Shown here: positions 1-64,000 of the stretch, in pieces | Layout of the letters: each line of letters begins with the position of its first letter | Numbering within the stretch: the first letter of the stretch is position 1 | NCBI RefSeq assembly: GCF_900110505.1 | Contig: NZ_FODZ01000006.1 | Location: 62,001-126,000, forward strand | Source: Luteibacter sp. UNC138MFCol5.1 | Lineage (GTDB): Bacteria; Pseudomonadota; Gammaproteobacteria; Xanthomonadales; Rhodanobacteraceae | DNA length: 64,000 nt | Direction of reading: 5' to 3' | The notes under the pieces: model-generated | What the model was told of the DNA's origin: nothing | Databases searched by the model: none | What the model saw: only the letters and a program-made list of their open reading frames with translations | Made by a program: the position numbers and the translations under genes

Positions 1-639
1 CACGGTGAGTCGCGGATCGTCGGCGAGGACGGTACCGCTGGCCGAGAGGATGGCGGACGCGCGAGCGCGCCAGCGCTGCACATCCGCACGGGCGGGCTCA
101 CCGGTGATCCACTTCGACGAGCCATCGGCCAGCGCCGTGCGCCCGTCGAGGCTCATCGCGAGCTTCACGCGCACCCAGGGACGTCCGCGCTCGATGCGGC
201 TGAAGAATCCGATGTTCAGTTCACGCGCCTGATCGCGCATCAGGCCGACCTGCACCCCGATACCGGCCTCGCGCAGTTTCGCGATGCCCGCGCCGTCGAC
301 CTTGTCGAACGGATCCTCGTGCGCGATCACGACGCGACCGACGCCCGCGGCGATCAACGCATCCGCGCAGGGCGGCGTGCGGCCGAAGTGGGCGCAGGGC
401 TCGAGCGTGACGTAGGCGGTGGCGCCGCGCGCCGAATCGCCGGCCTCGCGCAACGCGAAGATTTCCGCATGCGGCTGACCCGCGCGCGGATGCCAGCCGG
501 TACCCAGTACCGTCTCACCGCGGGCGATGACGCAGCCGACGCGCGGATTGGGCTGGGTGGTGTGCATGCCCCGCGCGGCGAGACGCAGCGCATGCGCCAT
601 GTGGACATGGTCCATGGCGGGGAAGAACGGGCGCGACAT
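1..639 (-). CDS. ribD: RibD, bifunctional riboflavin deaminase/reductase (3' part outside window)
   Basis: Two consecutive steps of riboflavin synthesis in the cytosol: deamination of the pyrimidine amine, then reduction of the ribosyl side chain. The visible 213 codons hold the whole N-terminal deaminase domain, with the zinc signature HAE and PCAHFGRTPPC, followed by the start of the reductase domain (VRVKLAMSLDGRTA, SSKWITG). The frame stays open to base 1, so the C-terminus is missing. The ATG at 639 shares one base with the nrdR stop (TGATG on the minus strand), so translation is probably coupled to nrdR. The nrdR-rib order is common in proteobacteria. Confidence 0.95.
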   Translation of the reverse strand, partial: MSRPFFPAMDHVHMAHALRLAARGMHTTQPNPRVGCVIARGETVLGTGWHPRAGQPHAEIFALREAGDSARGATAYVTLEPCAHFGRTPPCADALIAAGVGRVVIAHEDPFDKVDGAGIAKLREAGIGVQVGLMRDQARELNIGFFSRIERGRPWVRVKLAMSLDGRTALADGSSKWITGEPARADVQRWRARASAILSASGTVLADDPRLTV

Positions 640-1154
640 CAGGACTTGCGTCCTCGCCTGGCCGCCTCGAGCAGCGGCAGTTGCAGCCCTTCCATCGACG
701 GCAGGTCGCGCTCCAGCTTCTCGATCTCCTCGCGGAACGCATGGACGTCCTCGAAGCGACGGTAGACGGAAGCGAAGCGCACGTAGGCGACCTGATCGAG
801 TTTCTTCAGTTCGCGCATGACGAGCTCGCCCACCTGGCGCGACGGCACTTCGCGCTCGCCGCTGCGACGGAGGTCGTCGACCACCGCGCGAACGGCGGTG
901 TCCACGGCGTCGCTCGCGACCGGGCGCTTCTGCAGGGCGCGCTCGAAACTCACGCGCAGCTTGTGTTCGTCGAACGGCTCGCGGCGATCGCCGGATTTGA
1001 CGATCGCCGGGAGCTTCAGTTCGGCGGTTTCGAACGTATTGAAGCGTTCGCCGCACTGCGGGCACTCACGGCGGCGACGCACCGTGCTCCCGTCCTCCGT
1101 GAGGCGGGAGTCGATGACGCGCGTGTCTTCATGCTGGCAGAACGGACAGTGCAT
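639..1154 (-). CDS. nrdR: NrdR, transcriptional repressor of ribonucleotide reductase genes
   Basis: Nucleotide-sensing repressor that binds NrdR boxes upstream of nrd operons. The 171-residue protein has the N-terminal zinc ribbon (CPFC near residue 3, CPQCGERF near residue 31) followed by an ATP-cone domain ([15 protein letters not shown] onward). Length and layout are those of the family. It sits 3 bases after the glyA stop and overlaps the ribD start by one base, so glyA-nrdR-ribD looks like one reverse-strand operon. Confidence 0.97.
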
Positions 1155-1157
1155 CGA

Positions 1158-2414
1158 TCAGCCGTAGACCGGGAACTTCGCGCACTGCTCGGTGACCTTC
1201 TTGCGAACGGCCGCGATCACGGCCTCGTCGCCCGGCGCGTCGAGCACATCGCAGATCCACGTCGCCAGTTCGATGGTCTCCGCTTCCTTGTAGCCGCGGG
1301 TGGTGATCGCCGGCGTGCCGACGCGGAGGCCGGACGTGACGAACGGCGAACGCGGATCGTTCGGCACGGCGTTCTTGTTCACCGTGATGTGCGCCTTGCC
1401 CAGCGCGGCTTCGGCGTCCTTGCCCGTGACGTCGCGACCGATCAGGTCGATCAGCATGAGGTGGTTCTCGGTGCCGCCGGACACGACCTTGTAGCCGCGT
1501 TCGATCAGCGTCTTCGCCATGGCCTTCGCGTTGGCGACCACCTGCTTCTGGTAATCGGTGAAGGCCGGCTCGAGGGCCTCCTTGAACGCGACGGCCTTGG
1601 CGGCGATCACGTGCATCAGCGGGCCGCCCTGGATGCCCGGGAAGACGATCGACTGCAGCTTCTTCTCGAGCTCCTCGCCGAGGCCCTTCGCCACGATGAT
1701 GCCGCCGCGCGGACCGCGCAGCGTCTTGTGCGTGGTGGAGGTGACCACGTGCGCGTGCGGCACCGGGTTCGGATAGACGCCCGCGGCGACGAGGCCGGCG
1801 ATGTGCGCCATGTCGACGAAGAGGTACGCGCCGACCTTGTCGGCGATCTCGCGGAACTTCGCCCAGTCGAGAATCTGCGAGTAGGCGGAGAAACCGGCGA
1901 CGATCATCTTCGGCTTGTGCTCGACCGCGAGCTTCTCGATCTCGGCGTAATCGACGAGGCCGGTGTCCGGGTCGATGCCGTACTGCACGGCGTTGAACAG
2001 CTTGCCGGACATGTTCACCTTCGCGCCGTGCGTGAGGTGACCGCCGTGGGCGAGGCTCATCCCGAGGATCGTGTCGCCCGGATTGAGCAGGGCGAAATAG
2101 ACGGCCTGGTTGGCCTGCGAGCCCGAATGCGGCTGCACGTTGGCGTAATCGGCGCCGAAGAGCTTCTTCAGGCGCTCGATCGCCAGCTTCTCGGCGACGT
2201 CGACGTATTCGCAGCCACCGTAGTAGCGCTTGCCGGGATAACCCTCGGCGTACTTGTTCGTCAGCACCGAGCCCTGGGCTTCCATCACGCGCGGGCTGGC
2301 GTAGTTCTCGGAGGCGATCAGTTCGACGTGGTCTTCCTGGCGGCGGGCCTCGCCCGCGATGGCCTGGGCGAGCTCGTCGTCGTAACCGGCGATCGTTGCA
2401 TCCTTCGGGAACAT
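1158..2414 (-). CDS. glyA: GlyA, serine hydroxymethyltransferase
   Basis: PLP enzyme that interconverts serine and glycine and charges tetrahydrofolate with a one-carbon unit. The 418-residue length matches E. coli GlyA (417). The start [15 protein letters not shown] is preceded by a GAGG on the minus strand. The family segments [23 protein letters not shown] and the PLP-lysine motif [13 protein letters not shown] are all present. It is the first gene of the glyA-nrdR-ribD unit. A TACACT hexamer on the minus strand about 45 bases upstream could be its -10 element, without a clear -35. Other glycine-cleavage genes (gcvH, gcvT) lie elsewhere in the window. Confidence 0.98.
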
Positions 2415-2622
2415 CTGAACCTCGTGCGGGGAGCCATGGGAAAGGGGAAAAGTGTAGCCGACGTGGGGGTTTGCAGCCAGCCGGACAAGGGCCGGGACGC
2501 CGGTTTGAGCGATCTCCTACGTCCCGACAAGCAGTGGGCCGACTCCGCCCCACGGGCGCGGCACCTAGGCTGACCACGGGCGCCCTAACGCCCACCCCTC
2601 CCCCTCCCCAGGAATGGACACC

Positions 2623-3600
2623 ATGCGACTGCGACACCTCCCCCTAGCACTGGCACTCGCCGCGGGCTGCCTGGCGATCGGCCCGGCGGCGAACGCCAGC
2701 TCATCCGCGGCGGCGTTCGACGCCGCCCTGGCCGCCGGCCACGCCCCGGCGTTCGCGCTGGAATACGACGGCGTCATGCATCGGATCGCGGGCCTGGACC
2801 AGCTCGAGGTCGAGCTCGAAGGTCCCGACGGCCAGCCCGGAGCCATCTACGCGGCGCAGGTCGACGGTCGGCCGGCCACGATCGTACGGCTCGGCGATCG
2901 GCTGGACATCGCCTACGACGACGAGAAGCCGTCCGCGGCCGGCAGGGCGAAGCGCTCCGGCGAATGGATCCCCGACTACGCCGGCCTCGACGACGTCGCG
3001 GGCATGGACGACGAAAACCCACCCGATCCGGAAGCCGACCAGCCCGGTGGCGACGGCCTGAACGTCTGGATCTTCCTCCACGACAACGCGAACGAGCCGG
3101 ACAACGAGCGCTTTGTCAACTGGTACACGGCCTGGTGGCTCAAGGAGATGAAGAACGACGTGATTCCCGGGAAGCCCGTCCGGGTGTTCCTGAAGACACG
3201 CGTTCCCGGCCTCACCGACCTCGACTACCACGCCGGCACCCAGGTCGATCGACTGCACGACGTCCACCTCAGGGGCTTCGAATACGTGGACGGCGTCGGC
3301 GGACACCCCGGCCCGCTGACCCGCTACATGCTTTTCGTCGACAAGCCGGCGGGCAACTGGGGCTCGAACGCGGTCGGGGTCGCCCTCGACCGGGGCAAGT
3401 CGGCCATGGCGAGCAGGACCGGCCCCCGGCACATCGTCGCGCATGAACTGGGCCACACGATCGGGGGTGTCCACGAGCACGCGCAGACCTTCCCCTGCGC
3501 CAGCAGCATGGCGGGCTACGTGCTGGCCACCATCAGCTGCCGCTGGTACACCTCGGCCAACCAGCGAAACATCCGCGAGTTCCTGACGCCGCTGCTCTGA
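2623..3600 (+). CDS. Secreted metzincin-like zinc metalloprotease
   Basis: Predicted secreted protein. The N-terminus (MRLRHLPLALALAAGCLAIG, Ala-rich, then NASS) is a typical Sec signal peptide. I chose the ATG at 2623 because AGGA at 2610-2613 is 9 bases away; the ATG at 2614 directly abuts that motif. Residues 274-284 read HELGHTIGGVH, a full metzincin signature (HExxHxxGxxH), and SSMAGY downstream could be the Met-turn. The region before it has no family I recognise. An alternative is a non-proteolytic member of the fold. Substrate is unknown. It stands alone between glyA (opposite strand) and ettA. Confidence 0.75.
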   Translation: MRLRHLPLALALAAGCLAIGPAANASSSAAAFDAALAAGHAPAFALEYDGVMHRIAGLDQLEVELEGPDGQPGAIYAAQVDGRPATIVRLGDRLDIAYDDEKPSAAGRAKRSGEWIPDYAGLDDVAGMDDENPPDPEADQPGGDGLNVWIFLHDNANEPDNERFVNWYTAWWLKEMKNDVIPGKPVRVFLKTRVPGLTDLDYHAGTQVDRLHDVHLRGFEYVDGVGGHPGPLTRYMLFVDKPAGNWGSNAVGVALDRGKSAMASRTGPRHIVAHELGHTIGGVHEHAQTFPCASSMAGYVLATISCRWYTSANQRNIREFLTPLL

Positions 3601-3660
3601 GGCACGTCCCCGGGGCCCTCGAGAGGGGGTCCCGGCACCGCGCATGGCCACCGCCCCGTC

Positions 3661-3684
3661 ACCCCGACCGGTTATAATCGGGGT
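3661..3684 (+). promoter_or_regulatory. ettA promoter: TATAAT box inside a short dyad
   Basis: A perfect TATAAT lies at 3673-3678, 63 bases before the ettA ATG. It is embedded in an inverted repeat, ACCCCGA (3661-3667) and TCGGGGT (3678-3684). No good -35 hexamer is visible at the usual spacing. The dyad over the -10 could be an operator or chance. Confidence 0.5.
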
Positions 3685-3741
3685 TTGCCTGCCGGGAGCA
3701 CGCTCGTGCTCCCCCGGCCCGCTTTGCCTGACGGAGCACCC

Positions 3742-5400
<1,659 letters not shown>

Positions 5401-5418
5401 CGCAGACCTGCCTTCGGT

Positions 5419-5513
5419 GCAGGAGCGGACCCGGCCGCGACAGCTTTTCGCGATACGCGGCAGGACCTGTCGCGGTGAGTCGAAAGGCTGTCGCGGCCGG
5501 GTCCGCTCCCACC
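5419..5513. repeat. GTAG-type REP palindrome, copy 1
   Basis: Long imperfect inverted repeat between ettA and pyrF. The left arm (5421-5451) starts AGGAGCGGACCCGGCCGCGA and continues CAGCTTTTCG. The right arm (5481-5513) is its reverse complement, ending GGGTCCGCTCCCACCG. The same consensus recurs at 14105-14210. Arms of this kind resemble REP elements of Pseudomonas, Stenotrophomonas and Xanthomonas that are mobilised by RAYT transposases. It can also act as a hairpin terminator for ettA. Confidence 0.85.
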
Positions 5514-5541
5514 GCCTCCACCCGACGCCGCGAGTAAATCC

Positions 5542-6354
5542 ATGAACTTCATGACCGCCCTGAAGGACGCCTGGCGTCGCAACGAATCCCTGGTGTGCGT
5601 GGGACTCGACCCGGAGCCGGGCCGTCTGCCGGCGGGTCTTTCGGGCACCGAAGGCATCTTCGAATTCTGCCGGGACATCGTCGATGCGACGGCCGGTTCG
5701 GTCTGCGCCTTCAAGCCGCAGATCGCCCACTTCGCCGCGCAGCGCGCGGAAGACGTGCTCGAGCGCCTGATCCGGCACATCCACGACCGCCATCCCGGCA
5801 TCCCGGTCATCCTCGACGCGAAGCGCGGCGACATCGGGTCCACGGCGAAGCATTACGCCATGGAAGCGTTCGAACGCTACGACGCCGACGCGGTCACCCT
5901 GAATCCGTACCTCGGGCACGACTCCGTCGCGCCTTTCCTGGAGCGCGCGGACAAGGGCGTCATCCTGCTCTGCCGTACGTCCAATCCGGGCGGCAAGGAT
6001 TTCCAGGCGCTCGACTGCGGCGGCGAACCGCTGTACATCCGCGTGGCGCAGACCATCGCGCGCGAATGGAACGGAAACGGCAACTGCGCGCTGGTCACGG
6101 GCGCCACCTGGCCGGAAGAACTCGGCCGCGTTCGCAGGGAAGTCGGCGACATGCCGTTGCTCGTTCCCGGCATCGGCGCCCAGGGCGGCGATGTGGAAGC
6201 GGTGGTTCGCGAGGGCAGGACCGCCGACGGCACAGGCCTGATGATTTCCTCGTCTCGCGCCATCCTCTACGCCGGCAGCGGCTCGGACTTCGCCGACGTA
6301 GCACATCGGGCGGCGGAAGAAATGAGAAAATCGGTCAACTCTTTCTTATCGTAA
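5542..6354 (+). CDS. pyrF: PyrF, orotidine 5'-phosphate decarboxylase (type 2)
   Basis: Last step of UMP synthesis: decarboxylation of OMP. The 270-residue protein carries the catalytic segment [12 protein letters not shown] and the phosphate-loop region [12 protein letters not shown]. It belongs to the longer subfamily (TIGR02127, as in actinobacteria, Myxococcus and xanthomonads) rather than the short E. coli type. Start [14 protein letters not shown]. It is flanked by the REP element upstream and by an AT-rich regulatory stretch and a small HTH gene downstream. Confidence 0.95.
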
Positions 6355-6369
6355 GCTTACAAGCGAATA

Positions 6370-6400
6370 GCAGTCGCAAATTGTACGATTTAGCAACTGC
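6370..6400. promoter_or_regulatory. Imperfect dyad upstream of the HTH regulator
   Basis: Within the AT-rich gap between pyrF and the HTH gene, GCAGTCGCAAAT (6370-6381) faces ATTTAGCAACTGC (6388-6400). The arms pair with two mismatches and a short spacer. A perfect palindrome GTAAGCTTAC lies just upstream near 6352-6361. The position about 80 bases before the regulator start makes an autoregulatory operator plausible. Inference only. Confidence 0.4.
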
Positions 6401-6477
6401 AAAAGGCTTACGCTGCTACTCCGCGCTATCGAACAATATCGGGCTAGAAGCGCCATAGCGTTCCACCGGAGTTGTCA

Positions 6478-6861
6478 ATGCCACTTACCAACCGAGGTTT
6501 TTCCCAACGCCTGCATGTCGCGCTGGACATGGCTGGCGTGAAGAAAGGCCGCGGCCGAATCACGCAGCTGGCCGATCTGTTCGACGTCAGCCGCGAAACC
6601 GCCCGGAAATGGCTCAGCGATCTCGGCCTGCCCGAACTCGAGCGCCAGATCGACATGGCGACTCGTTTCGGCGTTAACTTCGAATGGCTCGCGACCGGCC
6701 GTGGCTCGCCCAACGGCGCCACGGGCGTCCGCGAAAGCCCCGCCCTCTATCGCGCCGATTCCCGCGAGCAACTGCGTCTCGTGGGCCTGGTCAGCCGCAT
6801 GCCCAAGGAGCGCCGCAAGGCACTGCTGGTCATCATCGAGGCGCTGGCCGACGCCGAATAA
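6478..6861 (+). CDS. Small HTH DNA-binding regulator (phage CI-like N-terminal fold)
   Basis: A 127-residue protein. Residues about 8-60 (FSQRLHVALDMAGV, then ITQLADLFDVSRETARKWLS) form a helix-turn-helix of the kind seen in CI-type and XRE-like repressors. The rest is a short helical tail (LVGLVSRMPKERRKALLVII) that may mediate dimers. No ligand or protease domain is present. ATG 6478 is preferred over TTG 6472 because GGAG at 6468-6471 is six bases upstream. The leader is much more AT-rich than its surroundings and has possible operator dyads. Target genes unknown. Confidence 0.8.
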   Translation: MPLTNRGFSQRLHVALDMAGVKKGRGRITQLADLFDVSRETARKWLSDLGLPELERQIDMATRFGVNFEWLATGRGSPNGATGVRESPALYRADSREQLRLVGLVSRMPKERRKALLVIIEALADAE

Positions 6862-6883
6862 GAACGCGGGGTGTCGCGCGCGC

Positions 6884-7420
6884 TCAGTCGTCCGCGACAT
6901 CCATCCCCGGAAAGAGCACCTCGGTGAATCCGAAGCGCGAGAAGTCCGTGATCCGCGACGGATACAAGCGCCCGATCAGGTGATCGCATTCGTGCTGGAC
7001 TACGCGCGCATGGAATCCTTCGGCGACACGATCGATGGGCGCGCCGTGCGGATCAACGCCGGTGTAGCGGATCCTCGTGTAGCGCGCGACCACGCCGCGC
7101 AGGCCGGGCACCGACAGACAGCCTTCCCAGCCCTCCTCCATCTCGTCCGAGAGCGGCACGATCGTCGGATTCAGGAGAATGGTTTCCGGCACCGGCGGCG
7201 CGTCGGGATACCGTTCGCTGCTGTCGAAGCCGAAGATCACCAGCTGCAGGTCGACGCCGATCTGCGGCGCGGCCAGACCCACGCCACCGACGTGGTGCAT
7301 CGTCTCGAACATGTCCCCGATCAGCGCATCGAGTTCGGGTGAACCGATCATCTCGGGCGGCACGGGCGGCGCGATGCGCAGGAGGCGCTCGTCGCCCATC
7401 TTCAGGATCTCGCGAATCAT
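6884..7420 (-). CDS. def: Def, peptide deformylase
   Basis: Metalloenzyme that removes the N-formyl group from nascent proteins. All three active-site motifs are present: [17 protein letters not shown] (metal Cys) and QHECDHLIG (HExxH). The start [15 protein letters not shown] is the usual start of this subfamily, so the open frame continuing upstream is not part of the gene. It is 178 residues long. It is not next to fmt, so this may be a second deformylase of the genome; that cannot be judged here. It is divergent from cstA. Confidence 0.95.
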
Positions 7421-7504
7421 GGGGGTCCCGGGGAATGGGGGAGCCTCCAGCATGGCGCCGAAACGCCCACCGCTCAAGCGCGGAGGCACGCCGCCGGTCC
7501 CGCG

Positions 7505-7527
7505 GCCATTCGACCAATGGCTAATAC
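7505..7527. promoter_or_regulatory. Inverted repeat and possible -10 box before cstA
   Basis: GCCATT (7505-7510) and AATGGC (7516-7521) form a perfect 6-bp dyad with a five-base spacer. It is followed at once by TAATAC (7522-7527), which could be a -10 element for cstA. It lies in the divergent def/cstA gap. A role as regulator site is inferred from position only. Confidence 0.35.
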
Positions 7528-7606
7528 GTGAAACCCCGCGCGGCGATTGACCCCCGCGCCGACGGGGACGACCCTTGGTCCATCCGCACGGGGAGCTCCA
7601 AACACC

Positions 7607-9682
7607 ATGAACAGCGCCATTCCCAAACCCAGTCCCGCGGGCAAGCTCCTGTGGGCTGCCATCGCCATCGTCGGCGCCTGGTGTCTCGGCGTCGTCGCCT
7701 TGCGCCGCGGCGAACCGATCAACGCGATCTGGCTGGTGACGGCGTCCATCGCCGTCTTCCTGATCGGTTACCGCTTCTACAGCCGGCTGATCGCCAACCG
7801 GGTGCTGCAGCTCGACCCCACCCGGGCCACGCCCTCGGTGCTGCGCAACGACGGCCTCGATTACGTGCCCACCGACCGGTGGGTCGTCTTCGGCCACCAC
7901 TTCGCCGCGATCGCGGGCGCGGGCCCCCTGGTGGGTCCGGTCCTGGCCGCGCAGATGGGTTACCTGCCCGGCACGTTGTGGATCCTCGTCGGCGTGGTTT
8001 TCGCCGGCGCGGTGCAGGATTTCATGATCCTCGGACTCTCCCTGCGTCGTGACGGCCGATCCCTCGGCCACATGCTGCGGGCGGAGCTCGGCGAGGTACC
8101 CGGCGTGATCGCGATGGTCGGCGTGCTCGTCCTCATGATGATCGTGCTGGCCGTGCTGGCACTGGTCGTCGTCAAGGCGCTGACCCACAGCCCCTGGGGC
8201 ACATTCACCGTCGCGGCGACGATTCCCATCGCGCTGCTGATGGGCGTCTACCTGCGCTACATCCGTCCGGGACGGATCCTCGAAGTGTCGATCATCGGCC
8301 TGATCCTGCTGCTCGCATCCATCTGGTACGGCAAGGTCGTCAACGACACGCCGGCCGTCGCGGCGCTGTTCGATTTCGACGCCAAGGCCCTCGCCTGGCT
8401 GCTGATCGGTTACGGCTTCTTCGCCTCGGTACTGCCGGTGTGGCTGCTGCTCGCGCCGCGCGACTACCTCTCCACGTTCCTGAAGATCGGCACGATCCTG
8501 CTGCTCGCGCTGGCCATCTTCCTCGCCGCGCCGACGCTGCAGATGCCGGCCATCACGAAGTTCGTCGACGGCACCGGCCCGGTCTTCGCGGGCAACCTGT
8601 TCCCGTTCCTGTTCATCACGATCGCCTGCGGCGCCGTGTCGGGCTGGCACTCGATCATCGCCTCGGGCACCACGCCGAAGCTGCTGGCGAACGAAGGGGA
8701 AGCCCGCCTCGTCGGCTACGGCGGCATGCTCATGGAAGCCTTCGTCGCGATCATGGCGCTCATCGCCGCGGCGTCGCTCCACCCCGGCGTGTACTTCGCG
8801 ATGAATTCGCCCGGCGCCCTCGTCGGCACCACGGCCGAGCAGGCCGCGCAGACGATCAGCAGCTGGGGCTTCCTCGTCACGCCGGCCGAACTGACCGACA
8901 CGGCGCGCAACATCGGCGAAGGGACGATCCTCGGCCGCGCCGGCGGCGCACCCACGCTCGCCGTCGGCATGGCGCAGCTGCTGCACAACGTCATGCCGGG
9001 CAAGGACATGATGGCGCTGTGGTACCACTACGCCATCCTGTTCGAAGCGTTGTTCATCCTCACTACCGTCGATGCCGGCACGCGCGTCGGCCGCTTCATG
9101 ATCCAGGAGCTGGCCGGCATGGCCTGGGCGCCGCTGAAGCAGACGGAATCGTGGCTCGGCAACGTCGTCGCCACGGTCATCTGCGTCGGACTGTGGGGTT
9201 ACTTCCTGTACCAGGGTGCGGTCGATCCGCTGGGCGGCATCAACACGCTGTGGCCGCTGTTCGGCATCGCCAACCAGATGCTGGCTGCGATCGCGCTGAT
9301 GCTGGCCACGGTGGTCACCGTCAAACTCAAGCGCGAACGGTACGTGCTCGTTCCGGCGGTGCCCGCCGCGTGGCTGGTGATCTGCACGCTCACCGCCGGC
9401 TGGCAGAAGCTCTTCGACGAGAAGATCAGCTTCACCGCCGCCGCGAACAAGTACGCCGCCGCGGCCGCCGAGGGCAAGCTCCTCGCGCCGGCGAAGACCG
9501 CCGAGGAAATGCAGCGGATCATCACGAACAACCGCGTCGACATGGTCCTCACCGGCCTGTTCATGCTGCTGGTGCTGACGATGCTGTTCTTCTCCCTGCG
9601 TTCGATCGTCCGCGCATGGAAGGCCAACCGGCCGACCGCGCAGGAAGAGCCGTACGTGGCCCTTTCCAGCGTGACGGGCTGA
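7607..9682 (+). CDS. cstA: CstA family inner-membrane transporter (pyruvate/peptides)
   Basis: Carbon-starvation protein A. Family members import pyruvate or peptides when carbon is scarce. The 691-residue protein is hydrophobic throughout, with many predicted membrane segments. It contains conserved CstA stretches such as [20 protein letters not shown] and [20 protein letters not shown] 7607 was chosen: it follows GGGAG at 7591-7595 and precedes the conserved [16 protein letters not shown] region. The YbdD-like gene follows 10 bases later, as in the E. coli cstA-ybdD pair. Confidence 0.95.
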
Positions 9683-9692
9683 GGAGCGGATC

Positions 9693-9890
9693 ATGGCGAC
9701 CATGCATCCGGGATCGCTATGGCGCTGGGCGGTGCAGACCGCCCGGCTCTGCTGCGGCGTGCCCGACTACGACGTGTACGTGAAACATCTGCGCGAGCAT
9801 CACCCGGACCGGGCGGTGCCGTCCTACGGCGAGTTCTTCCGCGAGCGACAGGAGGCGCGCTATCGAGGGACCGGCGGGCGCTGCTGCTGA
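9693..9890 (+). CDS. YbdD/YjiX family small protein
   Basis: A 65-residue protein of the DUF466 family (YbdD/YjiX), which accompanies CstA/BtsT transporters and is needed for their function in E. coli. Conserved features seen are the [20 protein letters not shown] core and the GEFFRER segment, with a C-terminal GRCC. A good GAGG lies 8 bases before ATG. It is probably cotranscribed with cstA and ends before a strong hairpin terminator. Confidence 0.93.
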
Positions 9891-9956
9891 GTTTCTCGGG
9901 CAGGAGGCCGATGCGGGCCCAGGGCGGGGCGATCGGTCTTCGCGACGCGCCATACG

Positions 9957-9985
9957 AAAAAGCCCGGCGAGAGCCGGGCTTTTCT
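9957..9985. terminator. Bidirectional Rho-independent terminator
   Basis: Perfect 8-bp stem AGCCCGGC (9961-9968) and GCCGGGCT (9973-9980) with loop GAGA. It is preceded by AAAA and followed by TTTTCTT, so it can end both the cstA-ybdD unit and the convergent reverse-strand gene. Confidence 0.93.
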
Positions 9986-10009
9986 TCGTTCCGACGCGCG
10001 AGAAGCGCC

Positions 10010-10948
10010 TCAGAGATCCTGGTGATACTGCACGTAAGGCGTACGCGACTGATCGGGCTCCGGGCCTACCGGGCCGCTCGGCGCGTTGCCCGACGACCAG
10101 ACGTTCTGAGCGCCGACCGACAGCTCGCCGCGCCACGGCAGGCGCCACGTAACGCCGAGATCGATGGCGCTCCAGCGACGATCCGGATTCAGGCCGTTCA
10201 CCGCGTTGGCTTCCGGCTGCATGGTGCGGCCGGTGATGAGGCCCGAGAGCGGACCGCGGTCCACGCCGAAGCTCAAGGCCTTCTGGTCGACGGAACCGAT
10301 GCCGAGCAGGTTGCCCGGCAGGAGCCGGATGCGGCCGATGCTCGCGCCGAGATCGATGCCGCTGCGCGCGCCGAGATCGACCCGCCCGTGCGCGTTGAAT
10401 TCCGTGCTGGACGAGAGCGCGCCGATCGGAAGGCCCGAAGCGGTAGCCAGGCCAGGCAGCACGCGCGGCAATGCCGCACCCGTGCCGGTCGGGCGGCTGG
10501 AACCCACGCCTAGGCCGACGCTGTAGCCCGAGCCGCGATACGTGGCCCCGACTTCGCTGCCGACGATGCGCGGAGGAGCCCCCGGTGTGCTGCAACGATC
10601 GCCGCGGCTACCCGCGCCGCAGGATTCGGCCGAATTGATCCAGCCCTGTCCGCTCACGCTGGCATGCGCCTGGACGCGCGGGCCGATGTCGTACTGGAGG
10701 CCGCTGGTCAACGCCGGACCGGATTCCACCGGCCGCAGGGCCAAGGGCTGGGTCGAATCGGCGCGATCGTCGGACCGCAGGGAGAGAGCGCGACCGTCGG
10801 GAGCGCGCCAGAGCGGCACGCTGGACGGATCGGTCGGGCCGCCGGCGCCGAGCAGACGGTTGGCCGTGGCGTCCTGCCCGACCGGCGCCACCTGTCCTGC
10901 CGCGGCGAGCGGCATCAACAGAAGCATGGTCAGAAAGGAACGGCGCAT
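10010..10948 (-). CDS. Putative outer-membrane/periplasmic protein of unknown function
   Basis: Not recognised as a named family. ATG 10948 gives a clean signal peptide (MRRSFLTMLLLMPLAAAGQV); a TTG 18 bases earlier is less likely. The mature part is rich in Gly, Ser and Leu and made of alternating short segments (GLQYDIGPRVQAHASVSG, GVTWRLPWRGELSVGAQN). This resembles outer-membrane beta-barrel or porin-like strands. It contains a pair of cysteines around SCGAGSRGDRC. About 312 residues. It is isolated between a terminator and the divergent GGDEF-EAL gene. Barrel assignment is inference from composition. Confidence 0.6.
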   Translation of the reverse strand: MRRSFLTMLLLMPLAAAGQVAPVGQDATANRLLGAGGPTDPSSVPLWRAPDGRALSLRSDDRADSTQPLALRPVESGPALTSGLQYDIGPRVQAHASVSGQGWINSAESCGAGSRGDRCSTPGAPPRIVGSEVGATYRGSGYSVGLGVGSSRPTGTGAALPRVLPGLATASGLPIGALSSSTEFNAHGRVDLGARSGIDLGASIGRIRLLPGNLLGIGSVDQKALSFGVDRGPLSGLITGRTMQPEANAVNGLNPDRRWSAIDLGVTWRLPWRGELSVGAQNVWSSGNAPSGPVGPEPDQSRTPYVQYHQDL

Positions 10949-11207
10949 GGAGTTCGTGCTCTGCAACGGCTGAGTTTCCCCGCGTCCCGCCTCAGCCTGA
11001 CGGGAACGACCCGAGTATACCCCGTTTTACTTTTTACTAACACCCCGGCGAGTCCCCCTTAAGGAACGCTGTCCGTTGCCGTTTATGTCCATGAGGGGGC
11101 GCCCGCCGGGGGGCGGCGGCTCCCGGAAGCGCGCCACGGCGCCCCATCGCGCCGCCGCCGCAACGCATATAGACTGCAATCGACCACGACCGGAACCCCG
11201 TCAGGCG

Positions 11208-14096
11208 ATGACCTTCGCTCCATCCCAAAGCCCGACCCTGCAGGCACCCGGTCACACGGAGGCCGCGCCGTTGCAGGAAGCCGTCGAGCGCCTGCTCCGC
11301 GCCGCGGACGCCGAGTCGGTCCGTACGGAGTGCGAGGCTTTCGTCCGTTTCCTCCTGCCCGGCGCCGTCGTCTCCTGGCGCCCCGCCGCCAACCCTATCG
11401 CCGCCGGCGCGCGGGAACTGGCGATCGATCCACAGAACGAGCGTTACGTCGACGTTTCCGCCGATGGGGTCGAGCTGGCGGCCGCCGCCGACATGCTCGC
11501 CTGGCTGAGCCGCCTCGCCGCAGCCCGCCTCCGGCAATTGGCGGAGACGGCGAACCTCTACGAGGCCATCTCGCGGCTCGCCCTGGCCGAGCGCCTGCAG
11601 CGCGCGCTCTACGCGATCGCGGAGCAGGCGGGTGCCGAGCACAACATGAAGGACATGATGAGCGCGCTCCACGGCATCGTGGGCAGCCTCATGTACGCCG
11701 AGAATTTCTTCATCGTGCTCTACGACGCGCAGAACCGCACCGTGCGGTTCCCGTATTTCGTGGACACCGAAGACAAGGACATCCCCGATCCGGAAGGCAT
11801 CCGCGCGATCGAGGCCATCGAGAACACGCTCACCTGGCACGTGCTGCAGAGCGGCCGCGCCATGATGGGCGCGAGCAGCGAGCTCGAGAAGAATCTCCCG
11901 GGCCCCCGCGTGCCGATCGGTCCGCCGAGCGACGACTGGCTGGGCGTGCCCATGAAGCGTGGCGACGACGTGGTCGGTGCGCTGGTGGTGCAGAGCTACC
12001 GCGACGACACGCGCTACACCGAGAACGATCGCGACCTGCTCACCTACGTCGCCCAGCACGTGCAGACGGCGCTGGAACGGCGCCAGGCGCACGAGGAACT
12101 GGAGCGGCGCGTCACCACGCGCACCGCGGCGTTGCGCGAAGCGAACCGGGTGCTGCGCCAGCAGGTGCTGCAGCGCCAGCGCGGCGAGCGGCTCCAGGCG
12201 GCGCTGTTCCGCATCGCGGAGCTGGCGAACACCTCGGACAGCATCGAGAACTTCTACGCCGCCGTGCATCGCGTCATCGGTGGCCTGCTCTACGCGCGCA
12301 ACTTCTACATCGCGCTGCTCTCCGAAGACCAGAACAAGCTCACGTTCCCCTACTCCGTCGACGAGCTCGACGGCGTGCGCGAGCCGCGCGAGCTCGGCCG
12401 CGGGCTGACCGAATACGTGCTGCGCAACGGCAAGGCGCTGCTCGCCGATCGCGACGAGATCGACCGCCTCAACCGCGACCAGGTGCTCTCCACCTCGGGC
12501 GCGCGCTCGCTGCACTGGCTCGGCGTGCCGCTGATCTGGAACGAGAAATCGATGGGCGTGCTCGCGGTGCAGAGCTACACGCCCGAGCACACGTACAGCG
12601 CGCGCGATCAGGAACTGCTCACATTCGTCAGCTACCACATCGCCAACGCGTTGCAGCGCAAGTACACGACCGAGTCGCTGAAGCAGGCTTATGCGAGCCT
12701 GGAGCGTCGCGTCACCGAGCGCACCCGCGCGCTGGCACTGGCCAACCGCGACCTGCGCGAGCAGATCGCCGAGCGCGAGCGCGTCGAGCGCCGCCTGAAG
12801 TACGAAACCCTGCACGACTCGCTGACGGGCCTGCCCAACCGGACGCTGCTGTTGCAGCGCCTCGAGCAGGCGCTGAACCACTACCGCGAGAATCCGGGCG
12901 ACCTGTTCGCGGTGCTGTTCATCGACCTCGACCGCTTCAAGGTCATCAACGATTCGGTCGGCCACCTCGTCGGCGACGACCTCCTGTTCCAGGTCGGCGG
13001 ACGCATCCGTGCCTGCCTGAAGACGCGCGACGTCGTCGCGCGTCTGGGCGGCGACGAATTCGCCGTGCTGGTCGAGGGCATCGTCGATCCACAGGCCGCG
13101 ACGCACATCGCCGAGCGCATCATCGCGCAGCTGCAGACGCCGTTCCGACTGGGCGCGAAGGAGATCTTCACCTCCGCCTCGATCGGCATCGCCCTGCCGA
13201 CGCCCGAGTACACCCGTCCGGAAGAGCTCCTGCGCGACGCCGATTCGGCCATGTACCGCGCGAAGGACGAGGGGCGCCACCGCGCGGCCGTGTTCGACGA
13301 CCGCCTGCGCCGCGAGGCCCTTTCGCTGCTGGAACTGGAGGGCGATCTGCGCCGCGCCCTCACTCGCAACGAATTCGTCCCGTTCTTCCAGCCCATCGTC
13401 GACCTCGAGGACACCCGCGTGGTCGGCTACGAGGCGCTGCTGCGCTGGCGCCATCCCGAGCGCGGCCTGCTGCCGCCCGGCGAGTTCCTCGCCGTGGCGG
13501 AGGACACCGGCTGCTCGGAGGCGATCGACTGGCAGATCTTCGAGCAGGTGGCGCGACAGGCGCGCGCCCTCGTCGGCGACGAAGGCTTCATCAGCATCAA
13601 CGTATCGGGCAGCCACTTCAGGTCGCCCGACCTCGACCAGCGGCTGCTCGACCTGCTCGCGGAACATCGCGTCCCGGCGCGATCCATCCGCGTGGAAGTG
13701 ACGGAACGGGCGCTGCTGGAGAACCCGGCGCAGGTGAAGCGGATCCTCGAGAACCTGCGCGACCACGGCGTCGGCATCGCGCTCGACGATTTCGGCACGG
13801 GCTATTCGTCGCTCAGCTACCTGCACCAGTACCCGATCGAGACCCTGAAGATCGACCGCTCGTTCGTCACCGAGCTACCGGCGGAGGACAGCACGGCGCA
13901 CAGCACCGCCGTGGTGCGTGCGATCCAGGCGCTGGCGGACTCACTGCGCATGCAGGTGATCGCCGAGGGCATCGAAACCGAATCGCAGATGCGCGCGCTG
14001 CGCCGCATCGGCTGCCGCTTCGGCCAGGGCTTCCTGTTCGCGCAACCCCAGCCGGCGAGCAAATGGCTGGGCGCGCCGCTGTCGCTCGACGCCTGA
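11208..14096 (+). CDS. GAF-GAF-GGDEF-EAL cyclic-di-GMP enzyme
   Basis: Cytosolic two-way c-di-GMP enzyme of 962 residues. Two GAF sensor domains (about 130-290 and 325-485) are joined by helical linkers that share an LERRVT(T/E)RT repeat. The GGDEF domain (530-700) has an intact LGGDEFAV at 613-620. Its product-inhibition site reads KTRD instead of RxxD. The EAL domain (710-955) keeps YEALLRW, NVSGSHF, DDFGTGYSSL, KIDRSFV and EGIET, so phosphodiesterase activity is expected. No membrane segment. ATG 11208 chosen: upstream in-frame sequence is low-complexity Arg/Gly. A TATAGA at 11167-11172 may be its -10. Confidence 0.93.
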   Translation: MTFAPSQSPTLQAPGHTEAAPLQEAVERLLRAADAESVRTECEAFVRFLLPGAVVSWRPAANPIAAGARELAIDPQNERYVDVSADGVELAAAADMLAWLSRLAAARLRQLAETANLYEAISRLALAERLQRALYAIAEQAGAEHNMKDMMSALHGIVGSLMYAENFFIVLYDAQNRTVRFPYFVDTEDKDIPDPEGIRAIEAIENTLTWHVLQSGRAMMGASSELEKNLPGPRVPIGPPSDDWLGVPMKRGDDVVGALVVQSYRDDTRYTENDRDLLTYVAQHVQTALERRQAHEELERRVTTRTAALREANRVLRQQVLQRQRGERLQAALFRIAELANTSDSIENFYAAVHRVIGGLLYARNFYIALLSEDQNKLTFPYSVDELDGVREPRELGRGLTEYVLRNGKALLADRDEIDRLNRDQVLSTSGARSLHWLGVPLIWNEKSMGVLAVQSYTPEHTYSARDQELLTFVSYHIANALQRKYTTESLKQAYASLERRVTERTRALALANRDLREQIAERERVERRLKYETLHDSLTGLPNRTLLLQRLEQALNHYRENPGDLFAVLFIDLDRFKVINDSVGHLVGDDLLFQVGGRIRACLKTRDVVARLGGDEFAVLVEGIVDPQAATHIAERIIAQLQTPFRLGAKEIFTSASIGIALPTPEYTRPEELLRDADSAMYRAKDEGRHRAAVFDDRLRREALSLLELEGDLRRALTRNEFVPFFQPIVDLEDTRVVGYEALLRWRHPERGLLPPGEFLAVAEDTGCSEAIDWQIFEQVARQARALVGDEGFISINVSGSHFRSPDLDQRLLDLLAEHRVPARSIRVEVTERALLENPAQVKRILENLRDHGVGIALDDFGTGYSSLSYLHQYPIETLKIDRSFVTELPAEDSTAHSTAVVRAIQALADSLRMQVIAEGIETESQMRALRRIGCRFGQGFLFAQPQPASKWLGAPLSLDA

Positions 14097-14104
14097 CCCG
14101 GCAC

Positions 14105-14210
14105 GGCAGGAGCGGACCTGGCCGCGACGGCTTTTCGCCGAAACCAGCGAGCTGGCGCGGGCCTCCCGGACCGAGGCGAAAAGCTGTCGCGGCCGGGGCC
14201 GCTCCTACCG
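14105..14210. repeat. GTAG-type REP palindrome, copy 2
   Basis: The left arm (14105-14139) contains AGGAGCGGACCTGGCCGCGA followed by CGGCTTTTCGCC. The right arm (14175-14210) is the complement and ends GGGGCCGCTCCTACCG. Both arms match the element at 5419-5513, with a different loop. It fills the gap between the convergent GGDEF-EAL and hslO genes, where it can also serve as a terminator. Confidence 0.88.
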
Positions 14211-14216
14211 TTGTCC

Positions 14217-15179
14217 TTACTGGAGTGTCGAGGGTGACGGGGGCGTTTCGGCCTGGGTGAGCAGGCGTTCGGCGTCCACGCGATCGAACGTGTAGCGCGT
14301 GGCGCAGAACTCGCAGACCACTTCGATCTCGCCGGCGCGATCCTCCAGCGCCGCCTCGACCTCGGTGCGGCCCAGCGCGCGGAGCATGCCCTCGACGCGC
14401 TCCTGCGAGCACGTGCAGCCGAACTCGAGCGCGCGCGGCTCGTACATCCGCACGGTTTCCTCGTGGTACAGGCGGTAGAGCAGTTCCTCGGGACGCGTGG
14501 CCAGCATTTCCGCGGCGCTCAGCGTCGCCGTCAGGTGGCCCACGCGATCCCATGCGTCGTCGTCCTGCTCGGCCGCGCCGTGGCCACCCTCGCCCGGCAC
14601 CGGCTGCAACATGAGTCCCACCGCGTGATCGCCGTTGGCGGCCAGCAGGATACGCGCGGGCAACTGCTCGGATTTCTCGAAGTAACCTTCCAGCGCGGCG
14701 GCGAGCTGCGACGACGGGCCCTCGTGGGTCGACGCGTCGGCCCCGTCACCCGCGAGGTCGACGATGCCCTGATAGCGGCCGCGATCGGCCTGGCCGATCG
14801 TGATGACGAGGAGCGCCTCCGGCGCGCGCGCCAGGTTCACGGCATCGGCCAGCGCGCCCGGCTCGTTCTCGTCGACGCGCGCGAGTCCGCGAAGGCGGCC
14901 CTTGTCCGTGCACTCGGCGAACAGCAGGCGCAACGACCCCTGGCTCTTGAACTCGATCGAGAGCGAGCCTTCGAACTTGATGTTGCCCGTGAGCAGCGCG
15001 CTCGCGGCGACGGCCTGACCCAACGTCGCACGCAGCGGCGTGGAGTACTCCGCGCGGGAGGCGATTTCCTTCCAGCTGGCGCCGAGCCGCACCAGCACGC
15101 CCCGCACGCCCGCTTTCTCGAGCATGAAGCGGTGCAGCACGTCCTCGGACACGAGGGTATCGACGATCTGATCGGTCAC
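14217..15179 (-). CDS. hslO: HslO (Hsp33), redox-regulated holdase chaperone
   Basis: Cytosolic chaperone activated by oxidation: a C-terminal zinc centre loses its metal and the protein unfolds to bind clients. The 320-residue sequence has the zinc cysteines in FGCTCSQERVEG (CxC) and CEFCATRY (CxxC). It also has the core GQAVAASALLTGNIKFEG and the SQERVEGMLRALG linker. The stop codon lies six bases from the REP element, so the hairpin is immediately downstream. A longer than usual acidic insert (GAAEQDDDAWDR) is present. Confidence 0.95.
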   Translation of the reverse strand: MTDQIVDTLVSEDVLHRFMLEKAGVRGVLVRLGASWKEIASRAEYSTPLRATLGQAVAASALLTGNIKFEGSLSIEFKSQGSLRLLFAECTDKGRLRGLARVDENEPGALADAVNLARAPEALLVITIGQADRGRYQGIVDLAGDGADASTHEGPSSQLAAALEGYFEKSEQLPARILLAANGDHAVGLMLQPVPGEGGHGAAEQDDDAWDRVGHLTATLSAAEMLATRPEELLYRLYHEETVRMYEPRALEFGCTCSQERVEGMLRALGRTEVEAALEDRAGEIEVVCEFCATRYTFDRVDAERLLTQAETPPSPSTLQ

Positions 15180-15289
15180 GGTGAGGGTCTCCTGGTGATC
15201 CGACGAAAGGTGGGGCCTCGCCCGGGCAGCGACAAGCCCATGCCGGCCGACGGCCCTTATACTGCGCCATCCTCCGTCATCGCGCCGAC

Positions 15290-16030
15290 ATGAGCCAGAC
15301 GCCTCGTTCTCCCCTTCGCCGCCTCGCCCAGATCGTCGGCCTGCTCGTTCTCGCGTGGCTCGCGCTGTCGTGCGTCGTCGTGATCGCGTTCCGCTTCGTG
15401 CCGCCGTGGACCAGCGCGATGATGATGGAGCGCCGTGTCGAGGCGCTGGTGGCGCACGAGGACGGTTTCACGTTCCGGCACACCTGGGTGCCGTCAGAGC
15501 GCATCTCGCCGCAGGTGGGCATCGCGATGGTCGCGGCCGAGGACCAGAAATTTCCGTACCACCATGGCTTCGACGTCGACGCCATCCAGGACGCGATCGA
15601 TGCCGCCGACGAGGGCAGGCGGCTGCGTGGCGCGAGCACGATCAGCCAACAGGTCGCGAAGAACCTGTTCCTGTGGAACGGGCGCAGTTTCGTCCGCAAG
15701 GGCCTCGAGGCCTGGTTCACCGTGCTGATCGAGACCTTCTGGCCGAAGCAGCGCATCCTCGAGGTCTACATGAACACCGTGGAGCTCGGCAACGGAATCT
15801 ACGGCGTCGGCGCCGCCGCCGAAACCTTCTACCGCACCTCCGCCGACCGGCTGAACGCGACGCAGGCCGCGCGCCTCGCCGCGGTCCTGCCGAATCCGCG
15901 CCGCTTCCGCGTCGACGCCCCCAGCGCCTACGTCGAGCGGCGCACCGCGTGGATCGTCCGCCAGGCGGGTCAGCTGGGCGGCCCTGCCTATCTCTCCCGT
16001 CCCGCGCCCGTGTCCGGCCGCGTCCGCTGA
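15290..16030 (+). CDS. mtgA: MtgA, monofunctional peptidoglycan glycosyltransferase
   Basis: Inner-membrane GT51 enzyme that polymerises lipid II into glycan strands. One N-terminal membrane segment (residues about 12-35, QIVGLLVLAWLALSCVVVIA) precedes the GT51 domain. The catalytic motif AAEDQKFPYHHG and the second motif GASTISQQVAKNLFLW are present, followed by EVYMNTVELGNGIYG. At 246 residues it is normal for the family. The GT2 gene starts 8 bases after its stop, so the two are probably cotranscribed. Confidence 0.95.
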   Translation: MSQTPRSPLRRLAQIVGLLVLAWLALSCVVVIAFRFVPPWTSAMMMERRVEALVAHEDGFTFRHTWVPSERISPQVGIAMVAAEDQKFPYHHGFDVDAIQDAIDAADEGRRLRGASTISQQVAKNLFLWNGRSFVRKGLEAWFTVLIETFWPKQRILEVYMNTVELGNGIYGVGAAAETFYRTSADRLNATQAARLAAVLPNPRRFRVDAPSAYVERRTAWIVRQAGQLGGPAYLSRPAPVSGRVR

Positions 16031-16037
16031 GGCCCGC

Positions 16038-17009
16038 ATGACCTTCTCGCTCGCCATCGTGGTCCCCGCATACAACGAGTCCGCCGTGGTCGACATCTTC
16101 CACGCGAGGCTGTCCGCGGTGCTCGACGGCATCGACGCGACGTCGCGGGTGATCTACGTTGACGATGGCAGCCAGGACGGCACCTGGCAGGTGCTCTGCG
16201 CCGTGGCCGGGCGGGATGCGCGCGTCGAGACGATCCGCCTGTCGCGCAACTTCGGCAAGGAGGCCGCGATGACGGCCGGCTTCGACGCCGCCGACGCGGA
16301 CGCCGTGGTCGTCATCGACATCGATCTGCAGGATCCGCCCGAACTGATCCCCGCGCTCGTCGCTCGCTGGCAGGAAGGCTTCGACGTGGTCTACGCCACG
16401 CGCGGCGAACGCGACGGCGAGACACGCACGAAGAAGTTCACCTCCGCGGCGTTCTATCGCGTCATGGAGCGTCTCTCGGACACGCCGCTGCCCCGCGACA
16501 CCGGCGACTTCCGCCTGCTGTCGCGGCGCGCCGTGGACGCACTGCGCCAGCTCCGCGAGCGCCAGCGCTTCATGAAAGGCCTGTTCACCTGGATCGGCTA
16601 CCGGCAGACGTCGGTCACCTACCACCGCGAAGCGCGTCGCGCGGGCGCGACGAAGTGGAACTACTGGCGCCTGACGAACCTCGCGATCGAGGGCATCACC
16701 TCGTTCTCGACCGCACCGCTCCGCCTCGCGACCTGGGTCGGCGTCTCGGCGGCGACGCTGGCGTTCCTCTACGGCCTGTGGATCGTGCTGAAGGTGCTGC
16801 TCTGGGGCGATCCCGTGCGCGGCTATCCCACGCTGATGGTCGTGATCCTCTTCCTGGGCGGCGCGCAGCTGCTCGCGCTCGGCGTCATCGGGGAATACGT
16901 CGGGCGCACGTATTCCGAGTCCAAGCGTCGTCCGCTCTACTACGTGGACGAGCACCGCGGTGGCCGTCCTTCACCCAGCGATTACTCCACGCTTCCCGAC
17001 CGGCGCTAG
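16038..17009 (+). CDS. GtrB/DPM1-like family 2 glycosyltransferase
   Basis: Likely loads a sugar onto undecaprenyl phosphate at the cytoplasmic face. Residues 1-230 are the GT-A domain: IVVPAYNESAVV, YVDDGSQDGT, DIDLQDPPELIP, then RDTGDFRLLSRR. Two C-terminal membrane segments follow (around 240-300, TWVGVSAATLAFLYGLWIVL and TLMVVILFLGGAQLLALGVI). Length 323 is typical. It resembles the GT2 at 42633-43604 in layout (GITSFSTAPLR versus GISSFSKTPLR). No flippase or acceptor transferase lies beside it, so its partner must be elsewhere. Confidence 0.9.
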   Translation: MTFSLAIVVPAYNESAVVDIFHARLSAVLDGIDATSRVIYVDDGSQDGTWQVLCAVAGRDARVETIRLSRNFGKEAAMTAGFDAADADAVVVIDIDLQDPPELIPALVARWQEGFDVVYATRGERDGETRTKKFTSAAFYRVMERLSDTPLPRDTGDFRLLSRRAVDALRQLRERQRFMKGLFTWIGYRQTSVTYHREARRAGATKWNYWRLTNLAIEGITSFSTAPLRLATWVGVSAATLAFLYGLWIVLKVLLWGDPVRGYPTLMVVILFLGGAQLLALGVIGEYVGRTYSESKRRPLYYVDEHRGGRPSPSDYSTLPDRR

Positions 17010-17056
17010 ACTGACGCCATCGCGGCGGGGGCCGCATCCAACCGGGGAGTGGCAGC

Positions 17057-17485
17057 ATGCGCCAGGTGAAGCATCTCCTTGAAATCAAGGGCCGTGCCGT
17101 GTTTTCGGTGGCCGAGGACGCCACCGTCTTCGAGGCGATCCAGCTGATGGCCGAGAAGAACGTCGGTGCGCTCGCGGTGAAGAAGGGCGACCAGCTCGTC
17201 GGCATCGTTTCCGAGCGCGACTACGCGCGCAAGGTGATCCTGAAGGACCGTTCGTCGCGCGAGACCCGCGTGGCGGAGATCATGACCGCCAGCGTCGTGT
17301 CCGTCGCGCTCGACGCCACCGTCGACGAATGCATGCGGCTGTGCACGGACGGACGCCTGCGCCACCTGCCCGTGCTCGACGACGGCACGCTGGTCGGCAT
17401 GGTATCGATCGGCGATCTGGTCAAGGCCACGATCTCCGAGCAGCAGGAAACGATCAACCAGCTCGAGAGCTATATCGCCGGCTAG
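17057..17485 (+). CDS. Tandem CBS-domain protein
   Basis: A 142-residue protein made only of two CBS motifs (about residues 14-68 and 78-130: TVFEAIQLMAEKNVGALAV and TVDECMRLCTDGRLRHLPV). Such pairs bind adenine nucleotides and usually regulate another protein. It starts with MRQVKHLLEIKG and follows the GT2 gene by about 50 bases. Its stop TAG overlaps the convergent MFS gene's stop: the two share a CTAG. Partner unknown. Confidence 0.92.
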   Translation: MRQVKHLLEIKGRAVFSVAEDATVFEAIQLMAEKNVGALAVKKGDQLVGIVSERDYARKVILKDRSSRETRVAEIMTASVVSVALDATVDECMRLCTDGRLRHLPVLDDGTLVGMVSIGDLVKATISEQQETINQLESYIAG

Positions 17486-18768
17486 CCTCGCCGGCGTTCG
17501 TCCGACTCCGGCTCCAGGTCCGGCGACGTCGCGGCGCGCCGGGCTACCTCGACGGCCAGCGCGGCGAGCGTCGCGCAGAGGATGCCGATGCCGGCGATGC
17601 CCACGCCGAGCGCGCGCAGCCCTTGCAGCCCGCTGGTGACCAGCAGGTCGCCGAAGCGCCACACGGTCGTCTCGATGAAGTTCTTGCCCTTGTAGCGGGC
17701 CTCGCGCGGGATGCGCGTATAAAGCGCGTCCACCGCGGGCTTCGACATGCCGAAGGTGAGCCCCCGCGTGGCGATCTGGACGATCGCGATCAGCGGCACC
17801 GCGAAGCCGAACAGTACGGTGTCGCCGGGGCCATGGAACGCCAGCCACGCAAGCAGGACGCAATTGACCACCGACGGCAGCACCAGCGCCCATGCCGTGC
17901 CGACGCGGCGCATCAGCAGCGGCGTCAGCGTCAGCTGAAGCACCGCCCCGAGCCCGTTGATCCAGAGGTCGAGGTCGGCATAGAAGGCGGTGCGCGCGGC
18001 GTTGTCGGTGAAATGGGCCTTGGTGTAATCCGCCATCAGCGCGTACGCCATCGTGGCGATGCCGTCGCTGAAGAGCATCAGAAGGGTCATGTAGCGGAGA
18101 AACGGCTGCGAGATCGCCGCCTTCGCGCCCTCGATGATCGACCCGCCCAGTGGCGCGTTCTCGCCGCGATCGTTCGCGTCCGCGCGCTGCAGCACCACCA
18201 GCAGGGCGCCCAGCGCGAGCAGCAGCGTCACCGCCGAGACGACCAACATCGACGGCACGCCCACCCGGACCACGAGCAGGCGCGTCAGAAGCGGTCCGAG
18301 CAGCGCGCCGGCCATGCCGCCGAAGGCGATGATCGGAAAGACCAGCCGCGCCTCCGCGCTGCGGTACACGTCGGCCATCAGGCTCCAGAACAGCGAGACG
18401 ACGAACAGGTTGAACACGCTGACCCAGACGAAGAAGACCTGGCCCAGGGCGACCGCGCCGATACGATCCTGCGCGACGAACGCCGGCACGAAAGCGAACA
18501 GGCACAGCACGAACGACAGGTAGCTCCCCAGGAGCACGCGACGGCGCGGGAAACGGGCGACCAGCCAGCCGAACACCGGGGTCAGGGCCAGCATGACGAC
18601 GAAGACGACCGCGTAGAACATCGGCAGGGACGACGACCCGGCGGCACCCACGAGCTGGTCCCGCACGGGGCGCAGGACGTAATAGGAGGTCAGGACGAGG
18701 AAGAAGCCGATGACCGAGAGAGCGAGGGTCAGGCCCCCGGTCCGGGCTGCGCCTGCAGGTGGATTCAC
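17482..18768 (-). CDS. MFS-type transporter, ATP/ADP-antiporter-like family
   Basis: About 428 residues with around twelve predicted membrane segments. The first helix region ends in LTSYYVLRPVRDQLVG, a pattern typical of the proteins annotated as NTP/NDP-exchange (AAA family) MFS transporters in free-living proteobacteria. Their true substrate is not established. The start is uncertain. I chose GTG at 18768 because residues upstream of it are low-complexity and the conserved membrane domain begins about 15 residues later. The C-terminus overlaps the CBS gene stop by four bases. Confidence 0.8.
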   Translation of the reverse strand: MNPPAGAARTGGLTLALSVIGFFLVLTSYYVLRPVRDQLVGAAGSSSLPMFYAVVFVVMLALTPVFGWLVARFPRRRVLLGSYLSFVLCLFAFVPAFVAQDRIGAVALGQVFFVWVSVFNLFVVSLFWSLMADVYRSAEARLVFPIIAFGGMAGALLGPLLTRLLVVRVGVPSMLVVSAVTLLLALGALLVVLQRADANDRGENAPLGGSIIEGAKAAISQPFLRYMTLLMLFSDGIATMAYALMADYTKAHFTDNAARTAFYADLDLWINGLGAVLQLTLTPLLMRRVGTAWALVLPSVVNCVLLAWLAFHGPGDTVLFGFAVPLIAIVQIATRGLTFGMSKPAVDALYTRIPREARYKGKNFIETTVWRFGDLLVTSGLQGLRALGVGIAGIGILCATLAALAVEVARRAATSPDLEPESDERRRG

Positions 18769-18972
18769 GATGGCCGGGGTGTCCGGTGGGGTTGAACGAA
18801 GACTAGCACGCCCATGTTGCGCCGCCGCGAGCCCGGACGTGTTCAGGGACGTCAAGGCTCGATCCGTTGTCGCGGAACGGGAACTGCATGACAATGCCAG
18901 ACGAAACGCCGGAGCAGCCGGCCTTCCCATCCGTCGCGGCGTGTCCCCACGCCTCGTAGCCGCGAGAAAAGC

Positions 18973-20337
18973 ATGTCGTTCCGTTTCACTTCACTGCTCG
19001 CCTGTGCCTTCGCCTGCACCGTCGCCGCACCGTTCGCTCTCGCCGCCCAGCCGCAGAAGCCACCCGTCGTCCACGTGGACCCGGAAGCCGCGAAGCTGCC
19101 GCCCGAGCGCGTCAAGGAAACCGTCGAGAACTACAAGCGCTGGCTCGACGCCGCGGAAGCCCGCGACGCCGCGCCGGCGATCGTCACCGCGGTCATCGTC
19201 GACGACAAGGTCGTCTACGAGCGTGCCATCGGCTACGCGAACGCGAAGACGAAGGAACCGGCGACGCCCGAGACCGTCTTCCGTCTCGCGTCGCTGTCGA
19301 AGGCCTTCGCCACCGGCGTCACCGCCGTCCTCGTCCGTGCCGGGTTCCTGAGCTGGGACACGAAGCTCGTCGACACCCTGCCCTACTTCAAGCTCAAGGA
19401 CATGCAGTCCGCGCAGCAGGCCACGGTGCGCGACATCCTCGGTCAGCGCCTCGGCCTGCCGCGCAATACCTACGACGCGATGCTCGAGGCCGACGCGCCG
19501 TACGAGGAACTCGTGCGCAAGCTCGACGAGGTCGACCTCTCCTGCAAGGTGGGCGCCTGCTACGGCTACCAGAACGTCGCCTTCAGCATGATCGGCGACG
19601 TCATCTATGCGCAGACCGGCGACTACTTCTTCCGCCAGGTGGAGCGCCGCATCTTCGCGCCGCTCGGCATGACAACCGCGAGCTACGGCCGCGACGCGCT
19701 GGAGGCGAGCAAGAGCTGGGCGCGCCCCCATCGCGGCGGTCCGCACAACTGGATTCCGTACGAGCCGAACGACAGCTACTACCGCGTGGCCCCCGCCGCC
19801 GGTGTCAACGCGAGCCTCCGCGACATGGAGCAGTGGCTGATGGCGCAGATGGGCGGTCGCCCCGACGTGCTGCCGACCCCGCTGCTCGACGTGCTGCACG
19901 CGCCCGAAGTGTCCACGCCGTCCGAAGAGCGCTCCCAGCCCTGGCGCCGCGCGCGCGTGACCGACGCGCACTACGCGCTCGGCTGGCGCGTCTTCAAGTA
20001 CGCCAACGAAGACCTCGTCTACCACGCGGGTGCCGTGTCGGGTTACCGCACGATGATCGGCTTCTTCCCGAAGTACCACGCGGGCGTCGTCACGATGTGG
20101 AACGGCGCGGGCCCGGTCCCCGCCGGACTCATGCCGATGGTCTTCGACAGCCTGCTCGGCCTCCCGCACATGGACTGGGCTGGCGTCGACGGCCCCATCC
20201 GCGCGGCCGCGCCCGTCGCGAAGGCCGCGCCGGCGAAGACCGCGCCGAAGGCGAAGGCCACGGCGAAGTCGAAGACGAAAGCCACGCCGAAGAAAACGGC
20301 ATCCAAGACGGCAACCAAGAAGAAGAAGCCGGAGTAG
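18973..20337 (+). CDS. Secreted serine hydrolase (class C beta-lactamase fold) with lysine-rich tail
   Basis: Periplasmic or exported protein with a signal peptide (residues 1-25, ending ALAA). The catalytic motifs of the beta-lactamase/DD-peptidase-like family are present: SLSK at 107-110 (SxxK), YQN at 199-201 and HAGAVSG near residue 355. It may be an esterase, D-aminopeptidase or peptidoglycan-related enzyme; substrate not predictable. The last ~45 residues are an Ala/Lys/Thr/Pro-rich tail ending KKKKPE, very like a histone-H1 tail and unusual for this family. A strong hairpin terminator follows. Confidence 0.88.
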   Translation: MSFRFTSLLACAFACTVAAPFALAAQPQKPPVVHVDPEAAKLPPERVKETVENYKRWLDAAEARDAAPAIVTAVIVDDKVVYERAIGYANAKTKEPATPETVFRLASLSKAFATGVTAVLVRAGFLSWDTKLVDTLPYFKLKDMQSAQQATVRDILGQRLGLPRNTYDAMLEADAPYEELVRKLDEVDLSCKVGACYGYQNVAFSMIGDVIYAQTGDYFFRQVERRIFAPLGMTTASYGRDALEASKSWARPHRGGPHNWIPYEPNDSYYRVAPAAGVNASLRDMEQWLMAQMGGRPDVLPTPLLDVLHAPEVSTPSEERSQPWRRARVTDAHYALGWRVFKYANEDLVYHAGAVSGYRTMIGFFPKYHAGVVTMWNGAGPVPAGLMPMVFDSLLGLPHMDWAGVDGPIRAAAPVAKAAPAKTAPKAKATAKSKTKATPKKTASKTATKKKKPE

Positions 20338-20360
20338 CTCGTTCGCCCGGACGCGTCCAA

Positions 20361-20390
20361 AGAAAAACGGCCCCTTTCGGGGCCGTTGTC
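20361..20390. terminator. Bidirectional Rho-independent terminator
   Basis: Perfect stem ACGGCCCC (20367-20374) and GGGGCCGT (20379-20386) with loop TTTC. The A-run before it gives a U-run for the reverse-strand tonB-like gene. The forward side ends TTGTCTTAT. Confidence 0.92.
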
Positions 20391-21422
20391 TTATCTGCCG
20401 AGGTTGAACTGCAACCGTCGCCGCAGGGTCACCGTCATCGGTTCGCCGTTGCGCGTGGCGGGCTTGTACTCCCAGCGGCTGACGGCGTCGACCGCGGAGC
20501 GATCGAACACGTGCTTCGGCTGCGAGTCGACCACGGTCACGTTGGCGACCGCGCCGTCCGTGCCGACGGCGAACTCGACGTCGACCCAGCCTTCCTGGTT
20601 CGCGCGCATGGCCGCGGTCGGATAGCGCGGGCTGACCTGACGGATGAGGACCGCGTCGCTGATGGCGTCCGAGGTGGCCGGTCGCGCGGCCGGTGCCGCG
20701 GGGCGCGACGCGACGGGAGCGGCCGCGGCCGGCGCCTGCTGTTGCGCGACACGTGCCGCCTGCTCGCGCGCCGCCTGCTGACGCTGCGCTTCCGCGGCGG
20801 CGGCCTGCTCAGCCTGCTGCCGCGCCGCGGCCGCCGCGTTCTGCTGTGCGAGCTGCTGCGCCTTCTGCGCGTCCAGCGCCTGCTGCTGTTCGCGGTCGAG
20901 CGTCTTGCGCTGGGCGTCCAGCTTCGAGCGCAGGATCGTCAGGGTGTAATTCTCGGGATCGGCTTTCGCCAGTAGGTCGATCTCGCGCTGGGCCTCGGCG
21001 AACTCGCGCTGGTTGATCGTCTGCTCGGTCGCGGCCGCGCCGTAGGAGAAGGTTTCGCGCAAGGCGTCCGCGGCGACCTGATTGCCGGGCTGCTTCTGCA
21101 GCGCCTTCATGTAGAACTCGAAGGCGTTGTTGCCGGCGGGCGCCACCAGGCGCTGCTCGTTCATCGCGGTGCGCGCCTCGGACAACAGCTGATCGACGCT
21201 CAAGGCGTCCACATTGGCGGGCGGTGTCTCGCGAGCGGCCGCCGCCTTCTGCGCGCCGGTGGGCACGGGCGTCACGCCGGCCGATGCGTCGCGATACGGT
21301 TTGATGATGAGGAACCAGGCCGCGATCGCGAGCGCCACGACGATGGCGACGACGGCGAGGGTCACGGGATTGACGGCGCCGCGCGCACGAGGGCGGGCAC
21401 TAAGACGATGACGATTGTCCAT
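20391..21422 (-). CDS. TonB-family energy-transducing protein
   Basis: Inner-membrane anchored protein of 343 residues. One membrane segment near the N-terminus (about 18-41) is followed by a helical periplasmic region with a Gln/Ala-rich stretch (about 185-250). It ends in a TonB C-terminal domain (about 262-343: VSPRYPTAAMRANQEGWVDV, then VFDRSAVDAVSRWEYKP). It would pass proton-motive energy to outer-membrane receptors. No exbB/exbD or receptor gene is adjacent. The segment AFEFYMKALQKQPGNQVAADAL resembles a TPR-like repeat. Confidence 0.9.
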   Translation of the reverse strand: MDNRHRLSARPRARGAVNPVTLAVVAIVVALAIAAWFLIIKPYRDASAGVTPVPTGAQKAAAARETPPANVDALSVDQLLSEARTAMNEQRLVAPAGNNAFEFYMKALQKQPGNQVAADALRETFSYGAAATEQTINQREFAEAQREIDLLAKADPENYTLTILRSKLDAQRKTLDREQQQALDAQKAQQLAQQNAAAAARQQAEQAAAAEAQRQQAAREQAARVAQQQAPAAAAPVASRPAAPAARPATSDAISDAVLIRQVSPRYPTAAMRANQEGWVDVEFAVGTDGAVANVTVVDSQPKHVFDRSAVDAVSRWEYKPATRNGEPMTVTLRRRLQFNLGR

Positions 21423-21593
21423 GGCGGTTCGTAACGGACTCCGCGAAGGCGCGCGCCGATGATGGCTTGACGCGGAAGACCCCCCCGGTCCCCGCAGCGC
21501 GATGTGGCGACAAGGTAACCGTAATGGACGCGTGAATCCAGTTGGACGGCCTAGGACGTTTTCCGGTCCGGTGGGCGAACCCCGGAAACGAAC

Positions 21594-21655
21594 GACCCCG
21601 GCCAGGCCGGGGTCAAGTCTTCGAAGTGACTCCCCGCGCTGGGCACCGCGGGGAG
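21594..21655. terminator. Two tandem GC-rich hairpins downstream of the MetJ-H1 gene
   Basis: GACCCCGGCCAGGCCGGGGTC (21594-21614) is a near-perfect hairpin. CTCCCCGCG (21630-21638) pairs with CGCGGGGAG (21647-21655). Both lie 40-100 bases after the reverse-strand metJ-like stop. Neither has a strong U-run, so termination may be weak or Rho-assisted. Confidence 0.55.
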
Positions 21656-21694
21656 CTAATTCGCAACAACGAGTTTCTTATTGGAAGGTGACGC

Positions 21695-22309
21695 TTACTT
21701 CGCCTTGGCGGCCTTCGGGGCCTTCGGTGCCTTGGCGGCCTTGGTCGCGCGAACGACCTTGGCGGCGGCGACCTTCTTCGAAGCGGCCTTGCGCGGCGAA
21801 GCCTTGCGCGCGGTCTTCTTCGCGGTTGCCTTCTTGACGGCCTTCTTCACCGCCTTCTTGGCGGCGACCTTGCGGGCCGGTGCCTTGCGGACGGACTTCT
21901 TCGCAGCAGCCTTCTTGGCCGGCGACTTGCGGGTTGCAGCCTTCTTGGTCGCGACCTTGCGGGTCGAGGCCTTCTTCGCCGGCGACTTGCGGGCGGCGGT
22001 CTTCTTCACGGTCGACTTCTTCGTCGCCTTCTTGGCGGCGGACTTCTTGGCAGTGGCTTTCTTGGCAGTGGCCATAGTTCTTCTCAGCTCCTCATCAGTT
22101 GGCAGTGGTTGCCCAGTAAAAGCGTGGAGGAACGCTTCAACCAGCAGATCGCTGTTCGTCGCGTGCCTCAAATTGTTCACCTGGCGGCGTGTGCGTTCAT
22201 CGGAAAGCAGGCGGAGAACATGCAGCGGAATCGATACCGTGATCTTGCGAACCGAACCAGCTTTCGAACCATGCTCCACATACGGCCTGATGAATTGATC
22301 TCTTTCCAT
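21695..22309 (-). CDS. metJ: MetJ methionine repressor fused to a histone-H1-like tail
   Basis: Residues 1-78 are plainly Met[44 protein letters not shown] and [13 protein letters not shown] match the E. coli ribbon-helix-helix repressor. The DNA-contacting strand (Lys22, Thr24 equivalents of Lys23/Thr25) is kept. After TDEELRRT the MetJ C-terminal helix is missing. It is replaced by a ~126-residue Lys/Ala/Arg-rich tail built of (A/P)AKK-type repeats, as in bacterial H1-like proteins (AlgP, Hc1/Hc2). Start ATG 22309 follows GGGGAA. An internal ATG at 22075 could start a free H1-like protein. Expected to repress methionine genes with S-adenosylmethionine and also coat or bridge DNA; the second role is inferred. 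Confidence 0.9.
22073..22093 (-). promoter_or_regulatory. Possible internal ribosome-binding site and start inside metJ-H1
   Basis: On the minus strand GAGGAG (22088-22093) and AGAAG (22080-22084) precede an in-frame ATG at 22075. The ATG begins [16 protein letters not shown]. This is exactly the junction between the MetJ domain and the H1-like tail. Use of this start would give a 126-residue stand-alone H1-like protein. The GAG GAG codons also encode Glu-Glu, so the signal may be coincidental. Confidence 0.4.
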
Positions 22310-22320
22310 TTCCGGTTCCC

Positions 22321-22364
22321 CGTCAATTGACGCAAAAGCTATTCCTGAACATTTCCGCTGTCAA
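22321..22364 (-). promoter_or_regulatory. Sigma70-type promoter of metJ-H1 with adjacent 12-bp palindrome
   Basis: On the minus strand a perfect -35 TTGACA (22359-22364) is followed, after a 17-base spacer, by TAGCTT (22336-22341) as -10. Immediately downstream, near the predicted transcription start, is the perfect palindrome CGTCAATTGACG (22321-22332). It is not a canonical met box (AGACGTCT), but its position is ideal for an operator. Confidence 0.7.
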
Positions 22365-22685
22365 TAAATTTTGGCTCTAAATTGAAGACGTTGCGGCCGG
22401 CAATCATGGCGTGTGCGCGCCGCTCGACAGTCGATCCGGCGGGTTTCCGAATAATCGCTGCGCACGATCGAGCGCAGGAGTAATCGCACCGCTTCAGAAA
22501 AAGCGTTCAGCAAATGCCTAAAATAAAGGTGTTTAGTGCGCAGCGCCGAATCATCGCGCGGCGCGGGCGATGCCTTCGCGCGTCGCCGTCGCGACCCTCG
22601 AAGGCAGGTCGGCGGCGGTCGTTCCGGGGATGAACGGAGTTCAACTGGGGGCAAAAAAAATTTTGCCGGGAACCCCTCCCGCGGA

Positions 22686-22716
22686 CAAAAAAATGCCGGT
22701 CGCGAGGGACCGGCAT
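22686..22716 (-). terminator. Rho-independent terminator of gcvH
   Basis: Read on the minus strand, ATGCCGGTC (22708-22716 complement) pairs with GACCGGCAT (22693-22701 complement) around a six-base loop. A run of seven T follows. It lies about 25 bases after the gcvH stop. Confidence 0.93.
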
Positions 22717-22740
22717 CGGTTCCGGACTTGCCGGAAGGAA

Positions 22741-23142
22741 TCAGTTGTCTTCCTTCTCGACCTGGTCGGCGTACTCGTCGGCCGTCAAAAGATTGTCGAG
22801 TTCGGACTTGTCTTTGATCTTCAGCTTGAAGATCCAGCCGGCATCCCACGCGTCCTCGTTGATCGTCTCCGGCTTGTCGGAGAGATCGGAGTTGACCGCG
22901 ATCACTTCACCCGACACCGGCGCGTAGATATCGGACGCCGCCTTGACGGACTCGACCACGGCAGCACCCGCGCCGGCTTCAACCTCGGCGCCGACTTCCG
23001 GCAGTTCGACATAAACCAGATCGCCCAGCGCGCCCTGCGCGTGGTCGGAAATGCCAACGGTGACCGTGCCGTCCTGCTCGACGCGCACCCACTCGTGGGA
23101 CTTCGCGAACTTCAGGTCGCCGGGAATTTCGTTGTTGCTCAT
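22741..23142 (-). CDS. gcvH: GcvH, glycine cleavage system H protein
   Basis: Lipoyl carrier that shuttles the aminomethyl group between the P, T and L proteins. The 133-residue protein has the lipoylation site [12 protein letters not shown] and the conserved start segment [16 protein letters not shown] 23142 was chosen: GAGG lies nearby, and the open frame upstream of it lacks family similarity. It is monocistronic, with its own terminator; gcvT is 1.5 kb away on the same strand and gcvP is not in the window. Confidence 0.97.
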
Positions 23143-23425
23143 AGGTAGGCCTCGCTGTCTTCGGACGGATGCGGGTGGTGGGTCGGGCAATTGTACTGAT
23201 CCGCAGACGTTCGGGGGCGACGTCGCCGTGAACCGAGGCACGAATCGGCAAACGCCGACAAGCCGGAGAAACCGGAACCGACATCGGCGACGCCGTAGCC
23301 ACGGCTACCTTGGCACCACGGCGAGCGATTCCTACGCCGTAGAAGCGTCCGCCCATCCCCATCCGGGGCGGCCGCCGACTGCCCTTCGCGGGCGCCTATG
23401 AGTCCCCCATCAGGAGCAACACGTC

Positions 23426-24568
23426 ATGAAGAGAATTCTGAAAGCCACCGCCCTCGCCGCGTCCCTCGCCATGTCCCTGTCCGCCACGGCGGGTGACCGC
23501 CAGGCGATCGGTGAAGTGCGAGAGCACGCAGCGAAGCAACTCGCCGAATTGCTCGACGATCAGACCTTCGCTGCCGCACTGAAGGAAAACCTGGGCAAGC
23601 AACGCACCCCGCTCGTCGACGTGATCCGCAGCTACAGGAACCACGACGGGACGGCGGCCCGCGGCGACAGCACCGCCGCGCTCCGCGACCTCGAGCGACA
23701 GGCCACGCGTCTGCGCGGACTCGACGGGCGCATCGACGGACTTCTCAACCTCCGTGTGCTCGGCGCACACGGCGCGGCCCGGACGATCGACCCCTCCGAC
23801 TTTTGGACCGCGGCGAAGACGGTGGACGCCACCACGGGCCAGGAGCAACTGGTGGCCTTCGACCCCGACGGCAAGCCGCACCGCTATGCGATGGACGCGA
23901 TTCCCGACGTGCCCATGCTCGTGGTGGACACCAACAGTCCGGAGGCCACGCGCGCCGGCATCGCGATGGTCAATGAGACCCTGCGCGACCTGGGTCTGCA
24001 GGGACCCGAGCCCGACGAGGTGACCACGGGCGACGAGGACCTCACCGTGCTCAAGGAGATCCACCTCGCCTACGACGGGGAACATGACAGTGTGACTGAA
24101 GGGCTCACCCGCTCGGAGGTCTATGCGATCGTCAACGGCGTCGGCCACGACGGAAAGGCGCACGTCGTCTTCAAGGACATGCCGTGGCTGGCATACGACA
24201 AGATCTGGTACACGCCCGGGCAGGACCTGATCAACTGGCGCGAGTTCAGCAGCAACTACGTGGGATTCACGCTTTACGAAAAGGACGACACCGATTTCAA
24301 GGAAGTCGCTTCCGCGGTGGCCGGCGCGGTGAGCCAGCTTTCGGCCTTCGGCGGTCCGTACGCGCTCCCGATCACCGTCGTCTCCGGGATGACGAAGGCC
24401 ATCATCGACGCGATGCCGAATCGCTGGCTCAGGAACGACGACGATTATCTGGATTCGTTCTACGTCATCGAGAAAGGCAAGGACTATGGCACCCGCGCGA
24501 AGCCCCGCAAGGGTGCCGCCAACAACGCCAGCATCGTTCTGGAACCCTATACGGTGAAAGGTCGCTGA
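23426..24568 (+). CDS. Secreted protein of unknown function (possibly DUF3103-like)
   Basis: A 380-residue protein with a clear signal peptide (MKRILKATALAASLAMSLSA, cleavage near TAG). No enzymatic motif is recognised. The middle contains VPMLVVDTNSPEATRAGIAM and EIHLAYDGEHDS; the C-terminal half has SAVAGAVSQLSAFGGPYALP and LRNDDDYLDSFYVIEKG. Overall layout recalls the DUF3103 family of exported proteins, but I am not certain. It lies alone between gcvH and gcvT on the opposite strand and ends before a strong hairpin. Confidence 0.7.
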   Translation: MKRILKATALAASLAMSLSATAGDRQAIGEVREHAAKQLAELLDDQTFAAALKENLGKQRTPLVDVIRSYRNHDGTAARGDSTAALRDLERQATRLRGLDGRIDGLLNLRVLGAHGAARTIDPSDFWTAAKTVDATTGQEQLVAFDPDGKPHRYAMDAIPDVPMLVVDTNSPEATRAGIAMVNETLRDLGLQGPEPDEVTTGDEDLTVLKEIHLAYDGEHDSVTEGLTRSEVYAIVNGVGHDGKAHVVFKDMPWLAYDKIWYTPGQDLINWREFSSNYVGFTLYEKDDTDFKEVASAVAGAVSQLSAFGGPYALPITVVSGMTKAIIDAMPNRWLRNDDDYLDSFYVIEKGKDYGTRAKPRKGAANNASIVLEPYTVKGR

Positions 24569-24578
24569 CGAAGAAAAG

Positions 24579-24607
24579 CAGGAGGGCGGCCATGGGCCGC
24601 CCTCCTG
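24579..24607 (+). terminator. Hairpin with perfect 13-bp stem
   Basis: CAGGAGGGCGGCC (24579-24591) pairs exactly with GGCCGCCCTCCTG (24595-24607) around a three-base loop. It lies 11 bases after the stop of the secreted-protein gene and is followed by a weak T/A stretch. Convergent gcvT ends 29 bases beyond it. Confidence 0.75.
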
Positions 24608-24635
24608 TGTCACGCATATATATAGTGTGTCGAGA

Positions 24636-25742
24636 TCAGCCCGCGATACCCGCCATCAGCTGACCATCGCGCACGAACGGGAACTTGACCACGCGCACCG
24701 GCACTTCCTTGCCACGGATGTCCACACGGACGTCGCCGAGGTCGCCGACCGGGACGCGCGCGAACGCGACGGACTTGCCGAGGGTCGGCGCGAATCCGCC
24801 GGAGAGGATCTCACCCTCGCCCGCCGACGTCAGCACCTTCTGGCCGTGGCGCAGCACGCCCTTTTCGTCCATCACCAGCCCGATCATGGTGCGCGGTACG
24901 CCATCGGCCTTCTGCTTCTCCAGCGCGGCGCGGCCGATGAAGTCGCGCCCCTCGTCGAGGGAGATCGTCCATGCGAGCGCGGCTTCCCACGGCGTGACCG
25001 ATTCGTCCATGTCCTGGCCGTAGAGATTCATGCCCGCTTCCAGGCGCAACGTGTCGCGGGCACCAAGACCCGCCGGGGTGACGCCGGCGTCGTGCAGCAG
25101 CTTCCACAGTTCCACGACGCGCGTGTTGGGCACGACGACCTCGAAGCCGTCTTCGCCGGTGTAGCCGGTGCGGGCGAGGAACAGCGGCATGCCGTTCGGT
25201 CCTTCCACCTCGATCGCGGCGAACTTGCCGAGCCTGGTCGCCTTCTCGCGGACGTCCTCCGGGAGCAGGTCGATCAGCTTCTGGCGCGCGTTCGGGCCCT
25301 GCACGGCGATCATGCCGAACTCCGGACGCTCGCGGACCGTGACGCCGAACTCGCCCGCATGCTTTTCGATCCAGGCCAGATCGTTCACGCGGGTCGCGGC
25401 ATTCACCACGAGGCGGAAGAAGTCCTCGCGCAGGAAGTAGACGATGAGATCGTCGACCACGCCGCCCGTCTCGTTGAGCATGCAGGTGTAGAGGGCCTTG
25501 CCCGGCTTCGCCAGCTTGTCGATGTTGTTGGCGACGAGCTTGCGGAGGAAGTCACGCGTGCGCTCGCCGGTGAGGTCGACGACGGTCATGTGCGAGACGT
25601 CGAACATGCCGGCGTCCTTGCGGACGGCGTGGTGCTCCTCGATCTGCGAACCGTAGGCGATGGGCATGTCCCAGCCGCCGAAGTCGACCATGCGGGCGCC
25701 CAGTTCGCGGTGGGTGGCGTTGAGTTCGGTCTTGTCGGTCAT
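24636..25742 (-). CDS. gcvT: GcvT, glycine cleavage T protein (aminomethyltransferase)
   Basis: Transfers the methylene group from lipoyl-bound GcvH to tetrahydrofolate, releasing ammonia. The 368-residue protein shows [27 protein letters not shown], the folate-site region [16 protein letters not shown] and the C-terminal [16 protein letters not shown]. Length and motifs are standard. It is a single gene here, separated from gcvH by the secreted-protein gene. Confidence 0.97.
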
Positions 25743-25911
25743 CGTCTTACCTTGAGGGGGATGGCGGTGGGATCAGCCCGGCATTATCGACCCCGCGCGG
25801 CCCGGCGTCCAAGCGCAGGCGCAGCAACGGCCGCGGAAGGAAACGCCACGGGGCCGCCGCGGCGCCAATCCGGACCACGATTTCGCCCATGACTCCTGCT
25901 AGCCTTCCGGC

Positions 25912-27054
25912 ATGACGACCCCATCCGCGCCCGGTACCGCCACGCTCACCCGCGACCCGGGCGGAGCGCGCCTCGTGCTAGCCGGCGACTGGACGCTGCC
26001 CCACTACGAGCGCCTCCAGCAGCGCGCCACCGAGCTGGCGGGTTCGATCGACGCGACGACGGCCGTCGATACGGCTGGACTCGGCGCCATGGATACCTCT
26101 GGGGCGTTCGTGGTGGCCGAGCTGCTTGGCAGCGCCCGGACGCAGGCCCTCGCGCAGGACGAGACGCTGCCGCCGGCACGCCGCGCCCTGCTCAAGACGG
26201 TCGGCGACGCCATCGACACCTACTGCAAGGGGATCAAGCGGCCGCGCGACGCCGGCTTCGTGGTGATGCTGGAACGCATCGGCAAGGCGATGTCGGGCTT
26301 CTGGAAGCAGACCCTCAAGCTGCTCGGCTTCATCGGCATCACCCTGCAGGGATTCGGCGCCACCGTATGGCGGCCCGCCCGCTGGCGCGTCACCTCGCTC
26401 GTGTCGCACATCGAGCAGACCAGCCTCGACGCCGTGCCGATCCTCGCGCTGCTTTCCTTCATGGTCGGCTGCGTGGTGGCCTTCCTGGGCTCGACCGCGC
26501 TGGCGAGCTACGGCGCGAGCCTGTTCACCGTCGATCTCGTCGGCATCGCCTTCCTCCGCGAATTCGGCGTGCTGCTCACGGCGATCCTGCTCGCGGGACG
26601 CACCGCCAGCGCCTTCACCGCCCAGATCGGATCGATGAAGGCCCGCGAGGAGATCGATGCGATCCGCACCCTCGGCCTCGATCCCATCGAACTGCTGGTG
26701 CTGCCGCGCGTGCTGGCCCTTCTGATCGGCCTGCCGCTGCTGACCTTCATCGCGATGGTCGCAGGCATCGTGGGCGGTGGCGTCGTCTGCTTCGTGGTGC
26801 TGAAGATCTCCCCGGCGATGTTCCTCAACATGTTCCAGGCGGACATCGGGATCACGCACTTCCTCGTCGGCATCGCCAAGGCGCCCGTCTTCGCCTTCAT
26901 GATCGCGGTGATCGGCTGCATGGAGGGCTTCAAGGTGTCGGGAAGCGCGCAGTCGGTCGGCGAGCACACCACCTCCGCCGTGGTGCAGTCGATCTTCGTC
27001 GTGATCCTGCTCGACGCCCTCGCCGCACTCTTCTATATGGAGATGGACTGGTGA
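25912..27054 (+). CDS. MlaE-type ABC permease with N-terminal STAS-like domain
   Basis: Inner-membrane permease of an MCE lipid transport system. Residues about 10-110 form a STAS/MlaB-like domain (LVLAGDWTLPHYERL, TAVDTAGLGAMDTSGAF). The MlaE domain with five to six membrane segments follows (FLGSTALASYGASLFTVDLV, GSMKAREEIDAIRTLGLDPI). In E. coli Mla the STAS subunit is separate (MlaB); here it is fused. The downstream ATPase starts at an overlapping GTGA. The four genes through 29411 form one operon. Confidence 0.94.
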   Translation: MTTPSAPGTATLTRDPGGARLVLAGDWTLPHYERLQQRATELAGSIDATTAVDTAGLGAMDTSGAFVVAELLGSARTQALAQDETLPPARRALLKTVGDAIDTYCKGIKRPRDAGFVVMLERIGKAMSGFWKQTLKLLGFIGITLQGFGATVWRPARWRVTSLVSHIEQTSLDAVPILALLSFMVGCVVAFLGSTALASYGASLFTVDLVGIAFLREFGVLLTAILLAGRTASAFTAQIGSMKAREEIDAIRTLGLDPIELLVLPRVLALLIGLPLLTFIAMVAGIVGGGVVCFVVLKISPAMFLNMFQADIGITHFLVGIAKAPVFAFMIAVIGCMEGFKVSGSAQSVGEHTTSAVVQSIFVVILLDALAALFYMEMDW

Positions 27055-27857
27055 ACGCACAGGTCGCCCCCACGCCCTCTCGCGAAACGGTCATCGAGGT
27101 GCGCGGCCTCACCAATCGCTTCGGCACGCAGACCGTGCACGAGAACCTCGACCTCGACGTCTACCGAGGCGAGATCATCGGCATCGTGGGCGGTTCGGGC
27201 ACCGGCAAGTCGGTACTGCTGCGCACGATCATCGGGCTCGTGCGCCCGGTGGCCGGCGAGGTCCGCGTGTTCGGCGAGGACCTGCTCGCCCTGCCCGCCG
27301 AACGCCGCTCGCAGGTGGAGCGCCGCTTCGGCGTCCTGTTCCAGAGTGGCGCGTTGTTTTCCTCGCTCACCGTGGCCGAGAACATCGCCCTGCCCCTCGT
27401 GGAACATGCGCACCTACCGCGCGTGGACGCCACCCGCCTGGCGGGCGTCAAGCTCGCGCTGGCCGGGTTGCCCGTCGACGCGGGGCGCAAGTATCCGTCG
27501 CAGTTGTCGGGCGGCATGATCAAGCGCGCGGCACTCGCGCGCGCGCTGGCGCTCGATCCTGAAATCCTCTTCCTCGACGAGCCCACCGCGGGCCTCGACC
27601 CGATCAGCGCGGCCGCGTTCGACAGCCTGCTGGTGACGCTGCGCAACGCGCTTGGCCTCACCGTGTTCCTGGTGACCCACGACCTCGACACGCTCTACTC
27701 CACCTGTGACCGGGTCGCCGTGCTGTCGCAGCGCCGCGTGCTCGCCGCCGCGCCGATCGACGAGGTCGCGCAGACGGACGACGCCTGGGTACAGGCCTAT
27801 TTCAACGGACCGCGCGGCCGCGCGGCCACTCGCGCCGCCCATCCGGGCAGGGAGTAG
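27051..27857 (+). CDS. MlaF-type ABC ATPase of the MCE transporter
   Basis: Cytosolic ATPase driving the permease above. It begins at GTG 27051, overlapping the permease stop (GTGA). The 268-residue protein has Walker A GGSGTGKSVLL, the MlaF-type Q-loop region VLFQSGALFSSLTV, signature LSGGMIKRAALARAL, Walker B ILFLDEPTAGLDPIS and switch His VTHD. The MCE gene follows after four bases. Confidence 0.96.
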   Translation: MNAQVAPTPSRETVIEVRGLTNRFGTQTVHENLDLDVYRGEIIGIVGGSGTGKSVLLRTIIGLVRPVAGEVRVFGEDLLALPAERRSQVERRFGVLFQSGALFSSLTVAENIALPLVEHAHLPRVDATRLAGVKLALAGLPVDAGRKYPSQLSGGMIKRAALARALALDPEILFLDEPTAGLDPISAAAFDSLLVTLRNALGLTVFLVTHDLDTLYSTCDRVAVLSQRRVLAAAPIDEVAQTDDAWVQAYFNGPRGRAATRAAHPGRE

Positions 27858-27861
27858 ACCC

Positions 27862-28800
27862 ATGGAAACCCGTGCCCACCATATCCTCATCGGTCTGTTC
27901 ACCGTCCTGGTCGTGCTGTTCGGCCTGGGCTTCGGCGTCTGGCTCGCCAAGGCGCATTCGGATCAGGAATGGAACTACTACGACGTCGTGTTCAACGAGG
28001 CCGTGACAGGCCTGTCCCGTGGCGGCGCCGTGCAGTACAACGGCATCCGCCTCGGCGACGTCATGCAGCTGAAGCTCGATCCGGAAGACCCGCGCCGCGT
28101 GCTCGCGCGCATCCGCGTCGAAGGCGATACGCCGCTGCGCAAGGACACGCATGCCAAGCTGGCACTCACCGGCGTGACGGGTGTCGCGATCATCCAGCTG
28201 TCGGGTGGCTCCCCCGGCAGCCCGATACTCGTCGGGCATGACGGCGAGGTGCCGACGATCGTCGCGGATCCGTCGCCGTTCGCCCGCATCCTCGCCAACG
28301 GCGAGGACCTGATCACCAACATCAACCAGGCCGCCGCGCGAGCGAGCGAACTGCTCTCGAAGGAGAACGTGCAGCGTATCGGACGCACGCTGGACCACCT
28401 GGAGAAGACCACCAGCGTCATCGCCGACGAGCGCGAGGACATCCGTTCGCTGATCAAGGAGCTGTCGACGGCCACCCGGCAGGCGAACGAGACACTGGCC
28501 GAAAGCCGCGCTCTCGTGCACAACGCCAATGGACTGGTCGAGGGTCAGGGCAAGGCGACGCTCGAGAGCGCGCAGCGTGCGATGGCCTCGCTGGAACATT
28601 CGATGGCGTCGATCGACCGCCTGCTCAACGACAACAGCGATGCGATCAACGGCGGTGCCGCGAGCCTGGGCGACCTCGGCCCCGCGCTGCGCGAACTGCG
28701 CGACACCCTGGGATCGTTGCGATCCATCACGCGCCGCCTGGACGAGAACCCCAGCGGCTACCTGTTCGGCCGAGAGAAGACCAAGGAGTTCACCCCATGA
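27862..28800 (+). CDS. MCE-domain lipid transport protein (MlaD-like)
   Basis: Periplasmic lipid-binding component anchored by one N-terminal membrane segment (residues about 7-28, HILIGLFTVLVVLFGLGFGV). The MCE domain (about 38-118) contains GLSRGGAVQYNGIRLGDV and TGVTGVAIIQLSGG. A long helical region follows (about 150-290), longer than in MlaD of E. coli. It would form a ring and needle through which phospholipids pass. Its stop overlaps the next start (ATGA). Confidence 0.94.
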   Translation: METRAHHILIGLFTVLVVLFGLGFGVWLAKAHSDQEWNYYDVVFNEAVTGLSRGGAVQYNGIRLGDVMQLKLDPEDPRRVLARIRVEGDTPLRKDTHAKLALTGVTGVAIIQLSGGSPGSPILVGHDGEVPTIVADPSPFARILANGEDLITNINQAAARASELLSKENVQRIGRTLDHLEKTTSVIADEREDIRSLIKELSTATRQANETLAESRALVHNANGLVEGQGKATLESAQRAMASLEHSMASIDRLLNDNSDAINGGAASLGDLGPALRELRDTLGSLRSITRRLDENPSGYLFGREKTKEFTP

Positions 28801-29411
28801 TGCGCGCCCGCCACGTCGCCCCGCTCGTCATCGCGCTGCTGTCGGCGTGCTCGATCCTGCCCAAGGCCGAAAGCCCGCACATCTATACGTTGCCCGCCCC
28901 ACCCGGTGGTCGCCCCATGGCGCCCGCGCAGGTGGACTGGGCCCTGCGCATCGTGGCCCCCGGCGTGCCGCGCGTGCTCGACAATTCGCGCATCGCCGTG
29001 ATGCCTGACGCCAACACGATCACCGTGTACGCCGGCGCGCGCTGGGCCGACGGCGTGCCGAGCCTGTTCCGCGACCGCCTCGCCGACGCGTTCCGCGACA
29101 GCGGTCGCGTCGCCGCCATCAGCACCGACGATGCGAATCTCGCCGCCGATTACGAACTGGGCGGCAGCCTTGCCGCGTTCCAGACGGAATACGCCGGCGG
29201 CAAGCCGGAAGTGGTCGTGCGTTACGACGCCACGCTCGCCGGCACGCGCAGGCACCAGATCGTCGCGAGCCGCCGCTTCGAGGTGCGTGAACCCGTCGAC
29301 GGGAAGGAAGTGCCGCAGGTCGTCGAGGCCTTCGGCCGCGCGATGAACAAGCTATCGGGCGACGTGGTCGGCTGGGCGCTGCAGTCGGCACCGGCGCAGC
29401 GGCAACCCTGA
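28797..29411 (+). CDS. ABC-type transport auxiliary lipoprotein (PqiC/DUF330-like)
   Basis: Outer-membrane lipoprotein partner of the MCE transporter. The signal peptide ends in a lipobox (LLSAC, Cys near residue 18) and is followed by the ABC_trans_aux-type domain (YTLPAPPGG, DWALRIVAPGVPRVLDNSRIAV). Overlap ATGA with the MCE gene shows coupling. Its presence in place of an MlaC protein marks this operon as the MCE-plus-lipoprotein type rather than the classical Mla operon. Confidence 0.88.
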   Translation: MMRARHVAPLVIALLSACSILPKAESPHIYTLPAPPGGRPMAPAQVDWALRIVAPGVPRVLDNSRIAVMPDANTITVYAGARWADGVPSLFRDRLADAFRDSGRVAAISTDDANLAADYELGGSLAAFQTEYAGGKPEVVVRYDATLAGTRRHQIVASRRFEVREPVDGKEVPQVVEAFGRAMNKLSGDVVGWALQSAPAQRQP

Positions 29412-29412
29412 A

Positions 29413-29489
29413 ATCGCCGATACGATCGGCTCCCACCCCTTCGGTAGGTGGCCTGCTAGCAGCGGGTGGGAACCGATCGTATCGGCGAT
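29413..29489. repeat. Second-type palindromic repeat overlapping the alkB 3' end
   Basis: ATCGCCGATACGATCGGCTC (29413-29432), continuing CCACCCC, faces GGGTGGGAACCGATCGTATC (29464-29483), continuing GGCGAT. The arms are near-perfect complements with a ~24-base loop. Sequence differs from the GTAG elements, but the 'GGTGGGAxCCGATC..ATCGGCGA' layout is also REP-like. The right arm lies inside alkB and supplies its last codons. Confidence 0.8.
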
Positions 29490-30091
29490 CGGATGTCGCG
29501 GGGCGGCTCGATGTTCCGGAAGGTAAGGTTGATTCGCGGACCGGTCACCCGCTTCCTCGCCGGCAGTTCGTGCTTGTACAGACGCTGCGTGTCGCCGGCC
29601 ATCTTCAGCAGGCTGCCGTGCGGCAGCTCGATCGCGACGGATTCGCCGCCGGCCTTCGCGCGGAAACGGAAGGTGCGCTCCGCGCCGAGGCTCAGCGATG
29701 CGATCACCGGCCGTGCACCGAGTTCGGGTTCGTCGTCGCTATGCCATCCCATGCGGTCCGCGCCGTCCCGGTAGAGGTTCGCCAGCACGCTGTTGAACGG
29801 CGCGTCGCAAGCGTCCGCCACGCGATCACGCAACGCCCGCAGTTCCGCCGTCCAGGGATGCGGCACGAAACGCGTGCCGGAATAGCGGTATGCCGCGTCG
29901 TCGTCACCGATCCAGGCGCTGAGGCGCGGCGAGTCCACGATGCGCCCGAACATGCGGATGCGGTGCACCTCCCATGGCAACGCCTGCCGGAGGTGTTCGA
30001 GCAACCGGTCCGCTTCGTCGGCATCCAGCCAGGCGGGCGCGAACGTGACGTCCGCGCCGGGGAGGTCGATCCGGGGCCACTCCGCGGTCAG
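29456..30091 (-). CDS. alkB: AlkB-type 2-oxoglutarate/Fe(II) dioxygenase
   Basis: Repairs alkylated bases in DNA/RNA by oxidative demethylation. The family motifs are NLYRDGADRMGWHSDDEPEL (iron HxD), YKHELP (iron His) and RINLTFR (2-oxoglutarate Arg), in the short AlkB2/3-like form. No standard start codon lies before the first conserved residues (RIDLPGADVTF). The best candidate is CTG at 30091, overlapping the amidase stop as CTGA, which would make it translationally coupled. The C-terminus (IRSPIRSVPTRC) is encoded by the arm of a palindromic repeat. Confidence 0.85.
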   Translation of the reverse strand: MTAEWPRIDLPGADVTFAPAWLDADEADRLLEHLRQALPWEVHRIRMFGRIVDSPRLSAWIGDDDAAYRYSGTRFVPHPWTAELRALRDRVADACDAPFNSVLANLYRDGADRMGWHSDDEPELGARPVIASLSLGAERTFRFRAKAGGESVAIELPHGSLLKMAGDTQRLYKHELPARKRVTGPRINLTFRNIEPPRDIRSPIRSVPTRC

Positions 30092-31488
30092 GCGGGCTCG
30101 ACCGGATAGGCCGGCTCCGCGTCGAGCGACGACGCGCAGACGGCCGCGAGCTCGAGCAGGCGCAGGTCGGAACCCCGCGCGCCGACGAGCTGCATGCCGA
30201 TGGGCATGCCGTTGGGCAGCGTGCCCATCGGGATGCTGACGGCGGGACAGCCGGCCAGGCTGGCGAAGCTGCACAGGTCGGCCTGCGAGGACGGCACCGG
30301 TCCATCGAGCGGGAACGCACCCTGCGGCGTCGTCGGCATGACCAGCACGTCGACCTGCGCGAAGAGGCGGCGCATCTTGAGCGTGGCCGCGTCGATGACG
30401 AGGTCCGCCGCGACGTAATCCGCCGCGGATTTGCGCGCCGCGAAATCCACCATCTCGCGGAAACCGGGCGAGACGGGGTACGCCTCGTCCGCGAGCTCCG
30501 TCGCGAAGGTGTTGAGCATCTCGGCTTCCATGATCAGAAGGCCCGCGCGACGCGTGCGCGCAAAATCCCAGTCGGAGAAGTCGACGGTGCGCCGCTCGCC
30601 CAGCTCGCCACGGAGCTTCGAGAGCGCCTGGTTGAATACGTCGATGACGTCCTGCTGCACGCCGACCGCCGCGAGATCGGGCAGGAAGCCCGCCCGCAGG
30701 TTGCCCGGCTCCCAGTCCGGCGGCGAGAACGCCACGCGGCGACGGCGCGAGCGCGCGTCGTCGGCGTCATAGCCCGCCAGCGTCTGCAGCAGCACGGTGA
30801 GGTCGTCCACGCCGCGCGCCAGCAGGCCCACGGCATCGAGGCGACGCGCCGCCGGCACGAGCCCGCGCGCGGAAATCTCCCCGTGCGTCGGCTTCAGGGC
30901 GTAGACGCCGCAGTAGCTCGCCGGCACGCGGATCGATCCGAGGGTATCGGAGCCGATGGCGGCGACGGCCAGCCCAGCCGCCACGGCAGCGGCCGCGCCG
31001 CCCGACGATCCGCCGGCGGTGTAACCCAGCCGATGCGGATTGTGCGTCGCGCCATGGAACGGGTTGTTGGTCGTGAGCCCCAACGCGCCCTCGTCCATGT
31101 TCGTCTTGCCCAGCAGCACCGCACCCGACGCACGAAGGCGCGCGATGGCGTGCGCGTCTTCCTCGGGCACCACGCTGCGCCGCCGCATGCCCGCGCGCGT
31201 CGGCACGCCGGCGACGTCGAAGTTGTCCTTGATCGCGATTGGCAAGCCGTCCAGCCGCCCGATGACGCCATCGCGGCGCCGGCGATCGGCGGCCAGCGAC
31301 TGCTCCTGAATCAGCGACACGCTGTAATCCACGAAAGCGTTGAGTTTCGGATTCAGGCGCTCGATGGCGTCCTGGTAGACGTCGGACAGGGCCTGGGGTT
31401 GGGTCCGTCCAATGGCCAGCCAATGCAGTATCTGCAGAAGCGTGGCCCGTCGCATGTCGACATCGGCGACCGGCGGCATCGTATTCAT
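30088..31488 (-). CDS. Amidase-signature family amidohydrolase
   Basis: A 466-residue amidase-signature enzyme. The Ser-cisSer-Lys triad is visible: Lys87 in PIAIKDNF, the GGSSGG segment at 159-164 and the nucleophile Ser185 in SDTLGSIRVPA, where the usual second Gly is Leu. It resembles GatA in layout but lacks gatB/gatC neighbours, so a free amidase is more likely. Substrate unknown. Start MNTMPPVADVDMRR. It precedes alkB in one unit. Confidence 0.9.
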   Translation of the reverse strand: MNTMPPVADVDMRRATLLQILHWLAIGRTQPQALSDVYQDAIERLNPKLNAFVDYSVSLIQEQSLAADRRRRDGVIGRLDGLPIAIKDNFDVAGVPTRAGMRRRSVVPEEDAHAIARLRASGAVLLGKTNMDEGALGLTTNNPFHGATHNPHRLGYTAGGSSGGAAAAVAAGLAVAAIGSDTLGSIRVPASYCGVYALKPTHGEISARGLVPAARRLDAVGLLARGVDDLTVLLQTLAGYDADDARSRRRRVAFSPPDWEPGNLRAGFLPDLAAVGVQQDVIDVFNQALSKLRGELGERRTVDFSDWDFARTRRAGLLIMEAEMLNTFATELADEAYPVSPGFREMVDFAARKSAADYVAADLVIDAATLKMRRLFAQVDVLVMPTTPQGAFPLDGPVPSSQADLCSFASLAGCPAVSIPMGTLPNGMPIGMQLVGARGSDLRLLELAAVCASSLDAEPAYPVEPA

Positions 31489-31634
31489 GAAGTCTCCTTG
31501 CGCTTGGGACGATTATGAACGCGCTTTGTGAAGATCGTGCAAGCCCTTCCGCTCCCGATGTGATTTGCCGCCGCCGCGGCGAAACCGGACAATGCCAGGC
31601 CGATCCCCGCAGCCAGCCGTTGAGTGAGCCAGCC

Positions 31635-33242
31635 ATGAGCGAACGCGAAACCATGGAATACGACCTCGTCGTCGTCGGGGCAGGCCCCGCGGGACTGGCG
31701 TTCGCGATCCGTACGAAACAGCTCAATCCCGAGATCACGGTCTGCGTGATAGAGAAGGCATCGACCATCGGCGCGCAGATCCTTTCCGGCGCGGTGATCG
31801 AGACCGCGCCGCTGGACCGCCTGCTGCCCGACTGGCGCAAGGCCCCGCCGCCGGTCTGCGTGCCGGTGACGAAGGACGAATTCTGGTTCTTCCGCGACCA
31901 TGCGTCCGCCACCAGGAGCCCGGTGACGCCGCCGCAGATGCACAACCACGGCAACGTGATCGTCAGCCTCGGTGCGCTGTGCGCCTGGCTGGCGCCGCAG
32001 GCCGAAGCGCTGGGCGTCGACGTGTTCCCCGGCTACGCCGCGGCCGAAGCGCTGTTCGACGACAGCGGCGCCGTGAACGGCGTGCGCATCGGCGACATGG
32101 GCATCGCCCGCGACGGCACGCACAAGCCGGGTTACACGGAAGGCATCGACATCCGCGCGAAGGTGACCGTGCTCGCCGAAGGCTGCCGCGGTCACATCAG
32201 CAAGACGCTCATCAAGAAATACGACCTCGACGCGAACAGCGATCCGCAGACCTACGGCATCGGCATCAAGGAGCTCTGGCAGCTCGCGCCGGGTAAGGGC
32301 GAAGCGGGCAAGGTGGTGCACACGCTCGGCTGGCCGCTGGCGAACGACACGTATGGCGGCAGCTTCCTGTATCACCTCGACAACGACCGCGTCGCCGTCG
32401 GCTTCGTCGTCGGCCTCGACTACCCGGACCCGAACTTCTCGCCGTTCGAAGCCTTCCAGCAGTTCAAGCACCACCCGAACGTGAAGGGCCTGCTCGAAGG
32501 CGGCAGCATCGTGTCCGCGGGCGCCCGCGCCATCGTCGAGGGCGGCGCGCAGTCGTTGCCTAAGGTGGAGATGCCCGGCGCGATCCTCATCGGCGATTCC
32601 GCCGGCCTCGTCAACGTGCCGAAGATCAAGGGCACGCACCAGGCGATCGCCTCGGGCATGCTCGCCGCCGAACACCTCGTGGCCACGCAGCTCTCTCCCG
32701 CGGGCTGGGATGCGAAGCTGCGTGGGTCGGCCGTCATGGCGGAACTGCACAAGGTGCGCAACATCCGTCCCGGCTTCAACAAGGGCCTCTGGCGCGGCCT
32801 GATCAACGCCGCGTGGGAAACCGTCACGGGCGGCCGATCGCCGTGGACGCTGAAGAACCACGCCGACTGGTCGGCGCTCGGCAAGCTCGGGCAGTACGAA
32901 GCGCCGAAGAAAGATTATGTCGAGCGCACCCTCGCCCCGCGCGACCGCCTCGCCAGCGTCTATTTCGCGGCGACGGAGCACGACGAAGACCAGCCGGTGC
33001 ACCTGAAGGTCGCGGACACCAGCATCTGCGTCGAACGCTGCACCACCGAATACGGCAATCCGTGCGAGCGCTTCTGTCCGGCCGGCGTCTACGAGATGGT
33101 GCAGGACGAGTCCGGCCGTCGCCTGCAGATCAACGCCGCCAACTGCGTGCACTGCAAGACCTGCGACATCAAGGACCCGTACCAGATCATCACCTGGGTG
33201 ACGCCCGAGGGTGGCTCGGGGCCGAATTACCAGGGTCTGTGA
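31635..33242 (+). CDS. Electron-transfer flavoprotein:ubiquinone oxidoreductase (ETF-QO)
   Basis: Membrane-associated FAD/4Fe-4S enzyme passing electrons from ETF (EtfAB) to ubiquinone during fatty- and amino-acid oxidation. FAD motif VVVGAGPAGLAFAI at the N-terminus, conserved GAQILSGAV, and the C-terminal cluster cysteines CERFCPAGVYE and CVHCKTCDIKDP. ATG 31635 gives 535 residues, normal for bacteria. Its partner genes etfBA lie 4.4 kb downstream. The next gene, a glycosyltransferase, starts inside its stop (TGATG). Confidence 0.96.
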   Translation: MSERETMEYDLVVVGAGPAGLAFAIRTKQLNPEITVCVIEKASTIGAQILSGAVIETAPLDRLLPDWRKAPPPVCVPVTKDEFWFFRDHASATRSPVTPPQMHNHGNVIVSLGALCAWLAPQAEALGVDVFPGYAAAEALFDDSGAVNGVRIGDMGIARDGTHKPGYTEGIDIRAKVTVLAEGCRGHISKTLIKKYDLDANSDPQTYGIGIKELWQLAPGKGEAGKVVHTLGWPLANDTYGGSFLYHLDNDRVAVGFVVGLDYPDPNFSPFEAFQQFKHHPNVKGLLEGGSIVSAGARAIVEGGAQSLPKVEMPGAILIGDSAGLVNVPKIKGTHQAIASGMLAAEHLVATQLSPAGWDAKLRGSAVMAELHKVRNIRPGFNKGLWRGLINAAWETVTGGRSPWTLKNHADWSALGKLGQYEAPKKDYVERTLAPRDRLASVYFAATEHDEDQPVHLKVADTSICVERCTTEYGNPCERFCPAGVYEMVQDESGRRLQINAANCVHCKTCDIKDPYQIITWVTPEGGSGPNYQGL

Positions 33243-34498
33243 TGGATATCGGCTGGAAACTCCGTCGCCTGCTTCGGCTCGCGCAACGGGCGAGGGGCAG
33301 CATCGCCATCCGAGGGTGGCGCGGAACGCTGCGACGGGCGCTACGCCCCCGCCCCGCCCAGCAGGGCGTGGCGGAGGAAATCACCATTCGCTTGCCAGCC
33401 GCGGGGCACCGCGCGCGGCGCATTCTGGTCATCGAGACGATGACCCCCGATCCGTCGCGCGATTCGGGATCCGTGCGCCTTTCTCAGATCTTCGCCCTGC
33501 TGAATGCGGACGGATGGCAGGTGGACTTCATCGCCGACGATGGCGACGCCTCGGTGGCCGACGCCGTCCGACTCGGCGCGCTCGGCGTACGCGTCGTCCG
33601 CGAGCCGGTGTTGCAATGGCTGTCCCGCGAAGGCGGTTCGCTGGACGCCGTCATGCTTTGTCGGCTGCCCGTGGCAGACCAGTACGTGAGCGTCGTGCGT
33701 CGTTTCGCGCCCCAGGCCCGCGTGCTCTTCGATACGGTCGATCTGCATTTCATCCGCGAAGGGCGCGCAGCCGACCTCACGGGCAATGCGTCGCTCGTGC
33801 GCCAGGCGCGCCGCTCACGCGACCGCGAGTTGGCCATGGTCTCGCGTTGTGACGTGACCCTTGTGGTGAGCGAAGACGAACGGAGCGTCCTCGAGCGCGA
33901 AGCGCCTGGCGCGAGCGTCGAACTGCTCAGCAACATCCATGACGTGCAAGGACGGGTGCGTGGATTCGACGGCCGCAGTGGCATGCTGTTCGTCGGTGGC
34001 TTCGGTCACCCTCCTAACGAAGATGCGGTGCGCTGGTTCATCGCCGAGATATTGCCTCGGGTACGCGCTGAGCGCGACGAGATGGTGCTCCACGTCGCTG
34101 GCGACATCGACGCGGTATCCAGGCGCGCCATCGAACGCGATGGCGTCGTCGTCCACGGGCGCGTTCCCGATCTCGGGCCGCTACACGAGCAGACGCTGGT
34201 CTCCGTCGCACCTTTACGGTTCGGCGCGGGCGTGAAGGGAAAGGTGAACCAGGCGATGAGCCATGGTCTTCCCGTCGTCCTGACGACGATCGCCGCCGAG
34301 GGAATGCACCTCTCCGATGGCGTGGATGCGCTGGTCGCCGATGACCCCACCGCGTTCGCGACCGCCATCGTGAGACTGGCAAGCGACGAGTCGCTGTGGC
34401 TCGCGGTGTCGGACGCGGGCGTCGATAACGTGCGGCGACACTTCTCGGTCGAAAACGCCCGCGACGCCCTGCGCCGCGCGCTGGATGGCGGACCATGA
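33242..34498 (+). CDS. GT4-type (GT-B) glycosyltransferase
   Basis: A 418-residue cytosolic glycosyltransferase. After a basic N-terminal ~55 residues, RRILVIETMTPDPSRDSGS begins the GT-B fold. The C-terminal half has LFVGGFGHPPNEDAVRWF and PLRFGAGVKGKVNQAMSHGL, typical of group-1 transferases with a Glyco_trans_1_4 domain. Donor and acceptor unknown. It starts in the ETF-QO stop codon (TGATG) and ends overlapping the 77-residue gene (ATGA). This makes the three genes from 33242 to 37589 a tightly coupled insertion between ETF-QO and etfB. Confidence 0.88.
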   Translation: MDIGWKLRRLLRLAQRARGSIAIRGWRGTLRRALRPRPAQQGVAEEITIRLPAAGHRARRILVIETMTPDPSRDSGSVRLSQIFALLNADGWQVDFIADDGDASVADAVRLGALGVRVVREPVLQWLSREGGSLDAVMLCRLPVADQYVSVVRRFAPQARVLFDTVDLHFIREGRAADLTGNASLVRQARRSRDRELAMVSRCDVTLVVSEDERSVLEREAPGASVELLSNIHDVQGRVRGFDGRSGMLFVGGFGHPPNEDAVRWFIAEILPRVRAERDEMVLHVAGDIDAVSRRAIERDGVVVHGRVPDLGPLHEQTLVSVAPLRFGAGVKGKVNQAMSHGLPVVLTTIAAEGMHLSDGVDALVADDPTAFATAIVRLASDESLWLAVSDAGVDNVRRHFSVENARDALRRALDGGP

Positions 34499-34728
34499 CG
34501 CTGTTCAGGGCCACGCTTCGACGTCTTTTCGGAGTCCTCGCGAAGCACCCGCGTTTGAAGCGCGCGATCGTCGACGCGGCCTATCGCGTCCCATGGCTGG
34601 ACACGCGACTGCGCCATCTCATGCACCGGACGGAACATCCGGAAGCGGTGCTCGATGTCGACCCGGACCGATTGCCCGAGGGGAGCCGCCACGCGCTGGC
34701 CCGGATGCGGTCACGGATGCCGCGATGA
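34495..34728 (+). CDS. Small coupled protein, 77 residues, unknown
   Basis: ATGA overlaps on both sides (start in the stop of the upstream glycosyltransferase, stop over the start of the downstream one) strongly support a real gene. The sequence is basic and amphipathic-helical: TLRRLFGVLAKHPRLKRAIV, then AAYRVPWLDTRLRHL. Similar Arg-rich helical segments occur at the C-termini of glycan-cluster proteins, for example after residue 340 of the FkbM protein at 56400-57728. It may tether the flanking enzymes to the membrane. No known family assigned. Confidence 0.7.
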   Translation: MTLFRATLRRLFGVLAKHPRLKRAIVDAAYRVPWLDTRLRHLMHRTEHPEAVLDVDPDRLPEGSRHALARMRSRMPR

Positions 34729-37589
34729 AGATCCAGATCGATTTGCAGGGCGTCCAGACGGCCAGCCGCCAACGCGGCATCGGCCGGTATACCCGTGAAG
34801 CCACGATCGCCTTCCTCAAGCTGGCCGAGGGACGCCACGATGTCGAGCTGCTGTTCAATGCGGCGCTCGACGGCGTGGACGAGATGCTCGACAGGATGGT
34901 CGCCGAATCCCTGCGTCCGCGCCGCAGAGCCTACGGTCCATTGCGCGACACGTCGTCGGATACCCCAGCGAACGATGCCCGGCGCGAGGCCGGCGAGCGC
35001 TTGCTCACGCATGCGCTGGACATCGGGGGCGCCGATGTCGTCTGGCTAAGCAGCCTCATCGAAGGATACGCGAGCGATGCGCTCATGCCGCACCGGTCGC
35101 CACGCCAGCTCACCGCCGCGACACTCTACGACCTGCTTCCGCTGCAGGATCCCAAAGGGCTTGGGCAGTCCCGGGCGCGCGACTGGTACTCACGCCGCCT
35201 GGAGGCGTTGCGCTCTTGCGACCTCCTGCTCGCCATATCGGAATGGGTCAGGGTCGACGCGATCGCGCGCCTGGGTCTGGATCCAGACCGCGTCGTCGCG
35301 ATCGGAGCGGGAGTCGACGAGAGGTTCCGCCCGGCAGCCGCCGGATCGGACAACCGCGCCTATCTGGCCCGGCACCTGCTCATCGAGCGTCCCTTCATCC
35401 TCTACAACGGCGGGACCGACACACGCAAGAACGTCGAGCGCCTCTTTCCGGCGTATGCCGCGTTGCCCGACCATCTGCGTGATCGTGTCGACCTCGTCGT
35501 GGTGGGCGCCCTGGACAATGCGACCCGCGAGCGCTTCGACAAAGCGATACGCGCCGCGAGTATCGCGCCGCATCGCATCCATCTCACCGGTTACGTCACC
35601 GATGAGGATCTCGTCCGCCTCTACCAGGCCTGCGAACTGTTCGTTTTTCCGTCCGCGGGAGAAGGCTTCGGCCTGCCACCGCTGGAAGCGATGGCATGTG
35701 GCGCGCCCGTGATCGTGAACGACGCGACGAGCTTGCCCGAGGTCGTCGGGAGCCCGGCCGCGCTGTTCGACGCGAACGATGTCGATGCGATGGCAGGCGC
35801 CATGTCTCGCGTGCTGGACGATCCGTCGTTCGCCACCGCGCTCCGCGATGCCGGGCTGCTCCGCGCCGCTCGATTCACCTGGCCGAAGGTCGCGGAGCGT
35901 GCTCTGACCGCCATCGAACGGGCGTTGACCACGCGCCCTGAATCGCGCTCGCCGGTCGCTACCGCGTGGGTCGCGACGTCTGCCAGCATCCAGGCGCCGC
36001 CGGACGACGCGCAGATTCCGGTGTACCTGGCGGACGCGGCGCACGCGAGCGACGTGCTCCACCGCTTGCGCGAATGGCCGGGCCTCGTCGAGTGGCAGGG
36101 TCCGTTCCCGGACGGCGATCACCTGACGGCGTTCGATCGGTACCGTGCCGGTGGCTGGAAAGCGGTTGCGACGCCCGGCGGCATCGACTGGCCAGAGGCC
36201 CTGCGCGCGGAGGCGATCGCCATGCGCACCGTCGAGTCGCATGCGGACGGCGAAGCATCGCGCGCCGCATGGGTCGAAGCCTTCAACGGCGATTCGATGG
36301 TTCGCCAGCGCGGCATCGAAGACGAGATCGCCGCGCACGTGGCGCCGAGGCTGAGCGACACCGATCTGGCTCGCGTCGCCGATGCGATCGACCGGTCGCG
36401 GCCCCAGCGTGCAACGCGCTGGCTCGTCGACGTCACGCACATCTCGCGCCACGACCTCCGGACCGGCATTCAGCGTGTCGTGCGCAACATCCTCGGAGCA
36501 TGGCTGCGCACACCTCCCGTCGGCGTGCGCATCGAGCCGATCGCCTTCCGCGACGGCCGCTACGAGCACGCGCATGCCTATGCGGCCGAGCTGCTGGGCG
36601 TCGAGGTGCCGGAGGGTCTCGTGGAGGACCCCGTGTCGATCAGCGGCGACGAAGTCTTCGTCGGGCTCGACTGGGCGATGGAAAGCCTGCCATCGAGCGC
36701 CACGCTGTTGCGCACATGGCATCGCGCAGGAGTCGGCATGCATTTCGTCGCAAACGACATCCTGCCGATCACCCTCCCCGATGCGTTTCATCCACAGGCC
36801 CGCGAGGCGTTCGTCCGCTGGCTGGAACGGATGACCGACCTCGCCGATGCCGTCCACTGCATTTCCCAGTCCACCGCCGACGACATCGCCCAGTGGCTTC
36901 GCGCCGAAAGGCGTGCGCGCCCCCCGGCTCTCACCGTTTTCCCCCTCGGTGTGGAACCGTTGCGTGAATCGCGCCCCGGCCTCCTCGAGAAGGATGTCGC
37001 TGGCGCTTTCGCTGCCAGGCCGACTCTGCTGATGGTGGGAACCATCGAACCCCGGAAAGGACACGCCCAGGCGCTCGACGCGCTCGACCTGCTCTGGGCA
37101 TCGGGCGCCGATCTCAATCTCGCGATCGTGGGAAAGCGCGGATGGCTGGTTACCGACCTGATCCGCCGGATCGAACGCCACCCCGAGCTTGGGAAACGCC
37201 TGTTCTGGTTCGAGGGGTGCAGCGACGAGACCCTGGACGCCGTATACGAAGCCAGCACGGCGCTGCTGGCGCCATCGCTCGGCGAAGGGTATGGCCTGCC
37301 GCTCATCGAGGCCGCGCAACGGGGCAAGCCGGTCATCGCCCGCTCGCTGAAGGTGTTCCGGGAAGTCGCTGGTGACTATCCGGCCTATTTCGAGGGCACG
37401 ACGGGAACCGCACTGGCGACGTTCCTCGCCCGTTGGATCGTCGACCGTCCGGCCCCAGGCAATCGCCTGACCTGGCCGGCTTGGCAGGCGGCCGCTGAAG
37501 CGCTCGCTGATCGCATTTGCGACAGCGAGCATCCGGGGCGAACCGAAAAGCACGCTGCGTGGTATGGCGCGCCGCACGATTCAGCTTAG
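34725..37589 (+). CDS. Tandem-domain GT4 glycosyltransferase (954 residues)
   Basis: Two complete GT-B modules in one chain. Module one (about 1-400) starts MKIQIDLQGVQTASRQRGIG and contains NGGTDTRKNVERLFPAY and FPSAGEGFGLPPLEAMACGA. A spacer of ~150 residues follows. Module two (about 560-940) starts VDVTHISRHDLRTGIQRVVR and contains MVGTIEPRKGHAQALDAL and APSLGEGYGLPLIEAAQRGK. Both E(x7)E-type motifs look intact, so two linkages may be made. It is paralogous in layout to 53043-56390. Likely polymerises or caps a surface glycan. Confidence 0.9.
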   Translation: MKIQIDLQGVQTASRQRGIGRYTREATIAFLKLAEGRHDVELLFNAALDGVDEMLDRMVAESLRPRRRAYGPLRDTSSDTPANDARREAGERLLTHALDIGGADVVWLSSLIEGYASDALMPHRSPRQLTAATLYDLLPLQDPKGLGQSRARDWYSRRLEALRSCDLLLAISEWVRVDAIARLGLDPDRVVAIGAGVDERFRPAAAGSDNRAYLARHLLIERPFILYNGGTDTRKNVERLFPAYAALPDHLRDRVDLVVVGALDNATRERFDKAIRAASIAPHRIHLTGYVTDEDLVRLYQACELFVFPSAGEGFGLPPLEAMACGAPVIVNDATSLPEVVGSPAALFDANDVDAMAGAMSRVLDDPSFATALRDAGLLRAARFTWPKVAERALTAIERALTTRPESRSPVATAWVATSASIQAPPDDAQIPVYLADAAHASDVLHRLREWPGLVEWQGPFPDGDHLTAFDRYRAGGWKAVATPGGIDWPEALRAEAIAMRTVESHADGEASRAAWVEAFNGDSMVRQRGIEDEIAAHVAPRLSDTDLARVADAIDRSRPQRATRWLVDVTHISRHDLRTGIQRVVRNILGAWLRTPPVGVRIEPIAFRDGRYEHAHAYAAELLGVEVPEGLVEDPVSISGDEVFVGLDWAMESLPSSATLLRTWHRAGVGMHFVANDILPITLPDAFHPQAREAFVRWLERMTDLADAVHCISQSTADDIAQWLRAERRARPPALTVFPLGVEPLRESRPGLLEKDVAGAFAARPTLLMVGTIEPRKGHAQALDALDLLWASGADLNLAIVGKRGWLVTDLIRRIERHPELGKRLFWFEGCSDETLDAVYEASTALLAPSLGEGYGLPLIEAAQRGKPVIARSLKVFREVAGDYPAYFEGTTGTALATFLARWIVDRPAPGNRLTWPAWQAAAEALADRICDSEHPGRTEKHAAWYGAPHDSA

Positions 37590-37607
37590 ATCGCTCCACG
37601 CTATACT
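37580..37607 (+). promoter_or_regulatory. Possible etfB promoter
   Basis: TATACT (37602-37607) is a good -10 element 64 bases before the etfB ATG. The best -35 at 16 bases is TTCAGC (37580-37585), which is poor and overlaps the 3' end of the upstream gene. A promoter here would separate etfBA expression from the inserted glycosyltransferases. Confidence 0.45.
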
Positions 37608-37670
37608 ACTGGACTAACCACCCGACTCCGTGCGGGCTACGGTCTCGATCGTCTGTCTATAGGTCATCAA

Positions 37671-38417
37671 ATGAAGATTCTGGTCGGCTACAAGCGCGTC
37701 GTGGACTACAACGTCCGCATCCAGGTCAAGCCTGACGGCACGGGCGTCGTTACCGACGGCGTCAAGCTCTCCGCCAACCCCTTCGACGACATCGCCCTCG
37801 AGGAGGCCCTGCGCCTGCGCGAGAAGGGCATGGCCGAGGAAGTCGTGGTGGTGGGCATCGGCCCGGCCGACCTGACCGCCCACCTGCGCAACGGCCTGGC
37901 CATGGGCGCCAACCGGGCGATCCACGTGCAGACCGGCGATGCCGTGTCGCCGCTGACCGCCGCGCGCACGTTCCTCAAGCTGGTCGAGAAGGAACAGCCG
38001 GGTCTCGTGATCCTGGGCAAGCAGGCCATCGACGACGATGCCAACCAGACCGGCCAGATGCTGGCCGCCCTGTGGGACCGCCCGCAGGCGACCTTCGCCA
38101 GCAAGGTCGAGGTCGCCGATGGCAAGGCCACGGTGACCCGCGAGGTGGACGCGGGCCTGGAAACCATCGAGGCCGATCTGCCGGCCGTGATCACGACCGA
38201 CCTGCGCCTCAACGAGCCGCGCTTCATCAAGCTGCCGGACATCATGAAGGCCAAATCCAAGCCGATCGACGTGATCGAGCTGGGCTCGCTGGGCGTCGAC
38301 GCCGCCGACCACATCAAGACCACCCACTACGCCGCCCCGCCGAAGCGCAGCAAGGGCGTGATGGTGAAGGACGCCGCCGAACTCGTCGCGGCCCTCAAGC
38401 AGAAGGGCCTGCTGTAA
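37671..38417 (+). CDS. etfB: EtfB, electron transfer flavoprotein beta subunit
   Basis: AMP-binding small subunit of the ETF heterodimer that takes electrons from acyl-CoA dehydrogenases. The 248-residue protein has KILVGYKRVVDYN, the conserved ANPFDDIALEEALRLREKG and LGKQAIDDDANQTGQMLAAL. etfA follows after 22 bases. Together with ETF-QO upstream it forms the respiratory branch. etfBA marks the left border of the LPS locus. Confidence 0.97.
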   Translation: MKILVGYKRVVDYNVRIQVKPDGTGVVTDGVKLSANPFDDIALEEALRLREKGMAEEVVVVGIGPADLTAHLRNGLAMGANRAIHVQTGDAVSPLTAARTFLKLVEKEQPGLVILGKQAIDDDANQTGQMLAALWDRPQATFASKVEVADGKATVTREVDAGLETIEADLPAVITTDLRLNEPRFIKLPDIMKAKSKPIDVIELGSLGVDAADHIKTTHYAAPPKRSKGVMVKDAAELVAALKQKGLL

Positions 38418-38439
38418 GGCAGCCGACCGGAGACCCGAC

Positions 38440-39378
38440 ATGTCCAAGATCCTCGTTATCGCCGAACACCTCGACGGCAAGCTCAACGGCTCGACGGCTC
38501 GCGCCGTGAGCGCGGCAGCCGCCGTGAAACCCGAAGCCATCGACGTCATCGTCCTGTCCGACGCGCCGGACGCCGTCGCCGCCGAAGCCGCGAAGATCGA
38601 CGGCGTCAGCAAGGTGCTGACCGTCGCCCGCGCCGAGAACGCCCATGCGCTGGCCGCCGTGCTAGCCCCGCAGATCGCGAAGGCCGCATCCGGCTACACC
38701 CACGTTTTCGCTCCGTCGACCACCTTCGGCAAGGACCTCGCGCCTCGCGTGGCCGCCCTGCTGGGCGTGTCGCAGGTCAGCGACGTCATGACCGTGGAAG
38801 GCCCGCACAGCTTCAAGCGTCCGATCTACGCGGGCAACGCGATCATCACGGTGGAGGTCGATTCGGCATCCATTGTCGTCGCTACCATCCGTACCGCCTC
38901 CTGGGCCGCCGCCGCCTCGAACGGTTCGGCGCCGGTGGAAGCTCTCTCCGTCGATGCCACCCTGCCCTCGCACACCCGCTTCGTCGGCCTGCAGCAGGGC
39001 AAGAGCGACCGTCCGGACCTCCAGGGTGCCCCCAAGGTCGTCTCCGGCGGCCGCGGCGTCGGCTCGAAGGAGAACTTCGACGTCATCTACAAGTTCGCGG
39101 ACAAGATCGGCGCGGCCGTGGGCGCCTCGCGCGCCGCCGTGGACGCCGGCTACGTTCCTAACGAGATGCAGGTGGGACAGACCGGCAAGATCATCGCGCC
39201 GGAGCTCTACATCGCCATCGGCATCTCGGGCGCTATCCAGCACCTGACGGGCATCAAGGACGCCGGCACGATCGTCGCGATCAACAAGGACGGCGAAGCG
39301 CCGATCTTCGAGATCGCGGACATCGGCCTGGTGGGGGATCTGTTCAAGATCCTGCCGGAGCTGGAAGCCGCGCTCTGA
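38440..39378 (+). CDS. etfA: EtfA, electron transfer flavoprotein alpha subunit
   Basis: FAD-binding large subunit. The 312-residue protein has the N-terminal KILVIAEHLDGKLNGST and the C-terminal FAD domain: VVSGGRGVGSKENF, GASRAAVDAGYVPNEMQVGQ, IAIGISGAIQHLTGIKD and ALNKDxx-type INKDGEAPIFEIAD. In Xanthomonas the hypervariable LPS cluster begins beside etfA; the same is seen here. Confidence 0.97.
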   Translation: MSKILVIAEHLDGKLNGSTARAVSAAAAVKPEAIDVIVLSDAPDAVAAEAAKIDGVSKVLTVARAENAHALAAVLAPQIAKAASGYTHVFAPSTTFGKDLAPRVAALLGVSQVSDVMTVEGPHSFKRPIYAGNAIITVEVDSASIVVATIRTASWAAAASNGSAPVEALSVDATLPSHTRFVGLQQGKSDRPDLQGAPKVVSGGRGVGSKENFDVIYKFADKIGAAVGASRAAVDAGYVPNEMQVGQTGKIIAPELYIAIGISGAIQHLTGIKDAGTIVAINKDGEAPIFEIADIGLVGDLFKILPELEAAL

Positions 39379-39479
39379 CCTGACATGCGAGACCAAGCGC
39401 AGACCGGCGCCCGATTCCCGCAGTGCGCCGGCCTCCCTCCCCGGCCGGTACTTACGCCCTGACGTCCGTGACGCGCTCC

Positions 39480-39947
39480 ATGCAGCTGTCCTTTCCAACC
39501 AAGCGGGTCAGTGCGGGCGCGCTCGTACGCAATGAGCGCGGCGAACTTCTCATCGTGAAGCCGTCGTACCGGGACGGCTGGCTGCTGCCCGGAGGAATCA
39601 GTGAGCGGAACGAGCCGCCCGCGGCGACACTTGTCCGCGAGATCCGGGAGGAACTCGCGATCAACGTACGAATCGCGAGACTTGCGTGCATCGACTACCT
39701 CTCCGCGCACGACGGCTACGACGAGAGCGTGCACTTCCTGTTTCAGTGCAATGCGTTGACGGATGCGGAAATCGCGCGCATCCGCCTGCCGGAAGATGAA
39801 TTGACCGCGTTTCGATTTTGCGCCGACGAAACCGCACGCAGCCTCGTCGTTCCCTCTATCGCCAGACGACTGCTGCAGCTCGGCAATAAGAATAGTCGTG
39901 GCGGCGCCATGTATCTGGAAAATGGCATCGAGCCTGCCGGCACCTGA
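39480..39947 (+). CDS. Nudix hydrolase
   Basis: Hydrolyses a nucleoside diphosphate linked to another moiety. The 155-residue protein has an intact Nudix box: GGISERNEPPAATLVREIRE followed by EL. ATG 39480 (MQLSFPTKRVSAGALV) was chosen as the start of the conserved fold; a GTG 12 bases upstream is possible. Its stop is directly adjacent to the convergent methyltransferase stop (TGATCA). It sits between etfA and the LPS genes; a role in sugar-nucleotide turnover is possible but unproven. Confidence 0.9.
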   Translation: MQLSFPTKRVSAGALVRNERGELLIVKPSYRDGWLLPGGISERNEPPAATLVREIREELAINVRIARLACIDYLSAHDGYDESVHFLFQCNALTDAEIARIRLPEDELTAFRFCADETARSLVVPSIARRLLQLGNKNSRGGAMYLENGIEPAGT

Positions 39948-40856
39948 TCATGTGTCCCGGCGACGCGCCACGATGAACATGATGTCGAACAGGTTCATGG
40001 ACAGCGACATATTGAAGATTCGCCAGCCTGCAATCCGGCGGTAGAGACCGCCCCAGCCGAGACGCAGATCCAAAACGAAATGGAGGATCGATCGGAGGTC
40101 GCGTGCATTCCCCGGATGGCTGACATGAACGACGTCGAAACCATGCCGGTCGAGCAACTTGCTCAACGTATCGACCGAAAAATAGTGGAGATGCGTCGGA
40201 GGATGGATCATTCGCCAGTGCTTGCCACGCATTCGCGCGTTCAGACTCGCGATGTCGCCAGTTGTCACAGCAATATAACCACCCTTGTCGATATCCTGCG
40301 CGGCTTTCTCGATAAACAGATCCGGTCGGGGAAGGTGCTCGATGGTGTCCCACATAGCCACGAAGCCAATGCCAGGCGGCGTCACGTAATCTGAGTAATT
40401 TCCCGTAATCGCGTCGACATGCTTTACGTCCCTCGCGTAACGGGTCGCGTCCGCCGAAATGTCGATACCGCTCGCTGCCGCAACGTCTCCCTTCACCTCA
40501 TCCAGAAAGAAACCGTAGGCGCAGCCAATCTCAAAAACGCGCCGCTCGCGCAAATCGGGAATCAGCTCGTGCAGCGTCCGCAGCCGTCGCCGAAAATTGT
40601 CCTTGAGGCTTACCTCTTCAGATACGTAGTTCCGATACTCATTGCCATGGAAATAATCCTCGCCGTACAAGGCGCTGAGCTCGTCGTCTGAGAGCGCCAT
40701 GTCCGCCGTAATAAATCCACACTCCGTGCAGCACTTCAGTCCGGGAAGCTTGCTCGGGCCGTAGGCCGACGAGCAGACCAAACAACCGTCCGATCCCGCG
40801 TCGAGCGCCGCCTCGCGAATTGTCGTCTCAACGCCAGGCCTGTCCAAGGTGATCAT
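39948..40856 (-). CDS. SAM-dependent methyltransferase with N-terminal zinc-binding-like region
   Basis: A 302-residue class I methyltransferase. The N-terminus has paired cysteines (GCLVCSS and CCTECGF) like a small zinc ribbon. The Rossmann motif FEIGCAYGFFLDEVKG and acidic/His segment MWDTIEHLPRPDLFIEKA follow. This is the layout of sugar C-methyltransferases and related small-molecule methyltransferases. ATG 40856 follows a good AGGAGAG. It is the last gene of the decoration operon, separated by ~150 bases from the SMR gene. It probably methylates a sugar or sugar nucleotide. Confidence 0.88.
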   Translation of the reverse strand: MITLDRPGVETTIREAALDAGSDGCLVCSSAYGPSKLPGLKCCTECGFITADMALSDDELSALYGEDYFHGNEYRNYVSEEVSLKDNFRRRLRTLHELIPDLRERRVFEIGCAYGFFLDEVKGDVAAASGIDISADATRYARDVKHVDAITGNYSDYVTPPGIGFVAMWDTIEHLPRPDLFIEKAAQDIDKGGYIAVTTGDIASLNARMRGKHWRMIHPPTHLHYFSVDTLSKLLDRHGFDVVHVSHPGNARDLRSILHFVLDLRLGWGGLYRRIAGWRIFNMSLSMNLFDIMFIVARRRDT

Positions 40857-41008
40857 CGAGAGTCTCTCCTGTCTCACGGTGGGCTGTGCCACTGAGTAAA
40901 TTGTTGTCGTGGTGCATTTTATGGCGACGCTCCCCCGCGTCACCCCATCGACTCATCTATCTTACACACAATCCCGCGAACACCCGAGCCCGAAGCACGC
41001 GCCGGCCA

Positions 41009-41380
41009 TCAAGTGCCTGTCGCGGACCTGGCCAGCACCAATACCCCCGCGAAGATAAGGAGAACCCCAGCGACACTCGCGACGGTCAGGGTCTCACCGA
41101 GAAAGACGATCGCGCACAGCGTGGAAAACGCCATGGTCAGGCCCACTGCGGCGGGATAGGCGGTCATGAGGGGCGAGCGGGAAAGGATCACCATCCAGGT
41201 CAGGAAGCTGCATACGTACATGGCCCCGCCAAGCGCGACCAGTACGGCAGGATGAAACCAGTCGTGACCCTGTGCGAAGGCGACCTTGAGAGCCGGAAGC
41301 GCGCGCTTGGCCACAACCATACCGCCGACACTCAGCAAGGTGTACGCGGCGAACAGGAGCCAGGTTGCAATGTATGGCAT
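41009..41380 (-). CDS. SMR/EmrE-like four-helix membrane protein, probable lipid-sugar flippase
   Basis: A 123-residue protein with four membrane helices (PYIATWLLFAAYTLLSVGGM, VLVALGGAMYVCSFLTWMVI, SPLMTAYPAAVGLTMAFSTL and VASVAGVLLIFAGVLVLARS). The C-terminal half (PAAVGLTMAF, VFLGETLTVASVAGV) is EamA/SMR-like, as in ArnE/ArnF, which flip undecaprenyl-phosphate-aminoarabinose. Lying in the same operon as a GtrB-like GT2 and a YfhO protein, it is best explained as the flippase for their lipid-linked sugar. A drug-efflux pump is the alternative. Confidence 0.82.
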   Translation of the reverse strand: MPYIATWLLFAAYTLLSVGGMVVAKRALPALKVAFAQGHDWFHPAVLVALGGAMYVCSFLTWMVILSRSPLMTAYPAAVGLTMAFSTLCAIVFLGETLTVASVAGVLLIFAGVLVLARSATGT

Positions 41381-41410
41381 CAGTTTTCGCTCCCGGAATC
41401 CGCCGGACGC

Positions 41411-42640
41411 TCAGACGCGATCATCGAGCGTCTTACCAGTTTCGCGATGTGCGAAATTCGGAATGACCGACTGAATCGCTTCCACGATTCTCGCCTTCGC
41501 GACGGGTCCGTCCGTTCGGCCGACGGCGTCTTCGAGCATATCCAGCAAGCCAGCCGACAAGAGCGCACTCGGAACATGGCGGACCGCGCCGAGCGTCTGC
41601 AAACCCGATTCCAGCGCCGATTCGCCATGGCCTACGAACTCTTCGTAGGGCTTTTCACCGCTGGTATCGAGAGGCGTCAGCAGTAGCGGCCAACGCTTTT
41701 CTGCAGCAAGCGCCTCGACCGCGCCCCTCGCCTCGTCCTCATCGACGAAAAGCTCGGCCGTGTAACCCATGCTTTGAAGGACGCGTTCCGCCACTCCCTG
41801 GAGCGGCTGCAATTGACTGACCGGATCCAGCTTCGGGAAAAGCACGTTCTGATCGTTCCCAAGCAACGCCGAAAGCAGGCAGATCTGCCCGGATTCCGCC
41901 TGCGACACGAAATAGCGGCGTGTATCGCGCGGCGCGGCGAACGGTTGCCGTTTCGCCATTCGGGTCAGAAAAGACTGCAGTAGGCTACCATTGGAAAACG
42001 CGACGTTGGCGAATCGAGCTGACGTCGCAACGGCTCCCTGACAAAGCGCGGGGTCGAACACGACGTCTTCCATGAGACGCTTGCTGGCGCCCATCAAGCT
42101 CGTGGGATTCGCCGCCTTATCCGTCGAGACAGAGAAATAGCGCTTTCCATGACCGTGGGCAAGCAGCCAGCGACGGAAGCGAACGTGGCGAACCACGTTC
42201 GTGTCGAGCATCTGAAGGAGGGAGTAGACGTCCTTTTCCGAGCGGACGTGCTTCAGCGCGGCGAAGTTGAGGACAAAATCGTACGGGGCGCTCTCGGCCA
42301 GGAAACGACCCATGACGGGGGATCCGTAATCGAGCGGAAGCGCACGAAAGTCGTCGACGTGAAGGCCGTCAGGCTGGCTACGGAGATCGCGCACAAGCTC
42401 CGCCAGGTAGTTCTCGCTCTGGTCGACAACGTGAAGGGCTGCTGGACGCAGCGCAGCGAGCAACATCGTGGTGGCAGATCCGATAGTTCCGCCACCGCCG
42501 ACGACCAAAACGCGCGCACCCCGAGTCATCTGCCGGAGCTCGGTCTCGCGCGCGACGATGTCGTCGGCGAACTGCGAGCGGTCACGCTGAAGGACCACTG
42601 CATCGAGTGATTCCGGACGCAGGGATATGAGGTCAGACAT
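41411..42640 (-). CDS. CapD/WbpM-like nucleotide-sugar dehydratase/epimerase, soluble form
   Basis: A 409-residue extended SDR. NAD motif VVGGGGTIGSAT near residue 50; STDKAANPTSLMGASKR replaces the catalytic Tyr by Met, as in the WbpM/CapD branch. NVAFSNGSLL and FVSQAESGQICLLSALLG are typical of this family. No membrane helices, unlike WbpM. Probably makes a 4-keto-6-deoxy sugar nucleotide. Start ATG 42640 overlaps the GT2 stop by eight bases (ATGTCTGA). Confidence 0.85.
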   Translation of the reverse strand: MSDLISLRPESLDAVVLQRDRSQFADDIVARETELRQMTRGARVLVVGGGGTIGSATTMLLAALRPAALHVVDQSENYLAELVRDLRSQPDGLHVDDFRALPLDYGSPVMGRFLAESAPYDFVLNFAALKHVRSEKDVYSLLQMLDTNVVRHVRFRRWLLAHGHGKRYFSVSTDKAANPTSLMGASKRLMEDVVFDPALCQGAVATSARFANVAFSNGSLLQSFLTRMAKRQPFAAPRDTRRYFVSQAESGQICLLSALLGNDQNVLFPKLDPVSQLQPLQGVAERVLQSMGYTAELFVDEDEARGAVEALAAEKRWPLLLTPLDTSGEKPYEEFVGHGESALESGLQTLGAVRHVPSALLSAGLLDMLEDAVGRTDGPVAKARIVEAIQSVIPNFAHRETGKTLDDRV

Positions 42641-43604
42641 GCTCTTTGCTTCCATTGATAAGGCCACCGCCCGGGGAGCCCCGCCGCGCAACGAGGTAAC
42701 GGGGACGTTGCTTCACTTCGTCGAAGATCTGGCCAAGGTATTCACCAAAGATACCCATGAAGAAGAGCTGCACGCCGCCAAGAAACGTTATGAACGTGAC
42801 GAGCGAAGCCCAGCCGGGTACGCGGGATGGACCGGCAATGTAGCCGGCGACGAACACCAGACCGAGTAGAACACTCAGCGATGCAATCGCGAGACCGGTG
42901 ATCGTGCATATGCGCAGCGGAGTTTTTGAGAACGAACTGATGCCCTGAAGCGCAAAATTGAACAGGATCGACGTCCGGTAGTTCGATGCGCCAAACTGCC
43001 GTCTCTCCGGCTGGAACTCGACATAGGCGATGTTGTAACCAATCCACGTCACAAGGCCACGGAGAAAGACATTTCGCTCGGTCAGCTGATCGCGAAGCAC
43101 CTCAACGACGCGGCGCGACAGCAACCGATAATCGGCTGCACCTGACTTGAGATCGATGGAACCTATTCCGGAAATCAACTTATAGAAAAGCGCCGATGTC
43201 GTACGCTTGAGAAAGGGTGTCTCCTTGCCGTCCTGTCGAAGCGTCTGGACTATCTCGGCACCGGACTCCCAACGCTCCACAAGCGTGGGGATGAGTTCGG
43301 GCGGATGCTGACCATCACTGTCGAGCATGATCAGGGCATCGGCAACGCTCGCGTCGATGCCAGCGATCAAGGCGGCCTGATGGCCAAAGCGGCGCGACAT
43401 GACAAGGACCTCGACATCGTCGCTCCGGCCGGCAAGGTCGAGCAGGATGTCTTCCGTGCGATCCCCTGCAGGATCGACCGCATAGATGAAACCGAAGCTA
43501 TAGCGGTCACGTAGCGGATCGAGCGCCTTTTTTAGGCGGTCATGGAAGATGAGGATACCGTCCTCTTCGCGAAAGACCGGGCAGAGGATCTGAATGGTCT
43601 TCAT
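42633..43604 (-). CDS. GtrB-like polyprenyl-phosphate glycosyltransferase (GT2)
   Basis: Transfers a sugar to undecaprenyl phosphate. The GT-A domain has ILCPVFREEDG, LDSDGQHPPELIP and SGAADYRLLSRR. Two C-terminal membrane helices follow (ICTITGLAIASLSVLLGLVF and VTFITFLGGVQLFFMGIFGE). The metal motif reads DSDGQ. Length 323. It starts in the upstream epimerase stop (ATGA) and overlaps the downstream SDR. Related to the GT2 at 16038-17009 and to B. subtilis CsbB by architecture. Confidence 0.92.
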   Translation of the reverse strand: MKTIQILCPVFREEDGILIFHDRLKKALDPLRDRYSFGFIYAVDPAGDRTEDILLDLAGRSDDVEVLVMSRRFGHQAALIAGIDASVADALIMLDSDGQHPPELIPTLVERWESGAEIVQTLRQDGKETPFLKRTTSALFYKLISGIGSIDLKSGAADYRLLSRRVVEVLRDQLTERNVFLRGLVTWIGYNIAYVEFQPERRQFGASNYRTSILFNFALQGISSFSKTPLRICTITGLAIASLSVLLGLVFVAGYIAGPSRVPGWASLVTFITFLGGVQLFFMGIFGEYLGQIFDEVKQRPRYLVARRGSPGGGLINGSKEHV

Positions 43605-44473
43605 CCGACGGACTCCTTAAGCCAGGTGGCGATACCCGTCTGGAGATCACGACGCGGCATCCATCCGCAATAGTCGCGCATGGCCGAGCAGTCGGCTACC
43701 ACATCGGGAATTTCATTAGGGCGCGCATTGCCTTTGTCGACGACGGGCTTCTGAACACCAAGCACGTCCATGGCGATCCGGACCACCTCGCTCACGGACC
43801 ACGACTGACCCTGCCCCACGTTCAGGACCCGGAATCCACGCTCCGGCATGGCGGCGACGAAGGCATCGATGGCATCGTCCACGAAGAGGTAATCCCTCCT
43901 TGGCGCAAGGTCCATCAACTCGATGCTTTCGACAGCCGGGTCCATCAACTGGTCGACAATGCGCGTAATGAGAAAGCGATTCGACTGACCGGGGCCGTAG
44001 ACATTGAAGAGGCGAATCGCGGTAATGCTCATGTCGTATGTCGACGCGTACCAACGGCATGCTTCCTCTCCCATCCACTTCGAAAAAGCGTATGGGTTGT
44101 TGGGTCGCACGGGATGGGACTCGTCGATGGGCAACCGCTCCGGAATGCCGTAGATATAAGCGCCGACATACGTCAGCGACACGTCGGCCTCGCGACATTG
44201 CTCAAGGACGCGCACCGTTCCGTGCGCATTTACAAGGTGAAAGCGCGACGGGTCGCTCCAGGCATCGAGGACGCCGGTCTCACCGGCGAGGTGAAACACA
44301 TGTCGAACGCCGTCCAGTGCTAGGCGATCGGTGAGGAGGTCGAAGCCTTGGGCACGCCCTATCGGCACGACGTCGCAACCGAGTTGGCGCAGGCGATCGA
44401 CGAGATTGCGGCCGAGGAACCCGGAGGCACCGGTGACGAGCACGCGATCTCCCGCTATCAACGGAGCCCTCAT
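43601..44473 (-). CDS. NAD-dependent sugar-nucleotide epimerase/dehydratase (SDR)
   Basis: A 290-residue extended SDR: VTGASGFLGRNLVDRL near the N-terminus, FHLAGETGV, then the active-site Tyr/Lys in NPYAFSKWMGEEACRWY. The substrate-side segment RLFNVYGPGQSNRFL also matches the family. It would modify the nucleotide sugar made by the preceding nucleotidyltransferase. ATGA overlaps with both neighbours show strict coupling. Exact product not predictable. Confidence 0.9.
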   Translation of the reverse strand: MRAPLIAGDRVLVTGASGFLGRNLVDRLRQLGCDVVPIGRAQGFDLLTDRLALDGVRHVFHLAGETGVLDAWSDPSRFHLVNAHGTVRVLEQCREADVSLTYVGAYIYGIPERLPIDESHPVRPNNPYAFSKWMGEEACRWYASTYDMSITAIRLFNVYGPGQSNRFLITRIVDQLMDPAVESIELMDLAPRRDYLFVDDAIDAFVAAMPERGFRVLNVGQGQSWSVSEVVRIAMDVLGVQKPVVDKGNARPNEIPDVVADCSAMRDYCGWMPRRDLQTGIATWLKESVG

Positions 44474-45180
44474 GTAAGGTCCATGTCCTTGCTGAGCTCC
44501 GGCCAGTCGTCGATCGCCTTCTGATAATCGTCAGGGCGACCGATATCCAGCCAGTAACCGGTATGTTCGACGACGTCGACCGGTCGATTCTGTTCGAGGT
44601 ATCCCAGGACAAGGTGATCGAAGCCAAAGGGGACGTTGCGCGGAATAACATCGAGCACCTCGCGCGAGACGGCATAGACACCCATGCTGACGAGATAGTC
44701 GATCCTCGGCTTCTCTTCAAACCCGTTTAGGCGCGACTCGCCGTCGACGCGAAGGACGCCGTAGTCGATGTGCTGCGTGCGTCGCGCTGCGGAAATCGTG
44801 AATAGACTTTGCTTCCGTGCGTGCGAAGCGAGGAACTCGCCATAGTTCACGTCACTGAGAATGTCACCGTTCATGACGAGGAACTCGGACGGCAGGTCTT
44901 CGATCAGCTTCAGCGGCCCCATTGTGCTGAGCGGCATGTTCTCGAGCGAGTAGTCGATCTTCATCCCCCACTTCGCCCCATCACCAAAGAACGCCTTGAA
45001 GAGCTCAGACTGATGATTCACGGCAAGCGTGATGTGCTCGAAGCCGTGAGATTTCAGCTGGCGAATGATGACCTCGAGGATCGGAAATTCACCGATTGGC
45101 ATGAGGGGCTTGGGGAGGACCACGGTGTAGGGGCGAAGCCGCGTACCCTTGCCACCTGCGAGAATTACTGCTCTCTTCAT
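44470..45180 (-). CDS. Sugar-1-phosphate nucleotidyltransferase
   Basis: Activates a sugar phosphate to an NDP-sugar. The 236-residue protein has the nucleotide motif ILAGGKGTRLRP, the KPLMPIG segment and the metal/sugar region FLVMNGDILSDVNY; YWLDIGRPDDYQKA is near the C-terminus. There is no C-terminal left-handed beta-helix. ATG 45180 overlaps the stop of the YfhO gene (TGATG). Dedicated to this operon's sugar, by position. Confidence 0.92.
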   Translation of the reverse strand: MKRAVILAGGKGTRLRPYTVVLPKPLMPIGEFPILEVIIRQLKSHGFEHITLAVNHQSELFKAFFGDGAKWGMKIDYSLENMPLSTMGPLKLIEDLPSEFLVMNGDILSDVNYGEFLASHARKQSLFTISAARRTQHIDYGVLRVDGESRLNGFEEKPRIDYLVSMGVYAVSREVLDVIPRNVPFGFDHLVLGYLEQNRPVDVVEHTGYWLDIGRPDDYQKAIDDWPELSKDMDLT

Positions 45181-47960
45181 CACCTATCTCCACTGAATTT
45201 TTTCTTTAGCCTTAGCCGCTCCCGGACGAACGGCGTCAGGAGCAAGACGATAGCCAGCAGGCTTAGGACACAGCCAACGATAAAGCTTACCGGCAGGAAT
45301 GCTAGCTCAACCTCGTGTTTGCCCGACGGAACGAAGACGCCCTGGATCAGCCCGTCGACGGGCAGAACCCTCGTCTTCCTGCCATCCACCCTCGCCGTCC
45401 AGCCCGGATACCAAGCCTGGCTTACGACGAGGAGGCTGCTTCCCGCTCCATCAACCGACGCCCGGAACCAACCGGGCCGCCGCTCGATGTTACTAAGCCG
45501 CGGCGCCACGCTACAGTCAGGAGCGGGAGGTGCATGCCTTGGCTCGAGAAGTGCGACGGCATGAGGATCAAACGTCGATCCGTCGGGCAGCGCCTTTCCA
45601 GAGAGGACTGCATCGATCTCACCCTTGCCCATCGTGCTGGTGCGGCAAACGCTCCACTGCAGGGGCGGCTGCGCGTTGCGCCTCGCAAGAGACACGGCAG
45701 GATTGGAAACGTCAACCGTGAGACCCGGCTTTGACGGCGACAGCTTCAACGCATGCCTCTGCGTGTCCACGAGCTCCACACTCCGTGCCCGCATGGCCAG
45801 ATCACCCTGCCCCGCGAGGTCGAGCCTGAGCGACGACACTCCCGCTTCGGCTCCGCCCTGGAGTACGAGGTTGGTCACGTAGTCGTGACCCGGGGCGCCT
45901 GGGGCATCGAAGGTCATCGCCACCGGAGCACGTTGATGATTCACCTTCAACCCGGGGCGATCGATAGCCCATTCCGATGTATCGATGCCGGCTCGCAGGG
46001 CAAGATCGGACGCAGCGCCATCAGGGCCGGACCATTGTACGGTCGCGACCTGCTCACCCTGCTCGACACCCGTCGAACATGCCAAGTGCGAGACGATCCG
46101 TATCTGAGCCGCACGCGTCCCCGGCGGGACCGCGTACTCCACCGATTTGGGGGTGGCTGGGGCACCGCATCCGCGCGAGAGCACGACGTCGTCGAACATA
46201 AGCCCGCCGCCCGAACGTGCGAACCAGCCGACCCCCATGATGTCAGGCAGCGGAGAGGTTGCGATGTCGAAGTGGGGATGCCCGGTCGGATCGAGTCGAG
46301 CGAAGCGCTGAGCGCGCGCAGGCAACATCGGGCCATAGTTGACGGCCAGGGGCACTCCGAATGCCACATTGACCTGGGGACTGAATGGCCCGTAGACCAG
46401 CCGACTTTCTTCCACAGGAAGGACCCGCGTACCAGAGGCACGCACGGCGTTCACCTGCGCCAGCGTAGCGGCCGATGGCGTGCGCATCGTGGGCGTGAGC
46501 CCCTCGTAACGCCATTCGAAAAACATCCCGAATGACGCGAGATCGACAGCCACCAGCAAGCCCGTGATCACGCTCAACGCGCCCTTCCCCGACGAGACCC
46601 AGAGCAGCGTCAAGACACAGGCGCTCACCATGAGGGCGATGGGGATGAAGATCGCGGGGTTTCGGACCATCGACGAGAAAGTGTCGCCCATGATATCCCA
46701 CGGATGCGCGCCAAGCACCGGATAGATATGCGAAATCAGCCTCAGCGAGAGGACTGCGACGCAGACAAGGACCAGAATCGGGATTACTACGTGCCAGTGA
46801 CGTACCGATCTGTTACGAAAGGCACCGACCGAGAACGCGAGCATAGTGGCGATGGCAAGAATGAAGACGAAGCCATACCGCCCCTGAGCCCTGAAGGTAC
46901 CCACCACGGGCATGTGATAGACCAGCTTTCCGAGGGGCGTGGATGCCCCCATGCTGAGAAGGATGGCCACGACCGCAATCGCCGCCCAGAACCACACATG
47001 GGGATTCCTCCTGCATGCGAGGAGACCGACACCTGCGAGCACCATCGGAACGACGCCGGCATAGAACGCGAGCTCCGTCAGGTTGTAAGGGCCGACATAC
47101 GGCCCATAGAACGCCGCGGGAACCGTGCCGAAAAGCCCTGGGAAAAACCCAATCAGAAGCGTTCGTACCGAATTCGAGTAACTGTCATAATCGGCGATCG
47201 ACCATCCTGCCCGGACACCTTGCGCCGCGAGTTCGGCAAACGGCACCGTACTGATCGAGGAAAGCATGAGTCCAAGGATGAACACGCACGCCCCATGGAT
47301 GAGAACGCCCTTGATCGGTCGCCCCTGAGCTCGGGCGAGACCACAGAGAAAAATCCAGAACACGCCACCGACCCCGAAGCCGATGATCGATATCTGGGGA
47401 TGGCCGCCCAGCAGGCTCATGCATACTGCAACCGCACCGACGCAGACCGCCGGCCAGTTCAGCCGCTCGCTGCCGCAATAGAATGCCCAGAAGATCCAGG
47501 GTATCCAGCAAGCGGCATGGATGATCGTCGCATGGCCCAGATGGGCGATCATGAAGCCGCCACTGGACGAGACGATGGCTGCGATCAGCGCACCGACCCG
47601 CGATTCCGTATAAGCCGAGAGGAAGGCGTATGTGCCGACCGCCATGAGGACGTAAGCGGAAATGACGAAACTGTTATAGCTCGGCAGCAGGAGCTTAAGC
47701 GGGTAGTTCGCCTGAACCTGCAGGTCCGCCTCCACGGGAAAGCCGAGCAGCAGCCGGTCCGATATCAGCGTCCAGGGCTCATGGAAAAACGGGAAATACG
47801 AAATCGCGGCATCGCCCGGCGCCAGAAGCGAATCCGTCGACCACACTGGTGAAAAGTACAGGGCGAAGAACGCGGCGAAGAAAAGGGTGACGAGAAGCAG
47901 CTCGCCACCGACGCCATTTGCGAGCACAGAGAATCGTCGATCCGTCAATGTAACCCGCAT
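45180..47960 (-). CDS. YfhO-family polytopic membrane protein, probable GT-C glycosyltransferase
   Basis: A 926-residue membrane protein. The first ~550 residues have about a dozen helices, with conserved GDAAISYFPFFHEPW (acidic GT-C-type loop), SSGGFMIAHLGHAT and FRAQGRYGFVF. A periplasmic domain follows, then a final helix. AWYPGWTARVDGRKTRVLPV and VFVPSGKHEVELAFLP are YfhO hallmarks. In B. subtilis YfhO works with the GT2 CsbB and a flippase to glycosylate lipoteichoic acid. Here it heads an operon containing both partners. Start ATG 47960 chosen: upstream is low-complexity. Confidence 0.88.
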   Translation of the reverse strand: MRVTLTDRRFSVLANGVGGELLLVTLFFAAFFALYFSPVWSTDSLLAPGDAAISYFPFFHEPWTLISDRLLLGFPVEADLQVQANYPLKLLLPSYNSFVISAYVLMAVGTYAFLSAYTESRVGALIAAIVSSSGGFMIAHLGHATIIHAACWIPWIFWAFYCGSERLNWPAVCVGAVAVCMSLLGGHPQISIIGFGVGGVFWIFLCGLARAQGRPIKGVLIHGACVFILGLMLSSISTVPFAELAAQGVRAGWSIADYDSYSNSVRTLLIGFFPGLFGTVPAAFYGPYVGPYNLTELAFYAGVVPMVLAGVGLLACRRNPHVWFWAAIAVVAILLSMGASTPLGKLVYHMPVVGTFRAQGRYGFVFILAIATMLAFSVGAFRNRSVRHWHVVIPILVLVCVAVLSLRLISHIYPVLGAHPWDIMGDTFSSMVRNPAIFIPIALMVSACVLTLLWVSSGKGALSVITGLLVAVDLASFGMFFEWRYEGLTPTMRTPSAATLAQVNAVRASGTRVLPVEESRLVYGPFSPQVNVAFGVPLAVNYGPMLPARAQRFARLDPTGHPHFDIATSPLPDIMGVGWFARSGGGLMFDDVVLSRGCGAPATPKSVEYAVPPGTRAAQIRIVSHLACSTGVEQGEQVATVQWSGPDGAASDLALRAGIDTSEWAIDRPGLKVNHQRAPVAMTFDAPGAPGHDYVTNLVLQGGAEAGVSSLRLDLAGQGDLAMRARSVELVDTQRHALKLSPSKPGLTVDVSNPAVSLARRNAQPPLQWSVCRTSTMGKGEIDAVLSGKALPDGSTFDPHAVALLEPRHAPPAPDCSVAPRLSNIERRPGWFRASVDGAGSSLLVVSQAWYPGWTARVDGRKTRVLPVDGLIQGVFVPSGKHEVELAFLPVSFIVGCVLSLLAIVLLLTPFVRERLRLKKKFSGDR

Positions 47961-48161
47961 TGGAAGCAGCCGTCGTCCGTAAATGGCCAAAAATGATACT
48001 ACATGGGCCGCTCTGCGAGCCCCTCGCCCATGGGCCGGACGGCCGATCTGGCCCATTTCAAAGGCTTGTGCGCGGCGCGCCACGTCCCTCGCCGCCGAGC
48101 CGCTGGGTTGACGGGCTGAACGGTGCTTCAGCGCCGCCGGCAGCGAGCGTGGGGGTCCCGC

Positions 48162-48167
48162 TATAAT
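48162..48167 (+). promoter_or_regulatory. TATAAT -10 box of manC
   Basis: Perfect TATAAT, 32 bases before the manC ATG. No recognisable -35 at 16-18 bases, so an activator may be needed. The ~240-base gap to the divergent YfhO gene also holds that operon's promoter, which I could not place. Confidence 0.6.
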
Positions 48168-48198
48168 AGTACGGTTAATGCACCCTTGGAGCGGAATC

Positions 48199-49611
48199 AT
48201 GATCGTCCCAGTCATCCTCAGCGGCGGCAGCGGCACCCGCCTTTGGCCCCTCTCACGGAAGAACCGCCCCAAGCAGTTCCTCGCCCTCGTCGGGGACACG
48301 ACGCTCTTCCAGCAAACGGTCGAGCGCACCCGGAAGCTTCCCGATACCTTGCCGCCCATCGTAGTGTGCAGTGAGGACCACCGGTTCACGGTGGCCGAGC
48401 AGCTCCAGGAGCTCGGTGTAGACGGTGCATCCATCCTGCTCGAGCCCGCAGCGCGAAATACCGCTCCAGCCATCGCACTTGCTGCGATGCAGGCCTTGCA
48501 GCGAAACGACGAGGCGGTTCTCCTCGTCCTGCCGGCCGATCACCTGATTGGCGACGAGACCAGCTTCGTGGAAGCGGTGAAGCGCGCGACGCCGCTCGCC
48601 GGCGAGAACTGGCTCGTGACCTTCGGCATCCGGCCCGAAGCGCCCGAGACGGGCTTCGGTTACATTAGGCGGTCGGAGTCGATCTCCGAGAGCGGCTTCA
48701 GAGTGGCGCAATTCGTCGAGAAGCCGAATGTGGAAACCGCGACCCGATACGTAGAGAGCGGCGATTTCGACTGGAACTCGGGCATGTTCCTGTTCAAGGC
48801 TGCCCGCTTTCTGGAAGAGCTTGAGAAACACTCGCCGGAGATTCATGCCGCGGCGGCGAAGGTCTTCGCGACAGCACAGCCAGATCTCGACTTCGTTCGC
48901 TTCGATAAGTCTGCCATGACCAAAGTCCCCGATGACTCGATCGACTATGCGGTCATGGAGAAAACCGACCGCGCCGCTGTGGTTCCGGTCAGCTGTCGCT
49001 GGAGCGACATCGGATCGTGGTCTGCATTGTGGGAGGCGGCTGACAAGGATGCCGATGGCAACGCAGCGGACGGCGACGTTATCACGCTGGATACCCGCAA
49101 TACCCTCGTCCGCACCCATGACCGGCACATGGTGGCAACGATCGGCCTCGACGACGTGATCGTCGTCACGACACCCGACGCGACACTCGTGGCATCGCGC
49201 GACGAGGTGCAGCACGTCAAAAAAATCGTGGATTCGCTGAGCACTGCCGGGCGCGGCGAGCACCTCGCGCATCGTCAGGTCTATCGGCCATGGGGTAGCT
49301 ACGATTCGATCGACATGGGAGAGCGATTCCAGGTCAAGCGCATCGTCGTCAAACCGGGCTCCGTGCTGAGTCTGCAGATGCACCATCACCGCGCAGAACA
49401 CTGGATCGTGGTTTCGGGTACCGCCGAAGTCACCTGCGGCGAGAAGGTTTTCTTGCTCACCGAGAATCAGAGCACGTACATCCCACTCGGCGTGACGCAT
49501 CGCCTCCGCAACGTCGGCAAGGTGCCTCTCGAGCTGATCGAGGTTCAGTCGGGGAGCTATCTCGGCGAGGACGACATCGTGCGCTTCGAAGATGTCTACG
49601 GACGCGCTTGA
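48199..49611 (+). CDS. manC: Mannose-1-P guanylyltransferase / mannose-6-P isomerase
   Basis: Bifunctional enzyme giving GDP-mannose. The N-terminal nucleotidyltransferase has LSGGSGTRLWPLSRKNRPKQ and VLPADHLI. The C-terminal cupin isomerase (about 350-465) has PWGSYDSIDMGERFQVKRI, LSLQMHHHRAEHWIVVSGTA and ENQSTYIPLGVTHRL. 470 residues, as in the XanB/AlgA type. ATG 48199 follows GGAGCGG; the ATG at 48178 was rejected. It converges on manB, sharing a terminator. Confidence 0.96.
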   Translation: MIVPVILSGGSGTRLWPLSRKNRPKQFLALVGDTTLFQQTVERTRKLPDTLPPIVVCSEDHRFTVAEQLQELGVDGASILLEPAARNTAPAIALAAMQALQRNDEAVLLVLPADHLIGDETSFVEAVKRATPLAGENWLVTFGIRPEAPETGFGYIRRSESISESGFRVAQFVEKPNVETATRYVESGDFDWNSGMFLFKAARFLEELEKHSPEIHAAAAKVFATAQPDLDFVRFDKSAMTKVPDDSIDYAVMEKTDRAAVVPVSCRWSDIGSWSALWEAADKDADGNAADGDVITLDTRNTLVRTHDRHMVATIGLDDVIVVTTPDATLVASRDEVQHVKKIVDSLSTAGRGEHLAHRQVYRPWGSYDSIDMGERFQVKRIVVKPGSVLSLQMHHHRAEHWIVVSGTAEVTCGEKVFLLTENQSTYIPLGVTHRLRNVGKVPLELIEVQSGSYLGEDDIVRFEDVYGRA

Positions 49612-49623
49612 AGCAGCTTGTGC

Positions 49624-49657
49624 ATAAAAAAGGCGGGCCGATGGCCCGCCTTTTTTT
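49624..49657. terminator. Bidirectional Rho-independent terminator between manC and manB
   Basis: Stem AGGCGGGCC (49631-49639) and GGCCCGCCT (49643-49651) with a three-base loop, flanked by AAAAAA and TTTTTTT. It serves both convergent genes. Confidence 0.95.
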
Positions 49658-51008
49658 AGGCCGGTGTGCCGCCTATCAAATGTCGCAGCTCGTCTGTCTT
49701 CGCCAGCATGAGCGCCGAGTTGCCGCGGGCCTCCACGTTCAGACGAAGAAGAGGCTCCGTATTCGACGAGCGGAGGTTGAAGCGCCACGACCCGAACGAC
49801 ATGCTGACACCATCGATATTATCTGTCGATTCGACGACGCCACTGTAATGATCGATGATTCTGGCCACGGTGGCGGACGCATCGCTGACGCGGAAGTTGA
49901 TTTCGCCGCTACACGGGTAGGCAGCCATCCGCTCCTCCAGCATCTCCGCGAGAGAAATCCCGGTCTTGCAGATGCGCTCGGCGATGAGCAGCCACGGAAT
50001 CATGCCGGAGTCGCAGTACGAAAAATCCCGAAAATAATGATGCGCGCTCATTTCGCCGCCATAGATGGCATCTTCCGCGCGCATGCGCTCCTTGATGAAG
50101 GCGTGACCGGTCTTACTCTCCACCGCGATTCCGCCCGCGGAAGACACCATATCAACTGTGTTCCACGTGAGTCGCGGGTCGTGGATGATCCGGGCACCAG
50201 GATTTTTCTCCAGAAGCTGCGCCGCCAAGAGACCGACGATGTAATAGCCCTCGATGAACGCGCCATTGGCGTCGAACAGGAAACACCGATCGAAGTCGCC
50301 ATCCCACGCAATACCGAAGTCGGCGCCCGAAGCTTTCACGGCCTGAGATGTAGCGTCCCGGTTCTCGGGAAGCAACGGGTTGGGAATGCCGTTTGGGAAG
50401 GTTCCGTCCGGCTCGTGGTTGACCCGGATGAACGTGAACGGCAAGTGCGACTCGAGCAGATCGACAATGCCCCCCGCTCCGCCATTGCCCGCATTGACGA
50501 CAATCTTGAGCGGACGAAGCGCACCCGGGTCGATATAACCAAGAAGGTGACGAATGTAGGCCGACTTGTCGTGATCGACGCGCACCACTCCACGTTCACT
50601 CACGACATCGCCGAAGGCATCTTCTTCGACCATCCGTTCGATGTCGCGCAGCCCCGTGTCCCCGCTGATGGGCCGCGCATCTTCGCGCACGAGCTTCATG
50701 CCATTGTAGTCGATCGGATTGTGGCTGGCGGTAACCATGATGCCGCCTGCGACAGCGCGATGGGCCGTCTGGAAGTAAACCTCCTCCGTCCCGCAAAGAC
50801 CAATGTCGATGACATTCCGTCCCTCTTCCGCCAAGCCGCGCGCAAGTTCCGTGGCAAGCGAAGGGCTGTCCAGCCGGATATCGAATCCGACGACTACGTC
50901 GCCCTCACCCACCGTCCGCGCGAACGCGCGGCCGATGCGGTAGGCGACAGCGTCATTCAACTCATCCGGCACCCTGCCGCGGATGTCGTATGCTTTAAAG
51001 CACTTCAT
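49656..51008 (-). CDS. manB: Phosphomannomutase
   Basis: Interconverts mannose-6-P and mannose-1-P for GDP-mannose. The 450-residue protein starts [17 protein letters not shown]. It has the phosphoserine motif [16 protein letters not shown], the metal loop [12 protein letters not shown], the sugar loop [10 protein letters not shown] and the C-terminal phosphate loop [12 protein letters not shown]. Length matches the CpsG/ManB family. The rmd gene ends 19 bases upstream on the same strand, so gmd-rmd-manB is probably one transcript. Confidence 0.96.
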
Positions 51009-51027
51009 AGGTTTCGTCCTGGCCGCA

Positions 51028-52990
<1,963 letters not shown>

Positions 52991-53042
52991 TCAGCTATAG
53001 TATCGAAATCTGAATCGGCGGGCCCTAGGCCCCACCGACACC

Positions 53043-56000
53043 TCAATCAGCGCGCGGAACCACGTCGACGCGATCAAACGCGATGGCGACCTGCCCGTCG
53101 ACCATGACTCTCACCTCCACGTCCGATGCGTCCTCCCGGAGTTCCACGCGGAGTTCGGCAAGTTTAGCGTTGCCTCGCCCAAGATCCGCCCGCGCCACCC
53201 GCCATGTTCCGCGGGTCGTGACGACATCCACCCACGCCTTACCGTCGCCCCCGAGGTACTGGCCGTGGACCGAGACGACGTACGATCCGGCCGTCGCGCT
53301 GAATGGGGTCGTTCCATAAAGCAGGCCCGCCGATGTGGTGGAGAGACGTCGCTGCCTGTCCAGAACCCCGGTGGTTGCATCGGCCCGGTAGTCCGATGCG
53401 AGGAAACAGCGCCGCCCGTCGGAACGCCATGCGTCAGACCACCCGCCGCCAACGACGACGTCGACGAGCTGCGCCGTCGCCTGTCGCCACGTGATCCACG
53501 GCATCTCGGTCGACGATACGACACGGCCGCTGGCAGCATCCTGCAGCCACAGCGTAACGGCATCGGCGATCGCCTCGGGGGCCAGGCCATCGAAATAAAC
53601 CGCGTGGGCGCCGGCGACCTCCCGGAAAACCGGCAGGTCACGCGCGATGATCGGGAGGCCGTATTGCGCCGCCTCGATGAGTGGCAGGCCAAAACCTTCG
53701 CCTTCGGACGCGGCCAGCAGCGCGGCCGATCCGTGGTACATCGCCACCAGCTCATCGTCGTCGGCGCGCTCCAGCCAGACCAACCGCTTGCCGGCCTCCG
53801 GATGCTGGCGCAAGCGCCTTATCAGCGGATCCATCCGCCATCCGGGCTTGCCGATGATGACCAGACGCGCGTCCATGCCCCGGTCCCAAAGCAGCTCGAA
53901 CGCCGCAACCGCCTGCGCGTGCCCCTTCCGGGGTTCGATCGTGCCGACCATCAGGAAGCTCGCGCTCGAAGGATCACCGCCTGCGGCGCTCGTCTGACCT
54001 GAAGATGCACCCGGAGCCAAGTCTGCCCCCAGATGGAACCACCCCAGCTTCAACGCGGTTCCCCGAGCTGGCAACGCCTGATCGAGCCATTGCTTGAACT
54101 CGTCGGCGACCGTGCGGGAGATGGTCACGATACCGTCGGCAAGATCCGCGATCGCTTCGTACCACGCGCGGAATGTGGGAAGACCCGCCTCGTCAAAGCA
54201 GTCGGGGCGCAAGAGAGGCAGGATATCGTAGACGACGAAATATACCGGAACGCCTGCAGCGCGCATGTTCACGAATACGTCGCGGTGGTGCGGAACGAGA
54301 TGCGCCGCAAGGTCCAGCCCCAGGAACACATCGCCGGGTGCGAATGCGACGGGCGCATCGTCACCCGGACTCGCTGCCGGATTGACGAGGCCGACGGTGA
54401 ATGCCCGGGCATAGCGAAATCCTTCGCCCCTCGCAAGGTAGACCGGCTCGACACGAAAACCTTCGGGGGGGCGGGTCAGCAACTCCATCAGAACGTGGCG
54501 GACGACGCGCTGAATCCCGGTCTTCGCATCGGTGACGACGAGGTTCGAGATGTCGACGAACAGCGAGCGCAACCTGCCGGGTGTCCGCTCATTGATCTCA
54601 AGTGCCGCCGCGAGCTGACCGAAATGCTGCGAGTCGAGCGTACGTACCTGAGGCATGTCCGCGTAGGACGCCAACATCTCGCCGACCGGCCTACCGACAG
54701 ATGTGTCCCCCTTGCGACGGATCCGCCAGCAGGGATCGAGGAACTCCAGCACGTCCGCGGGCAACGTTTTCGACGCCGCGGCTTCGTTTGCACCAACGAG
54801 AGCGGAGTAGCCCCCCCAGCCATAGAGCGCTCGCCGCAGAAGAGCGGGGTCGAGCGCCTCGAGCGCATCTGTCAGGACGGTGACTTCCTCCGTCTCGAGC
54901 CACAGCGTGGCCGGGTGACCACGTACGGCGAGAAGGCTGCGGGCAGTCTCGACATCATCTTTCACTTGCACGATGACATGGTCGAACTCATCCGGGACGA
55001 ACGACGCCATGGACGGGCCTCCGCTCGCACCGTTCTGCGCGAAGAGCTCGACCGAAGTTCCGCCCATCCCGACCTCGACCGTCATCGCCTTCGCGTCCAC
55101 AGGTCCCGAAGCGATGACTGCCACCCGCAGCGCATGCGCCACGTCCTGCGGCTGACGACGATCGCCCAACGCTCGCGGCGGCGAGTCGTGCGCGGCTTCC
55201 AGTGCGGACCAGGCGAGCTGCGCACTTCGTTCCCATGAGAAACGCTTCGCCTGCTTCAACCCGTGCGTCCGCATCTCGGCCCGGAACTGCTCGTCGGTCA
55301 AACCCTTCACCATCGCTGACGCGATGGCTTCCACCGAATACGGATCGAACAACGCAGGTTCGAAGTCGATCACCTCAGGCAGGCTCGTCGTGTTCGATCC
55401 CACCACGATCGCTCCGCACGACATCGCCTCCAGAGCTGGAAGGCCAAATCCTTCGTGGGTCGATGGAAACACATACAGCGACGTCGCGTTGTACAAGCCG
55501 ATCAAGTCTCGATCGCTGACGAATCCGGTGAACACGACAGCGTCATTGGGCAGGCCCAGCGAGATGGACACTTTCTGCAGAGTCTGCTTCTCCGCCGCGC
55601 CAATGCTGCCGACGAGCACCAGCTGATGCGTCGATCGAAGGCTGGGCGGAAGCGAGGCGTAAGCCTCGATCAGCCGGACGAGGTTCTTGCGCTCATCGAA
55701 ACCGCCGGCATACATGACGAATGGCCTGGCAATGCCCAATTTCGCACAGCCTGCCGCGCGAGCACCTGCGGCGGGTTTGAATTCGCCGCCCACCGCCGCC
55801 GAAATCGTCGACACACGCGACGGCGCCACCCCCAGCGATGCCACGGCGTCAGTGGTCGCGTAGTTCGAAATTCCAAGCAGGACATCGCACGCGGCGAGAT
55901 GCTTCAGCTTCTCACCGTACCAGGCGCGCGCACCCGGCCGCGACAGATAAACGTCCGGCAGGTGGAGCGGAATCAGGTCGAAGACGATCGCCGCCTGCAG

Positions 56001-56390
56001 AGCCGATGAGCCCTTCCGGACGGATGTGACAACGTCGTCGCCATATCCGTCCACCATGCTCATGGTGAGTACGACATCGACCCCAAGCTTTTCGAAAAAA
56101 TCTTCGCGCAAGCGTTGCGATATGGCGGCACGTGCATGGTTCGCCGGATCGATCGCTTGCGTGGGGCGGAGCCCGGACCAACTGACAACACGATCCTCGG
56201 GAAGCAAATCGGCGAGCGCATCCCTGATTCCAGCCGCCGATGCCGGCATCGCCGCATTGACAGCGACCCACACCTCATGGCCACGACGATCGTTCAACAA
56301 GGCGCGACACAGCGCCATGCTGTAGCGACCGACGCCACGCACGCTTCCCCCTGGAGATTGACAGGCCTGCAGATCAATCAAAACGCGCAT
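53043..56390 (-). CDS. Tandem-domain GT4 glycosyltransferase with C-terminal beta domain
   Basis: A 1115-residue enzyme with two GT-B modules. Module one (1-420) starts MRVLIDLQACQSPGGSVRGV and has YAGGFDERKNLVRLIEAYAS and FPSTHEGFGLPALEAMSCGA. Module two (about 620-1000) starts VDISNLVVTDAKTGIQRVVR and has MVGTIEPRKGHAQAVAAFEL and AASEGEGFGLPLIEAAQYGL. The last ~110 residues (AGSYVVSVHGQYLGGDG, ELREDASDVEVRVMVDGQ) look like a beta-sandwich, possibly glycan-binding. Likely the O-polysaccharide polymerase, comparable to WbdA. SD GAGGG precedes ATG 56390. Confidence 0.9.
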   Translation of the reverse strand: MRVLIDLQACQSPGGSVRGVGRYSMALCRALLNDRRGHEVWVAVNAAMPASAAGIRDALADLLPEDRVVSWSGLRPTQAIDPANHARAAISQRLREDFFEKLGVDVVLTMSMVDGYGDDVVTSVRKGSSALQAAIVFDLIPLHLPDVYLSRPGARAWYGEKLKHLAACDVLLGISNYATTDAVASLGVAPSRVSTISAAVGGEFKPAAGARAAGCAKLGIARPFVMYAGGFDERKNLVRLIEAYASLPPSLRSTHQLVLVGSIGAAEKQTLQKVSISLGLPNDAVVFTGFVSDRDLIGLYNATSLYVFPSTHEGFGLPALEAMSCGAIVVGSNTTSLPEVIDFEPALFDPYSVEAIASAMVKGLTDEQFRAEMRTHGLKQAKRFSWERSAQLAWSALEAAHDSPPRALGDRRQPQDVAHALRVAVIASGPVDAKAMTVEVGMGGTSVELFAQNGASGGPSMASFVPDEFDHVIVQVKDDVETARSLLAVRGHPATLWLETEEVTVLTDALEALDPALLRRALYGWGGYSALVGANEAAASKTLPADVLEFLDPCWRIRRKGDTSVGRPVGEMLASYADMPQVRTLDSQHFGQLAAALEINERTPGRLRSLFVDISNLVVTDAKTGIQRVVRHVLMELLTRPPEGFRVEPVYLARGEGFRYARAFTVGLVNPAASPGDDAPVAFAPGDVFLGLDLAAHLVPHHRDVFVNMRAAGVPVYFVVYDILPLLRPDCFDEAGLPTFRAWYEAIADLADGIVTISRTVADEFKQWLDQALPARGTALKLGWFHLGADLAPGASSGQTSAAGGDPSSASFLMVGTIEPRKGHAQAVAAFELLWDRGMDARLVIIGKPGWRMDPLIRRLRQHPEAGKRLVWLERADDDELVAMYHGSAALLAASEGEGFGLPLIEAAQYGLPIIARDLPVFREVAGAHAVYFDGLAPEAIADAVTLWLQDAASGRVVSSTEMPWITWRQATAQLVDVVVGGGWSDAWRSDGRRCFLASDYRADATTGVLDRQRRLSTTSAGLLYGTTPFSATAGSYVVSVHGQYLGGDGKAWVDVVTTRGTWRVARADLGRGNAKLAELRVELREDASDVEVRVMVDGQVAIAFDRVDVVPRAD

Positions 56391-56399
56391 CAAGTACCC

Positions 56400-57728
56400 T
56401 CACCCTCTATAGCGAGACCGTCGTGCGATCGCGGCCCGCAGCGAAGACTCCACTGCGCGCGCACGCTCGTTCAGAACAACGTCCCCATGACTGGCATGCT
56501 CGTAGCCTCCGCTACCGGGAAAAACGAATCGGCGCAGACGTTGACCGATCCGTGTCTGGGGACCGATCACCTTGCGAATCACCGGACGCACCCCGGGCAC
56601 GCCGAGCGCAACGCGCATGGCGGGACGCGCCGCACGAGCGCCTCGCGCCACCATGGGCCGGAACACGCGCCAGCCCAGGCGGAGGAACCGCGAGAAGAAT
56701 AGCTTCGTGGCACGTAACGGGGCCGTGATGCGCCAGGAGAAGCTCGCTACGAGGGCGCCGATGATCTCGTCCCGTCGCGCGACCTCGTGTTCGAGGCGCG
56801 CGCGAACGCCGTAAGATTCCGTTTCGAGCTCGTGCCGAAGGCTCATGGCCTCGCGTTCGAGACGACCGTACCTTACCTCGGCCTCCCTTGCCTCTTCGCG
56901 CGCGAGCGACAATCGGTCGGCGTGTTCGCGATGCGCCGCATCCAGGCTATTACTCAGATGCGTTACGACCGCGCGCGTCTGAACCAGATCGCTGCGCAGC
57001 GCGGCAGTTTCGTGCCTCAACTCGTGGCGCTCGTCGTGGGCAAGCTTGTGGCGCGCCCGGATGAAGTCGTCGAAGACATTCGGCGGCGCACGAAACGCAT
57101 CGAGCAGTTCCCGATGCTCGTCCGCGACGTAGTAGCGATTAAGTCCGTCGAAATAGGCGAAGAGGTAGCCACGATCGAGCAACAAGGGCTCCCACGCTCC
57201 ATGGCTTGGGATCTGGCTGTTGGGCTCCGTCGCTTCGACCAGGACGACCCAGGGCCGGACACGGTCGAACGAACACGATGCCAACGCCACTTGCTCGGCA
57301 CCTTCGCAGTCGACCTTCAGAAAGTGCACGACATCGACGCGCTGTTCTTCGAAGATCCTGTCGAGGCTCCGGGCGGACACATGATGCTCGCGCACCACCT
57401 TGCCCTCCTCCCTGTACCTCTCGGCCAGCAAGCGGTCACCCGTCGACCAACCCGTCTCCTCGACCTCGAAGATCGTGAAGCCGTCCCCGTCACCGACCGC
57501 GATGTTCAGATTGACATCGTAAGGGCGATCTTCCACCAGTAGCTGATACCAGTGAGGGACAGGCTCGATGTTGATACCCCGCCAGCCCCGGAGGGAGAAG
57601 GCCTTGGTCACCGAGTCATCGCTCGGGTGCTGTGCTCCCACATCGACGAAGTAGCCCTGTCGAATATGGCCGAGTGCGCGATGCAGCATCACGTCCTCGA
57701 AGTTCTGGGCGTAGCTAACGAAAGTCAT
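56400..57728 (-). CDS. FkbM-type methyltransferase with coiled coil, probable O-chain terminator
   Basis: Residues 1-200 are an FkbM methyltransferase (SYAQNFEDVMLHRALG, YFVDVGAQHPSDDSVTKAF, VVHFLKVDCEGAEQVALAS). Residues about 225-325 form a long charged coiled coil. It is followed by SFSWRITAPLR, a motif common after coiled coils in O-antigen proteins, and an Arg-rich amphipathic tail (340-400). This layout parallels E. coli WbdD, whose methyltransferase caps the chain and whose coiled coil sets its length. ATGA overlap with the wzt stop supports a shared role in export. Chain capping is inferred. Confidence 0.87.
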   Translation of the reverse strand: MTFVSYAQNFEDVMLHRALGHIRQGYFVDVGAQHPSDDSVTKAFSLRGWRGINIEPVPHWYQLLVEDRPYDVNLNIAVGDGDGFTIFEVEETGWSTGDRLLAERYREEGKVVREHHVSARSLDRIFEEQRVDVVHFLKVDCEGAEQVALASCSFDRVRPWVVLVEATEPNSQIPSHGAWEPLLLDRGYLFAYFDGLNRYYVADEHRELLDAFRAPPNVFDDFIRARHKLAHDERHELRHETAALRSDLVQTRAVVTHLSNSLDAAHREHADRLSLAREEAREAEVRYGRLEREAMSLRHELETESYGVRARLEHEVARRDEIIGALVASFSWRITAPLRATKLFFSRFLRLGWRVFRPMVARGARAARPAMRVALGVPGVRPVIRKVIGPQTRIGQRLRRFVFPGSGGYEHASHGDVVLNERARAVESSLRAAIARRSRYRG

Positions 57729-58951
57729 GGCAGGCGGTCGAAATCGAAGGTGGGCGGAATCCATGCGCTGCCGACGAAGTGCGGATGCGACTGATTCGCC
57801 ACTGTGAAGATCAATGCCAGATCGCGCCACTCGTAGTTGTCGACGAGGTGGGTATCCGTGCTGACGAGCGCCGTGGATATCGAATATGAGCCGGGGCCGA
57901 TATTCATAGGGAATCGCGCGACGTAGGACAGGACGGAGCCAGCCGGCACATCGGTGGCGACCTGGCGGGTGTGGAACGTGTTCGTGCCGAAGACGGGCTG
58001 CCCGAGGCGATCCTTGATCATGTAGCCAAGGACGAGCTTTGGGATATCCGACCGCGCTTCGACATCGATCCGCAATTCAACGTCCTGCCCGACGTCGACG
58101 AACTCGATGGGTTCTCCGGATGTGGCATGTAGCCGGATGCTCTTGACGACCGCCTCGAACGTGCCCGAGATCGTCTGCATCTGTCCCGACTCAAGCCGCT
58201 CCACCTTCATCGTGGTGTTCTCACGCTCGGCGATGAGCGCGTTATACGCATCCATGACTTCGGTGGGTTCGCCATCCTTGAGCACTCGACCGCCCTGCAG
58301 GAGGATGGCGCGATCGCACATGTTCTGGATGGCGCCACTGTCATGCGAGACGATCAGCAGGCTGGTACCGAGCTCGCGAAACTCCTTGATGCGCTTGAAA
58401 CACTTGTGTTGGAAGTACGCGTCGCCGACCGATAGCGCCTCGTCCACGATGAGGATGTCGGGGCGGAATGCCGTAGCGACACTGAACGCTACACGCATCT
58501 GCATGCCACTGGAGTAGGTGCGTACGTACTCGTCGAAATAGTCGCCGATCTCAGCGAATGCCTCTATGTCCGGCATGGCCGCCTCGATCTGCTCACGTGA
58601 GAAGCCCATGAGTCCGGCAGCATGATAGACATTCTGGCGGCCGGTGAGGTCGGGACTGAAACCCATGCCGAGTTCCAGAATGGCGGCGATACGGCCATGC
58701 ACGGAAACAGACCCTTCCGTGGGAACGAGGGTCCTCGTTATCAGCTTCAGCAGCGTGCTCTTGCCCGCTCCGTTCTGGCCCACGATACCGATGGCCTCGC
58801 CGCGACCGACGGAGAAGGAGATACCTCGCAATACCCAGTGCTCTTCCCGCGGTTTCACAGGCACGCCGAACCACGTCGCGATTCGCTTCAGTTCACTTCC
58901 GTAATCGCGGAACGCCTTGCCCACGTCCCTGACATCCAGCATGAGCGTCAT
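57725..58951 (-). CDS. wzt: Wzt, O-antigen ABC transporter ATPase with C-terminal glycan-binding domain
   Basis: Drives export of undecaprenyl-linked O-polysaccharide. The ATPase domain (about 1-245) has Walker [34 protein letters not shown] and Walker B LIVDEALSVGD. The additional C-terminal domain (about 265-405: VVKSIRLHATSGEPIEFVDV, FPMNIGPGSYSISTALVS) is the Wzt-C fold that binds the chain terminus. 408 residues. ATG overlaps the wzm stop (TGATG), and its stop overlaps the FkbM start. Confidence 0.95.
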   Translation of the reverse strand: MTLMLDVRDVGKAFRDYGSELKRIATWFGVPVKPREEHWVLRGISFSVGRGEAIGIVGQNGAGKSTLLKLITRTLVPTEGSVSVHGRIAAILELGMGFSPDLTGRQNVYHAAGLMGFSREQIEAAMPDIEAFAEIGDYFDEYVRTYSSGMQMRVAFSVATAFRPDILIVDEALSVGDAYFQHKCFKRIKEFRELGTSLLIVSHDSGAIQNMCDRAILLQGGRVLKDGEPTEVMDAYNALIAERENTTMKVERLESGQMQTISGTFEAVVKSIRLHATSGEPIEFVDVGQDVELRIDVEARSDIPKLVLGYMIKDRLGQPVFGTNTFHTRQVATDVPAGSVLSYVARFPMNIGPGSYSISTALVSTDTHLVDNYEWRDLALIFTVANQSHPHFVGSAWIPPTFDFDRLP

Positions 58952-59745
58952 CAGAGGACATCCACCATCTCGGGTGCGGCACGCCGGAACATCAGGAAAG
59001 CGACGACGAGCAGCACGATGGACCCCGCAGCCATGGCGGCGAGCGGAAGCAGCGGAGGCGCAGCCCCGTACAGCAGCACGGACTGGTAACCCGAAACGAG
59101 GTAATACATGGGGTTCAAATGAATGATTTCGCCGAACCCTGACGGCAGGATGCTCGGCATGTAGACGATCGGCGTCACCCAGAACCAGAGCTGCAGAACG
59201 ACCGTCATCACCTGCCCAACGTCCCTCAGGAACACGTTGACGACGCCAAGAATCAGCCCCAGCCCCAGCGAGAAGACGACCGTGATGCCCATCAAGAGGG
59301 GTATCCAGAGCACGGCAGGAGTAGGCATGTGTCCGATAAGGGCGAAGATGATGAGCGTCGCCACCAGAAGCAACGCATTGCTGACAAGTGACGAACCCAC
59401 CGCGATGAACGGCAACGTCGCCCTCGGGAAGAAGATCTTCTTCATGAGGTTTCCGTTGTCGACAAAGAGCGTCAGCGACCTCGTGATGATCTCGAGAAAC
59501 AGCGACCAGGCCAGCATGCCGGACATGAGGTAAATCGAATAGGCGTATTGGTTGGTGGTGCCCGGGAGCCTGGCCCCCATCACGCGGGAGAGCACCAGCG
59601 AATAGATGGCCACCTGCGCGAGCGGCTGCAGGACCATCCACGCCGCGCCCAGCCGGCTACGCGCGACGCGGGCCTTCAGGTCGTTCTTCACCGAGGAGGC
59701 AATGAAGTGACGGTAGCTCCAGACCGCACGAATGAGTTCGCTCAT
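58951..59745 (-). CDS. wzm: Wzm, O-antigen ABC transporter permease
   Basis: Inner-membrane channel half of the Wzm/Wzt exporter. The 264-residue protein has six predicted helices and family segments RSRLGAAWMVLQPLAQVAIY, MSGMLAWSLFLEIITRS, KIFFPRATLPF and LQLWFWVTPIVYMPSILP. It starts 12 bases after the metB stop, so it may be cotranscribed with metB as well as with wzt. Confidence 0.96.
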   Translation of the reverse strand: MSELIRAVWSYRHFIASSVKNDLKARVARSRLGAAWMVLQPLAQVAIYSLVLSRVMGARLPGTTNQYAYSIYLMSGMLAWSLFLEIITRSLTLFVDNGNLMKKIFFPRATLPFIAVGSSLVSNALLLVATLIIFALIGHMPTPAVLWIPLLMGITVVFSLGLGLILGVVNVFLRDVGQVMTVVLQLWFWVTPIVYMPSILPSGFGEIIHLNPMYYLVSGYQSVLLYGAAPPLLPLAAMAAGSIVLLVVAFLMFRRAAPEMVDVL

Positions 59746-59757
59746 CGAAAGCTCCGG

Positions 59758-60927
59758 TCAGCGAGCAAGTGCCGCACCAAGCTCAGCGCGCAGATCTTCC
59801 ACGTCCTCCACGCCGACCGAAAGGCGAATCAGGGAGTCGCTGATCCCCAGGCGCTTTCGGCTCGCCGGCGGGATGGACGCATGCGTCATGATCGCCGGGT
59901 GCTCGATCAGGCTCTCGACGCCACCGAGGGACTCGGCAAGCGCGAAGAGTTCGCAGCGCTCGAGCATCCTGCGCGCGGCGCGCAGGCCACCCTTCACCTC
60001 CGCCGAGATGATGCCGCCGAAGCCGTCCATCTGACGACGTGCCAGCGCGTGCTGGGGGTGCGATTTGAGGCCGGGGTAGATCACGCGGTCGATGCCTGGG
60101 TGCTTCTCCAGCCAGCGGGCGATGTCGAGCGCCGATTCGCAATGCGCCTTCATGCGCAGGTGCAGGGTCTTCAGGCCCCGCATGGCGAGGAACGCGTCGA
60201 ACGGCCCCGACACCGCGCCGACCGAGTTCTGCAGGAACGCCATCTGTTCGGCCATGTCCTTGTTCGCGGCCACGACCACGCCGCCGACCATGTCCGAGTG
60301 GCCGTTGAGGTACTTGGTGGCCGAGTGCAGGACGAGATCGGCGCCATACTCGATCGGGCGCTGAAGGATGGGCGAGCAGAAGGTGTTGTCGACGACGAGG
60401 ATGAGCCCGTGCTTCTTCGCAAACGCCGAGAGCCTGGCGAGATCGACGAGCTTGAGCATCGGATTCGTCGGCGTCTCGGCCCAGATCATCCGGGTGGTCG
60501 GCTTCAAAGCCGCTTTGAGCGCGGCCGTGTCGTTCAGGTCGACGAAGGTGAAGTCGAGTCCGGCCGAACGGCGACGCACGCGCTCGAAAAGACGGTAGGT
60601 GCCGCCGTACAGGTCGTCCATCGCGATGACGTGACTGCCCGTGTCCAGCATGTCGAGGACGGTGGCGGCGCCCGCCAGGCCCGAACCGAAGGCGAAGCCG
60701 GCCACGCCGCCTTCGAGCGCGGCGACACAGGCTTCGTACGCCATCCGCGTCGGATTCTGGGTACGAGAGTACTCGTACCCCTTATGCACACCTGGACTCG
60801 ACTGGACGTACGTGGACGTCGCATAGATGGGGGTCATGATCGCCCCGGTGGCGGGGTCCGGGTGCTGGCCGGCGTGGATGGCGCGAGTGCCCAAGCCATA
60901 AGAGCGAGGGATCTTTTTGGAAGCCAT
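59758..60927 (-). CDS. metB: MetB-type cystathionine gamma-synthase/gamma-lyase
   Basis: PLP enzyme of trans-sulfuration. The 389-residue protein has HAGQHPDPATGAIMTPIYAT, GYEYSRTQNPTRMAYE, the PLP-lysine motif LHSATKYLNGHSDMVGG and SLGGVESLIEHPAIMTHAS. Sequence alone does not separate synthase from lyase; the xanthomonad homologue at this site is usually called metB. It is the right anchor of the LPS locus. A TAATAT on the minus strand near 60985-60990 may be its -10. No canonical met box was found upstream. Confidence 0.93.
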   Translation of the reverse strand: MASKKIPRSYGLGTRAIHAGQHPDPATGAIMTPIYATSTYVQSSPGVHKGYEYSRTQNPTRMAYEACVAALEGGVAGFAFGSGLAGAATVLDMLDTGSHVIAMDDLYGGTYRLFERVRRRSAGLDFTFVDLNDTAALKAALKPTTRMIWAETPTNPMLKLVDLARLSAFAKKHGLILVVDNTFCSPILQRPIEYGADLVLHSATKYLNGHSDMVGGVVVAANKDMAEQMAFLQNSVGAVSGPFDAFLAMRGLKTLHLRMKAHCESALDIARWLEKHPGIDRVIYPGLKSHPQHALARRQMDGFGGIISAEVKGGLRAARRMLERCELFALAESLGGVESLIEHPAIMTHASIPPASRKRLGISDSLIRLSVGVEDVEDLRAELGAALAR

Positions 60928-61029
60928 TGATTTTTCCCGAAATTCCAGTCCAGAACCCCATCCGGGGGCGGAGCAAAGCGAGCTATATTACCGTTTCGGG
61001 CGGTACGAGTTCCGCAAATGGCTGAAGCA

Positions 61030-61082
61030 CCGTTCATTTAGGAACGGCGGCGCAGCATCCCGAAGGCATGATCCGCCATAAT
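61030..61082 (+). promoter_or_regulatory. rmlB upstream region: CCGTTC dyad and -10-like box
   Basis: CCGTTC (61030-61035) and GAACGG (61042-61047) form a perfect dyad with a six-base AT spacer. CATAAT at 61077-61082 could be the -10 of rmlBACD, 38 bases before the start. No clear -35. The gap is shared with the divergent metB. Confidence 0.4.
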
Positions 61083-61119
61083 CGTCCCGTTCACGATGCC
61101 GTTCATCTCCCAGGGCCCT

Positions 61120-62157
61120 ATGGAAACTCTGCTAGTTACAGGAGGCGCGGGCTTCATTGGCGCCAATTTCGTTCATGCCGCCGTCGCCCGGGGCTTTCGC
61201 GTCGTCAACCTGGACAAGCTGACGTACGCCGGCAACCTCGCCACCCTGGCCGGTCTGAAGGACGATGCCAAGCACGTCTTTTTCCACGGCGATATCGGGG
61301 ACGATAAGCTCGTGGCCAGCCTCCTCCGCGACTTCCGGCCGGCGGCCGTCGTCAATTTCGCGGCAGAATCCCATGTCGACCGTTCGATCGACGGTCCGTC
61401 CGCGTTCGTGCAAACCAATGTCAACGGCACGCTGGCACTGCTCGAGGCGGCCAGGGACTACGTGCGGGAAGGACAGGCTCCCGCATCGTTCCGCTTTCTG
61501 CACGTCTCGACGGACGAGGTCTACGGTTCGCTGGGCGACGAGGGGCGTTTCACCGAGAGCACACCGTACGCGCCGAACTCCCCCTATTCCGCGAGCAAGG
61601 CGGCGTCCGACCATCTGGTCCGCGCGTTTCACCACACCTACGGGCTACCCACGCTCACCACGAACTGCTCGAACAATTACGGTCCGTGGCAGTTCCCCGA
61701 AAAACTGATTCCGCTGATAGTGCAGAAGGCGATGGCGGGCGAGGATCTGCCGGTTTACGGTGACGGCCATAATGTGCGGGACTGGCTTTTCGTGGAGGAT
61801 CATTGCGAAGCCATCTTCGCGGTTCTCACCGGCGGTCGCCCGGGCGATACATACAACGTGGGCGGGGACAGCGAGCGCGCGAACATCGATGTCGTCCACG
61901 CCGTATGCGACCTGCTCGATGCGCGTATGCCAGGACCGCGGCCCCGCCGGGAACTCGTACGCTTCGTCCGCGACCGACCGGGGCACGATCGCCGCTATGC
62001 GATCGACGCCGGGAAAATCCGCCGGGAACTTGGTTGGCGACCACGCCACGACTTCGCAAGCGGCCTCGAGCGGACCATCGACTGGTATCTCGCGAATCAG
62101 GCATGGGTGGCGGGCATTCTCGACGGCAGTTACCGCATGGAGCGTCTAGGCGCATGA
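61120..62157 (+). CDS. rmlB: RmlB, dTDP-glucose 4,6-dehydratase
   Basis: Second step of dTDP-L-rhamnose synthesis. The 345-residue SDR has [32 protein letters not shown], the catalytic [27 protein letters not shown] and [21 protein letters not shown] 61120 (METLLVTGG) fits the family start; the in-frame ATG at 61096 adds eight unlikely residues. It overlaps rmlA by ATGA and opens an rmlBACD operon. Confidence 0.97.
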
Positions 62158-63041
62158 AGGCACGCAAGGGAATCATCCTCGCCGGCGGCGCGGGCACGCG
62201 CCTGCACCCGATCACGCAGGCGGTCAGCAAGCAGCTGCTGCCGGTGTACGACAAGCCGATGATCTACTACCCGCTGGCCACTCTGATGCTCGCGGGCCTG
62301 AGAGACATCCTCGTCATCAATACCCCCCACGAACAGCACATGTTTCAGCGTCTGCTGGGCGACGGCTCGCAATGGGGCATCTCGATACGGTACGAAGCGC
62401 AGCCTTCGCCGGACGGCCTGGCTCAGGCGTTCCATATCGGCCGCGCATTCCTGGACGGGGCACCCAGCGCCCTGGTCCTCGGTGACAACATTTTTTACGG
62501 TGACGGCTTCGTGGAGCGCATGCACCTGGCCTCGGCTCGCGACGACGGGGCGACGGTATTCGGGTACTGGGTCAAGGATCCCGAGCGCTACGGCGTCGCG
62601 TCGTTCGACGAGCAAGGCCGGGTCATCGATATCGAAGAAAAGCCTGCCGTCCCGCGCTCGAACTACGCCATCACCGGCCTGTACTTCTACGATGAGCATG
62701 CGTGTGAGTACGCGGCCGAACTGGTTCCTTCGGCGCGTGGCGAACTGGAAATCACGGATCTCAATCGTCGCTACCTTCGCGAAGGTCGACTGCACATGGA
62801 GCAGCTGGGTCGCGGAAACGCCTGGCTCGACACGGGCACACACGAATCGCTGATGGAAGCCGGCAACTACATACAGACGATCGAGCACCGCCAGGGACTG
62901 AAGATCTGCTGTCCCGAGGAGATCGCCTTCCAGAATGGCTGGATCGACGCGTCGCAGCTCCGGGCACTTGCCGCACCCCTGGCGAAGGTCGGATACGGGC
63001 AATACCTTCTCCGACTGGCGGATCAGGGGCCGGGGCGATGA
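62154..63041 (+). CDS. rmlA: RmlA, glucose-1-phosphate thymidylyltransferase
   Basis: First step of dTDP-L-rhamnose synthesis: makes dTDP-glucose. The 295-residue protein has [53 protein letters not shown] and [20 protein letters not shown]. The start ATG lies in the rmlB stop (ATGA), as does its own stop with rmlC. Confidence 0.97.
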
Positions 63042-63595
63042 AGTGTCATGAGACGGCACTGGCCGGCGTCATACTGATCGAACCGACGGTGCACGGCGAC
63101 GAGCGCGGATTCTTCTACGAAGGATTCAACCAGGCTCGCTTTGCCGCTGCAGGCATCGATGCGACCTTCGTTCAGTCGAATGTATCCCGCTCCCGCCGCG
63201 GGGTTCTTCGCGGCCTGCATTACCAGTGGCCCAACCCGCAGGGAAAGCTGGTAAGCGTCCTCGAAGGCGAGGTCTACGACGTGGCCGTCGACATCCGGCC
63301 GACATCGCCGACGCTCGGGCAATACGTGGGCGTGATGCTTTCCGCAGCCAACAAGCGACACCTATGGATTCCGCCGGGCTATGCACATGGCTTCTGCGTC
63401 GTATCGGAGCATGCGACCTTCACGTATCAGTGCACGACCCTTTACGACCGCGCGGCGGATGCCGCGCTGCGCTGGAACGACGAGCTTTTCGCGATCGACT
63501 GGCCGGTGAGCGATCCTGAGCTTTCCGAAAAAGATCGTACGGCTCCCCTCTTCAGCGAGGTGCCCGCGCACCGGCTTCCGGACGACAGGGCGTGA
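63038..63595 (+). CDS. rmlC: RmlC, dTDP-4-dehydrorhamnose 3,5-epimerase
   Basis: Third step of dTDP-L-rhamnose synthesis. The 185-residue cupin has [36 protein letters not shown] (catalytic His), [19 protein letters not shown] and [11 protein letters not shown]. Overlaps both neighbours (ATGA before, GTGA after). Confidence 0.97.
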
Positions 63596-64000
63596 CGGTC
63601 CTGCTGATCGGGGGGGATGGCCAGGTGGGATGGTTCCTGCGCCACTCGCTCGCGCGACTGGGGCCGATGGTCGTCGCCACACGGGCCGGGAACGGGGAGG
63701 ATCTGTCCTGCGACCTGACCGACGTCGAAAGCGTGCGCCGACTCGTGCGATCCACGCGTCCGTCGCTGATCGTGAATGCCGCGGCGTACACCGCCGTTGA
63801 CGCCGCCGAGACCGACCTTGCCGCCGCGGAAGCGCTCAACGGTCGGCTTCCCGCGCTACTGGGCGAGGAGGCGCGGCGAAGGGATGCCGCGGTCATTCAC
63901 TACTCGACCGATTACGTCTTCCCTGGCGGCGATTCAGCGCCCCGCAAGGAAACGGATCCCACGGGGCCTGCCAACGTTTACGGCCGGACGAAACTCGCCG
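63592..64000 (+). CDS. rmlD: RmlD, dTDP-4-dehydrorhamnose reductase (cut by right edge)
   Basis: Last step of dTDP-L-rhamnose synthesis. It starts at GTG 63592 inside the rmlC stop. The visible 136 residues show the NAD(P) motif LLIGGDGQVGWFLRHSLA, IVNAAAYTAVDAAE and HYSTDYVFPGG, then NVYGRTKLA with the catalytic Tyr/Lys. The frame is open at the edge; about 160 residues are missing. Confidence 0.96.
   Translation, partial: MTVLLIGGDGQVGWFLRHSLARLGPMVVATRAGNGEDLSCDLTDVESVRRLVRSTRPSLIVNAAAYTAVDAAETDLAAAEALNGRLPALLGEEARRRDAAVIHYSTDYVFPGGDSAPRKETDPTGPANVYGRTKLA

Follow-up and report, generated by a model that had tools for sequence, protein, structure and literature searches.

A MetJ repressor with a histone H1-like tail

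On the minus strand of the window, which is the whole stretch of 64,000 nucleotides analysed here, one open reading frame begins as the methionine repressor MetJ and ends as a lysine-rich tail resembling histone H1. Is this fusion real, and does the gene make one protein or two? The fusion is real and is not a frameshift artefact. Moreover, the junction points to a gene that probably yields two proteins, namely the MetJ-H1 fusion and a free H1-like protein started at M79 (22075). The DNA itself shows that core and tail are fused, that the fusion is conserved, that met boxes stand near methionine genes and that the junction is constrained as a start would be (Table 1).

Table 1. Features of the metJ locus, in coordinates of the window
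Feature	Position	Strand	Remarks
Whole gene, MetJ-H1 fusion, 204 aa	21695..22309	-	ATG at 22309, stop ending at 21695
MetJ core, residues 1-78	22076..22309	-	Pfam, NCBIfam, alignment to 1cma
Lysine-rich H1-like tail, residues 79-204; also candidate nested ORF, 126 aa, from internal ATG	21695..22075	-	
Codons 63-76, silent positions largely frozen in the family	22082..22123	-	115 unique sequences
AGGAG, Shine-Dalgarno-like, 12 nt before internal ATG	22088..22092	-	
Internal in-frame ATG (M79), candidate start of free tail	22073..22075	-	113/115 unique rows
Candidate metJ promoter, TTGACA-17-TAGCTT	22336..22364	-	Read by eye; also in other upstream sequences shown
Terminator-like hairpin 3' of the gene	21593..21615	-	Weak: 3 such sites in the scan vs 2.7 expected

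The N-terminal part was matched over residues 5-88 by the Pfam family MetJ (PF01340; E 2e-37, 127.5 bits against a cut-off of 25), and the NCBIfam MetJ equivalog (NF003622), with 133.9 bits, exceeded its cut-off of 110. Over the same residues the protein aligned to the solved structure of the E. coli Met repressor (1cma), with identical stretches of 25 and 13 residues. KITVSIPL and a 17-residue segment are identical to E. coli MetJ in this alignment, and we take them to be the DNA-contact strand and the helix A/B residues. The proposal, made from the sequence before any search, that residues 1-78 are a MetJ core close to that of E. coli was thus borne out by both profiles and by the alignment, as was its in-frame union with an H1-like tail, the junction of which is kept in relatives. 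The region of E. coli MetJ beyond about residue 78 is absent from the fusion, and the tail stands in its place. For the whole 204-aa protein, AlphaFold gave a mean pLDDT of 51.3 and a pTM of 0.18, values too low to be informative.

The tail itself scored 21.1 bits with Pfam HC2 (PF07382; cut-off 40) and 29.6 bits with NCBIfam hist_H1_lk_Burk (NF038053; cut-off 80). Both scores lie below their cut-offs, so 'H1-like' describes a composition and not membership of a family. The resemblance to Hc2 and to the Burkholderia-type H1-like proteins thus lies in tail composition and these weak profile matches; the present tail differs from them in falling short of both curated cut-offs and in standing in frame behind MetJ. 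The 106 complete tails of the family are 35-309 aa long (median 99.5), with a K+R fraction of 0.29-0.49, and Asp and Glu are absent from 103 of them. By analogy to AlgP, such tails should bind DNA or other polyanions. A lysine-rich repeat tail also closes another ORF of the window (18973-20337, plus strand), which reads like a serine hydrolase of the beta-lactamase type.

The fusion is kept across the family

MetJ was found in 145 of 398 genomes drawn from the order Xanthomonadales, distributed by hand count over families f1 (125), f9 (13), f12 (6) and f8 (1). We took f1 to be the Rhodanobacteraceae, as inferred from named relatives, which place the window in or near Luteibacter. The Rhodanobacteraceae are mostly soil bacteria. 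In 124 of the 125 f1 matches the protein lies in a single stop-to-stop frame of 137-399 aa (hand count), and in the remaining one (G384) the frame is cut by a contig end. One of the 124, from the metagenome-assembled Luteibacter G016, has a TGA within the MetJ core, with an intact tail. This TGA (locus L035; the genome also holds L071) may stem from faulty assembly. In the readable f1 rows core and tail are never separated by a stop, and MetJ should therefore be made only with its tail, barring proteolysis. Among the genomes without a match that were listed (233 others are not among them), other families come first; one f1 genome, G007, which is 80% complete, gave no MetJ match.

MetJ is unfused in the sister families. 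Two f12 proteins of 79 aa have no tail, and the 13 f9 proteins occupy open frames of 95-106 aa, apart from one of 143 aa that results from a longer upstream frame. In a class-wide draw of 369 genomes there were 5 MetJ matches, and the three outside f1 are frames of 112-118 aa with E. coli-like C-termini. The sequence-only reading had the MetJ C-terminus replaced by a tail of AAKK/PAKK type. The replacement stands, but a short C-terminus is not special to the fusion, as the two 79-aa proteins show. Sharing of the fusion within the Xanthomonadales had also been suggested; it holds for the Rhodanobacteraceae and not for the order at large, where MetJ itself occurs in only those 145 of 398 genomes.

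Position 22075, where a frameshift or indel had been feared, opens an internal ATG that is conserved. The same in-frame junction occurs in many genera, single-contig genomes among them, and when metJ genes were aligned it was seen to be kept across the family. An indel at 22075 is excluded because this junction recurs in relatives; neither is the fusion missing from close relatives, since a fused frame runs through f1. A sequencing frameshift or an assembly join of two genes, in favour of which nothing was found for the window, can hence be set aside as vanishingly improbable.

Silent positions are frozen before the internal ATG

The codons preceding the junction were compared in 144 loci. The junction motif was recognised in 131, and the 13 missed loci, all from f9, were read separately; 129 of the 131 were family rows, giving 115 unique sequences. 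Over codons 63-76 the choice of codon is largely fixed (unique rows): TTT in 110/115, ACT in 115/115, GGG in 114/115, CAA in 113/115, CCA in 109/110, CTG in 111/115, CCA in 114/115, GAG in 114/114, GAG in 115/115 and AGA in 107/107. Within the block A63 (GCT 101, others 14), T71 (ACT 105, ACC 10), D72 (GAT 87, GAC 28) and L75 (CTG 85, CTA 26, others 4) are less strict. Many of the frozen codons are rare ones, while most of MetJ varies at silent sites; in 12 genes of the window, ACT makes up 0.9% of Thr codons and AGA 0.7% of Arg codons.

In 53 columns at least 90% of rows keep the same residue; their mean normalised synonymous entropy was 0.153 for the 13 inside the block (residues 64-76) and 0.691 for the 40 outside it. 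This difference was reached in none of 100,000 permutations, for a block that was picked after inspecting the data. Relatedness alone does not explain the block, because most silent sites vary in an equally conserved 11-residue stretch of MetJ. At the same silent sites, 18 unfused MetJs are variable, some of them from genomes of much lower GC.

Immediately after the block comes the internal ATG. Two unique rows lack it, namely L030, which has GTG instead, and L059, which meets a contig end. In the 113 others AGGAG always precedes the ATG, by 12 nt in 104 and by 9 nt in 9, and Ala always follows the Met. Ahead of the Met stands Thr, Asp or Ile, or else the row is one codon shorter; such variation suggests that the Met is kept for its own sake. 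Over the 15 codons that precede the ATG, GC3 is 0.21-0.48, rising to 0.45-0.67 in codons 1-9 after the ATG and to 0.78-0.86 thereafter; at 12 gene starts of the window the dip is narrower, at codons 4-6 (0.50). The marks of an in-frame start, a conserved start codon, a Shine-Dalgarno-like site and selection on silent sites, are thus all present in the sequence. Moreover, in L030 the block codons are free and the fusion is kept. That the loss of the ATG goes with free codons is the strongest sign that the block exists for the ATG, though it comes from one lineage only.

Some features speak against a nested start. The optimal distance from Shine-Dalgarno site to ATG is about 5-9 nt, and 12 nt is further than usual. 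The frozen block reaches some 30 nt upstream of AGGAG, beyond what a ribosome site needs. Codon bias also occurs at several places elsewhere in MetJ, among them some Asn, His and Ser codons of the equally conserved 11-residue stretch (e.g., AGC 112/115, CAC 108/115).

Other roles for the junction were considered. A programmed frameshift was rejected, as a nearby stop in another frame is lost where codon 71 is ACC (10/115; frames read by eye). A consensus scan listed no sigma-70-like promoter in the block. A 24-base junction pattern (at most 2 mismatches), present in 69 of 76 family genomes, was found in 0 of the 223 other genomes drawn (families counted by hand). At that sensitivity, the idea that other families carry the H1-like gene by itself behind this leader was discarded. 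The tail was searched for in 8 genomes and matched in 3. In G028, a genome without the internal ATG, the candidate for a replacement H1 gene matched no more than weakly and lies within a 1069-aa frame that contains a TGA, and it was rejected. A further weak tail match, in a 215-aa frame of family f2 (G057:C84:13808-14080, L237), is possibly a lone H1-like gene.

Met boxes and a probable MetJ regulon

The tandem met-box pattern (at most 2 mismatches) gave 142 strand-hits in the genome of the window, against 42 for the reversed control. Without mismatch, it was present in 34 of 41 family genomes, with 307 strand-hits against 3 for the control (summed by hand). Of the four places without mismatch in the genome of the window, one is near leuA, two lie upstream of a Wza-like exopolysaccharide gene and of a TonB receptor, respectively, and the fourth, C11:17158, adjoins no assignable gene. 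With one mismatch, four tandem boxes lie between a cysteine-synthase-like gene and metX, and another site lies upstream of a Wzc-like gene (metX, metK and this leuA were named by NCBIfam). Among relatives, metK has a site upstream of it, a further site falls between the same pair of metX and cysteine-synthase-like genes, and four are upstream of leuA-like genes, as judged by their N-termini. On this evidence, the MetJ core probably still represses and recognises classical operators, although many of the 29 met-box loci of relatives show no clear methionine gene.

The recurrence of met boxes before leuA-like genes (L194, a 2-isopropylmalate synthase by NCBIfam; L212, L215, L217, L224) is unexpected in a methionine regulon. 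The Wza-like (L195, C7:397466) and Wzc-like (L203, C7:380984) sites of the genome of the window are about 16.5 kb apart, and exopolysaccharide may be under MetJ control.

Outside Luteibacter, the 220 nt upstream of metJ contain a tandem box (at most 2 mismatches) in 78 of 92 unique loci, at -165 to -187, compared to 0.2 per set in shuffled controls. These boxes stand about 100 nt upstream of the TTGACA-17-TAGCTT promoter, and metJ is likely autoregulated in these bacteria. In loci of the Tahibacter type (L055-L057, L098 and the like) they are found at about -183 rather than -172. In Luteibacter, only 1 of 22 upstream regions has such a box and the window has none, which counts against the explanation preferred below, as do the many met-box sites without an adjacent methionine gene.

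One gene and probably two proteins

A ribosome starting at 22309 would make a MetJ repressor, in every case with its polycationic H1-like tail attached. Its core would bind tandem met boxes, and SAM, as homology to E. coli MetJ predicts, would be the corepressor; the tail would contribute nonspecific contacts with DNA or bridge it. A ribosome starting instead at the internal ATG would make only the tail, a small H1-like protein binding DNA or polyanions, and the initiation region of this second product would overlap the last part of the MetJ coding sequence. We infer, rather than observe, that the internal start is used, that the tail binds DNA and that the repressor responds to SAM, and the same holds for any effect on the nucleoid. 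L030 suggests that the fusion is kept for itself, and the frozen block suggests that outside L030 the tail is also translated alone. More tentatively, and with rather more doubt than confidence, a single mRNA might give both an operator-bound, SAM-responsive MetJ-H1 and a free H1-like nucleoid protein, the dose of which would follow SAM where metJ has met boxes.

We hold it unlikely that the tail works solely within MetJ, by raising affinity or bridging operators, with the frozen block being an RNA element, a small-RNA target or a protein-binding DNA site. This reading accords with the readable rows having no stop between core and tail, with the retention of the fusion in L030 despite the lost ATG, and with a block longer than a ribosome site. 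However, the Met-Ala pair, the AGGAG and a GC3 dip that continues past the ATG fit a start; Rfam gave three matches, each far below its gathering score; and the small hairpin in the block is predicted in 7 of the 8 sequences that were folded, L003 being the exception. It is very improbable, moreover, that the internal-start tail is the product that matters while the MetJ half decays. The core TGA of G016 and the scarcity of clear met boxes upstream of metJ in Luteibacter would suit such a decay, but the core is conserved and without a stop in 124 of 125 family matches (the exception being G016), and met boxes are present in 34 of 41 family genomes. Two proteins from one gene, one of them the fusion, is therefore the reading that we prefer.

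Each part of this arrangement is of a known kind: MetJ itself, tails of the H1-like sort, which AlgP and PhaF also have, and internal starts in frame. Their combination appears to be new. As in E. coli MetJ, the DNA-contact strand and helices are the same by sequence and met-box operators lie near metX and metK; unlike it, the fusion has an H1-like tail after about residue 78, and its gene contains a second candidate start. In Pseudomonas, AlgP and PhaF, as described in PMC9239181, likewise join a folded domain to a lysine-rich repeat tail with the composition of H1-like proteins, and for AlgP the same source reports that fragments of the tail bind DNA and that the protein has a role in spacing polyphosphate granules. 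Here, in contrast, the N-terminal domain is a sequence-specific repressor, and the repeats are AKK/PAKK-like instead of KPAA. N-terminal proteoform pairs, as presented in PMC11005335, likewise come from one gene with two in-frame starts; the short form here would lose the whole repressor domain, and the evidence for it is evolutionary. No description of a MetJ-H1 fusion was found among the titles and abstract openings of the papers listed, subscription papers and preprints aside.

A textbook repressor thus carries a chromatin-like tail throughout the sampled family genomes, together with the evolutionary signature of a nested second protein. Here a metabolite sensor shares its gene with a protein of the DNA-packing type, a case that is simple and open to testing. 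It also places a MetJ regulon in an order for which the survey PMC4239095 gives MetJ in none of 4 Xanthomonadales genomes and proposes SamR. If true, a SAM-tracking dose of free tail would be a built-in link between methionine status and chromosome packing in the 78 of 92 non-Luteibacter loci that have met boxes.

Sequences flanking the gene

The gene order is gcvT-gcvH-metJ in the loci shown that extend far enough. The candidate metJ promoter is not listed by the consensus promoter scan. Between its -10 element and the metJ start lies a 12-base perfect palindrome, CGTCAATTGACG (about 22320-22335, minus strand), which also occurs in the two other Luteibacter upstream sequences shown.
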